Positions 1 through 37,371 of a stretch of DNA of 37,371 bases are shown in pieces. Both the position numbers and the translations under genes were made by a program. Below the pieces are notes generated by a model, which was not told the DNA's origin, did no database searches, and saw nothing but the letters and a program-made list of their open reading frames with translations. Where the stretch lies: the NCBI GenBank assembly GCA_944324175.1, contig CALUVH010000019.1:1-37371 (forward strand), written 5' to 3'. The stretch's first letter is position 1. Each line of letters starts with the position of its first letter. This stretch comes from Candidatus Gastranaerophilales bacterium (GTDB lineage: Bacteria; Cyanobacteriota; Vampirovibrionia; Gastranaerophilales; Gastranaerophilaceae).

Positions 1-21
1 AAGGCTTTTTTGTTTTCTCAT
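1..21 (-). CDS. 5' end of a gene cut by the window edge
   Basis: An ATG on the minus strand (bases 21-19) opens the frame MRKQKSL and runs off the window. A strong Shine-Dalgarno AAAGGAG (complement of 29-35) lies 7 bases upstream, which is why this is called a gene start. Seven codons are too few to assign a function. The basic residues after Met could suit an N-terminal anchor or a cytosolic protein. Confidence 0.55.
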
Positions 22-131
22 ATTTTTTCTCCTTTATTTTTTATTATTATATGTGAAACTTGCCTACTGATTGATTACGTTTTTGTGGGTACACTTCAGA
101 AACCCCAACAAAAATATTTGATGTAAGTTTA

Positions 132-225
132 TGTAGGTCGGATTTACTAATCCGACAATAAAAAGAACTATAAAATCGCGTTACGCGCGAGCAAAAAACA
201 ATCCCAACAAACAGGTGCCTAATTG
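132..225. repeat. 94-bp interspersed repeat, copy A
   Basis: This stretch matches 15437-15530 with 3 mismatches in 94 positions (189, 210 and 211). It opens with a hairpin GTCGGATT-TACT-AATCCGAC (137-156) and holds a CGCGTTACGCG core. It ends in the left arm of a second hairpin CAGGTGCC/GGCGCCTG (212-219 and 229-236). Both copies lie just downstream of the 3' end of a minus-strand gene, so the element may double as a terminator or RNA-stabilising hairpin. No ORF is visible in it. The remainder of 22-298 shows nothing beyond the RBS noted at 29-35. Confidence 0.85.
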
Positions 226-298
226 CTAGGCGCCTGTGCGTGTATTACTTTACAAATATTCATTGTATAGCATTTTGCGTATCAATTTTTTAAATTCT

Positions 299-862
299 CT
301 ACATTTGAATTGTTCGCAATATTAGGTAATACCTGTAATTTCCCCAATATATAACCATTGACACAAAGTTGTTTTCAAGGTCGTTCATTTCTAGATATGT
401 CTGTGGTGCCGGTTCCCTTTTGGAGCTTGGAAATACCTTTCCTACAAAATCGAGGGTTTTTATGTGAAATTTTTGTGTGAAGGTGAGCTTAGGCTTTGGA
501 ATGTTTTCATCGTAAAAAGTTTCAGGAGTCAGCCCTCTATCATAGGCTGGAATTATATATTTCACTTTCCCTGCTTCTTTGAACAAAATATACCAATTGC
601 CCTCTTGTTGTCTTGGCGTTAAAAGATAATACCCGGGATCTATTTTTACGGTTTTGAAAAACAATGGTGCTGTTAGTCTTAAAAGCGGATATGGTGACCA
701 AGTGGATCTTTCAGTGTCGTAGTATTCTCCGGGGTCAACATCATGCACATAGCTAAAGTCAGGTACGGGCAAATCTCGATATATCTGCTCATAGTCTACC
801 GCTTCTGAATATACCGCACTACCAAACATTATCATCAATATGAAAACTAATAATTTTTTCAT
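299..862 (-). CDS. secreted hypothetical protein, 187 aa
   Basis: A Sec-type signal peptide is visible: MKK, a hydrophobic core (LLVFILMIMFG), and a likely cleavage after AVYS around residue 19. The mature part of about 168 residues is rich in Tyr and Pro and contains no motif I recognise. It has no further membrane segment and no Cys pairs, so a periplasmic or exported location is likely. The Shine-Dalgarno GGAGGT (complement of 863-868) directly abuts the ATG with no spacer, which is unusually tight. No better start in this frame is seen that keeps the signal peptide. It sits between the 94-bp repeat and the divergent flagellar export block. Function unknown. Confidence 0.75.
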   Translation of the reverse strand: MKKLLVFILMIMFGSAVYSEAVDYEQIYRDLPVPDFSYVHDVDPGEYYDTERSTWSPYPLLRLTAPLFFKTVKIDPGYYLLTPRQQEGNWYILFKEAGKVKYIIPAYDRGLTPETFYDENIPKPKLTFTQKFHIKTLDFVGKVFPSSKREPAPQTYLEMNDLENNFVSMVIYWGNYRYYLILRTIQM

Positions 863-964
863 ACCTCCATTTTTAATTATTTATGAAAAAAAATCAATAC
901 AAAACGCTTGATTTTGCAAAAATATCCATTAAATGATTGATGTGAAGTAGTGAAAACTATTCTA

Positions 965-993
965 TTGTATTAGTGGGAAACCAGACTTATAAA
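965..993 (+). promoter_or_regulatory. sigma70-type promoter of the flagellar export operon
   Basis: TTGTAT (965-970) and TATAAA (988-993) are separated by 17 bp. They lie just upstream of the ATG at 1015, in the gap between divergent genes. A purine-rich AAAAAAGGGA (991-1000) is too far from the ATG for a normal RBS, so initiation strength is uncertain. Confidence 0.5.
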
Positions 994-1014
994 AAAGGGA
1001 TTATTAGCTAATAT

Positions 1015-2184
1015 ATGGAAAATTTGAATTCCGGTGCTGAGTTATACGCACAATACAGTTGGTATAAAAACACATTCCCGTCAGTTGTACAACAAGCTGC
1101 CGATGAGTTTTTCCTGCCCGGTTTTCAGTTCGGTTTGATGGGGATAAGTAAAAATATTAATCCGCTTATGGATAAGGATTCCTACTTCGTTACTAAGGTT
1201 AGAATTGATAAACAGCATGATTTGTTTTTTAGGAGCTCTCAAAGTGCAGTTTCATTAATTTTAGATCGCTCTTTAGGTAGGGCAGCTAAACGATTTGATT
1301 TGAATAGGATGACTGATTTAGAGGCTAAAGTCATTACGGCGTTTAACGATTTTTTATTCTCCGCTGTTGTTAAATTCTTATCACCTCCGCCTCCGACTTT
1401 GAAACGTACTAACTTTGATGTCGTGCATTTAACGTTTTTTATAAAAGATATAGAAGAAAATAAAACAGCAAGATTTATTGTATCTTTGCCTGATGTGCTT
1501 ATTACACCTGAAGCGGTTCAGCCTTCAGGAAAGCATTTTAGCTATGATGACTTTTTGCAAAGCACTTTGGATGTCAACATCAAGGTCGGTACGACAAGAT
1601 TTTCACTAATAGATCTAAAACAACTTGATGAAGAAGATATCGTTGTATTTGATGATAGCAACTTGAAAAAGATGCAATTACAAGTAAGAGATTACGAAAA
1701 AGATATAAAATTAAATCCTAACCTTGGTTTGGTTATACCTTTTGAAAATGAGGGAGAGTCAGATATGGCAGAAAACAAGAATAATACTAATTTATGGGAT
1801 AGTATAGAAGTAGAAATGAGTGCTACTTTTGACGCCGTTAAAATAACACTGGGCGATTTGAAAAAAATTGAAAACGGTATGGTTGTTGATTTGACGTCAA
1901 TTTATGACAATAAAGTCACGTTGACTGTTGAAGATAAGCCGATTGCTCGTGGCGAATTGGTAATTGTAAACGACAGATATGGTGTGAAAGTAGAAGAAGT
2001 AGTCGCTAATAAACCTAAACAAGCTACAAAACCACAAAATCAAGAAGCTGTAGGTGATGAAATAAATGAATTAACTACTGATGAAGTCGTAGAAAGTGAA
2101 CAAGCTCCTGTTGCTGCTCAAGGGGGCGGAGGTGAAGAGGAAGAATTTGACTACAGTGATTTTGAAATGGATGACGATATTTAG
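1015..2184 (+). CDS. FliM/FliN (SctQ-like) C-ring protein with two SpoA domains
   Basis: This looks like a switch/C-ring (sorting platform) protein of a flagellar or type III export apparatus, 389 aa. The middle region (about residues 65-170) resembles the CheC-like domain of FliM/FliY. Residues about 185-240 resemble a first SpoA domain. Residues about 265-330 form a FliN-type SpoA domain (VEMSATFDAVKITLGDLKKIENGMVVDL). The tail is acidic (GGGEEEEFDYSDFEMDDD). Two SpoA domains in one chain is the SctQ/FliM-FliN arrangement. The gene is first in a block with fliO, fliP, fliQ and fliR, spaced 10-20 bp apart. An internal start (see 1751-1767) would yield a separate FliN-like subunit. Whether it serves a flagellum or an injectisome-like device cannot be decided here. 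Confidence 0.75.
   Translation: MENLNSGAELYAQYSWYKNTFPSVVQQAADEFFLPGFQFGLMGISKNINPLMDKDSYFVTKVRIDKQHDLFFRSSQSAVSLILDRSLGRAAKRFDLNRMTDLEAKVITAFNDFLFSAVVKFLSPPPPTLKRTNFDVVHLTFFIKDIEENKTARFIVSLPDVLITPEAVQPSGKHFSYDDFLQSTLDVNIKVGTTRFSLIDLKQLDEEDIVVFDDSNLKKMQLQVRDYEKDIKLNPNLGLVIPFENEGESDMAENKNNTNLWDSIEVEMSATFDAVKITLGDLKKIENGMVVDLTSIYDNKVTLTVEDKPIARGELVIVNDRYGVKVEEVVANKPKQATKPQNQEAVGDEINELTTDEVVESEQAPVAAQGGGGEEEEFDYSDFEMDDDI
1751..1767 (+). promoter_or_regulatory. internal RBS and in-frame ATG for a FliN-like short product
   Basis: Within the SpoA gene, AGGGAGAG (1751-1758) sits 6 bases before an in-frame ATG (1765-1767). Initiation here would yield a 139-aa protein (1765-2184) containing only the C-terminal SpoA domain. 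SctQ-family genes (SpaO, YscQ) are known to make such a C-terminal fragment by internal initiation, and it is an essential C-ring component. Seen: the RBS and start. Inferred: its use. Confidence 0.55.
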
Positions 2185-2201
2185 TTGAAAGGGATTTGAG
2201 A

Positions 2202-2612
2202 ATGGCAGGATATTTAGGACATTTTATTGTTTATACAATTGCAATGATAGGTATTATTTTTGCTGCACTTCTTGTGTATAAAAAGGTTGCAGAAGGTTGT
2301 GGGTTCGCTTCAAAATCCGATTTTTTAAATATTGAAGATCGTATCAGCCTTTCTCCGAGAAAAAATTTGTATGTAATTCGTGCTGGTAAAGAAAGATTTT
2401 TGATTGCTTCTGACATGGATAGGACTAATTTAATCTCTAAGTTGGATGATGATGAAAAGATTTTTGAAAATGTTTCAATTAATCAAGAAACAAAATCTAG
2501 TATTGATGAATTACCTTCTATTGTTAATTTTCAAAAAAATAAAAAGCAGCCCGTTATGAAAAAAATGATTAACGGAATAAAAAGTGTAAATGAAATAGAT
2601 ATCGTAGAATAA
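2202..2612 (+). CDS. fliO: FliO-like export gate assembly protein
   Basis: A small single-pass membrane protein of about 136 aa. The N-terminal membrane helix is at about residues 4-28 (GHFIVYTIAMIGIIFAALLVY). It is followed by a cytoplasmic FliO-type region (SLSPRKNLYVIRAGKERFLIASD), which matches the usual pattern of a conserved arginine/lysine strand before a charged tail. FliO helps assemble the FliP-FliQ-FliR export gate. I chose ATG 2202 over TTG 2196 because AAAGGG (2188-2193) is 8 bases upstream of the ATG. FliO is poorly conserved, so the call leans on its position directly before fliP. Confidence 0.7.
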   Translation: MAGYLGHFIVYTIAMIGIIFAALLVYKKVAEGCGFASKSDFLNIEDRISLSPRKNLYVIRAGKERFLIASDMDRTNLISKLDDDEKIFENVSINQETKSSIDELPSIVNFQKNKKQPVMKKMINGIKSVNEIDIVE

Positions 2613-2629
2613 GATTGGGATAGTTAAAT

Positions 2630-3271
2630 ATGGATAATGTGATTAATAATTTAAATCCTGTAATACAAATGCTAATAGTGATGACAGTATTTTCACTAAT
2701 ACCGTTTGTGTTTTGTTGTATGACGAGCTTTTTACGATTTGTAATCGTGTTTTCTATGCTAAAAACCGCTATGGGTACACAACAGGTGCCGCCTGCTATT
2801 GTAATTATCGGGCTTGCTATGATTTTGACATTTTATACTATGGGGTCTACTTTTCAAAAAATGTATGAAATGGGTTCTGTCCCGTATAATAAAAATCAAA
2901 ACATTGTGCTTGCAATTGAAGAGGGATCTAAACCTTTAAAAGAGTTTATGATGAAACAAACTAGAGAGACTGATTTGGCTTTTTTTGTTGAATTGCAAAA
3001 AAAAGAACCGCCTAAGACTCCTGATGAAATAACTATCTGGCAAGTTGCTCCCGCTTATATTATGAGCGAATTGAAAACGGCCTTTGAAATAGGATTCATT
3101 ATTTTTGTCCCGTTTATTGTATTGGATTTGGTTGTTGCAAATATCCTGCTGGCGCTTGGTATGTTCATGCTGTCGCCTACAATTATTTCTCTACCGTTTA
3201 AACTGCTCATTTTTATCGCGGTTGATGGTTGGGCTTTAATCGTTCAGGGGCTTGTCACTAGTTACAATTAA
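2630..3271 (+). CDS. fliP: FliP, flagellar/type III export gate protein
   Basis: FliP/SctR forms the export pore with FliQ and FliR in the inner membrane. At 213 aa the protein matches a FliP without the cleavable signal peptide of some homologues. Family motifs visible are MTSFLRFVIVFSMLKTAMGTQQVPP, TIWQVAPAYIMSELKTAFEIGF, and the C-terminal LPFKLLIFIAVDGW. Four membrane segments fit the family. The RBS is weak (GGGAT about 10 bases upstream), suggesting translation coupled to fliO, 17 bp away. Confidence 0.93.
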   Translation: MDNVINNLNPVIQMLIVMTVFSLIPFVFCCMTSFLRFVIVFSMLKTAMGTQQVPPAIVIIGLAMILTFYTMGSTFQKMYEMGSVPYNKNQNIVLAIEEGSKPLKEFMMKQTRETDLAFFVELQKKEPPKTPDEITIWQVAPAYIMSELKTAFEIGFIIFVPFIVLDLVVANILLALGMFMLSPTIISLPFKLLIFIAVDGWALIVQGLVTSYN

Positions 3272-3286
3272 AAATGAGGAATTATA

Positions 3287-3775
3287 ATGGAAGCTTTAGT
3301 TGAATATCTCGCAAAAGGTTTTTTGATAATGTTAGCAATTTCAATGCCCTGTGTACTAGTTGCAGCAGGTATCGGTTTGGTTGTCGGTATATTACAAGCT
3401 GTTACTCAAGTTCAAGAGCAAACTATTGCAGCTGCCCCGAAAATATTGGGTGTTTTCCTTGTAATAGTTATTGGTGGTATTGGATTTATTAACCTTTTAA
3501 AGGGATTTTTTATTGATGGCATGGCTATCGCTTTTAATTTAGTACCTAAAAGTGACAATTTTGTCCTTGCTGCTGATTATTATAAATACACTACACCTTT
3601 TGAAGGTGAAATGGTTGACAAGTTTAAAAACCAGCCTACTATGAATGAAATTATGAAAAATCCAGTCAAAGTTCCTTTCATCGATCAGCAGAAGAAAATG
3701 AAATATTTACCTTCTCCAAGGACTCCTATGCCTAAACCTGATTTTGTAGAAACTAACACAATACTTGGGAGGTAG
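3287..3775 (+). CDS. fliQ: FliQ, export gate protein with a C-terminal extension
   Basis: Residues 1-88 are a standard FliQ/SctS: two membrane helices with the conserved ILQAVTQVQEQTIAAAPK loop. FliQ is normally about 88-90 aa. This one is 162 aa, with about 70 extra residues that are hydrophilic, Lys/Pro-rich and predicted disordered (ending LPSPRTPMPKPDFVETNTILGR). The extension is in frame with no sign of a frameshift, and fliR starts 10 bp after its stop. RBS GAGGAAT precedes the ATG. The added tail may bind FlhB, FlhA or the C-ring, but nothing in it is recognisable. Confidence 0.9.
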   Translation: MEALVEYLAKGFLIMLAISMPCVLVAAGIGLVVGILQAVTQVQEQTIAAAPKILGVFLVIVIGGIGFINLLKGFFIDGMAIAFNLVPKSDNFVLAADYYKYTTPFEGEMVDKFKNQPTMNEIMKNPVKVPFIDQQKKMKYLPSPRTPMPKPDFVETNTILGR

Positions 3776-3784
3776 TGAGTTAAA

Positions 3785-4564
3785 ATGGATTGGCTTTTTA
3801 ACGATTTAACTAAAATGTTCCCAATGTTAAATGCCTATCTCGCTGCAGGAATTTTTGTTTTTGCTCGGTTAATAGGTTTCGTTAGAATGGCACCTGTGTT
3901 CAACAGAAAAGAAATACCTACTATCGTTAAATTAAGCCTTGTATTATTGCTCACTTTTGTTTTGACTCCTATGTTAAAACCGGATATTCATGTAATTCAA
4001 GAATCCTTTTTACTATCTATTATTTTAAATATAGTTGTCGGAGCATTAATCGGATACACAGCACAGCTTATTTTGTTGGCGATTGATGCAGGTGCTGATA
4101 TGATAAATATGCAAATGGGGCTTTCTTCTGCTATGGTATTAGACCCTACAACTTCTGCTCAGGTATCATTACTTGGTAAAGTCTTTTCGTTAATGGGTGT
4201 ATTAATTTTTATCGAGCTTGGTGGTATCTATTGGTTAATACAAGCTTTAGTCAGAAGTTTTACTATTTTCCCTATTTCAGCCGTGAGTATTCCTCTTGAT
4301 CAGATTGTTAATATGGATTATATAATCAAGTTATCTTCAAATGTTTTGTATATGGGGTTACAAATTGCTTCTCCTGTTCTTTTGGCGACATTAGGACAAG
4401 ATATTATTCTCGGGGTTATTTCTAAGACTGCTCCTCAGGTAAATGTTTTCCAGTTAAGTTTCCTGTTTAAACCGGTTGTAGGCGCTGCTATACTGGTATG
4501 GATTATGCCTATGTTAGTAAATATTATAAATGATTACTTTTTGTCTTTTGCAAATATATTTTAA
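3785..4564 (+). CDS. fliR: FliR, export gate protein
   Basis: FliR/SctT completes the FliP5-FliQ4-FliR1 export gate. At 259 aa the length is normal. About six hydrophobic segments are visible, with family features such as FARLIGFVRMAPVF near residue 25 and DAGADMINMQMGLSSAMVLDP near residue 103. The latter corresponds to the conserved AG..I..Q.G.s.a...DP motif. It ends 6 bp before the convergent ATPase gene with no obvious terminator between them. FlhB and FlhA are not in the window. Confidence 0.93.
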   Translation: MDWLFNDLTKMFPMLNAYLAAGIFVFARLIGFVRMAPVFNRKEIPTIVKLSLVLLLTFVLTPMLKPDIHVIQESFLLSIILNIVVGALIGYTAQLILLAIDAGADMINMQMGLSSAMVLDPTTSAQVSLLGKVFSLMGVLIFIELGGIYWLIQALVRSFTIFPISAVSIPLDQIVNMDYIIKLSSNVLYMGLQIASPVLLATLGQDIILGVISKTAPQVNVFQLSFLFKPVVGAAILVWIMPMLVNIINDYFLSFANIF

Positions 4565-4570
4565 GATATG

Positions 4571-7522
4571 TTATTTGATTTTTATTCCGTTAATGTTGCA
4601 AAAAGAGCGTAGAACTTGTTTGGCTTTTTCTATTTGGGTATGAACGTATTTATTTTTTGTATCTTTTACGATTTCGGATGCTTTCTCATACAATTTAGCT
4701 GAGGCCGTTAAATATTCTGCCTGCTGTGGCGACTTAATAAGTCCCAATTCTTGATAGTATTTACCAAACAGTAAAAGCAAATGAGATGTTAAATCTGTAA
4801 GATTATATCTTTGAGCTATTACCAATGCACTTTCGATGTTCATTTTTGCAGCCTCATAATCAGACAAAGTAATAAATGCTTTTGCAATTACTGATTTTAA
4901 CAGTATCGTAAAGAAATAATTGTTTATTTTGGGACTTTGTGCGACATCTAAGGCTTGTGATGCTATTTCTAATGCAGTTTTGGCGCCCTCACTTATTAAT
5001 GATGCTTCTGCTATCAAATACCAAGTAAGCAATGCTCCAAATGCCATTTTTTCTTTGGCAAAATAATTTATCTGATCATTGTAAATTTCCATTGCTTGCT
5101 TTGTTTGTTCATTATCTTTAAACACTTTACCGAGCAGTGTCTTTAAAATATTTTTAGTAAAGTTATCACCATGATTATTGGCATAAGTGACAACTTGGAA
5201 TAGGTCTTCTTGCATTCCTGAGTAATTTTTTATAAAGAAATTATTTATTATATTGATTAAATTCCATCTGAGGACTGCATCAGCATCCATACTATTATCT
5301 TTGTGGTTTTTTAACACTTCATCAAGAATTTTTTTAGAAGTTTTGACATCTCCCTTGATTGTGTTTGCAAAAGCCAGGGTAAGTTTACAATTACAAATAA
5401 ACAATTCGTCTTCAAGTCGATGTTTTTCAATCAAGTCAAACAAAATTGTCAAAATTTCAAATGCTCGGTCATTACCTTGTAATACAAGTGCGTTAGCAAG
5501 CACTAGGTATGTCTTAAGCCAAGTTTCGTAAATGAATTCAATTGGGATATCTTTGCGGTTGTATTTATGACTCAAGGTGTTATCTAGTACCGGTATAATC
5601 TCAGTATCGATTAGATTTATAATTTGTCCACAATTACCGATACTTAAAAGAGCATCAAGTTTTGATGCTTTCAGTAATGCCAATTCAAGTGTTTTCTCAT
5701 GACTGGTCTTGTCAATTGTAGCATCTACACATTCTACTTGACCCAAATAATTACCTGTTTTTTTACAACAGTGCGCAAGATATGCCAGTAATTCAATTTC
5801 TTTTGGAGTATCTCCGATTGACTGTGCGTTTGAAATTGCGTCAGGCAGGTACTCCATAGCTTCCTGTGGGTTTGCGTCAGAAAGCAGTTTACCTAATCTT
5901 TCTGCGATATTAAATCTGATATGTAAAGTCTCGCTATCATCTAGTTCATTAATTAATGCAAGGCATTGCTTTTGTGATATTGCGTATAAATTTACATCAC
6001 CTATAAATGCTCCAAGGCGTGTATTTTTTGTCCAAATTTCTAGGGCTAATCTCGGATTTTTTAAATTTTGAGCAATAATTCCAAGTATAGCATTTGAGTT
6101 CATGATGAAATCTTTTATTGAGTCGAAAACTTTTTCATTTATGCTCTCAAAGCATTCAACTTTTTTAGCCGTTTTTATAATATTTTCCCAAAGTGTTAAA
6201 CTTTTAAATTCGTAAAATATGTCATTAACAGGTGAAATAAAACTCATTTGTTCAAGATATGCTAGGATGTCTGAGAATTTTTCATCATCAAGCTCGAAAA
6301 TCTCTTTTATAAGATTTAAGTTTATCTTGTCACCTATGACTGCAGCACCCACAAGAATTTTATATGCTATAGGATTTAAAATTTTTAATATTTCTAATCG
6401 GTAAGTAAGTATATCTGAAAATTTATCAGGGATTCCAAATGGTTTATCTGCAATTTGACAGTCAAAACGTAGACATAGCAGTTGCTCAATAAATGCAGGA
6501 TTTCCTTGACTTTTTTCGAGTAGTTCACCAATTTCTCTTGGATTAAGAGCTAAAAAGTCTTCTAAATTCTCTTTTTTTTGTGAAACTACTTGACTAACTT
6601 GCGCAGCTTCCAAAGGTGCGATGCTAACATCCATATATGGATTATTCGGGAACGCAAAATATCCTCTGGCTGACTTTTGTTCGTTATAGACGAGTATGAG
6701 TTTTAAATTGTCAAATATCTTATCTTTTTGAATTAATTTTGTTATAAATTCATAAGAAAAACCGTCAATAAAGTCAAAATTATCTAGAGTTATAACATAT
6801 TTTCTTCCATCCAGTATATTTTCAAAAAGCTTATTTAACAGATTGAATGTCTTTGTTTTTGATTTGAATAAATCTTCAAACGTACCTATTCTGGTCGGGT
6901 AAAGGAAATTCATTAAAAGCTCGACTTCTGTACCTGTTAAAAATGTAAATTCATTTTGGAAAAATTTACAAAAATCTTTTCTGAATTGATCGTTATCAAT
7001 GCAAAAATTAGGTAAATTGAAGATGTTAAGCAAAATATCTTGAATAACCCCTCCTGAGGTAAGTTGAGTTATTTGGGTGCATTTGCCGTATATCCAACTA
7101 AATTCGTGTTTTTGAAGTTCTTCCATAATGGATTTAAGAACTATAGTTTTACCAGAGCCTTTTGGACCGCTGATTGAAAAAATCTTTTTTTCAGATGATA
7201 AAATCCCTTTTACAATTATATTTTTAGCACTTAGTTGTGGCATAATTTGCGGAGGTATTTCAAATGTATTAGCACCTGTATGCTCTTGTTGAGTTTCTTC
7301 AAATGGAAAACCACATTTTCTACAGGTTGTTGCATCTGGAAAATTTACGCTATTGCAATGTTTACATGTTTTTAGAATTTCTTGACCGCAGGTCGTACAA
7401 GTGAGATTGAAAATTGAATTTACTGTATTACAATTAGGACAAACCAAGCCTGTTCTTGTTTTGCAATATGGACACTTTAGGGTTCCATCAGGAATTGTTT
7501 TTTTACATATTGGGCATTTCAT
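4571..7522 (-). CDS. zinc-ribbon / P-loop ATPase / TPR-like regulatory protein, 983 aa
   Basis: The N-terminus carries four CxxC pairs in zinc-ribbon spacing (CPICKK, CPYCKT, CPNCNT, CTTCGQ, CKHCNS, CRKCGF; residues 3-75). A P-loop ATPase follows with Walker A GPKGSGKT (about residue 120) and a Walker-B-like YVITLDNFDF (about residue 240). The remaining 550 residues are helical and TPR-like. This architecture matches STAND/adenylate-cyclase-associated 'predicted ATPase' regulators. It is the last gene of a minus-strand operon, 10 bp after the sigma factor gene. A role as sensor or scaffold controlling that sigma factor is inference. RBS AGGAT lies 8 bases before the ATG. Confidence 0.75.
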   Translation of the reverse strand: MKCPICKKTIPDGTLKCPYCKTRTGLVCPNCNTVNSIFNLTCTTCGQEILKTCKHCNSVNFPDATTCRKCGFPFEETQQEHTGANTFEIPPQIMPQLSAKNIIVKGILSSEKKIFSISGPKGSGKTIVLKSIMEELQKHEFSWIYGKCTQITQLTSGGVIQDILLNIFNLPNFCIDNDQFRKDFCKFFQNEFTFLTGTEVELLMNFLYPTRIGTFEDLFKSKTKTFNLLNKLFENILDGRKYVITLDNFDFIDGFSYEFITKLIQKDKIFDNLKLILVYNEQKSARGYFAFPNNPYMDVSIAPLEAAQVSQVVSQKKENLEDFLALNPREIGELLEKSQGNPAFIEQLLCLRFDCQIADKPFGIPDKFSDILTYRLEILKILNPIAYKILVGAAVIGDKINLNLIKEIFELDDEKFSDILAYLEQMSFISPVNDIFYEFKSLTLWENIIKTAKKVECFESINEKVFDSIKDFIMNSNAILGIIAQNLKNPRLALEIWTKNTRLGAFIGDVNLYAISQKQCLALINELDDSETLHIRFNIAERLGKLLSDANPQEAMEYLPDAISNAQSIGDTPKEIELLAYLAHCCKKTGNYLGQVECVDATIDKTSHEKTLELALLKASKLDALLSIGNCGQIINLIDTEIIPVLDNTLSHKYNRKDIPIEFIYETWLKTYLVLANALVLQGNDRAFEILTILFDLIEKHRLEDELFICNCKLTLAFANTIKGDVKTSKKILDEVLKNHKDNSMDADAVLRWNLINIINNFFIKNYSGMQEDLFQVVTYANNHGDNFTKNILKTLLGKVFKDNEQTKQAMEIYNDQINYFAKEKMAFGALLTWYLIAEASLISEGAKTALEIASQALDVAQSPKINNYFFTILLKSVIAKAFITLSDYEAAKMNIESALVIAQRYNLTDLTSHLLLLFGKYYQELGLIKSPQQAEYLTASAKLYEKASEIVKDTKNKYVHTQIEKAKQVLRSFCNINGIKIK

Positions 7523-7532
7523 TTGGTGTATC

Positions 7533-8105
7533 CTAATTATTAAAAGCTGTTTTTATTTTTTCCATTAATCTAAAAAGCCTTTTGCAAACTTCAGATTGTG
7601 AAAGATTTAATTCTTGAGCAATTTCTTTTTGGGTCATTCCCTTTTCATAGCGTAGCATAAAAAGTTTTAAGTAATTTTTGTCTGGCTCTGCTTCATTGAT
7701 TTGAAAAAGATTTTTTCTAACAAGATTAAGAATTTCTTTTTTTACAAATATATCTTCGGGTGATTCTTCTACTGCTATTTCAGGATATCTTACCTCAAAA
7801 TCATTATAATTTAAAGATGAAGTCGAAGAAACACCAAGAGGAATTTCTTTTGTTGGTATGTAACCTTCTCTTGTTCTTCTTAATCTGCCGTTATCTTTCA
7901 GCACATTTAAAATTGCAGTAGAAGCAATTCTTTTTACATAGGTCGATAACGTAGCTTCTGACTTAACATTTTTAGCTATGATAAAACTACGTTTGCAGGT
8001 TTCATTAAAAAAATCATCATAAAGATCTTCATTACCTGAAAACTTTTTGTCATTTTTAATTATTTTTGAAATTAATTCTAATTTATCTTGAGCTAACTCT
8101 TCCAC
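7533..8105 (-). CDS. ECF-type sigma-70 family factor
   Basis: At 190 aa this has the size of an ECF (group 4) sigma factor. The C-terminus is a clear sigma region 4 with helix-turn-helix (YLKLFMLRYEKGMTQKEIAQELNLSQSEVCKRLFRLMEKI). The N-terminal half, with YVKRIASTAILNVLKDNGR, corresponds to region 2.2-2.4. The start is GTG (8105) with RBS AAGGAT 9 bases upstream. It lies downstream of a TonB-like membrane protein in a four-gene operon. The neighbours do not include a typical anti-sigma factor, so control may come through the membrane protein or the ATPase. Confidence 0.85.
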   Translation of the reverse strand: MEELAQDKLELISKIIKNDKKFSGNEDLYDDFFNETCKRSFIIAKNVKSEATLSTYVKRIASTAILNVLKDNGRLRRTREGYIPTKEIPLGVSSTSSLNYNDFEVRYPEIAVEESPEDIFVKKEILNLVRKNLFQINEAEPDKNYLKLFMLRYEKGMTQKEIAQELNLSQSEVCKRLFRLMEKIKTAFNN

Positions 8106-8143
8106 TTTGAAATTATCCTTATTTCAAAGATATTATAGCATAT

Positions 8144-10024
8144 TTACAAATATATTGTAATTGTTAAGTTAAAGTCAGGTGTTTTTACCTCGTTAGCCGG
8201 CGGTTTTACTACGTTTAAGGTACTTTTAACAGATTGTAACACAATGTTATCAATTTCTTTAGAACCGCTACTTGTTACAACATTTGCATTTTGAACAGCA
8301 CCTGAATTGCTCATTTTTAAGTTGATTTTTACAACATTAGAATAAGCATATTCGGTCGCAAGCAACAAATCGCTGGATAGTCCCAGTTTAATACTTTTAC
8401 CCGCGGTTTGAAGGTATGATTTAATATTCGGACTATATGAAAGGTAATCAGGTACTTGCCATTGTATTTTCTTTACAGTGAGGTAGGATTCTGTATTTAC
8501 TGGTTTTGTTTGTTTTTTTACTTCCTCTTTTATGACTTCTTGTTTTACCTCTACTTTAGGTTGTTGAATTTGACCCAGATCAGGGGCATCAGAAGCCACA
8601 TTTGCATTTTCATCAATTAATGGTGTTGGCTGATTTTGTCTATTTTCTGCTGGAGTAGTTTCGGTTGGGGATACATTTTCAACTTCCAGTGGTGTTGAAA
8701 CGTCGTTTTTACTTATCGAGTCTATTTCTTCTACTGATTTGTTATTAAAAACGGATACTCCGGTAATACCAGCTCCAAGGACAACTACGCATACCGCGGC
8801 AGTGACTAAAGCTTTTTTGCCGTTACTACTTTTTAGTATTTCACCTAAAGATAAATTGTTTTCACTTGAATTCAATTCTTCGCCGAGTGTTTTAATGTTG
8901 TCAATGACTTTTTTCGCTGCGTATAAAATACCAAGTTTGTCTTCTTTGTCTGATAAATTTGAGATATTGCTTCTATTGATATATTTTGCAGGATTGAAAC
9001 TCGATTTGAAAGTTGATTTAGGCATTTCTATATCTAAATTCTCATTAATAGATTTATTTTCAAAGTTTGAAGTATTACTTGATACCTCAAAGGCACTGTC
9101 ATCATTCAAGAGAGAATCAATTTTAGCAAAAACGTCATCAGTTTTTGAGTATGTTGAATTCTTATCAGCTAAACTTATGTCTTCAATCGTCTCAGTTGTT
9201 GTGTTTTCTTCCATGATTGAATTTATATTTTCATCTTCAGTCACATTAGAATTTTCATTTTGCTCATTGATAATTTTTTCGACTTTATCGAGTGAATCAA
9301 TTTCATTTGATGGGGTATCTTTTTCATCTGTTGACATTTCTTTTTCGTTGTCAAGTATGTCTGTTTTAAGTGTTTCTTCATCGTTTTGTTCGTTTAATGA
9401 AAACTCCAAGTCTTCATTTTCAAAAGGAATTTCATTGTCTTCTCCCATGTCAAATTCATTATCAAATGAAGAAGTTTCTGTTTCAATATTTTCGTCAATA
9501 TTTAGATTTTCTTGTTGTAATTCATCGTTTGAAGTTGAGTTTTGTGTATTTTCTTCAAAGGCGAAATTTTCGGCAGTATTATTATCAAAAGACTCCTCTG
9601 CTGAAAAAACTTCACTGGAATTATCATTATCATATTCAGATTGGTTATTAAAATTTTGTTCTTCGTTAAAGGAATTTACTTCAGTAGCGGATGTGTTAAA
9701 GTTAGGCTCATCCAAAGTTAATGCTACATCTTCATCAAATAAATTCATCTCCTCGAAATTGCTGTCAAAACTGTTAAATTCAGCAGACGTAGTTTCATTT
9801 TGAGAAGAATTTTCACCAATGTTATCATCAAATAAGTTTGTGTTATCATTCTCGTTAAAAATGTCTGCAATTTCGGTTGCTTGAATTTTTTCCACTTCAT
9901 CCTTATCTAAAGATATCAAATCTTCAATTGATGGCATTTCGTTAATTTCCATACATTCCTCCAGATTTGGAAGGGTAAAATCTTCATTCATATTCAGCGA
10001 TAATTTATCTTCTTCTTTGTGCAT
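8144..10024 (-). CDS. TonB-like one-pass membrane protein with long acidic N-domain
   Basis: 626 aa from the chosen ATG. RBS AGAGGAA (complement of 10031-10037) precedes it, whereas the longer frame to 10096 overlaps the upstream gene and lacks an RBS. Residues 1 to about 345 are strongly acidic and Asn/Glu/Ser-rich with repetitive character, so probably disordered. A single membrane helix (about residues 405-430, KALVTAAVCVVVLGAGITG) follows. Next is a Pro/Lys/Glu-rich linker, then a C-terminal TonB-like domain of about 110 aa (INLKMSNSGAVQNANVVTSSGSKEIDNIV...). The topology implies a cytoplasmic acidic arm and a periplasmic TonB-like end. Placed before a sigma factor, it could relay an envelope signal. 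That role is inference. Confidence 0.7.
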   Translation of the reverse strand: MHKEEDKLSLNMNEDFTLPNLEECMEINEMPSIEDLISLDKDEVEKIQATEIADIFNENDNTNLFDDNIGENSSQNETTSAEFNSFDSNFEEMNLFDEDVALTLDEPNFNTSATEVNSFNEEQNFNNQSEYDNDNSSEVFSAEESFDNNTAENFAFEENTQNSTSNDELQQENLNIDENIETETSSFDNEFDMGEDNEIPFENEDLEFSLNEQNDEETLKTDILDNEKEMSTDEKDTPSNEIDSLDKVEKIINEQNENSNVTEDENINSIMEENTTTETIEDISLADKNSTYSKTDDVFAKIDSLLNDDSAFEVSSNTSNFENKSINENLDIEMPKSTFKSSFNPAKYINRSNISNLSDKEDKLGILYAAKKVIDNIKTLGEELNSSENNLSLGEILKSSNGKKALVTAAVCVVVLGAGITGVSVFNNKSVEEIDSISKNDVSTPLEVENVSPTETTPAENRQNQPTPLIDENANVASDAPDLGQIQQPKVEVKQEVIKEEVKKQTKPVNTESYLTVKKIQWQVPDYLSYSPNIKSYLQTAGKSIKLGLSSDLLLATEYAYSNVVKINLKMSNSGAVQNANVVTSSGSKEIDNIVLQSVKSTLNVVKPPANEVKTPDFNLTITIYL

Positions 10025-10046
10025 TTTAAATTCCTCTATCTTTTTG

Positions 10047-10952
10047 CTAATCCTTGTAATTTTCGTTTTCAGGATTATTTGCAGAGTATTCTCCATTTAT
10101 ATCATTACATATTTCTTCAGATGTTACATCCTCCGTTTGTGATAGATTTTTAATATTTTTCTCATCTTTTTCAAATATTTCAAATTCATCTTTTGGAATT
10201 TCATCACCCTGAAAATCTTTATCTGTATATGTTTGCGGCGCGATTTCGCTTTCAAACTCCAATTCATTTGCTGTTTTATATGAAATTAGTTCAAAATTTT
10301 CAAATTCAATAAATTTATTTCTCAAATCCTGATTTTTGGTAAGGACTTTCAGTAAAATTTTCTTATCTAAAAGGTTGATATCATTATCTATCATTTCGAT
10401 AATACTCTGTTCAAAATTTTCGAGTTCCTCATCTGATAATTCTGTTCTGGTGGAAGTTTTTGCGCTGTCGAGATAGGCTTTTAAATTTTCAACAGGGATA
10501 AGTTTTTCTTTTGGGTAAAAATAGTATTTTTCATTTTGACAATTAAGGTCTACAGCAGAAGATTCAAAAAAACCTAAGAATTTCACGTGAGAAATATCTT
10601 TTGCTAGCTCAAATACAAAATATATGTGCGGTTGAATTTTTAAATCGAAATGAGATTTCGGTATAAAAATATAATTTTCATCAAAAATAACTCTTACATC
10701 AATGTGAGTTTTGGGTAAGATAACATCAGCAATATCTAATTCTTCGAGTACTTTTCTAATATTATGAAGGTTATCAACAGGTGAAATGGCAATACCCTCG
10801 CTAGTTAAATACTTACCTGCAAGTTCTGCACCTAATATATTTACAAAGACTCTATTTTTAACATCTTTATTGGCAAAAGCTTTAGCTACCGCACTTGCTT
10901 GTGTTTTATCCTGTTCGTCTATATAAATTAGTGTGTTTTGTTCAAATTTCAT
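10047..10952 (-). CDS. DUF1822-like protein, 301 aa
   Basis: The first 160 residues resemble the cyanobacterial DUF1822 family. The shared pattern is a VFVNILGAELAGKYLTSEGI segment (cf. the family's LNTLAVxAVxxYLxxxGI), a following strand region DVRVIFDENYIFIPKSHF, and the strand-rich IYFVFELAKDISHVKFLGFF. The C-terminal 80 residues are acidic and low-complexity. In cyanobacteria DUF1822 genes commonly neighbour ECF sigma factors, and here one lies two genes downstream. Similarity was judged from memory of the family, not by search. Function is unknown, and it is the first gene of the operon. No signal peptide or membrane segment is visible. Confidence 0.5.
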   Translation of the reverse strand: MKFEQNTLIYIDEQDKTQASAVAKAFANKDVKNRVFVNILGAELAGKYLTSEGIAISPVDNLHNIRKVLEELDIADVILPKTHIDVRVIFDENYIFIPKSHFDLKIQPHIYFVFELAKDISHVKFLGFFESSAVDLNCQNEKYYFYPKEKLIPVENLKAYLDSAKTSTRTELSDEELENFEQSIIEMIDNDINLLDKKILLKVLTKNQDLRNKFIEFENFELISYKTANELEFESEIAPQTYTDKDFQGDEIPKDEFEIFEKDEKNIKNLSQTEDVTSEEICNDINGEYSANNPENENYKD

Positions 10953-11013
10953 TATGCTTAAGACTCTCCTTAATTATATAGATGACACGAGAATGAAAAA
11001 TATTCCAAAAATA

Positions 11014-11032
11014 TTGTAAACTTTTGTTACAA
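11014..11032. promoter_or_regulatory. inverted repeat TTGTAA-N7-TTACAA between divergent genes
   Basis: TTGTAA (11014-11019) and TTACAA (11027-11032) form a dyad in the 173-bp gap between the DUF1822-like operon and the gene at 11126. A further TTGTAA follows at about 11036. It is a plausible operator for either side, but no regulator is identified. Confidence 0.35.
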
Positions 11033-11125
11033 TAATTGTAAATATAAATTATTTGAGTCAAAATAATTTTATCAGTCGTTTTGTTAATAGTGATTTTAGT
11101 GTTGTAAATTAGGAGGTTAAGTCCG

Positions 11126-11509
11126 ATGTTAAATTCTGTATCAGGAGTAAATTTTCAAGGTAATCCGATTTTAGAGCGTGAAGGTAAATATTCTTCTCAA
11201 CCGCAGCAACCTCAGGCAAAACCCGCAGATATTCCGGCAGATAGCTTTGAAAAGCCTAAAAAGAAAAATAAAGGTCTTAAGGCGTTTTTATGGACAGTAG
11301 GTGTGTTGGCTGCAGCCGCAGTAGGTCTTGGAATTGCAGCAAAGACCGGAAAATTGAATTCAGTTGAAGTTCCTAAATGCATGGTGGATCATGCTAAGAA
11401 TTTCTTTGCGACTATAGGAAATGGTGTTGCAAAGGCTTATGATGATGTGGTAGCTTGGGGCGCAAAACAAATTAATAAGTTTCGCGGATCAGGTGTTGAA
11501 GAAGTCTAA
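11126..11509 (+). CDS. small membrane protein with NFQG N-terminal motif, 127 aa
   Basis: RBS AGGAGG (11111-11116) lies 9 bases before the ATG. The protein begins MLNSVSGVNFQGNP, an N-terminal pattern shared in spirit with two other proteins in this window (29944, 35558). A Pro/Gln/Lys-rich linker follows. One hydrophobic helix (about residues 54-74, LKAFLWTVGVLAAAAVGLGIAA) is followed by about 50 residues with an amphipathic helix character (VAKAYDDVVAWGAKQINKF). It may sit in the inner membrane. No family is recognised. Confidence 0.7.
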   Translation: MLNSVSGVNFQGNPILEREGKYSSQPQQPQAKPADIPADSFEKPKKKNKGLKAFLWTVGVLAAAAVGLGIAAKTGKLNSVEVPKCMVDHAKNFFATIGNGVAKAYDDVVAWGAKQINKFRGSGVEEV

Positions 11510-11543
11510 TAGTCAGCACGGATAACAGACTATATAATTTTAT

Positions 11544-11578
11544 AAAAAAGATGTATGACTTTAGTGTACATCTTTTTT
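11544..11578. terminator. bidirectional terminator
   Basis: Stem AAAAAAGATGTA (11544-11555) pairs with TACATCTTTTTT (11567-11578). It lies between two convergent genes and carries a T-run in both reading directions. Confidence 0.85.
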
Positions 11579-12668
11579 ATTCGATAAAATCAGCTAAAAT
11601 GGTATTACTTACGAGTATTCCTGACTCAGTCAGCCTATAAAAATTATCTTCAAGTTCCAAATGACCGCTATACTGATATTTATCTAAAATGGGTTTATAT
11701 TTTTGATCAAAGTCAATATTATATTTTGTGTTTATTGCCTCGACACAAATCCCTTGCATTTTTCTAAAACCGAGAAAAATTTCTTCTTCCAATTGCTCTT
11801 GTGAAGTGACTTCATGTTCATATAAATGTTGTTTATCGCCAGATTTGAAGTAGTTGTCGAAATCCTCAAAATTAGAATATCTGATGCCTGAAATATACCC
11901 ATGAGCCGCTATGCCAAAACCGTAGTATGAATTATTATCCCAGTAATTTAAGTTATGTTTAGATTGGTAGTTTGGTTTGGCAAAATTACTTATTTCATAA
12001 TGTTCAAAACCATAATTTTTGAGTATTTTTATTGCAGTTAAGTACATTTCAGCTTGTGAGTCACTATCAGGAAGTTTAGCAGGAGGATGTGTCGCAAAGT
12101 AACAGCCTTCATCTATTTTGAGTCCGTAAAGTGAGATATGCTTAATGTTCATTGAGGCTGCTTTTACAAGGTCTGTTTCAAAATCTTTAACATTTTGAGC
12201 AGGTAATCCATAGATTAAATCGACGCTCAAATTTTCAAAGCCAACATTATTTGATAATTCAATCGCGTTAACCACATCTATTGAAGAGTGTTTTCTTCCG
12301 ATAGATTTAAGCATGGTATCATCAAAGGTCTGACAACCGAAGCTCAGCCGGTTAACCCCGAGTGATTTAAGCCCTTTTAAGTATTCAATATTGAGGTTTT
12401 CAGGGTTTAATTCTACCGTAATTTCAGTATTTTGGGTTATATTAAAAAGTGTAATTATTGTTTCAAAATCTTCTATGTTTAATATCGATGGAGTTCCGCC
12501 ACCGAAATATAAAGTTTTTAGCGGTTCTTTTTGATAGTGCAATGTTATTTCACTTTTTAACTGCTCAATATATTTTGATTTTAATTTCAAATCAACGAAT
12601 GATATAAATGAGCAGTAGTGACATTTTTGCTTGCAAAAAGGGATGTGAATATAAACATTTTGTGCCAT
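11577..12668 (-). CDS. hemW: HemW, radical SAM heme chaperone family
   Basis: 363 aa. The radical SAM cysteine motif CxxxCxxC is near the N-terminus (FCKQKCHYCSF, residues 11-21), followed by the family signature YFGGGTPSIL (about residues 54-63), NPENLN, NRLSFGCQTFDD and LIYGLPAQ. A HemN_C-like region follows (EEEIFLGFRKMQGI). HemW was long annotated as an oxygen-independent coproporphyrinogen III oxidase, but characterised members bind heme and act as chaperones. HemN proper has an extra N-terminal segment that is absent here. The stop codon lies inside the bidirectional terminator arm. Confidence 0.9.
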   Translation of the reverse strand: MAQNVYIHIPFCKQKCHYCSFISFVDLKLKSKYIEQLKSEITLHYQKEPLKTLYFGGGTPSILNIEDFETIITLFNITQNTEITVELNPENLNIEYLKGLKSLGVNRLSFGCQTFDDTMLKSIGRKHSSIDVVNAIELSNNVGFENLSVDLIYGLPAQNVKDFETDLVKAASMNIKHISLYGLKIDEGCYFATHPPAKLPDSDSQAEMYLTAIKILKNYGFEHYEISNFAKPNYQSKHNLNYWDNNSYYGFGIAAHGYISGIRYSNFEDFDNYFKSGDKQHLYEHEVTSQEQLEEEIFLGFRKMQGICVEAINTKYNIDFDQKYKPILDKYQYSGHLELEDNFYRLTESGILVSNTILADFIE

Positions 12669-12684
12669 AAGTTTATTTTATACC

Positions 12685-12730
12685 AAAAACGACAAACTGA
12701 CCGAATATAAAAGGTTTGTTTGTCGTTTTT
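12685..12730 (-). terminator. terminator after the response regulator
   Basis: AAAAACGACAAAC (12685-12697) pairs with GTTTGTCGTTTTT (12718-12730), a 13-bp stem with a 20-base loop. Read on the minus strand it ends the response regulator transcript before hemW. Confidence 0.75.
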
Positions 12731-12750
12731 AATAAATATGGAAAGAACTT

Positions 12751-13419
12751 TTATACAAGTCCTTCTTTTAAGGCTTTAACAGCAGCTTGAGTTCTGTCAT
12801 CGACTACCAGTTTTTGTATGATATTACAAACGTGAGCTTTCGCGGTATGCTCAGAAATTGTAAGCTCTTCTGCTATTTCATGGTTTGATTTACCGTCGAC
12901 AACAAGTTTTAGCACTTCATACTCTCTTTGAGTGAGATTAGCATGCTGTTCTTTGAACATTGCTCTTGACATCTGTCTAGGTGGTATTACACCGCAATTT
13001 TTCTCGCGTAAAATTGGGACAACTTGCGGATCTAGCCACATAGCTCCATCTTTTACTGTTTTTATAATCATTTTTAAGTATTCGGTGTTTATATCCTTCA
13101 TTACGTATGCGCAAGCTCCTGCATGCAGTGCATCCATTACATTTTCTTCACTTAAATGCGATGTAAGCATGATTATTTTGGCTTTGTTATTATGTTCAAT
13201 AATCCTTTTTGCAGTCTCTATTCCCGAAATATCAGGTAAGCCTATATCCATTAAAATTACATCAGGATGCACTATTTTAAATTTATCGATTGCTTCTTTC
13301 CCGCTCTGGGCTTCTGAAACTACTGAAATTTCATTCTGACTTTCGAGTAGCGACTTTAGTCCAACTCTCATAAGTTTTTGATCTTCTACAAGTAAAATTT
13401 TTATTGGTTCGTTATTCAT
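12751..13419 (-). CDS. NarL/LuxR-family response regulator
   Basis: 222 aa. The receiver domain (residues 5-120) has the acidic pair E12/D13, the phosphoacceptor D58 (LMDIGLP), T86 and K108. The C-terminal LuxR-type helix-turn-helix is at about residues 155-215 (LTQREYEVLKLVVDGKSNHEIAEELTISEHTAKAHV). All key receiver residues are present, so it should be phosphorylated. No partner histidine kinase is adjacent, making it an orphan regulator. RBS AGGAGA precedes the ATG. Its targets cannot be read from the sequence, although the divergent side carries the small-RNA candidate and the pilin locus. Confidence 0.92.
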   Translation of the reverse strand: MNNEPIKILLVEDQKLMRVGLKSLLESQNEISVVSEAQSGKEAIDKFKIVHPDVILMDIGLPDISGIETAKRIIEHNNKAKIIMLTSHLSEENVMDALHAGACAYVMKDINTEYLKMIIKTVKDGAMWLDPQVVPILREKNCGVIPPRQMSRAMFKEQHANLTQREYEVLKLVVDGKSNHEIAEELTISEHTAKAHVCNIIQKLVVDDRTQAAVKALKEGLV

Positions 13420-13620
13420 ATTCTCTCCTAGGTGTTTATTTATACTTTATTATCAAGTTTCTTTAATAATTCTTAAATCGGCTCACGATAAAAAAAATAG
13501 ACAATATTAATTTTTTGATACTGAGAAATATTATTTGGATTAGAATTAGGCTTATTTTCACTGGTTTGATATGAATAATTTTTACAATGTAAAGTTTTAA
13601 AACGACTTGCAAAAATCTTA

Positions 13621-13717
13621 TTGACATGTTACTATATTGAATATATCATATTTATAGATTGGTTTTATGCTGCTCCTTTCGCAGTTATGGCGACAGATTT
13701 GTTGTCGCCTTTTTTTT
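13621..13717 (+). ncRNA. putative small RNA with own promoter and terminator
   Basis: TTGACA (13621-13626), a 17-bp spacer and TATCAT (13644-13649) form a good promoter. A GC hairpin GGCGACA/TGTCGCC (13689-13695 and 13703-13709) followed by eight T's ends the unit at about 13717. The transcript would be about 60 nt (13656-13717). No known RNA family is recognised. A 22-codon ORF (13668 onward) overlaps the terminator and lacks an RBS, so a non-coding RNA is preferred. The remainder of 13420-13620 is AT-rich with nothing else seen. Confidence 0.5.
13689..13717 (+). terminator. intrinsic terminator of the small RNA
   Basis: Seven-base GC-rich stem GGCGACA/TGTCGCC with a 7-base loop, followed by TTTTTTTT. 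Confidence 0.85.
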
Positions 13718-13728
13718 GTGTGGTTATT

Positions 13729-13844
13729 GTAACGAAATGCGAAGCCTTACTTTGTTGAGAAACGAGGCTTTTTCTCCTGTGGATGAATGAAATTTTTATT
13801 TCCCCCTTGCGGAGCTGTAAAAAATACGATATAATCAGAATATG
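13729..13844 (+). repeat. repeated promoter cassette, copy 1
   Basis: About 116 bp nearly identical to 37206-37320. Both copies contain a hairpin AAGCCT/AGGCTT followed by T's, the shared block CTCCTGTGGATGAATGAAAT, and a promoter TTGCGG-17-TATAAT (13807-13812, 13830-13835). In both, an ATG begins exactly 6 bases after the -10 box. The hairpin could insulate the promoter from upstream transcription. The cassette could be the left end of a small mobile element or a duplicated regulatory module. Confidence 0.75.
13807..13835 (+). promoter_or_regulatory. promoter predicted to give a leaderless mRNA
   Basis: TTGCGG, 17 bp, TATAAT, then 6 bases and ATG (13842). Transcription normally begins about 7 bases after the -10 box, so the mRNA would start at or next to the ATG. 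No Shine-Dalgarno is present. Confidence 0.6.
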
Positions 13845-13952
13845 AACTTGAACAAGCAGACAAATAGAGAATATATAAGGGAGTCGTATTTAATGAACGG
13901 CTCAAAACCTTTGTACCACGTGGTTTCCACGGGGGGGGGGGGTAACCTCTAG
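13842..13952 (+). CDS. short leader ORF ending in a poly-G tract, 36 aa
   Basis: The ORF opens at the predicted leaderless ATG (MNLNKQTNREYIRESYL...) and runs through KPLYHVVST into a 12-G tract encoding glycines. It stops at TAG 13950-13952. A tract of 11 or 14 G's would put it in frame with the downstream prepilin reading frame. The IRxSY...YHVV pattern is faintly like the start of REP-associated (Y1) transposases, so this may be a transposase remnant. Coding status is uncertain. Confidence 0.4.
   Translation: MNLNKQTNREYIRESYLMNGSKPLYHVVSTGGGGNL
13931..13942 (+). repeat. 12-G homopolymer, possible phase-variation tract
   Basis: Twelve consecutive G's in an AT-rich genome, directly after a hairpin CGTGG-TTT-CCACG (13919-13931). 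The tract lies inside the leader ORF and 144 bp upstream of the prepilin start. Tracts of this length slip during replication in many bacteria. Its length in this assembly may itself be imprecise. Confidence 0.8.
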
Positions 13953-14085
13953 GGGCTTGATATACGGGCGTTTGCGCCATATTGGAATAAACACAAGTAG
14001 TAATACTTGTGTGCTTTGCTATGCAAAAAATTACAAAAATCATATTAGAGTAGTAAAAATGAAAGGAAACGAAGGAGGCAAGAAT

Positions 14086-15195
14086 ATGATTGTAAAAATT
14101 ACAAAACGCAAAAGAGTGTTTACTCTCGCTGAAGGTGGTCGAAGACCACTTTCAAACCTGGGTTTTGGTCGGAGTGCTTTTACATTGGCGGAAGTGCTAA
14201 TCACGCTGAGTGTAATCGGCATAGTAGCAGCATTGACGATACCGAGCATGATAGAAAACCACAACAACAAAGCTTGGTCAACCGCAAAGGACTTGTGGAA
14301 CAAAAAACTTGTCGAAGCGACGCGTCAAATGAATATCGACGGCGTAATGACAGGAGTAGCAAACAGTACAGAAGATTACATGAACTATTTTAAGAAATAT
14401 GTAAAAGTAATCAAAACTTGTGAAAACGATAAACTAGAAAATTGCTACGCCACAAAATTTGTGCAAACAGGTGATAAAGAAACAGAAGTAGAAGTAAGTA
14501 CTCTAACAACCGCAAACAGCTTAGGACAAAAAGATTGGAATACAAATACAATGGGGTTTGTAATAGCAGACGGTACAACAGTAGTAATGGCATACAACCC
14601 GAATTGCAGTAGCGTAGACCCATTCAGTAAAGAAGGTCAAAGCGGTCAGGTAGGCTGCATGAGTATGTTGATAGATGTAAACGGAAAGAAAGGTCCGAAT
14701 AGAGTAGGCGATGATATCCAATTAAAGAATGCAACAATCTCAACCTGCGATATGAAATTCCAAGACAAATGTATAGCGGCAAGTGATATCTATCCAATAA
14801 CACCAATAAACACCTGCACTGGCAGTGAAAACGAGGAATGGGATGACAGAGGAAGTACAAACACTAATTTTGCAGCAAACAATTGGGCAGGAGCAAAGAA
14901 AGCATGCGCAGCCAATGAGATGCGCTTACCAACGATGCAAGAATTAGCAGACGTAGCAACATATATATACAAACAGGAAGAAAGTCCACTCCAATGGAAG
15001 GAAACCCGAAGCGGAATAACCTCAGATTCAGACCGAGTAGCGGAACTCAATTGGGCCGCTAACGGCTGGTGCTATTGGTCTAGTGAGCCTACCGGCAGGT
15101 ACTACGCGCACGCGCGCGGCTTCAGCTCTTCCGGCAGTTACTACATCGCCGGCGTGACCAGCGCTGGCTACCGCGCTAGGTGTTTTAGTAACTAA
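14086..15195 (+). CDS. prepilin-like protein with C-terminal lectin-like domain, putative DGR target
   Basis: 369 aa from ATG 14086, chosen because GGAGG (14074-14078) sits 7 bases upstream; a longer open frame to TTG 13957 has no RBS. Residues 32-56 are a type IV prepilin/pseudopilin N-helix (FTLAEVLITLSVIGIVAALTIPSM), with Glu at position 5 after the predicted peptidase site. An extra FTLAE occurs at residues 12-16, 20 codons earlier. The C-terminal 100 residues (MRLPTMQELADVATYI ... WCYWSSEPTG ... YRARCFSN) resemble the DUF1566/FGE-type C-type-lectin-like fold used by diversity-generating retroelement targets. The last 50 codons are 64% GC and mostly NNC codons, unlike the rest. The product should be exported and assembled by the type IV pilus machinery and displayed at the surface; ligand unknown. 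Confidence 0.75.
   Translation: MIVKITKRKRVFTLAEGGRRPLSNLGFGRSAFTLAEVLITLSVIGIVAALTIPSMIENHNNKAWSTAKDLWNKKLVEATRQMNIDGVMTGVANSTEDYMNYFKKYVKVIKTCENDKLENCYATKFVQTGDKETEVEVSTLTTANSLGQKDWNTNTMGFVIADGTTVVMAYNPNCSSVDPFSKEGQSGQVGCMSMLIDVNGKKGPNRVGDDIQLKNATISTCDMKFQDKCIAASDIYPITPINTCTGSENEEWDDRGSTNTNFAANNWAGAKKACAANEMRLPTMQELADVATYIYKQEESPLQWKETRSGITSDSDRVAELNWAANGWCYWSSEPTGRYYAHARGFSSSGSYYIAGVTSAGYRARCFSN
14119..14193 (+). repeat. in-frame duplication of the prepilin cleavage motif
   Basis: FTLAE is encoded at 14119-14133 and again at 14179-14193, 60 bp apart. The 20-codon unit between them begins with a palindrome GTGGTC-GAA-GACCAC (14135-14149). The two copies differ at synonymous positions, so the duplication is not recent or arose by insertion. 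Confidence 0.6.
15046..15186 (+). other. putative DGR variable region (VR)
   Basis: The 120 bases 15061-15180 hold 77 G/C (64%) in a genome of about one-third GC. From CCT 15088 to the end of this block about 21 of 31 codons end in C, with very mixed first and second positions. This is the footprint expected when template AAC codons are rewritten by adenine-directed mutagenesis. It encodes the ligand-binding face of the lectin-like domain (from NWAANGWCYWSS to the C-terminus). No template repeat or reverse transcriptase was seen in this window. Confidence 0.6.
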
Positions 15196-15436
15196 TTTCC
15201 TCATGCGCTATCTTGAATTTTACTGTCTTCGGGCGAGCGATTTGCTAAAACTACGTTAGTCGCAAATCTCGCCCTTAGACTCTCGAGTTCGCTCGCTACG
15301 CTCGACTCCACTCTTACGTAAAATCCGCCTCGCGATAAACGGCACCGCTCGCGCCAACACCGAAAACTCAACGTTTCCGTTGATTGTCGCTCGTCTTTCG
15401 CTGCGCTCCTGCCTCTGCTCGGCTTGCGCTAGTTAC
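15196..15436. other. GC-rich intergenic region with hairpins after the VR
   Basis: No convincing gene lies here. The strongest feature is GGGCGAGCGATTTGC (15231-15245) facing GCAAATCTCGCCC (15262-15274), a 13-bp stem with a 2-base bulge and a 16-base loop, 36 bases after the pilin stop codon. Further GC-rich, CGCTCG-repetitive sequence follows to 15430. In characterised DGRs a hairpin just downstream of the VR stimulates retrohoming. Alternatively the hairpin simply terminates the pilin transcript. Confidence 0.5.
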
Positions 15437-15530
15437 TGTAGGTCGGATTTACTAATCCGACAATAAAAAGAACTATAAAATCGCGTTACGCGCAAGCAAA
15501 AAACAATCCCAACACGCAGGTGCCTAATTG
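15437..15530. repeat. 94-bp interspersed repeat, copy B
   Basis: Matches 132-225 at 91 of 94 positions. The terminal hairpin is perfect here: CAGGTGCC-TAATT-GGCACCTG (15517-15537). It lies just past the 3' end of the minus-strand dnaJ-like gene, as copy A lies past another minus-strand gene. Confidence 0.85.
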
Positions 15531-15546
15531 GCACCTGTTTGTTGTG

Positions 15547-16602
15547 CTATGTTATTTCTTGAATTTTTTTATACAATTCAATTTGTTTGTCGCTTAGATT
15601 TTTAGGGATAATAATTTTTATTTTTGCATTGAGATTCCCAAATCCGCCTTCCTTTTTCGGTAATCCGAGGTTTTTGAGTCTGAGTAGTTGTCCGCTTGAA
15701 GTTTTTGGCGGGATTTTTATTCCTATGTTGCCGTGCAAAGTCGATATATCTTTTTTGCATCCAAGTACAGCTTCAGGGGGCGTTATTTCAATATCTTTTG
15801 TAAGGTCTGAGCCTGACACTTCGTATTCTTTGTCTTTTATGTTGATTACGAGGTATAAGTCACCTTTTTGACCTCTTGTGTCTGTTTTCCCTTCACCTCG
15901 TACGCGGACCTTTTGACCTTCTTTAATTTCAGGTGGTAGTTTAACTTTTATTGATTTTTGCTCAGATCTTATGCCTGTACCGCCGCATACGCTGCAGTAG
16001 CCTCCATTAGGCGGACATTGTGTACATCTTTCTATTTCGTTGAATTTAACTGTAATTGGTTTTTGGTCAAATAGGTCTTTTGCCGTGACATTTAATGTTT
16101 TTGTAACGTCAAGATTTTCATTCATAGTCTGGGCTTCGCGTGCAGTGCGTGATGTCCTTTTGCCTGATGTGGCACCAAAATCAAAGCCATTAAAATCTTG
16201 TGTCCTTCTACGAGAGGATTGACCACCCATTTGCGCACCCATCATATCTCCGAATAGCGAACTGAAAAAGTCTGAAAATCCGCCCATGTCGCCGCCAAAG
16301 TTGAAACTTTGATATTGCGCACCTGAACCGCCTCCAAAATTGAACTGCTCAAATCCCGGTGGTGGAGTGTATTCCGCTCCGCCTTGCCAGTTTGCACCCA
16401 GACTGTCATATCTTTGTCGCTTTTGCTTATCTCCAAGCACTTCATAGGCTTCGTTTATATCTTTAAATTTTCCTTCTGCTTCTTTTGTTTTATTTACGTC
16501 GGGGTGGTATTTCCTTGCCAGTTTTCGGTAAGCTGATTTTATTTCCGATTCTGTGGCATCTCTTTTTACACCTAATATTTCATAATAATCTTTATATTGC
16601 AT
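15547..16602 (-). CDS. DnaJ-like Hsp40 co-chaperone with reduced zinc region
   Basis: 351 aa. J-domain at residues 4-67 with the HPD motif (KYHPDVNKT), which stimulates DnaK ATPase. A Gly/Phe-rich stretch follows (about residues 70-165). The zinc region is shortened to [18 protein letters not shown], two or three Cys pairs rather than the four CxxCxGxG repeats of canonical DnaJ. The C-terminal substrate-binding domain is intact ([45 protein letters not shown]). It is therefore intermediate between DnaJ and CbpA. RBS TAGGAGA precedes the ATG. No dnaK or grpE is adjacent. Confidence 0.88.
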
Positions 16603-16764
16603 TTTTTCGTTCTCCTAATATATATATTAATATAAATTTTTGTCATTTTGTGTTTTTTTAATTATTTTTTAACGAGTTAATAAAACTTTATTATTTTTAA
16701 AAAAACTGGCAAATTTTTTTTTTCTCTTGTATTATATAATGCATATTTCAAATTGGAAGACGCA

Positions 16765-17622
16765 ATGCAAGGACTTATTGAAAAAGAATTAAATTCTACG
16801 GATAAAATCCTTAAGCCGGATTTCAACTCTAAAACAGGACGCGAATTATTAGCGTTTTACTTACAAACGAAATTCAAACAGATTTTATCCCATGACAAAA
16901 AATGTAGTACCCCGATTTTTAAGGTGGTAAACCCCGATTTTATCGCGCGATTTTCAAAACGACTGATTAATAATCCGCATAAACGTATGTTGATAGGTAT
17001 TACAGGCGAATCTGCATCCGGTAAATCAACGATTTGTAAGAAAATAAAGGAAGTAATCGGTCAGTATGAAATGCCTGTGTCTGTATTAAGTACCGATAAT
17101 TATTTTAACGACATTTCTGCATTAATTAGTAAATATGGAAGTTTTGACAGTCTGATAGAACATGGTTATGATATTGACTCTCCAAGAAGTTTTCAATTGG
17201 AAACGTTAAAGGCGGATCTTATCGATTTGTCAGAAGGTATTGATATTCAGGCACCGATGTATTTACCTAATGGAACCGGTGTTTCTGTTCCTGCTGCACT
17301 TAATATTTCTTCAGAAAAAGTAGTTGTAGTTGAAGGTATTGCTACAATGTATGAAGATATCAAAGATGTGTTTGATGTGAAAATTTATGTCGAAGCTGAT
17401 AATGAAATTCGAAAAAATAGATTTATGCGTCGCGCTTGTGAGGAACGTAATCAGAATTTGGAAAATGCCATCAAACAGTGGGATTATCTCGAAAAAACCG
17501 GCTCTAAGCATGTTCGCCCTTGTCGTCAGCAGGCTGATTTTGTCTTAAACGGTAATGCAGATTTAAAATATCTTGCTGAAGTGCTTGAATATATTTACAC
17601 TATTACAAATAACTTTATGTAA
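16765..17622 (+). CDS. uridine kinase-like P-loop protein
   Basis: 285 aa. Walker A GITGESASGKST lies at about residues 78-89, followed by STDNYFND, which matches the uridine kinase/phosphoribulokinase family substrate-binding region. Further family features are PMYLPNG, VVVVEGIATM (Walker-B-like) and the lid region FMRRACEERNQ. Family members phosphorylate uridine/cytidine or a related substrate using a nucleoside triphosphate. The N-terminal 75 residues are an extension not seen in standard Udk (about 210 aa). ATG 16765 was chosen over TTG 16753 because GGAAG (16755-16759) lies 5 bases upstream. The substrate is not certain. Confidence 0.75.
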   Translation: MQGLIEKELNSTDKILKPDFNSKTGRELLAFYLQTKFKQILSHDKKCSTPIFKVVNPDFIARFSKRLINNPHKRMLIGITGESASGKSTICKKIKEVIGQYEMPVSVLSTDNYFNDISALISKYGSFDSLIEHGYDIDSPRSFQLETLKADLIDLSEGIDIQAPMYLPNGTGVSVPAALNISSEKVVVVEGIATMYEDIKDVFDVKIYVEADNEIRKNRFMRRACEERNQNLENAIKQWDYLEKTGSKHVRPCRQQADFVLNGNADLKYLAEVLEYIYTITNNFM

Positions 17623-17705
17623 AATAAATTTACGATATTTGATTGTTTTTTGACGTTTTTGCCTTTATTTTCAATATATGGTATTATTATATTATGCTTG
17701 TTGCG

Positions 17706-17730
17706 TTGAAAATTGTGTGAAAATTTTCAA
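17706..17730 (+). promoter_or_regulatory. leader hairpin upstream of the pilus operon
   Basis: TTGAAAATT (17706-17714) and AATTTTCAA (17722-17730) form a 9-bp stem in the gap before the PilP-like gene. It is AT-rich without a T-tract, so more likely a binding site or mRNA-stability element than a terminator. Confidence 0.3.
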
Positions 17731-17804
17731 TTAAATACACTAAAAAGTTGATATCTTTTTTTTTATAATTGATTATAATTAATCCATATAGAAATAGGTG
17801 GCAA

Positions 17805-18488
17805 GTGATTAAAGAAATTTTAGAAAAATTAAAATTGATTGTAGAATCAGAAAAAGATAAAGTCTGGTACAAAAGACGTTATGTTCAGGTGCTGGTCGGG
17901 ATGTTATTGGTATTGTGCGCATCTGTTGGAATTATTATATCAGCACATAAAAACAATGCATCAGTAGAAGAGTTGGATAATGAGCATGCACCGGTTGCTG
18001 TTGCTCCGGAAGAAGGTGCTGGGATAGCCCCTGATGATGTTGAGGTTGTAGCGACTCCTCAAAATACAGATACAATGGTGACTATTTCGATGGTCGATAC
18101 AGGTCGTGCGGATCCTTTTTTACCATCCGCTGATTATGAAGCAATTGCAGCGTTGTCTACTCCGAATGTTAATAGGCTTCCATATTATATGGTACCGCCT
18201 CCTGAGACAACCGGTTATGATCAGGATGCAGTTGACGTTGTTAAAACTAAGGTCTCAGGCATAATGTATGATAGATACAATCCATCAGCAATTTTAAATA
18301 TTGATGATACGGATTATCTTGTAAGAGCCGGTGATACGATTAATAATTATAAGGTACTATCAATTTCACCTTCAACGGTGACAGTTCAATTGGGCGCAAA
18401 TACCTACCGTGCAGGTGTTGGTCAAATGTTCTCGGATGATGATATAAACTATGTCAATGATAGCTTCGGACGAGCTAGACGTAGGTAA
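17805..18488 (+). CDS. PilP/GspC-like type IV pilus inner-membrane protein
   Basis: About 227 aa from GTG 17805. AGGTGG is 3 bases upstream; the alternative TTG 17769 has no RBS. One membrane helix (about residues 29-50, VLVGMLLVLCASVGIIISA) follows a short basic cytoplasmic segment. The periplasmic part contains GRADPFLPS, a hallmark near the start of the PilP/GspC homology region. A C-terminal small beta domain follows (VSGIMYDRYNPSAILNIDDTDYLVRAGDTINNYKVLSISPSTVTVQLG), as in PilP and GspC HR domains, which contact the secretin. It is placed directly before the secretin gene, which supports the role. Confidence 0.75.
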   Translation: MIKEILEKLKLIVESEKDKVWYKRRYVQVLVGMLLVLCASVGIIISAHKNNASVEELDNEHAPVAVAPEEGAGIAPDDVEVVATPQNTDTMVTISMVDTGRADPFLPSADYEAIAALSTPNVNRLPYYMVPPPETTGYDQDAVDVVKTKVSGIMYDRYNPSAILNIDDTDYLVRAGDTINNYKVLSISPSTVTVQLGANTYRAGVGQMFSDDDINYVNDSFGRARRR

Positions 18489-18529
18489 AAAAATATTAAT
18501 AAATAAATAAAATAAGAGCAGGAGCTAAG

Positions 18530-20362
18530 ATGAAAGAAAATATTTTTAACAGAATTATTGCAAGTGTTATGTTGACAGCGTTTTGTTTTTCGCATGGATC
18601 GATATTAACTGCGTTAGCCGCGGATGATATTGGATTGATTCAAGATTATGTGCAACAAAATGCAGTGAGTAGTCAGGCACCTATTATAAGAGGTATGGGA
18701 CCTACTTCGTTAAAATTAAAAGGCGATGTAGCACTTACAAATAAAAGAATTCCTATAAACTTAAGTTTGAGAGATTCTGATGTTAAACAAGTACTTAGAA
18801 TGTTTGCAGATAAGGCTGGTTTGAATATCATATTTTATAGTTCGGTAAGTGGAAAAGTTACGTTAGATTTAGTAGACGTACCACTGAATGATGCTTTTGA
18901 TATGGTATTGGAAACTGCAGGACTTACTTATGCAAAAGAAGGAAATACAATCCTAGTTGCAGCCGCTTCTGATACTGAGTTTACTGCAATGAAGCAAGAG
19001 ATGAATTTGATTCCTGTAAAATATGTCGATGCGGCAGCTATAGCAGAATTTTTGAATAAAAATATCTATAGCCTTAAAAGACCGGGATTTTCAGGTTCTG
19101 AAATTGCGGTCACTAACCCTTCAACAAATGAATTGTTAATTATGGGCTCAAAAAATGATGCTGAAATTGCAAAGAAAATAGTAGAAAAATTTGATAAAAA
19201 ACCTACAATAACAACTTTCACAGTCAAGCATACAACTCCTGCAGAAATGGCGGATATGGTGTGTAATTCGCTTTTGAAGGCAACTGTGGGAACTGAAGGT
19301 GATTCAAGTGATTCTGATACAATAAATACCGGTGATGATAGTGATATTATTGATGAACCGGATGAAGAACCACTTACACTCGGCGGTGGCGTTGTAGCTT
19401 GTACCGTTGCTACTAAAGTAGAAGGTGATAAGTTCTCTTCTGTGCCTTTGCAGAATTTGGCAGTGTCTTATTTCACACAGTTAGGTACAATAAACGTTGT
19501 CGGTGGCTCTGAACAACAAATCGAAATGATAAGAGAATTTATACAACAGTCTGATAAAAAACAACCAATGGCTTATTTGGAGATGTCTATTGTTGAGTTA
19601 ACTGAGGCTGGTAGTAGAGAATTTCAAAACCAATGGTCATTTTGGAGTAAGCATTTTTCTGCAAACTTTACAGGAACTGCTTTCCAGACAAATCCAAATA
19701 ACCCGATATTCTTTAGCGGAAGTCAAAACCCTGAAGATGATAAGATAGGTAAATTCCAAGGGTCAACAACGTTGATGTATGCGATCAGATATTTGATCGA
19801 AAACAGAAAAGGCCGTGTTGTAGCAAACCCTAGAATTCTTATTACAAATGGACAAGAGTCTGTCATTGATTTGACGTCCGATTATGTAAAAACTGTTACT
19901 TCTCAAATTATGACAACTACAGGTTCAGGATCTAGTGGCGTTCAAAGAACTTATGAAATAGGTGATGATAATGGTATTAAAATTACAATAACTCCTTTTA
20001 TCAGTCCTGATGGGTATGTTACTTTGAATATTGAACCTGATTATGCTACAATAGCAAGCTCTGTATACTCAGATGGAGAAGGTGGTAGGGATTTGGCTGC
20101 GACGTTACTTCAAAGAAGAAATCTGACTTTGAAAAATGTTAGAATTAAAGACGGTGAAACTCTGGTAATAGGTGGTATGATTAAAGAAGAAGAAAAGAAA
20201 CAAGTAAATAAAATACCTTTTTTAGGTGATATTCCTGTACTGGGAACCTTCTTTAAAAGTACATCCACTGATAAATCCAAAGAAGAAATGGTTATCATGA
20301 TTACTCCAAAAATAGTCGTTGATACCGAAGATGCACAACAACAAATTGAAGAAACATTATAA
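18530..20362 (+). CDS. pilQ: type IV pilus / type II secretion secretin
   Basis: 610 aa outer-membrane secretin. The signal peptide ends around residue 30 (LTALAADD). An STN/N0-like domain (about residues 70-145: NLSLRDSDVKQVLRMFADKAGLNIIF) and NolW-type N1 domains (about residues 155-310) with an Asp/Gly-rich insert follow. The secretin domain (about residues 345-605) has RVVANPRILITNGQES, GIKITITPFISPDG and the C-terminal VIGGMIKEEEKKQVNKIPFLGDIPVLGTFFKS. It forms the multimeric pore through which the pilus or substrate exits. RBS GGAG (18518-18524 region) precedes the ATG. The gene order with PilB and PilC supports a pilus system, though GspD cannot be excluded. Confidence 0.92.
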   Translation: MKENIFNRIIASVMLTAFCFSHGSILTALAADDIGLIQDYVQQNAVSSQAPIIRGMGPTSLKLKGDVALTNKRIPINLSLRDSDVKQVLRMFADKAGLNIIFYSSVSGKVTLDLVDVPLNDAFDMVLETAGLTYAKEGNTILVAAASDTEFTAMKQEMNLIPVKYVDAAAIAEFLNKNIYSLKRPGFSGSEIAVTNPSTNELLIMGSKNDAEIAKKIVEKFDKKPTITTFTVKHTTPAEMADMVCNSLLKATVGTEGDSSDSDTINTGDDSDIIDEPDEEPLTLGGGVVACTVATKVEGDKFSSVPLQNLAVSYFTQLGTINVVGGSEQQIEMIREFIQQSDKKQPMAYLEMSIVELTEAGSREFQNQWSFWSKHFSANFTGTAFQTNPNNPIFFSGSQNPEDDKIGKFQGSTTLMYAIRYLIENRKGRVVANPRILITNGQESVIDLTSDYVKTVTSQIMTTTGSGSSGVQRTYEIGDDNGIKITITPFISPDGYVTLNIEPDYATIASSVYSDGEGGRDLAATLLQRRNLTLKNVRIKDGETLVIGGMIKEEEKKQVNKIPFLGDIPVLGTFFKSTSTDKSKEEMVIMITPKIVVDTEDAQQQIEETL

Positions 20363-20374
20363 TACTCAAATAAT

Positions 20375-22387
20375 ATGAATGAATTACTAACAAGGTTAAA
20401 AAATAGTGTCAATACTCAGATACTAAATAAGGTTAATCAATCGCTAATGGAACAATTTAGGTTTGTTCCTATTAGCGTAAAGGATAATTTTTTGTTTGTT
20501 GCAATTGATGCTTCTTCTGATAAGTCGCTTATAAATTTAAAATTAAAAGAGTATTTCCCTCAACAAGTAAAATTCATTCAAATTCCGGATAATGATTTGA
20601 CTTATTTGATTTCTGCTGTTACAAATGAAGAAGAGATTATAAGTATTCCTGAGGATGAGGTTCAAAAGCAACAAAAACTAGGTGAAATGCTTATACAAAG
20701 AGGGTATATCACTGATGTGCAGTTGCTTCAGGCTTTGGCAGAGAGTAAACGTCAAAAGGTTCCTATTGGATCTACTCTTTTTAAATTGGGATTTATTTCT
20801 CTTGCTCAGTTAAAAGAAATTTTGCATATACAAACCGGACTGGAGCTTGTAACTCCTGAGTTGCTTGCTAAGCAGGATAAGTTTGTTAATATACTTCCTG
20901 AGGATTTTATTAAAACTAATCAGGTGATACCAATTTCTTCTGATGGAAAGACTCTTATTTTAGGTGTAGTGCAACCTGTAAGACCGGACGTACTGAAAGA
21001 AATAATATATTTAACAGGTCAAAATCCAAAGCAGTTATTAATGACTCATTATGAGTTTGAGGCTTCTTTAAATACTTATTTTAGTAGTCAGAAAAAAGAA
21101 ACTCAAAAGATTATTCAACAAATTGAGCAGGAATCAGCTGAATTTGAGCAAGAAGAGTCCCTATGGCAACAGGTTGATAGTGAATTGCAGGATTCAACTG
21201 GTTCTGTGGCAAAGTTTGTTAATCAGATTATTACAAATGCGATAGATGGTAAAGTTTCTGATATTCACTTGGAGCCTCGTTTACAAGGATATATTGTAAG
21301 ATACAGAAAAGATGGTATGTTGCAAAAGGTGCTTGATATCCCTCCGAAGGTCGAATCTTCTGTAATAGCAAGATTTAAAGTTCTTTCAAGAATGAACATT
21401 GCAGAGCATAGACGCCCTCAGGATGGTACTTTCTCAATTAAGTATAAAAATGGATCATATGATTTTCGTATTAACACGTTGCCCGTTTCAGGTAAAGAAA
21501 AAGTGGTAATTCGTGTTCTAGCTCCTGCTGTAAGTTTGAATGCTGCTGATAGAGAAATTAATCTTGTAGGTGCGTTTGACGATGATATTGCAAAAATTAA
21601 ATCTATGGTAACGAGTCCAAATGGTATAATATTGACGTCCGGTCCTACAGGTTCCGGTAAAACAACAACTTTATATTCAGTATTAAAAAGTTTGAATGAT
21701 GAAACGGTAAATATTACTACGATTGAGGATCCTATAGAAATTAAATTGGAAGGTATTAATCAATCACAAATTAATCCTAAGGCAGGTATAACATTTGCCT
21801 CTTGTATGCGTGCAATATTAAGACAAGACCCTGATATCATATTGGTTGGTGAAATTCGCGACTATGAGACGCTCGAAATTGCTATATCGGCTGCATTAAC
21901 AGGACACTTGGTATTAAGTACTGTTCACACAAATTCAGCAGCTGCAACAGTTACCCGTTTAATTGAAATGGGTGCAAAAGATTATCTGGTTTCATCAACA
22001 TTGACAGGTGTAATTGCTCAGCGTCTTGTAAGAAAATTGTGTAAGGATTGTAAAGAAGAGTATTACCCGACCTATGAGGAAGCAAGTCAAATTTTTACAA
22101 ACGAAGAAGATATTCAAGATTTTATGAAAAATCCTATATATCGTGCAAAAGGTTGTAATAAGTGTGATTTTACCGGATATAGAGGTCGTCTTGGTGTATA
22201 TGAAATTATGCCTATTACAAAAGATATTAAAAAGTTAATAGCACTAGGAGCTCATGATTTGGAAATTGAAGAGGCAGCCGTAAAACACGGTATGAGAACT
22301 CTTCATAATTCTTGTATTAAACACATTTTAAAAGGTGAGACAACGATTAGTGAATTTATAAGAGTTCTAGGTATCGCGAGTGAATAG
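20375..22387 (+). CDS. pilB: PilB/GspE-type assembly ATPase
   Basis: 670 aa cytoplasmic hexameric ATPase that powers pilin polymerisation. An N-terminal MshEN/T2SSE_N region spans about residues 90-240. The nucleotide-binding core has Walker A GPTGSGKTTT (about residue 423), the Asp box (TIEDPIE), Walker B ILVGEIRD, and the His box HLVLSTVHTNSA. A tetracysteine zinc motif (CKDCKEEY ... CNKCDFTGYRGR) follows, typical of PilB/GspE. No Shine-Dalgarno is visible before the ATG; it lies 12 bp after the secretin stop, suggesting coupled translation. A retraction ATPase (PilT) is not in the window. Confidence 0.93.
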   Translation: MNELLTRLKNSVNTQILNKVNQSLMEQFRFVPISVKDNFLFVAIDASSDKSLINLKLKEYFPQQVKFIQIPDNDLTYLISAVTNEEEIISIPEDEVQKQQKLGEMLIQRGYITDVQLLQALAESKRQKVPIGSTLFKLGFISLAQLKEILHIQTGLELVTPELLAKQDKFVNILPEDFIKTNQVIPISSDGKTLILGVVQPVRPDVLKEIIYLTGQNPKQLLMTHYEFEASLNTYFSSQKKETQKIIQQIEQESAEFEQEESLWQQVDSELQDSTGSVAKFVNQIITNAIDGKVSDIHLEPRLQGYIVRYRKDGMLQKVLDIPPKVESSVIARFKVLSRMNIAEHRRPQDGTFSIKYKNGSYDFRINTLPVSGKEKVVIRVLAPAVSLNAADREINLVGAFDDDIAKIKSMVTSPNGIILTSGPTGSGKTTTLYSVLKSLNDETVNITTIEDPIEIKLEGINQSQINPKAGITFASCMRAILRQDPDIILVGEIRDYETLEIAISAALTGHLVLSTVHTNSAAATVTRLIEMGAKDYLVSSTLTGVIAQRLVRKLCKDCKEEYYPTYEEASQIFTNEEDIQDFMKNPIYRAKGCNKCDFTGYRGRLGVYEIMPITKDIKKLIALGAHDLEIEEAAVKHGMRTLHNSCIKHILKGETTISEFIRVLGIASE

Positions 22388-22401
22388 CAGGGGTATGATA
22401 A

Positions 22402-23631
22402 ATGGCAATATTTAGTTATGTAGCATTAAAAAATAACAGAGATGTAGTCAAAGGTAAGGTTGAGGCGGCTGATTTGCGTTCTGCTCGTGAGGCAGTTCGT
22501 CAATTAGGTTTTATGCCTACAAAAGTTACAGAAGAAAAGACTCGTCAAACAGTTGATGAAAAGGCTGTAAGAAAAGAATTTGATGTTGCTAAGATGAAAA
22601 AGTTGGGCTTGGCAGACAAGATTAATTTTACATCAACTTTGCAGATTTTGGCTCAATCAGGTATTTCTATAATTGAGTCTTTGATGTTTATTGAGAATGA
22701 TGCTGCAAAGTTAAAAGTTCGTTTAGTAGCAAAAGAGCTGAGACGCCAAATTATGGCAGGTTCAACTTTTGCAGATACAATAGCTCGCTATCCTCAGCAG
22801 TTTGGACAGATTTATGTTGGTCTTTGCAAAGCCGGTGAAGATTCTGGTGAATTGGAAAAGACATTGGCACGTTTACTTGAACTGCTTACGAAAGAAGAAG
22901 CGGTCAGAGGCAAAGTTATTGGTACATTGATGTATCCTGCGTTTGTTATTTTGCTGGCGATAGTTATTGTATTGGTCATGTTAATGTTCGTATTCCCTGT
23001 ATTCAAAGAGATGTTTGACAATATGGGACGAGAATTGCCTTGGATTACTCAAACGCTTATGGATATTGGTGTGTTTCTAAAGACATATTGGTTTTTTGTT
23101 CCATTGATTATTGGTTCGATAGTTGGGCTTACTACATTTTTGTTCCGTTGGGAACCGAGTAAAAGGAAGATTGATGAATGGGTGTTAAAAATTCCTTTGT
23201 TATCTGATTTAATGCAATTCTCAAATTTTTCAAACTTTATATCAGTTTTGCAGGTTTGTTATGATGCAGGTGTACCTATTATTGAATGCTTGTATTTGTC
23301 TAATTTAACACTGACAAATTTCACGTTAAAGGAAAGAATTGAAGTTGCAACAACTAAAGTACAACAAGGTCAACATCTTTCTGTTGCTTTGCGCACTACT
23401 CGTGTAATGCCAAGAATGATATTATTTATGATAGCTACGGGAGAGCAATCTGGTCGTTTGGGTGAAATGCTTTATCAGGCAACGGTTTTTATAGATAAAA
23501 AGCTTGATACAATTATTGATACAATGACCAAGATGATTGAACCGATAATGCTTTTAGTCATAGGTAGTATTGTATTGGTTTTGGCTTTGGCCTTGTATAT
23601 GCCACTTTTCGCATCTTATATGATGGATTAA
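22402..23631 (+). CDS. pilC: PilC/GspF-type inner-membrane platform protein
   Basis: 409 aa with two GspF domains (about residues 70-195 and 275-400). The family pattern includes ALKNNRDVVKGKVEA at the N-terminus, LQILAQSGISIIESL, FPQQFGQIYVGLCKAGEDSGELE and the C-terminal IEPIMLLVIGSIVLVLALALYMPLF. Three membrane helices (about residues 170-200, 220-245, 375-400) fit. It recruits PilB and forms the base of the pilus. RBS AGGGG is 8 bases before the ATG, 14 bp after pilB. Confidence 0.93.
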   Translation: MAIFSYVALKNNRDVVKGKVEAADLRSAREAVRQLGFMPTKVTEEKTRQTVDEKAVRKEFDVAKMKKLGLADKINFTSTLQILAQSGISIIESLMFIENDAAKLKVRLVAKELRRQIMAGSTFADTIARYPQQFGQIYVGLCKAGEDSGELEKTLARLLELLTKEEAVRGKVIGTLMYPAFVILLAIVIVLVMLMFVFPVFKEMFDNMGRELPWITQTLMDIGVFLKTYWFFVPLIIGSIVGLTTFLFRWEPSKRKIDEWVLKIPLLSDLMQFSNFSNFISVLQVCYDAGVPIIECLYLSNLTLTNFTLKERIEVATTKVQQGQHLSVALRTTRVMPRMILFMIATGEQSGRLGEMLYQATVFIDKKLDTIIDTMTKMIEPIMLLVIGSIVLVLALALYMPLFASYMMD

Positions 23632-23649
23632 ATAAAAAAGGAAAGGCTT

Positions 23650-24480
23650 ATGTCAGAAAAAAAGAATATAGTAATTACTGGGGCAACGTCCGGAATTGGT
23701 CGAGCTTTGTGTGTCGAGTTTTCGAAAGAGCATACGGTCTATGCGGGATATCGTAATGAAAAACTTGTTGAGGATTTAAAATCTATTTCGCATAATGTAA
23801 TCCCTTTTTACATAGATTTGAAACTTCCAGACAGTATTGCTTTTGCAGCAAATTTTATAAAGGTTAAAGCCGGTCATGTTGATACATTGATTAATGTTGC
23901 TGGGTGTGTGGTTGCAGGTGCAATCGAAAATATTGATATAAAACGAATTCGTGAACAATTTGAAGTAAATACGTTCGGACATCTTGATTTTACACAAAGA
24001 TTATTACCATTGTTAGATGATTCAAAGATTATAAATATAAGTTCCAAAGCCAGCTATGGAATTTTCCCTTTTGTATCGCCTTATTGTGCATCCAAAAGAG
24101 CCTTGGATATAATGTTCAATTCTATGTTACTTGAGACTCATAAAAATATTTCAATATCATCAGTTAAACCTGGTGTTATTGCGACTCCTCTTTGGGGTAA
24201 ATCTATTGATGAAAATGAAGAGTCTATAAAAAATACTCATGGTTTTGATAAAGAAATAGATTATATTTTAGAAAGTGCAAGGAAAAATGAAACTTACGGA
24301 CTTGATACTATGGAAGTCGTTAAATTGATTTTAGCAATAGATAAAGATCCGCACCCTAAATCTTCTTATACAGTGGGAAAAGATGCAAAACTTGCTCAGT
24401 GGATTTCTAAACTCCCTCAAGAATGGCTTAACAAATTGATAAAATATGGTATGCGAGCAAGGTTAAAGTATAGTAAATAA
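23650..24480 (+). CDS. short-chain dehydrogenase/reductase (SDR)
   Basis: 276 aa, classical SDR. Nucleotide-binding TGATSGIG is at about residues 10-17. The catalytic set is the Asn of the NVAG motif region (LINVAG), Ser in INISSKA, and YxxxK in PYCASKRALD. The Rossmann fold is intact and the length is normal. NAD(P) preference and substrate cannot be read from the sequence. RBS AAGGAAAGG is 5 bases upstream. It follows pilC by 18 bp and may ride on the pilus transcript without sharing its function. Confidence 0.88.
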   Translation: MSEKKNIVITGATSGIGRALCVEFSKEHTVYAGYRNEKLVEDLKSISHNVIPFYIDLKLPDSIAFAANFIKVKAGHVDTLINVAGCVVAGAIENIDIKRIREQFEVNTFGHLDFTQRLLPLLDDSKIINISSKASYGIFPFVSPYCASKRALDIMFNSMLLETHKNISISSVKPGVIATPLWGKSIDENEESIKNTHGFDKEIDYILESARKNETYGLDTMEVVKLILAIDKDPHPKSSYTVGKDAKLAQWISKLPQEWLNKLIKYGMRARLKYSK

Positions 24481-24611
24481 TAACGCTAAAATTCGTAATT
24501 TTAAAAATGATATAACCGTTGTGCTGTTTTCGTGTGGGTGAAATATTTAGTGCTTCTGTTTTTTTTTAATTATTAAAAAAAAATTAATTTTTACTAAAAT
24601 GTTTATATTAT

Positions 24612-24784
24612 AGCGAATAATATACTTGGTGGTATTCACCTCCTGTAAGGCTTTTCCTAGATGATTTAGTCGTTTCGGGATTAAGCTAAAGTCGTGGTAT
24701 AGTTAATAGCATATAGCTTACCGCTTTGCTATTTTGTTATTACTGCTTTTGAAAGCAAGCTTATTTGATGAGCTTGTGTTTTTT
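24612..24784 (+). ncRNA. structured leader or small RNA ending in a terminator
   Basis: Gap 24481-24810 holds no gene but a series of hairpins: GGTG-GTATT-CACC (24628-24640), AGG-CTTTT-CCT, a long GTGGTA...TACCGC stem with an inner AGTTA/TAGCT pairing (about 24692-24724), and a final terminator (24756-24784). The bases CACCTCCT (24637-24644) equal the anti-Shine-Dalgarno of 16S rRNA. The RNA could be a free small RNA or an attenuating 5' leader of the gene at 24811. It matches no riboswitch or RNA family I can name. A -10-like TATTAT occurs near 24605; its -35 box is unclear. Confidence 0.5.
24756..24784 (+). terminator. intrinsic terminator 27 bp before a start codon
   Basis: CAAGCT (24756-24761), a 9-base loop, AGCTTG (24771-24776), then TGTTTTTT. 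Its closeness to the ATG at 24811 suggests attenuation. Confidence 0.75.
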
Positions 24785-24810
24785 ATTATGCAGTGGAAAG
24801 GAATTTTATT

Positions 24811-26178
24811 ATGGAGTATTTAAACAAATTATTGTTTTGTGTAGAAAAAGATTCAGAGATTTTTAAAAAATCTGATTTGAATTTCATTGTCGGTCTGACA
24901 AATACTCAGGTCAAAGATTTGAAAAAGTATGCAATTACAAATGGGTTTGTTAGGGAAGAGAAAAAAGAATTTTTCTTGACAGAGGAAGGAAAAAAGTATC
25001 TTAATGAAAATCCTCTAAAATCTTGGAGTTGTAAAGAGTTTCCTAAACGTCCGGAGATTAATCTTGAATATTTGAAACTCGAAAAGATGCCTCCTGTACT
25101 TACCAAAGCTGTAAGATGTCTGGCACGACATTTGCTTGAAGGTGAAGAATTGAAGGAAAATTCCGTTGAAAGTTATCTTATGCGTGAAATGCTGCTAGAA
25201 AATTCTACTTGCACAACGATAAAACAAGAAATAGAAAAATATATTTTATGTGGAAAAAAAATTAAATTAACCGATTTATTTGAAAAGTTTACATCTTATG
25301 GACTAACCAAATCTATAATTGGTATTTTACTGCTAGATGTTTTGGCTAAAAATATTAATATTCTTGCAATATATGAAAAAATGCAATTTCAACTAAAATT
25401 TAATCAATTGATGTTTGATAGAATGATTTTTTGTCCTCAAAATTTTGAAATACAAAAGACAATTATGGAAGAGCTCCCGATACTTGAAAAAATTTCCAAA
25501 GTTTTAAGTGCAAAGGGGACAAAAAACATTTTAGATATAACAAAAGCATTAATATACTTTATGCGTGATTTAGAAAAATATACGCTGCATACAGAACGTT
25601 TAACTAAAAAAACACTTCGATTCAGAAATGTAATTTTGAACGCAAAAGACCCAATCAGTCTGTTTTATAGGGATATTCCTCAAGTACTCTCAGGGAAATT
25701 GTTACCAGAGTGTAATAAAGAATTTTTGACTGAATACAAAAATTCAATCAAAGAATTAAAAAGTGCTACAAATAACATGATTGTTGAAGTTAGAGATTTC
25801 TTTTTTGACAGTTTCAAGGCTCAATCACGTAAAGAATTATCAGAGCGTTTTGAAAAAGTTGAGGAGTATATAGGAGAAAAAGAATTGAAAATTTTATTTA
25901 ACAATGTAACCGAAAAAAATGCAGATGAGATTTTATGGATAAATCGAATTGCTACATTTATAAATAAATCACGTGTGCCAAAAGACTGGAGTGATGAAGA
26001 TGTTGCCGATTTTAAAGTAAAAGTGAAGGATTTAGCTTTGAAATTTTACGCAATAGAAGCCACCGTCGGCACTGTAGAAACAGTGGTATCTAAGGACGTT
26101 GAAAAGGTGTTAAAACAACTGCAAGCACTTTCGAAAGTTGAGCAAAGTATCATTTTACGTAGAGTTGTTAGCGGATAA
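24811..26178 (+). CDS. unrecognised helical protein with wHTH-like N-terminus, 455 aa
   Basis: The start is ATG 24811, with GGAAAGGA 9 bases upstream, rather than GTG 24793. The first 65 residues (LTNTQVKDLKKYAITNGFVREEKKEFFLTEEGKKYL) look like a winged-helix DNA-binding domain. The remainder is helical and Lys/Glu/Leu-rich, with no signal peptide, membrane segment or ATPase motif. No family is recognised. It forms a two-gene unit with the PAPS-reductase-like gene 20 bp downstream, behind a terminator-ended leader. PAPS-reductase-like proteins often occur in DNA-modification or defence loci, so a role there is possible but is inference only. Confidence 0.7.
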   Translation: MEYLNKLLFCVEKDSEIFKKSDLNFIVGLTNTQVKDLKKYAITNGFVREEKKEFFLTEEGKKYLNENPLKSWSCKEFPKRPEINLEYLKLEKMPPVLTKAVRCLARHLLEGEELKENSVESYLMREMLLENSTCTTIKQEIEKYILCGKKIKLTDLFEKFTSYGLTKSIIGILLLDVLAKNINILAIYEKMQFQLKFNQLMFDRMIFCPQNFEIQKTIMEELPILEKISKVLSAKGTKNILDITKALIYFMRDLEKYTLHTERLTKKTLRFRNVILNAKDPISLFYRDIPQVLSGKLLPECNKEFLTEYKNSIKELKSATNNMIVEVRDFFFDSFKAQSRKELSERFEKVEEYIGEKELKILFNNVTEKNADEILWINRIATFINKSRVPKDWSDEDVADFKVKVKDLALKFYAIEATVGTVETVVSKDVEKVLKQLQALSKVEQSIILRRVVSG

Positions 26179-26198
26179 AATGGGAGATAAACACATAA

Positions 26199-27002
26199 AT
26201 GGTTAAGGGAAAAGAATATCATATTTTGAGCTTGAGCGGTGGAAAAGATTCCACCGCACTTGCGTTTTTTATGCGTGAAAATATGCCTGAAATATTTGAA
26301 AAATTAGAATTCATTTTTTGTGATACAGAACAAGAGATACCTGAAACCTATGATTATTTAAACAAAATTGAGATATTTTTAGGTAAACAAATAATTAGGC
26401 TTAAACCGGAAAAATCTTTTGATCATCTAATTTCTATTTATAATCATTTACCTTCAATTGCTCAAAGGTGGTGTACAGTTGAATTAAAAACAAAAGTATT
26501 TAAAAAATATTTTGATAATCTATCCAAAAATAAAAGTATTGATTTTGTACATTTATATATAGGGATTAGAGCTGATGAAGCCTGTAGAACTGAAAGTTCA
26601 AAACATAATGATAAAAAGATTAGAGCTGCCTATCCTTTTGTTGATTACGGACTACACAAAGCAGATATAGACCATATCTTAGAAAAATCCGGTATTGGGT
26701 ATTCAGACTATTACAAATGGAGAAAGCGTTCTGGCTGCTACTTTTGCATGTTTCAATCTAAAAATGATTGGTTAAATCTTTTTGAGCATCACCCTAAATT
26801 ATTCAGAAAAGCTATGGAATATGAAATTGATGCTGGTACTACCAAAAGGGAGAAAAGATTTGGTTGGAATATTGATATGTCACTTAAAGATATGATAACC
26901 CCAGTTAATATGAAAAAAATTAGAAATGAAGCTAAAGTATTAGAGTATAAACATGTGAGTAAAACTGCTGCAATTTCTCATTTACTTATGGAATTATTCT
27001 AA
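26199..27002 (+). CDS. PAPS reductase-family (DndC-like) PP-loop protein
   Basis: 267 aa. PP-loop SGGKDST (residues 13-19) binds and activates ATP. The family motif AQRWCTVELK carries Cys92, and CYFC carries Cys180/Cys183 near the C-terminus. The Cys set suggests an Fe-S cluster or a redox role. Family members include assimilatory PAPS/APS reductases and the DndC/SspD-type enzymes of DNA phosphorothioation. No cysteine desulfurase, DndB/D/E or sulfate-assimilation gene is adjacent, so assimilatory use is unlikely. RBS GGGAGA precedes the ATG. The 3' end overlaps the convergent nuclease gene by 9 bp. Confidence 0.8.
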   Translation: MVKGKEYHILSLSGGKDSTALAFFMRENMPEIFEKLEFIFCDTEQEIPETYDYLNKIEIFLGKQIIRLKPEKSFDHLISIYNHLPSIAQRWCTVELKTKVFKKYFDNLSKNKSIDFVHLYIGIRADEACRTESSKHNDKKIRAAYPFVDYGLHKADIDHILEKSGIGYSDYYKWRKRSGCYFCMFQSKNDWLNLFEHHPKLFRKAMEYEIDAGTTKREKRFGWNIDMSLKDMITPVNMKKIRNEAKVLEYKHVSKTAAISHLLMELF

Positions 27003-28916
27003 GTTTTCATAGTATTTACCAAAAGGTTTACCATCTTGAGTTGCATTAGGATTGCAATCTAAATCTTCCATATCAGTAAATCCATCATGATCATTATCTA
27101 AACCATCACTACAAGAATGTAGAGAATCTTTCCCTTCTGGTTTAGGATCTGCAAATAACCATTTGCTAGGAATGCTATTGTATAGCTGCCTAAAGTTCTT
27201 TTTATAGACTTCTGCAATTTTTGGATTAAAGATTATTAGAGAATTTTCATCATTGAAATTTTGAGCCCTTTTTGTCCAATTCAAACTACCTGTTACTACA
27301 TAGTTTTCTGTAATTAGACACTTCATATGCATTTTACCTGACCAGTTTTCAACCTTAACAGGTACACCTGAGATTCTTAAAATCTTATGTTTTGAATATT
27401 TACTTAAAGCTGATGATGCATCAAGAATAACTCTTACATCAACTCCACGTTCTTTTGCGTCAATTAAAGATTGAGTTACTTTATTATCTGTTAAATAAAA
27501 CATTGGAACGTATACATATTTTTCACTTTTATCAATAATTTTGATTACATCGTTCATAAACGTATAATCTTTTGGAGAAAAGTATATAGAAACAACTGTA
27601 CCATCTTCAAGAGTTAGATTTTTCTTATCTGCAATATATTTCTTGTCTCTGTGAAAACTTCCTGCGTACATCTGATTGAACTCTTTCGTATATATTTCAT
27701 TAACAAGTTTTGATTTAATAACTATAAAATCATTTGCATTTACATACTTGCCACCAATACCTGTATTGCTTATGTTCACACTACCGGTTGTTACAATAGA
27801 ATCATCAAAAATGAAAAATTTATTATGCATCAACTGATCCGTAAAATATTCAATCTCCTCATCTTCAAATTCTGTTTTGATTTTTTGATTTTTTATATAG
27901 AATTCAATCTGTTGCTTGTTATAAAATTTTAAATCGTCATTCGTATCATCTGTTTTAAAGCTCGGAACTTTTTCTTGCAATACGGATGTTTTAGAATAAT
28001 TATTTTTGCCATATTTATTTACATCAGTAACCCACTTTATATCAAGACCATTACTATACCTGTTCACTATATTATCTATAAAAGAATAATTTGAAACACC
28101 ATAAACAGCGAAATATATTCTATTGTGAGCTGCTTCAATTAGTGATAATAATCTCATTAGAGCAGAAGTCAAATTGTTGGAATTTGCTATTGTAGGATCT
28201 GAAAAATAAATTTCTATACTTTCACTAAAAAAATCTGGATTCTTAACTTTTATTTCTTTTGGATAGCAGCAACTTGCAGGTACATACTTAACTAATGGCT
28301 TGTTAACTAGCTCCTGCTGACTAGACATCCAACCATACTTACAATCTAACTTATGGTATTTACCGTTTTTCTTATTCAATACAACAAGATTTAACTTATG
28401 AGACTTTTTCGCATAGGTTTTTATTTTATCTAAATTCTCATAATGTTTTAATTGAACTGCAAGGTTCGATTTTGTATAAACTGTTGCAAGTCCTGCTTTT
28501 AAAACTTCTTCCTCATAGTTCTTGCATTTACCATTTTTATTGCAATTATAATATATTGACATCAAGTGCCTGTTATTCTTATCAAATTTTTCTTCTGCTG
28601 TATATTCTGCTTTTACAGATTTATTAAGCAATTCTTTTTTAGCAAACTCTTTGCCGTAATATCCGAGTCCTAGAGCTTCATCTTGTGATAATTCAAAGCG
28701 TTGCATTTGCCAAGTTAGCATATCATTGGGCTTAGTTTCAAATGTATCAATGCCATTAATGCGGACTTTTTCATCTTGCTCATAAAACCCATTGTCATTA
28801 AAGTCGACATAAACTGTATCGCCATCAACGACTTTCAGCACTTTGTGAAAGTCTGACGCGTAAGACAAATTCACTGAAATCGCTGCTATTAAAATTGATA
28901 AAATTACCTTTTTCAT
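26994..28916 (-). CDS. secreted SNase-PLD fusion nuclease with Ca-binding tail, 640 aa
   Basis: Signal peptide at residues 1-20 (cleavage near SYAS). Residues about 22-160 are a staphylococcal-nuclease-like domain (KVVDGDTVYVDF, RINGIDTFETK). A Cys/His cluster (KYHKLDCKYG ... SCCYP, about residues 185-220) resembles an Ada-type metal site. Two phospholipase-D-type domains follow. The first HKD motif is intact (HNKFFIFDDSIVTTGSVN); the second (HMKCLITENYVVTGSLN) has Glu for Asp. The C-terminus has CSDGLDNDHDGFTDMEDLDC, a calcium-binding thrombospondin-type repeat. It should cleave nucleic acid outside the cytoplasm. This combination is rare to my knowledge. Confidence 0.8.
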   Translation of the reverse strand: MKKVILSILIAAISVNLSYASDFHKVLKVVDGDTVYVDFNDNGFYEQDEKVRINGIDTFETKPNDMLTWQMQRFELSQDEALGLGYYGKEFAKKELLNKSVKAEYTAEEKFDKNNRHLMSIYYNCNKNGKCKNYEEEVLKAGLATVYTKSNLAVQLKHYENLDKIKTYAKKSHKLNLVVLNKKNGKYHKLDCKYGWMSSQQELVNKPLVKYVPASCCYPKEIKVKNPDFFSESIEIYFSDPTIANSNNLTSALMRLLSLIEAAHNRIYFAVYGVSNYSFIDNIVNRYSNGLDIKWVTDVNKYGKNNYSKTSVLQEKVPSFKTDDTNDDLKFYNKQQIEFYIKNQKIKTEFEDEEIEYFTDQLMHNKFFIFDDSIVTTGSVNISNTGIGGKYVNANDFIVIKSKLVNEIYTKEFNQMYAGSFHRDKKYIADKKNLTLEDGTVVSIYFSPKDYTFMNDVIKIIDKSEKYVYVPMFYLTDNKVTQSLIDAKERGVDVRVILDASSALSKYSKHKILRISGVPVKVENWSGKMHMKCLITENYVVTGSLNWTKRAQNFNDENSLIIFNPKIAEVYKKNFRQLYNSIPSKWLFADPKPEGKDSLHSCSDGLDNDHDGFTDMEDLDCNPNATQDGKPFGKYYENLE

Positions 28917-28963
28917 AAAAGTTATTATAACTCAAATTGTTTAAAAATATTGTCTTAGGTTCT

Positions 28964-28996
28964 AAAAAAGTGGGCTGTTGAGTAGCCCACTTTTTT
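28964..28996 (-). terminator. bidirectional terminator
   Basis: GTGGGCT (28970-28976) pairs with AGCCCAC (28984-28990), with flanking A and T runs extending the stem. It ends the minus-strand gene at 29018 before the nuclease gene. Confidence 0.85.
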
Positions 28997-29017
28997 ATCA
29001 AGATTTGTAATTTTTCA

Positions 29018-29278
29018 TTAACCTGCACTGCGATATTGATTAATGGCAGCTTTTGATGCTAATTTTGCTTTTGCTGCAGATTCCCTATTACCAACGATGA
29101 GATTCAAGTTTTGCCAGTTGTTATAAATCCCAGGAAAATTATCAGCTGCACTTGCCGGCTTTTTGACAGGAGGCATTTTTCGAAGTTGCTTATCGATATT
29201 CTCTATTGCTGCACGTGCTGCTTGATCTATTTCTCGTGCTGTCGGAATGTAAATTGATACTTTGTTTACTAATGTCAT
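29018..29278 (-). CDS. small hypothetical protein, 86 aa
   Basis: RBS AGGAGG precedes the ATG by 6 bases, a strong start. The protein is Ala/Lys-rich with two predicted helices (TAREIDQAARAAIENIDKQL and SAAKAKLASKAAINQY), no Cys, and no signal or membrane segment. No family is recognised. It lies 39 bp downstream of the gene at 29318 on the same strand and ends at a strong terminator. Confidence 0.65.
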   Translation of the reverse strand: MTLVNKVSIYIPTAREIDQAARAAIENIDKQLRKMPPVKKPASAADNFPGIYNNWQNLNLIVGNRESAAKAKLASKAAINQYRSAG

Positions 29279-29317
29279 TTTAACCTCCTGTGTTTTTTAC
29301 TGTCACTAACTATTTTA

Positions 29318-29794
29318 TTAACTGTTGGTATCGTCTGATACCTGTTCCAATTCTTTTATTGGTTTAGCTTTCTTTTTTTGTTTTTTTAATTGTTCCTCCT
29401 TCATCTTTTCTGTCATTTTACATTCTTTTAACAGATTTTCATACGCCTTTTGTCTTTCTTCTATATCAGTTATTTTTTCTGCTTCTTTTAGACCTTCCTC
29501 AAATTTTATTTTCTTGTCGTAGTAACTTTTGTTTTTTAATTTTGTTGTAGAGTGCACTATCATGGGAATACCAATAGGTGCTGTTATGAGTAAGTCTGTC
29601 AAAAATATACCTGTTGCCAGTTCTCCTATTGACTTTCCTCTTGAAAAATCTCGCGGATTTTGATACTTTTTGGGGATGTATTCTTCCCATTTTGGAGGAT
29701 TAATTTCAGGCTCACATGTTATTGCTTCCTGTGCAATCGCTACATGTGTAGTAGTTATGCTTAACAATATCAAGCTTGATAAAAACCTTTTCAT
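29318..29794 (-). CDS. exported hypothetical protein with internal membrane helix, 158 aa
   Basis: Signal peptide MKRFLSSLILLSITTTHVAIA with cleavage near residue 21. A hydrophobic segment follows at about residues 62-82 (LATGIFLTDLLITAPIGIPMIV). The C-terminal half is highly charged and helical (EERQKAYENLLKECKMTEKMKEEQLKKQKKK). No known domain is seen. It may form a small envelope protein with the 86-aa protein downstream. Confidence 0.65.
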   Translation of the reverse strand: MKRFLSSLILLSITTTHVAIAQEAITCEPEINPPKWEEYIPKKYQNPRDFSRGKSIGELATGIFLTDLLITAPIGIPMIVHSTTKLKNKSYYDKKIKFEEGLKEAEKITDIEERQKAYENLLKECKMTEKMKEEQLKKQKKKAKPIKELEQVSDDTNS

Positions 29795-29878
29795 ATTCCA
29801 CCCCTTAACCTTTGATAGTTGTGTTAATTCTAGCGCATTTTTTTTGTGTTGTCAATATTTTTTACGTAAAAAAATTAT

Positions 29879-29931
29879 TTGACATATAAGTAGAATTGTT
29901 ATATTTTGATAATGTTAGACATGTCTAACAT
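29879..29931 (+). promoter_or_regulatory. promoter with a perfect 20-bp palindromic operator
   Basis: TTGACA (29879-29884) is followed by TATATT (29900-29905, 15-bp spacing) or TATTTT (29902-29907, 17-bp). ATGTTAGACATGTCTAACAT (29912-29931) is a perfect palindrome covering the expected start site. This geometry suits a dimeric repressor. An additional AT palindrome TTTTTTACGTAAAAAA (29858-29873) lies just upstream. Confidence 0.65.
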
Positions 29932-29943
29932 AAGGGAGAAGAT

Positions 29944-30402
29944 ATGAAAATAAATGGAATAATGCAAACTAATTTTTCAAAAACAACTTTTAATTATAAG
30001 ACATCACCGTTTTTTTGCGCAAAACCTTTTGATGTTAATAGTACCTTGAAAAAAGAATGTGCCGATTTGCGTGTTTTTCATCATCATATTTACGAATTCA
30101 AAAAAGGTATTAGAAACTTGATTTTAACTACGGAAAAATCTATGTACAAGCCGGTTATAGAAAAACGATTGGGAAATGAAAAAATTGATTACGTTATACA
30201 TGATATTGGTAAAGATAAGATTAATGTGTATTTTGGGGCGCCTGAGTGTGTAGATGTGGTTAGGACTTTTACACCTAAATTAAATGAATTGACAGCAGAG
30301 CAAGATTTTATGTTAGGTATTATGCTTGGTTATGATCGAGTTAAACAATGTGTGAGATACATGAAAATAAAAAATAATATTATCAAGCTAAAAAATGGAT
30401 AG
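29944..30402 (+). CDS. DUF2023-like protein, 152 aa
   Basis: Residues about 42-145 resemble the DUF2023 family: LRVFHHHIYEFKKGIRNLILTT at the start, KINVYFGAPECVDVVRTFTPKLNELTAEQDFMLGIMLGYDRVKQC at the end. The family is small, mostly known from anaerobes, and of unknown function. The first 40 residues are an extra N-terminal segment with an NF...F-A-K-P pattern. RBS GGGAGA precedes the ATG. The perfect palindrome over its promoter indicates tight repression. Family recognition is from memory. Confidence 0.6.
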   Translation: MKINGIMQTNFSKTTFNYKTSPFFCAKPFDVNSTLKKECADLRVFHHHIYEFKKGIRNLILTTEKSMYKPVIEKRLGNEKIDYVIHDIGKDKINVYFGAPECVDVVRTFTPKLNELTAEQDFMLGIMLGYDRVKQCVRYMKIKNNIIKLKNG

Positions 30403-30439
30403 TAGATTTTTGTGTTAGAATTATGCCAAAGGAGTTGTT

Positions 30440-30889
30440 ATGAAAAAAAATCTGATATTACTATTGACAGTGTTGTTTTTTATAACAGGTGCTTGTTCAC
30501 AAGCAGAGTCGTTACAACAAAAAGATGAAATATTGACGCGGGGTATAGTGAATAGTCCAATTGGTCGTTTATCAAGGCATCATGCCTCACTAAAAATTGA
30601 CTATATTGGCTACAAGCTGAATAGTGGTGAGAGTGTATATTCTCAGATTTTAGAATTAGAATCAAAATATGCGGATATAAGTTTGCCTAATCAAAAAGTA
30701 AATTTAGAATATATAAGAAAATTGAAGGAATTCTACCTTTTTATAGCAGGGTATTCTGACAAAAATTGTATGAGTGCTGCTTTTTTAAAAGAATTTAACG
30801 AGCATAAAATTGTCATTCCAGATGAACAATATGTCTTATTGGATGAGGATTTAAAAGTCCTTTTGGCTGTGGTGAATGTGTTTAATTAG
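30440..30889 (+). CDS. secreted hypothetical protein, possible lipoprotein, 149 aa
   Basis: RBS AAAGGAG lies 6 bases before the ATG. The N-terminus MKKNLILLLTVLFFITGACSQ is a signal peptide with a Cys at residue 19, but ITGAC is a poor lipobox (Thr at -3), so lipidation is uncertain. The mature part has no recognised domain. Its 3' end overlaps the convergent glycosyltransferase gene by 8 bp. Confidence 0.65.
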   Translation: MKKNLILLLTVLFFITGACSQAESLQQKDEILTRGIVNSPIGRLSRHHASLKIDYIGYKLNSGESVYSQILELESKYADISLPNQKVNLEYIRKLKEFYLFIAGYSDKNCMSAAFLKEFNEHKIVIPDEQYVLLDEDLKVLLAVVNVFN

Positions 30890-31847
30890 CTCCCATTTTC
30901 TTTTTTAAGTCAGGAAGAAACTTATCCATGGAGTAGTCAATGTCTTCAGAAAAATATTTGGGTTCAAAAGGTAACATTCCTCTTTTGGTTTTTACTGTTG
31001 CTCTGCCTCTGTTAATTTTTTGTGCGTATTCTTCATATGATTTTGTCCAGTAGTGGTTGATTACGATATTTTTGAATGTAGGGGGCTCATTAAATGGACC
31101 TGCCATATCATTCCCTTCCGCGTTAATTGTTTTAGCACCAATTTTATGGATACAATAGTGAGGATTGTTCATTGTGATTACACTTTTTAAGTCTACTATA
31201 GACTTAACATGTTTATTGTTTGGTGTTGAAAAACTACAATGTTTGAAGTTTTCACATACTAACCCTTCGGGTTTAGTTGCTTTTTCATTAAAACCGTGCA
31301 TTATCCAGTTTATTCCGACAGCATCAATGTTGTGATTGATTTGCTTTTTAAGTGATAATAGAAATTGCGGAATTGAATCATATTGAATAGGTGTGATGAA
31401 TTCATCAATGTCGATAAAAGCCATATATTTTACTTTGTGTCGGTTGTGCTTAATGGAATCTCGGTATGCTTTGCACTGGTTACATTGTCCGGGGAATTCT
31501 TTATAAATGACCTCTTGGGATTGAATATATTCTTTTAAAATTTCATATAAATTATCGGTGCTATCGTTGTTGTAAATGTAAAATTTTTCAACGCCGACAA
31601 GTTTATGAAATTCTAGCCATTCTTTTATGTATGGTGCTTCATTTTTTACGATGGCTGTTACTGCAAGAAAAATTTCCGGTTCTTTGTTTGCTTTTGACAA
31701 ATAGCATTCTGTACAATCTGTTAAAAATTTTTTTATTCCCACACTTTGAATATACTTAAGTTTATTTTTTATTTTTAACTTAACAACGGGGGGAAGATTA
31801 ATATATTTAGCGGATTTTGAAATGATATGCCAAATGTATGCTTTCAT
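30882..31847 (-). CDS. glycosyltransferase (GT92/GT2-like)
   Basis: 321 aa. The catalytic region begins FLAVTAIVKNEAPYIKEWLEFHKLVGVEKFYIYNNDSTDN (the usual GT-A start) and continues to FIDIDEF, a DxD-type metal-binding motif. The later WIMHGFNEKATKPEG and VINHYWTKSYEEYAQK resemble the DUF23/GT92 and Glyco_tranf_2_4 families. It probably adds a sugar to surface glycans or lipids. Acceptor unknown. No signal peptide is visible, so it acts in the cytoplasm. Confidence 0.8.
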   Translation of the reverse strand: MKAYIWHIISKSAKYINLPPVVKLKIKNKLKYIQSVGIKKFLTDCTECYLSKANKEPEIFLAVTAIVKNEAPYIKEWLEFHKLVGVEKFYIYNNDSTDNLYEILKEYIQSQEVIYKEFPGQCNQCKAYRDSIKHNRHKVKYMAFIDIDEFITPIQYDSIPQFLLSLKKQINHNIDAVGINWIMHGFNEKATKPEGLVCENFKHCSFSTPNNKHVKSIVDLKSVITMNNPHYCIHKIGAKTINAEGNDMAGPFNEPPTFKNIVINHYWTKSYEEYAQKINRGRATVKTKRGMLPFEPKYFSEDIDYSMDKFLPDLKKKMGAN

Positions 31848-31963
31848 ATGTACCTCTGTTATTTATACAGTTATATTATTACAAATATTAAAATTTGTGA
31901 AAAGTAACTATGAAATTAAATTTTTTTTGCTAAACTGAACATGTGTGAAAAAAGGAGGATTGT

Positions 31964-32605
31964 ATGTCGAAGTTTAATTTAATGTCTTATATTGTACCGC
32001 CTGAGGATAAGATGTTTTTTACGTTGTTTCAAGACAGCGCCGAGATATGTAAAAAGTCTGCTGAGCTGTATAATGAAATAATGAATAAAGGTTTTAATGA
32101 TACAGTTAAAGAGGTCGCTTTAAAAAACAAGAAAAAAGGGAAATTGTCGTTTAAGCTTACACTCAAACAATTGAATAAAAGTTTTATTACCCCGATAGAA
32201 AGAGAAGATATTCAATACATATCGGTGCAGTTGCGAAAAATCAATAAAAAAATTATCAAGGCTTGTCTTAATTTAGAGGTATATAGATTATATGAATATA
32301 CCGAAGAAATGAAAGAACAAGCCTTAACTTTAGTTAGAGCTACGGAGCAGTTGTCAGTGATTTTGGCAAAATTTAAAAAAGTAAGTGATGTTGAAGAAAT
32401 AACAAAAGCAAACATTGCAATGAAAGAATTAGAATCACACGGGGATGAAGTACATTATAAGGCTATGAATGACTTATTTTCAGGCAAGTATGATGCACTT
32501 ACGGTAATAAAATTACGTGATATGTATAAAGAAATTGAAAATGCGCTGGATGCTTGTTTTTATGTGTCTGATGCAATTTTGAATGTTGTATTGAAACAAA
32601 GCTAG
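31964..32605 (+). CDS. DUF47/PhoU-like phosphate transport regulator
   Basis: 213 aa, all-helical, PhoU-like fold of the DUF47 family (e.g. DAVKEV-type helices; MKELESHGDEVHYKAMNDLFSGKYDALTVIKLRDMYKEIENALDACFYVSDAI carries the conserved E...H.GD and D.yk.iE.a.D motifs). Such proteins are encoded next to PiT transporters and modulate phosphate uptake. RBS AGGAGG precedes the ATG. The transporter gene follows 9 bp later. Confidence 0.88.
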   Translation: MSKFNLMSYIVPPEDKMFFTLFQDSAEICKKSAELYNEIMNKGFNDTVKEVALKNKKKGKLSFKLTLKQLNKSFITPIEREDIQYISVQLRKINKKIIKACLNLEVYRLYEYTEEMKEQALTLVRATEQLSVILAKFKKVSDVEEITKANIAMKELESHGDEVHYKAMNDLFSGKYDALTVIKLRDMYKEIENALDACFYVSDAILNVVLKQS

Positions 32606-32614
32606 GAGCCATCG

Positions 32615-33628
32615 ATGACGGTAACAATTTTATTATTGATAGCAGTAGTCGCAGTTGCTTTAGCATTTGAATTTATAAATGGTTTTCATGATTGTGCGAA
32701 TGCAATAGCAACAGTAGTATCTACGAAAGTTTTGTCGCCAAAGCAGGCAGTGTTATTTGGTGCAAGTTTAGAATTTATTGGTGCGTTGACAGGAACGCAT
32801 GTTGCAAAAACTATAGGTTCAGGCATAGTAAATGCAGAGATGATAACATTAACTGTAATATTTTGTGCATTGTTGGCAGCAGTTTTGTGGAATCTATTGA
32901 CGTGGTATTTAGGACTGCCTTCAAGTTCTTCTCACGCATTAATAGGAGGTCTGCTCGGAGCTGCAATAGTTAAGGCAGGAGTTGATGTCGTACATGTAAC
33001 AACTTTATTAGATAAAGTAATAATTCCGATGTTTACCTCACCTGTGTTAGGCTTTGTTGTGGGATTTTGTTTTATGCTTTTCTTAATTCATTTATTTTAC
33101 AGAGCAAATCCGCAGGTGGTCAACAAAAGATTTAGAAAATTGCAGTTGATATCATCAGGATTAATGGCGATAAGTCATGGTTCAAATGATGCACAAAAGA
33201 CAATGGGTATTATCACTCTTGCATTGCTTGCTGGAGGTGTTTTGCATAAAGGTCCGAGTGGAGATTTTGAGATACCTTTGTATGTAATAATTGTTTGTGC
33301 CTTTACGATGGCTGCTGGTACTATGAATGGCGGTTGGAAGATTATCAAAACTATGGGGCATAAGATTATAAAACTAAAACCAATTCATGGTTTTGCAGCA
33401 GAAACATCAGCTGCATCGTTGATATTAGCGGCATCTCATTTTGGTATTCCGCTTTCTACAACGCATGTCATATCAACTTCGATTATGGGAGTAGGATCAA
33501 CGCTTCATGCACATGCTGTTAAGTGGCGGATAGTAGGAAATATAGTTACGGCTTGGGTTTTAACAATACCGGCATGTACGATTTTGTCTGCTGTAATTTA
33601 TAAGGTAATTTATTTGTTTGTGAAATAA
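32615..33628 (+). CDS. pit: PiT-family inorganic phosphate transporter
   Basis: 337 aa, about ten membrane segments. The family signatures are near the N-terminus (GFHDCANAIATVVSTKVLSPKQAV) and in the second half (SHGSNDAQKTMGIITL), the duplicated PiT motifs. It imports phosphate (with metal) coupled to protons or sodium at low affinity. RBS GGAGCC-like spacing is tight after the DUF47 gene, and the two form an operon. No PHO box was recognised. Confidence 0.94.
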   Translation: MTVTILLLIAVVAVALAFEFINGFHDCANAIATVVSTKVLSPKQAVLFGASLEFIGALTGTHVAKTIGSGIVNAEMITLTVIFCALLAAVLWNLLTWYLGLPSSSSHALIGGLLGAAIVKAGVDVVHVTTLLDKVIIPMFTSPVLGFVVGFCFMLFLIHLFYRANPQVVNKRFRKLQLISSGLMAISHGSNDAQKTMGIITLALLAGGVLHKGPSGDFEIPLYVIIVCAFTMAAGTMNGGWKIIKTMGHKIIKLKPIHGFAAETSAASLILAASHFGIPLSTTHVISTSIMGVGSTLHAHAVKWRIVGNIVTAWVLTIPACTILSAVIYKVIYLFVK

Positions 33629-33697
33629 TAACTATATGCAAAGATTACTTTAATAATTTTTGTAATACGACTAAGATAATGAGAATAGGTAAGAAGG

Positions 33698-35017
33698 ATG
33701 GATTGGCAGATATTATTAAACCCAATATTAGTTTCCGTTATACTGCTGTGCGTATTGTGCTTGTGCAGAATTAATGTTTTGATGTCACTTTTTATCTCTG
33801 CTATTGTTGCCGGTTTGATAGCTAAGATGCCGATATCTGAAATTATGACCACATTTATTAATGGTATGGGAGGTAATTCAGAGACCGCGTTGAGCTATAT
33901 TTTACTTGGTGCATTTGCAGCTGCCATGACACACACAGGACTTGCGTTCGTGCTTTCAAAACGTATTTCTCTGATGATAAAGAATAACAAAATTTTATTA
34001 CTTTTTATTATTACATTAATCGCTATGATGTCACAAAACTTAATTCCGGTGCATATCGCTTTTATTCCAATAATTATACCGCCATTGTTGCATGTTATGA
34101 ACAAATTAAAAATGGATAGACGTGCGGTAGCATGCGCGCTGGCATTCGGGTTAAAAACTCCATATATTGCAATTCCAGCAGGATTTGGTTTGATTTTCCA
34201 AGGGCTTTTGGCTGATAATTTGTCGATAAACGGGCTTAGTATAGCTAAATTAGACATTTGGAAATATACTTGGTTTTTAGGGTTAGCAATGCTTACAGGA
34301 CTTTTAATAGCCGTATTTGTTTCTTATAAAAACCCTAGAGAGTATGCGGATTTAAAAATAGATACTGAGTTATTGGAGGGTAAAAAACGCTCCATAAGGT
34401 TAAATAAAAATCACTATATTACATTGTCAGCAGCATTGATGACTCTTGTTGTGCAACTTTGGACAGGCTCGTTGCCATTGGGTGCGTTAGTTGGTTTGTG
34501 CGTAATTTTTGGTGCTCAAGCGATTGATCATGACAAAATGGATAAAGTTATTAACGAAGGTGTCGGGTTAATGGGGTATGTAGCATTTGTAATGCTTGTC
34601 GCTGCAGGTTTTGCTATGGTACTAAAAGCAACAGGCGGAATAGAAGAGTTAGTAAATGCATTTGTTCCTTTGATGATGGGTAGTAAAATAATTGCAGCTG
34701 CGTTAATGTTGTTGATAGGGCTTTTTATAACTATCGGTATTGGAACATCTTTTGGTACAATTCCTATTTTGGCGGTTTTATTTGTGCCTATTTGTATAAA
34801 ACTGGGTTTTAGTGTGCCTGCGACAGTTATAGTTATGGCGGCGGCAGCAGCACTTGGGGATGCAGGCTCTCCGGCATCAGATACAACTCTTGGACCTACA
34901 GCTGGACTAAATGCAGATGGACAGCATAATCATATTTGGGATACTTGCGTTCCAACCTTTTTACACTATAACATTGCTTTGGTTGTGTTTGCACTTATAG
35001 CTGTGTTAATTTTTTAG
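33698..35017 (+). CDS. NhaC-like Na+/H+ antiporter family transporter
   Basis: 439 aa, about eleven membrane helices. Motifs include GTSFGTIPILAVLF and AALGDAGSPASDTTLGPTAGLNADGQHNHIWD, which align with the GTSWGT and GD.CSPISDTT motifs of NhaC-type antiporters. Related YuiF-type proteins transport amino acids, so the substrate is uncertain. RBS AAGGATG-like AAGAAGG precedes the ATG. It lies 69 bp after pit with no terminator seen, so read-through is possible. Confidence 0.8.
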   Translation: MDWQILLNPILVSVILLCVLCLCRINVLMSLFISAIVAGLIAKMPISEIMTTFINGMGGNSETALSYILLGAFAAAMTHTGLAFVLSKRISLMIKNNKILLLFIITLIAMMSQNLIPVHIAFIPIIIPPLLHVMNKLKMDRRAVACALAFGLKTPYIAIPAGFGLIFQGLLADNLSINGLSIAKLDIWKYTWFLGLAMLTGLLIAVFVSYKNPREYADLKIDTELLEGKKRSIRLNKNHYITLSAALMTLVVQLWTGSLPLGALVGLCVIFGAQAIDHDKMDKVINEGVGLMGYVAFVMLVAAGFAMVLKATGGIEELVNAFVPLMMGSKIIAAALMLLIGLFITIGIGTSFGTIPILAVLFVPICIKLGFSVPATVIVMAAAAALGDAGSPASDTTLGPTAGLNADGQHNHIWDTCVPTFLHYNIALVVFALIAVLIF

Positions 35018-35026
35018 ATGTACATC

Positions 35027-35055
35027 TTGAAAATTTTTCAAAAATTTGGTAAAAT
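35027..35055 (+). promoter_or_regulatory. promoter predicted to give a leaderless mRNA
   Basis: TTGAAA (35027-35032), 17 bp, TAAAAT (35050-35055), then 6 bases and the ATG at 35062. This is the same geometry as the repeated cassettes, and no Shine-Dalgarno is present. Confidence 0.6.
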
Positions 35056-35061
35056 GTAAAT

Positions 35062-35511
35062 ATGAAAAGAGTAATTTGTTTAATATTTGGATTAGTTGTT
35101 TTATCAACAGTGGCGTATGCCGTAGATGCTGCCAGTGCCGTAGCTTCAAGGAAAGCCCTTGCAGGTAGTGCAGCACAGTTAAGGACAGTATGTCAGCGAG
35201 TTCGTACGGGCTTAAGGTATGAGTATTATTTTCTTAACTTCTTCAATTATGAATGCTCATATTACGATGCAAAACGTATAAGAACACGTGATGCTATTTT
35301 TCCGATAGTAAATAATGTTGTCAAAGGCTACAACGAAGAATATCCAAAGCTATCTACTGATTTTGTGTTAGAAATGGATAAAAAACAATTGGATTACTAT
35401 CGCACATTGGTTGTGAATTATTGCAAATACAATGAGTATAAAATGAAAGAGCCTCAAGGCTGTTCAGCAGCAAGTATAAAAAGCTATTTTGATGTTGGCT
35501 TGGCAAAGTAA
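35062..35511 (+). CDS. secreted hypothetical protein, 149 aa
   Basis: Signal peptide MKRVICLIFGLVVLSTVAYA with a clear cleavage site after residue 20. The mature domain of about 125 residues contains four Cys (RTVCQRV, YECSYY, YCKYN, QGCSAA), suggesting two disulfides in the periplasm or outside. It is rich in Tyr and Arg. No family is recognised. No RBS is seen, which fits the predicted leaderless promoter. It ends at a strong terminator. Confidence 0.7.
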   Translation: MKRVICLIFGLVVLSTVAYAVDAASAVASRKALAGSAAQLRTVCQRVRTGLRYEYYFLNFFNYECSYYDAKRIRTRDAIFPIVNNVVKGYNEEYPKLSTDFVLEMDKKQLDYYRTLVVNYCKYNEYKMKEPQGCSAASIKSYFDVGLAK

Positions 35512-35519
35512 AGTTTTAA

Positions 35520-35544
35520 GCGGGGATGAAGTCCCCGCTTTTTT
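35520..35544. terminator. terminator between convergent genes
   Basis: GCGGGGA (35520-35526), loop TGAAG, TCCCCGC (35532-35538), then TTTTTT. Confidence 0.9.
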
Positions 35545-35557
35545 AGAGATAATATGG

Positions 35558-37066
35558 TTAGTTGTAGCCGATTTTTTTGCGTTCTTTTGTCTTACCTTCT
35601 GACACAAACTGATTGATAGCTTTTTCGAAATCTTCATCAGTAATTCTCAATTCATCGATATCAGATTTTTTGAATGTTCCATTTGCCATTTTTTCAAAAA
35701 TGCCCAATCTTTCATATGCATTGTTGTGTGCATCTGCTGATAATCTTGCAATATCCGCACCTGTAGCTTTTATTTTGTAAATCTTTTGAGCCAATGCATC
35801 TTTATCAACAGCTTCATCGAGCGGTTTTTTGGCGGTGTGGATGTCAAGAATTTGTCTTGTCCCCTTAAGATCAGGCGGTCCGACCTCAATATGTTTTCCA
35901 AACCGGCCAGAGCGCATAATTGCATCGTCAAGCATACCGATTTTGTTTGTTGTAGCAAGTACGAATACGTCATCTCCTCTTTTTTCAATGTCACTCATTA
36001 TAGACAAGAATTGGTTGACAAATTCTGCGCTGTAATTATCTACTTGATCTCTTTTTTTAGCGACAGAGTCGAATTCGTCAAAAACAACAATACTAGGTTG
36101 TTTTTCAATTGCATCATCGAAAAAGGCACGTAAGTTTTCTTCTGATTCTCCGACCCATTTTGATTTCAACTCAGAACCGTTTAGCTTTGTAAAATATGCA
36201 TTAGATTCATTGGCTAAGGATTCTGCGATTAGAGTTTTTCCTGTCCCTGGAGGTCCTGTGAGGATTATACCGTGGTTAATTTTAATATCTTCAAATGCTT
36301 CAGGGTATTTTATCGGGAAAAGGACTCCTTTTTTCAATTCTTCAATTACATTATCTTGTCCGCCAACGTCAGCAAAAGTCAGAGGGTGTGATTTGCCCTT
36401 TGTTTCTTTAACCAATGAAGATAATTCTTTTACATTTTGACGCTTAATCACATCTTTTGAGTCTTGCGAAAAGTCAAAAACTTTAGAGAAAATATGACGT
36501 TGCAGTGAAAGATTTGCTTTCGGTGCATCTTTAATTTTTATAGCGGTATCGTTAATGTATAAAATATCATCAGGTACAATATAAAAACTACTATGCGGTT
36601 TTAGACTATCCTGTCCTAAATTATTACTTAGGTAAAGATCAAAATCATTTATATTCAGAATTTCTTTTTCTCCGGTTGCATTTTTATAAAAAGCAAGATG
36701 TCCGTCTATGTTGTCATCTTCAATGAAAAATACTCTTTTTATAACGTGATCAAAAGAATCAAGAGAATTTTTCAATGCTTTTTGAGTTTCTTTTAAATTT
36801 TTTCCGACAGTGATAACATCACCTCTTTTAAACACGTCAAATAATGCAGCAATCCTGTCTTCAAGAGGAATTTGTTTTGCAAGTATTAGAGCTGCCTTGT
36901 TTATATTTCCAAAACTTATAGGGTTTTGTTTACACTTATTATGTAGGACGACGACATCTGATGTTGGTTGATTTGAAAATGATCTAAATTTGTTGTTGCT
37001 TGGACAAGCGTTGTTCTGAGGGGCATAATTATATGCCTTAAAGCTTTGTAATGGTGTAATTTTCAT
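35558..37066 (-). CDS. AAA+ ATPase with unrelated N-terminal region, 502 aa
   Basis: ATG 37066 was chosen: AAGGAG lies 7 bases upstream. GTG 37072 would add two residues. The first 60 residues (MKITPLQSFKAYNYAP ... NPISFGNIN) are low-complexity. Residues 60-230 are an unrecognised mixed domain. The AAA domain (about 235-420) has DVGGQDNVIEELKKGV, Walker A GPPGTGKT, pore-like motif KSKWVGESE, Walker B IVVFDEFDSV, sensor 1 LATTN and the Arg-finger region MRSGRFGK. It resembles the FtsH/Cdc48/katanin-type AAA module but lacks a protease domain. A second, alternative role in protein unfolding is inferred from family only. Confidence 0.85.
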   Translation of the reverse strand: MKITPLQSFKAYNYAPQNNACPSNNKFRSFSNQPTSDVVVLHNKCKQNPISFGNINKAALILAKQIPLEDRIAALFDVFKRGDVITVGKNLKETQKALKNSLDSFDHVIKRVFFIEDDNIDGHLAFYKNATGEKEILNINDFDLYLSNNLGQDSLKPHSSFYIVPDDILYINDTAIKIKDAPKANLSLQRHIFSKVFDFSQDSKDVIKRQNVKELSSLVKETKGKSHPLTFADVGGQDNVIEELKKGVLFPIKYPEAFEDIKINHGIILTGPPGTGKTLIAESLANESNAYFTKLNGSELKSKWVGESEENLRAFFDDAIEKQPSIVVFDEFDSVAKKRDQVDNYSAEFVNQFLSIMSDIEKRGDDVFVLATTNKIGMLDDAIMRSGRFGKHIEVGPPDLKGTRQILDIHTAKKPLDEAVDKDALAQKIYKIKATGADIARLSADAHNNAYERLGIFEKMANGTFKKSDIDELRITDEDFEKAINQFVSEGKTKERKKIGYN

Positions 37067-37105
37067 AGTCACACTCCTTCTGTAAAAATCCTACATATTA
37101 ACTTA

Positions 37106-37123
37106 ATACTACAACTGTAGTAT
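37106..37123. promoter_or_regulatory. palindrome with TACA-NN-TGTA core, possible BlaI/CopY-type operator
   Basis: ATACTACA-AC-TGTAGTAT (37106-37123) is an 8+8 palindrome 40 bp upstream of the AAA ATPase start. TACA-N2-TGTA is the core of sites bound by the BlaI/MecI/CopY family. No such regulator gene is in the window. Confidence 0.5.
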
Positions 37124-37205
37124 AATAAAAATTAAAGTTCAACCCTCTGTAGAATAATCTTTACAAATGTTAATCTTACACTTAATCCTTGTGCGTTTTT
37201 TATTT

Positions 37206-37320
37206 GTTACGAAATACGAAGCCTTACCATGTTGAGAAACTTGGCTTTTCTCCTGTGGATGAATGAAATTTTCATTGCCCCCTTGCGGCGCTGTAAAAAA
37301 TACGTTATAATCGAAATATG
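37206..37320 (+). repeat. repeated promoter cassette, copy 2
   Basis: Second copy of the element at 13729-13844. It retains the AAGCC/GGCTT hairpin, the block CTCCTGTGGATGAATGAAAT and the promoter TTGCGG (37283-37288), 17 bp, TATAAT (37306-37311). Confidence 0.75.
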
Positions 37321-37371
37321 AGTATTACGTTTAGAAATACAATCAGGTTGGAAGAATATGCAGGCATGGAG
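37318..37371 (+). CDS. 5' end of a gene cut by the window edge
   Basis: ATG 37318 lies 6 bases after the -10 box of cassette copy 2 with no Shine-Dalgarno, so the mRNA is predicted leaderless. The visible frame is MSITFRNTIRLEEYAGME. NTIRLEEY faintly recalls the RxSIRLxxYDY start of REP-associated tyrosine (Y1) transposases, but 18 residues are too few to decide. Confidence 0.45.
   Translation, partial: MSITFRNTIRLEEYAGME

What the first reader, a model, noticed from the sequence alone, without database searches (positions are those of the whole stretch)
14086..15195. Prepilin fused to a lectin-like domain with a DGR-type variable 3' end
Seen: an N-terminal type IV prepilin helix, a C-terminal DUF1566/C-type-lectin-like tail (YWSSEPTG ... 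YRARCFSN), and an abrupt rise to 64% GC over 15061-15180 with about two-thirds of codons ending in C. DGRs rewrite template adenines, so AAC codons become NNC and GC rises in an AT-rich genome; targets are usually C-type-lectin folds diversified at the 3' end. Together this suggests a hypervariable, surface-displayed pilus adhesin. No reverse transcriptase or template repeat was found in the window, so the retroelement would act at a distance.
Basis: partly seen in the sequence, partly recalled or inferred. Interest (0 to 1): 0.9.

Follow-up and report, generated by a model that had tools for sequence, protein, structure and literature searches.

The report
Phase-switched, retroelement-diversified pilin gene repertoire
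This gene is one of at least 31 near-identical pilus-protein genes scattered through a gut relative of cyanobacteria (Gastranaerophilales), many ending in a binding tip that carries the signature of a mutation-making retroelement and most preceded by a slippery run of G's that looks like an on/off switch, which suggests a large repertoire of variable, switchable adhesins.

Summary
The window gene (14086-15195) is a prepilin with a predicted C-type-lectin-fold tip. The genome holds 31 close copies (69-83% aa identity to it). In their last ~40 codons, codon positions 1-2 vary freely, position 3 stays C, and the codons between are frozen even at silent sites. A genus-mate (G017) has a real DGR reverse transcriptase and template. 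Its template adenines predict the variable positions here (33/41 A versus 11/73 non-A, p=7e-12), and its own remote target differs only at adenines (22/41 versus 0/81). The window's own 97%-complete assembly has neither reverse transcriptase nor template: they are in an assembly gap (plausible, since these repeats break contigs) or recently lost.

New: the genome's 27 poly-G tracts (10 or more G) belong to this family as far as they can be placed; 19 of 20 with readable downstream DNA precede a family gene. In other genera of the family the tract lies inside the 5' coding region of homologous prepilins, some in frame and some out, as in slipped-strand phase variation. Best reading: a phase-variable, DGR-written pilin-adhesin repertoire, orphaned from its retroelement in this assembly. 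Current activity is not shown.

The parts
13807..13835 (+). promoter-like TTGCGG-N17-TATAAT, at a fixed distance (124-126 bp) before the poly-G tract in most copies
   Evidence: found in 21 of 23 leaders tested; not listed by the generic consensus scan
13842..13952 (+). leader ORF of 36 codons running through the poly-G tract (ends GGGGNL)
   Evidence: the same 36-codon leader ending GGGGN[LF] recurs in both leader types; translation is inferred
13931..13942 (+). poly-G tract (G12), candidate slipped-strand switch
13991..14012 (+). inverted repeat ACACAAGTAGTAATACTTGTGT in the leader, present in most copies
14086..15195 (+). prepilin gene, 369 aa
14179..14250 (+). prepilin motif and N-terminal helix (FTLAEVLITLSVIGIVAALTIPSM)
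14737..15192 (+). predicted C-type-lectin-fold domain (model residues 187-338)
15004..15015 (+). minor upstream variable codons (NNC CGA NNC NN-), probably the upstream edge of the variable region
15070..15186 (+). DGR-type variable region, ending in the frozen CGC GCT AGG TGT TTT
15516..15538 (+). terminator-like hairpin

Best explanation
The gene encodes a type IV pilin-like protein whose C-terminal C-type-lectin-like tip was written by a diversity-generating retroelement: cDNA copied from an AAC-rich template with errors at adenines replaced the 3' end of the gene. It is one of 31 close copies in this genome. Sixteen loci have a fresh NNC variable region and the rest are decayed to varying degrees, so the writing happened in trans at many loci after the copies had diverged. 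Most copies with readable upstream DNA carry a G11-G12 tract in a leader, which probably switches each copy by slippage, as the same kind of tract appears to do directly in the 5' coding region of homologous genes in other genera. Shown by sequence: the paralog family, the adenine-position pattern, a real reverse transcriptase and template in a genus-mate, the predicted fold, the poly-G association. Inferred: trans writing in this very genome, slippage as a switch, display on a pilus, an adhesin role. Unknown: whether reverse transcriptase and template sit in an assembly gap (my preference, about 60%) or were recently lost.
For: 31 close copies. Codon positions 1-2 free and position 3 C in the variable region, opposite to the rest of the gene. 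Silent divergence among fresh copies 0.15 in the region against 0.26-0.31 over most of the gene. G017 template adenines predict the variable positions here, 33/41 against 11/73, p=7e-12. G017 remote target: A 22/41, other bases 0/81. DGR reverse transcriptase motif LPIGNLTSQFF with YVDD beside the G017 template. C-type lectin fold matches: Bd2740 Z 10.1, Lcl Z 8.9, DGR target Mtd about 7. Poly-G: 27 in the genome, 19 placed before family genes; mixed in-frame and out-of-frame states in other genera.
Against: No reverse transcriptase or template in the assembly. Indels among variable regions and some non-adenine changes (alignment columns 348, 365, 388) are not explained by adenine mutagenesis alone. 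G017's template is a homologue, not the template of this genome. In one of the two leader types no tract length from n-1 to n+1 opens the leader frame into the prepilin, and the prepilin has its own ribosome-binding site, so the switch mechanism here is unproven. Four copies have no tract.
Confidence: 0.78

Rival explanations
1. Orphan relic: the DGR was lost from this lineage, and the genes keep tips written earlier that now change only by ordinary mutation and recombination, as described for Treponema denticola isolates with target genes but no reverse transcriptase or template.
For: No reverse transcriptase or template in the assembly; four of six genus genomes lack a detected DGR reverse transcriptase; about half of the copies are decayed; precedent in PMC4891356.
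Against: Sixteen loci, the window included, keep 13 or more NNC codons, with less silent divergence there than elsewhere in the gene; DGR reverse transcriptases of relatives lie within 2.2 kb of a contig end in 12 of 18 cases, so loss in assembly is plausible.
Confidence: 0.35
2. Pilin antigenic variation by recombination among the copies, as in Neisseria, with the G tract acting as a G-quadruplex that starts gene conversion rather than as a slippage switch.
For: Many near-identical copies with mosaic middle regions; two copies share an identical variable region (L022, L024); G11-G12 upstream of most copies.
Against: Gene conversion would homogenise the variable codons too, whereas here everything except adenine-derived positions is homogenised; in other genera the tract sits inside the coding frame. 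It may still operate alongside DGR writing.
Confidence: 0.12
3. No DGR: the tips diverged by positive selection under a local preference for C-ending codons.
For: Binding surfaces under selection do vary; no reverse transcriptase in the assembly.
Against: Silent sites of the invariant codons are frozen relative to the rest of the gene, C-ending codons are confined to this stretch, and the variable positions are predicted by a real template in a genus-mate.
Confidence: 0.03

Closest known systems
Treponema denticola DGR with remote target genes (PMC4891356)
   Same: one reverse transcriptase and template serve several scattered targets with a C-type-lectin-type fold; some isolates hold targets without any reverse transcriptase or template
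   Different: two to seven targets per isolate there, 31 close copies here; different protein type (FGE-like, no prepilin); no poly-G reported in what I read
Thiohalocapsa PB-PSB1 DGRs acting in trans (PMC10907252)
   Same: remote targets inferred to be written in trans by a reverse transcriptase and template elsewhere in the genome
   Different: nine loci and 15 targets, linked to conflict systems; here one prepilin family and no detected reverse transcriptase
Bacteroides DGRs that diversify tip pilins (reported in PMC12632263)
   Same: DGR diversification of a pilus-type protein in a gut bacterium
   Different: type V pili assembled from lipoproteins in a different phylum; here a type IV prepilin motif and many scattered copies
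DUF1566 DGR targets, some linked to putative pilin structures (PMC6642488)
   Same: same domain class (DUF1566, now Lcl_C) as target, and pilin-type fusions mentioned
   Different: no description there of a large scattered repertoire or of poly-G tracts in the passages read
Poly-G phase-variable surface genes (Campylobacter, Helicobacter, Neisseria; from general knowledge)
   Same: homopolymer G tracts in leaders or 5' coding regions, with in-frame and out-of-frame copies
   Different: not, as far as I could find, reported on DGR target genes or in this group

Membership tests
Diversity-generating retroelement (complete system in this genome) | DGR-type reverse transcriptase (GxxxSQ motif, YxDD) | tested here: not met
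   none in the 97%-complete assembly by RVT_1 or by the G017 protein; present in genus-mates G017 and G080
Diversity-generating retroelement (complete system in this genome) | template repeat | tested here: not met
   consensus-template query finds only coding variable regions and gene tails; template present in G017 and G038
DGR target gene (variable region) | variation confined to template-adenine positions, other positions conserved including silent sites | tested here: met
   template taken from genus-mate G017
DGR target gene (variable region) | variable region at the 3' end of a C-type-lectin-fold domain | tested here: met
   predicted fold, Bd2740 Z 10.1 and Lcl Z 8.9; Foldseek alone weak
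DGR target gene (variable region) | observed rewriting over time or within a population | not testable with these tools
   no reads or second strain available
Type IV pilin | prepilin-type N-terminal cleavage and methylation motif | tested here: met
   TIGR02532 above cut-off; Pfam N_methyl 19.5 bits against a cut-off of 21.2
Type IV pilin | assembly into a pilus | not testable with these tools
   needs an experiment
Poly-G phase-variable (contingency) gene | homopolymer tract in leader or 5' coding region, more often than chance | tested here: met
   27 tracts in the genome, 19 of 20 with readable downstream DNA precede a family gene
Poly-G phase-variable (contingency) gene | tract length decides whether the gene is in frame | tested here: inconclusive
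   clear in homologous genes of other genera, which show both states; in this genome only for one leader type, through the leader ORF
Poly-G phase-variable (contingency) gene | length variation among cells of one strain | not testable with these tools
   only differences between copies (G11 against G12 in the same leader type) were seen

The most novel reading that the evidence does not exclude
A two-level surface-variation system in Gastranaerophilales: a trans-acting DGR rewrites the tips of dozens of scattered pilin genes while a poly-G slippage switch on each gene chooses which tips are shown, giving a programmed adhesin repertoire in a small gut genome.
Probability: 0.45. Interest if true: 0.85.

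Novelty: new variant of a known kind. Interest (0 to 1): 0.74.

Why it matters
In the papers read here DGRs serve few targets (seven at most in T. denticola, 15 in Thiohalocapsa PB-PSB1, apart from atypical repetitive cases). A 1.7 Mb gut genome with 31 close copies of a DGR-type target, most preceded by poly-G, would be an unusually large programmed repertoire and, as far as the searched literature shows, the first link between DGR diversification and homopolymer phase variation. It also suggests that surveys anchored on the reverse transcriptase miss genomes like this one, because the repeats break the assemblies. What these little-known gut bacteria bind becomes a testable question.

Tried and rejected
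Viral contigs: the single exact match to the end of the variable region lies in a phage ATPase gene read on the other strand, a chance hit; no viral contig matched the prepilin; viral relatives of the G017 reverse transcriptase are 51% identical or less apart from short fragment matches. Rfam found no RNA family in the window, nor any convincing one in the leader at a relaxed threshold. No tandem repeats or tRNAs in the window. The genome-contig scan with the prepilin gave no relative. G080 has a DGR reverse transcriptase, but no matching template was found in the 16 kb around it. The original Bacteroides tip-pilin paper is not held. Foldseek alone gave no E-value below 0.001; the fold call rests on the VIA-align scores. 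An RNA-structure explanation of the leader was considered but not tested by covariation.

Full report
What is there. The window is a complete contig (C19) of a 1.68 Mb, 38-contig, 97%-complete genome. A genus-mate (G017) is a Candidatus Gastranaerophilales MAG. The gene at 14086-15195 encodes a 369-aa protein with a prepilin N-terminus and a weak Lcl_C match at the C-terminus. GC rises to 0.63 over 15060-15179.

A family, not a single gene. The same genome holds 31 close copies, the window gene included, the others 69-83% identical to it in amino acids, and 60 matches in all. By hand count, roughly two dozen of the 76 contig ends fall in or next to a family member, so these repeats break the assembly. 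The other genus genomes hold 14 to 63 members each.

The 3' ends are DGR-type variable regions. Upstream in the gene, third codon positions vary more than first and second. In the last ~40 codons this is reversed at about 15 codons: positions 1 and 2 vary freely and position 3 is C. The codons between them are frozen, silent sites included. In 16 loci (15 distinct plus one duplicate) at least 13 of 14 such codons end in C (13 of 13 in the window copy), and silent divergence among the fresh copies is 0.15 in the region against 0.26-0.31 over most of the gene; the other copies are decayed to varying degrees. The variable regions of the fresh copies are therefore younger than the copies that carry them. 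Gene conversion alone cannot homogenise everything except the adenine-derived positions.

An independent template. Genus-mate G017 carries a DGR reverse transcriptase (LPIGNLTSQFF, YVDD) beside a template encoding FYVWSGQEYSQNNAYNRNFNPTNTNWNNNNRNNSNKLAVCLGN. A remote target on another contig of G017 differs from it at 22 of 41 adenines and at 0 of 81 other bases. This template was not used to define the window family, yet its adenines predict the variable positions here: 33 of 41 adenine positions against 11 of 73 others have entropy above 1 bit (Fisher p=7e-12). G038, of another genus, has a template of the same kind. In G117, which also lacks a detected reverse transcriptase, most of the 20 fetched target ends show the same NNC pattern.

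Where is the retroelement? Nothing in the window's assembly matches RVT_1 or the G017 reverse transcriptase, and a consensus-template query finds only coding regions and gene tails. Four of six genus genomes lack a detected DGR reverse transcriptase. In relatives the reverse transcriptase lies within 2.2 kb of a contig end in 12 of 18 cases, so loss in assembly is plausible. True loss, as reported for T. denticola isolates with targets but no reverse transcriptase or template (PMC4891356), is the main rival. I put presence in a gap at about 60%.

The fold. AlphaFold2 on 50 family members gives mean pLDDT 84.5. Residues 187-338 of the model match C-type lectin folds: Bd2740 Z 10.1 (rmsd 2.4 over 97), Legionella Lcl Z 8.9, the BPP-1 DGR target Mtd about 7, intimin and InvE 7 to 8. 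Z below 8 is not decisive and Foldseek E-values were weak; the two best rows and the family context carry the call.

The poly-G tract. The window's only long G run, G12 at 13931-13942, ends 143 bp before the ATG. The genome has 27 runs of at least 10 G. Eighteen are followed by a recognisable prepilin of this family and one more by a divergent family prepilin; seven stand at contig ends with 150 bp or less left and cannot be placed; one (C37) has a similar leader but no prepilin in the bases read. Four copies with readable upstream DNA have no tract. Both leader types share a promoter-like TTGCGG-N17-TATAAT about 124 bp before the tract and a 36-codon leader ORF ending GGGGN[LF]; copies of one type differ by one G. 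In one leader type the length 11 opens the leader frame into the prepilin; in the other no tested length does, so the switch in this species is inferred. In other genera the tract lies between the start codon and the prepilin helix of homologous genes, in frame in some (L135, L142, two in L147) and out of frame in others (L136, two in L137, L140, L247, L182), as in slipped-strand phase variation. Poly-G also stands upstream of target genes in G053, G105 and G117.

Most likely working. A DGR acting in trans rewrites the lectin-like tips of many pilin genes; slippage in the poly-G tract turns single copies on and off; the cell shows a changing subset of tips. The writing pattern and the G-tract association are shown by sequence. 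Writing in this genome today, the switch and the adhesin role are inferences.

Known and new. DGRs, remote targets, orphan targets, lectin-fold targets and pilus-tip targets are known (PMC4891356, PMC10907252, PMC6642488, PMC12632263). Searches of the open library found no paper that holds both diversity-generating retroelement and Melainabacteria or Gastranaerophilales, nor Gastranaerophilales with phase variation. Of 26 papers holding both diversity-generating retroelement and phase variation, 15 were listed and judged by title and start of abstract only; none appeared to report the link. I file the gene as a DGR-type target in a very large, poly-G-associated pilin repertoire, not as a complete DGR.

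Note on the notebook: the entry says that all placeable poly-G tracts precede family genes; the later check found one, at C37, without a prepilin in the bases read, so the figure here is 19 of 20.

Noticed in passing
window 15210-15432: GC-rich palindromic stretch just after the gene; about six copies have it after their stop codon, and at least two carry a second partial copy of the gene's 3' end beyond it (GCGCTAGGTGTTT...GATGCGCT), as if an element had inserted with a duplicated target of about 36 bp.
   Followed up: partly
L152, L160, L172, L173, upstream of the prepilin helix: Similar GC-rich palindromic stretches lie in front of the prepilin helix of family genes in genus-mates, apparently within the 5' part of the reading frame.
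   Followed up: no
window 14119-14178: The N-terminus carries a second FTLAE-like motif (FTLAEGGRRP...) before the real prepilin motif, with a short inverted repeat GTGGTC-GAA-GACCAC; several copies lack it.
   Followed up: no
L299 (G000 C37:74): A G14 tract with a family-like leader but followed, in the bases read, by an ORF that is not a prepilin.
   Followed up: partly
L130 (G080 C9:42000-58000): A DGR reverse transcriptase without a recognisable template within 16 kb, in a genome with 43 family members.
   Followed up: partly
window 18530-23631: ORFs that look like a secretin, a PilB/GspE-type ATPase and a PilC/GspF-type membrane protein about 3 kb downstream, possibly assembly machinery for such pilins; judged from the translations only.
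   Followed up: no
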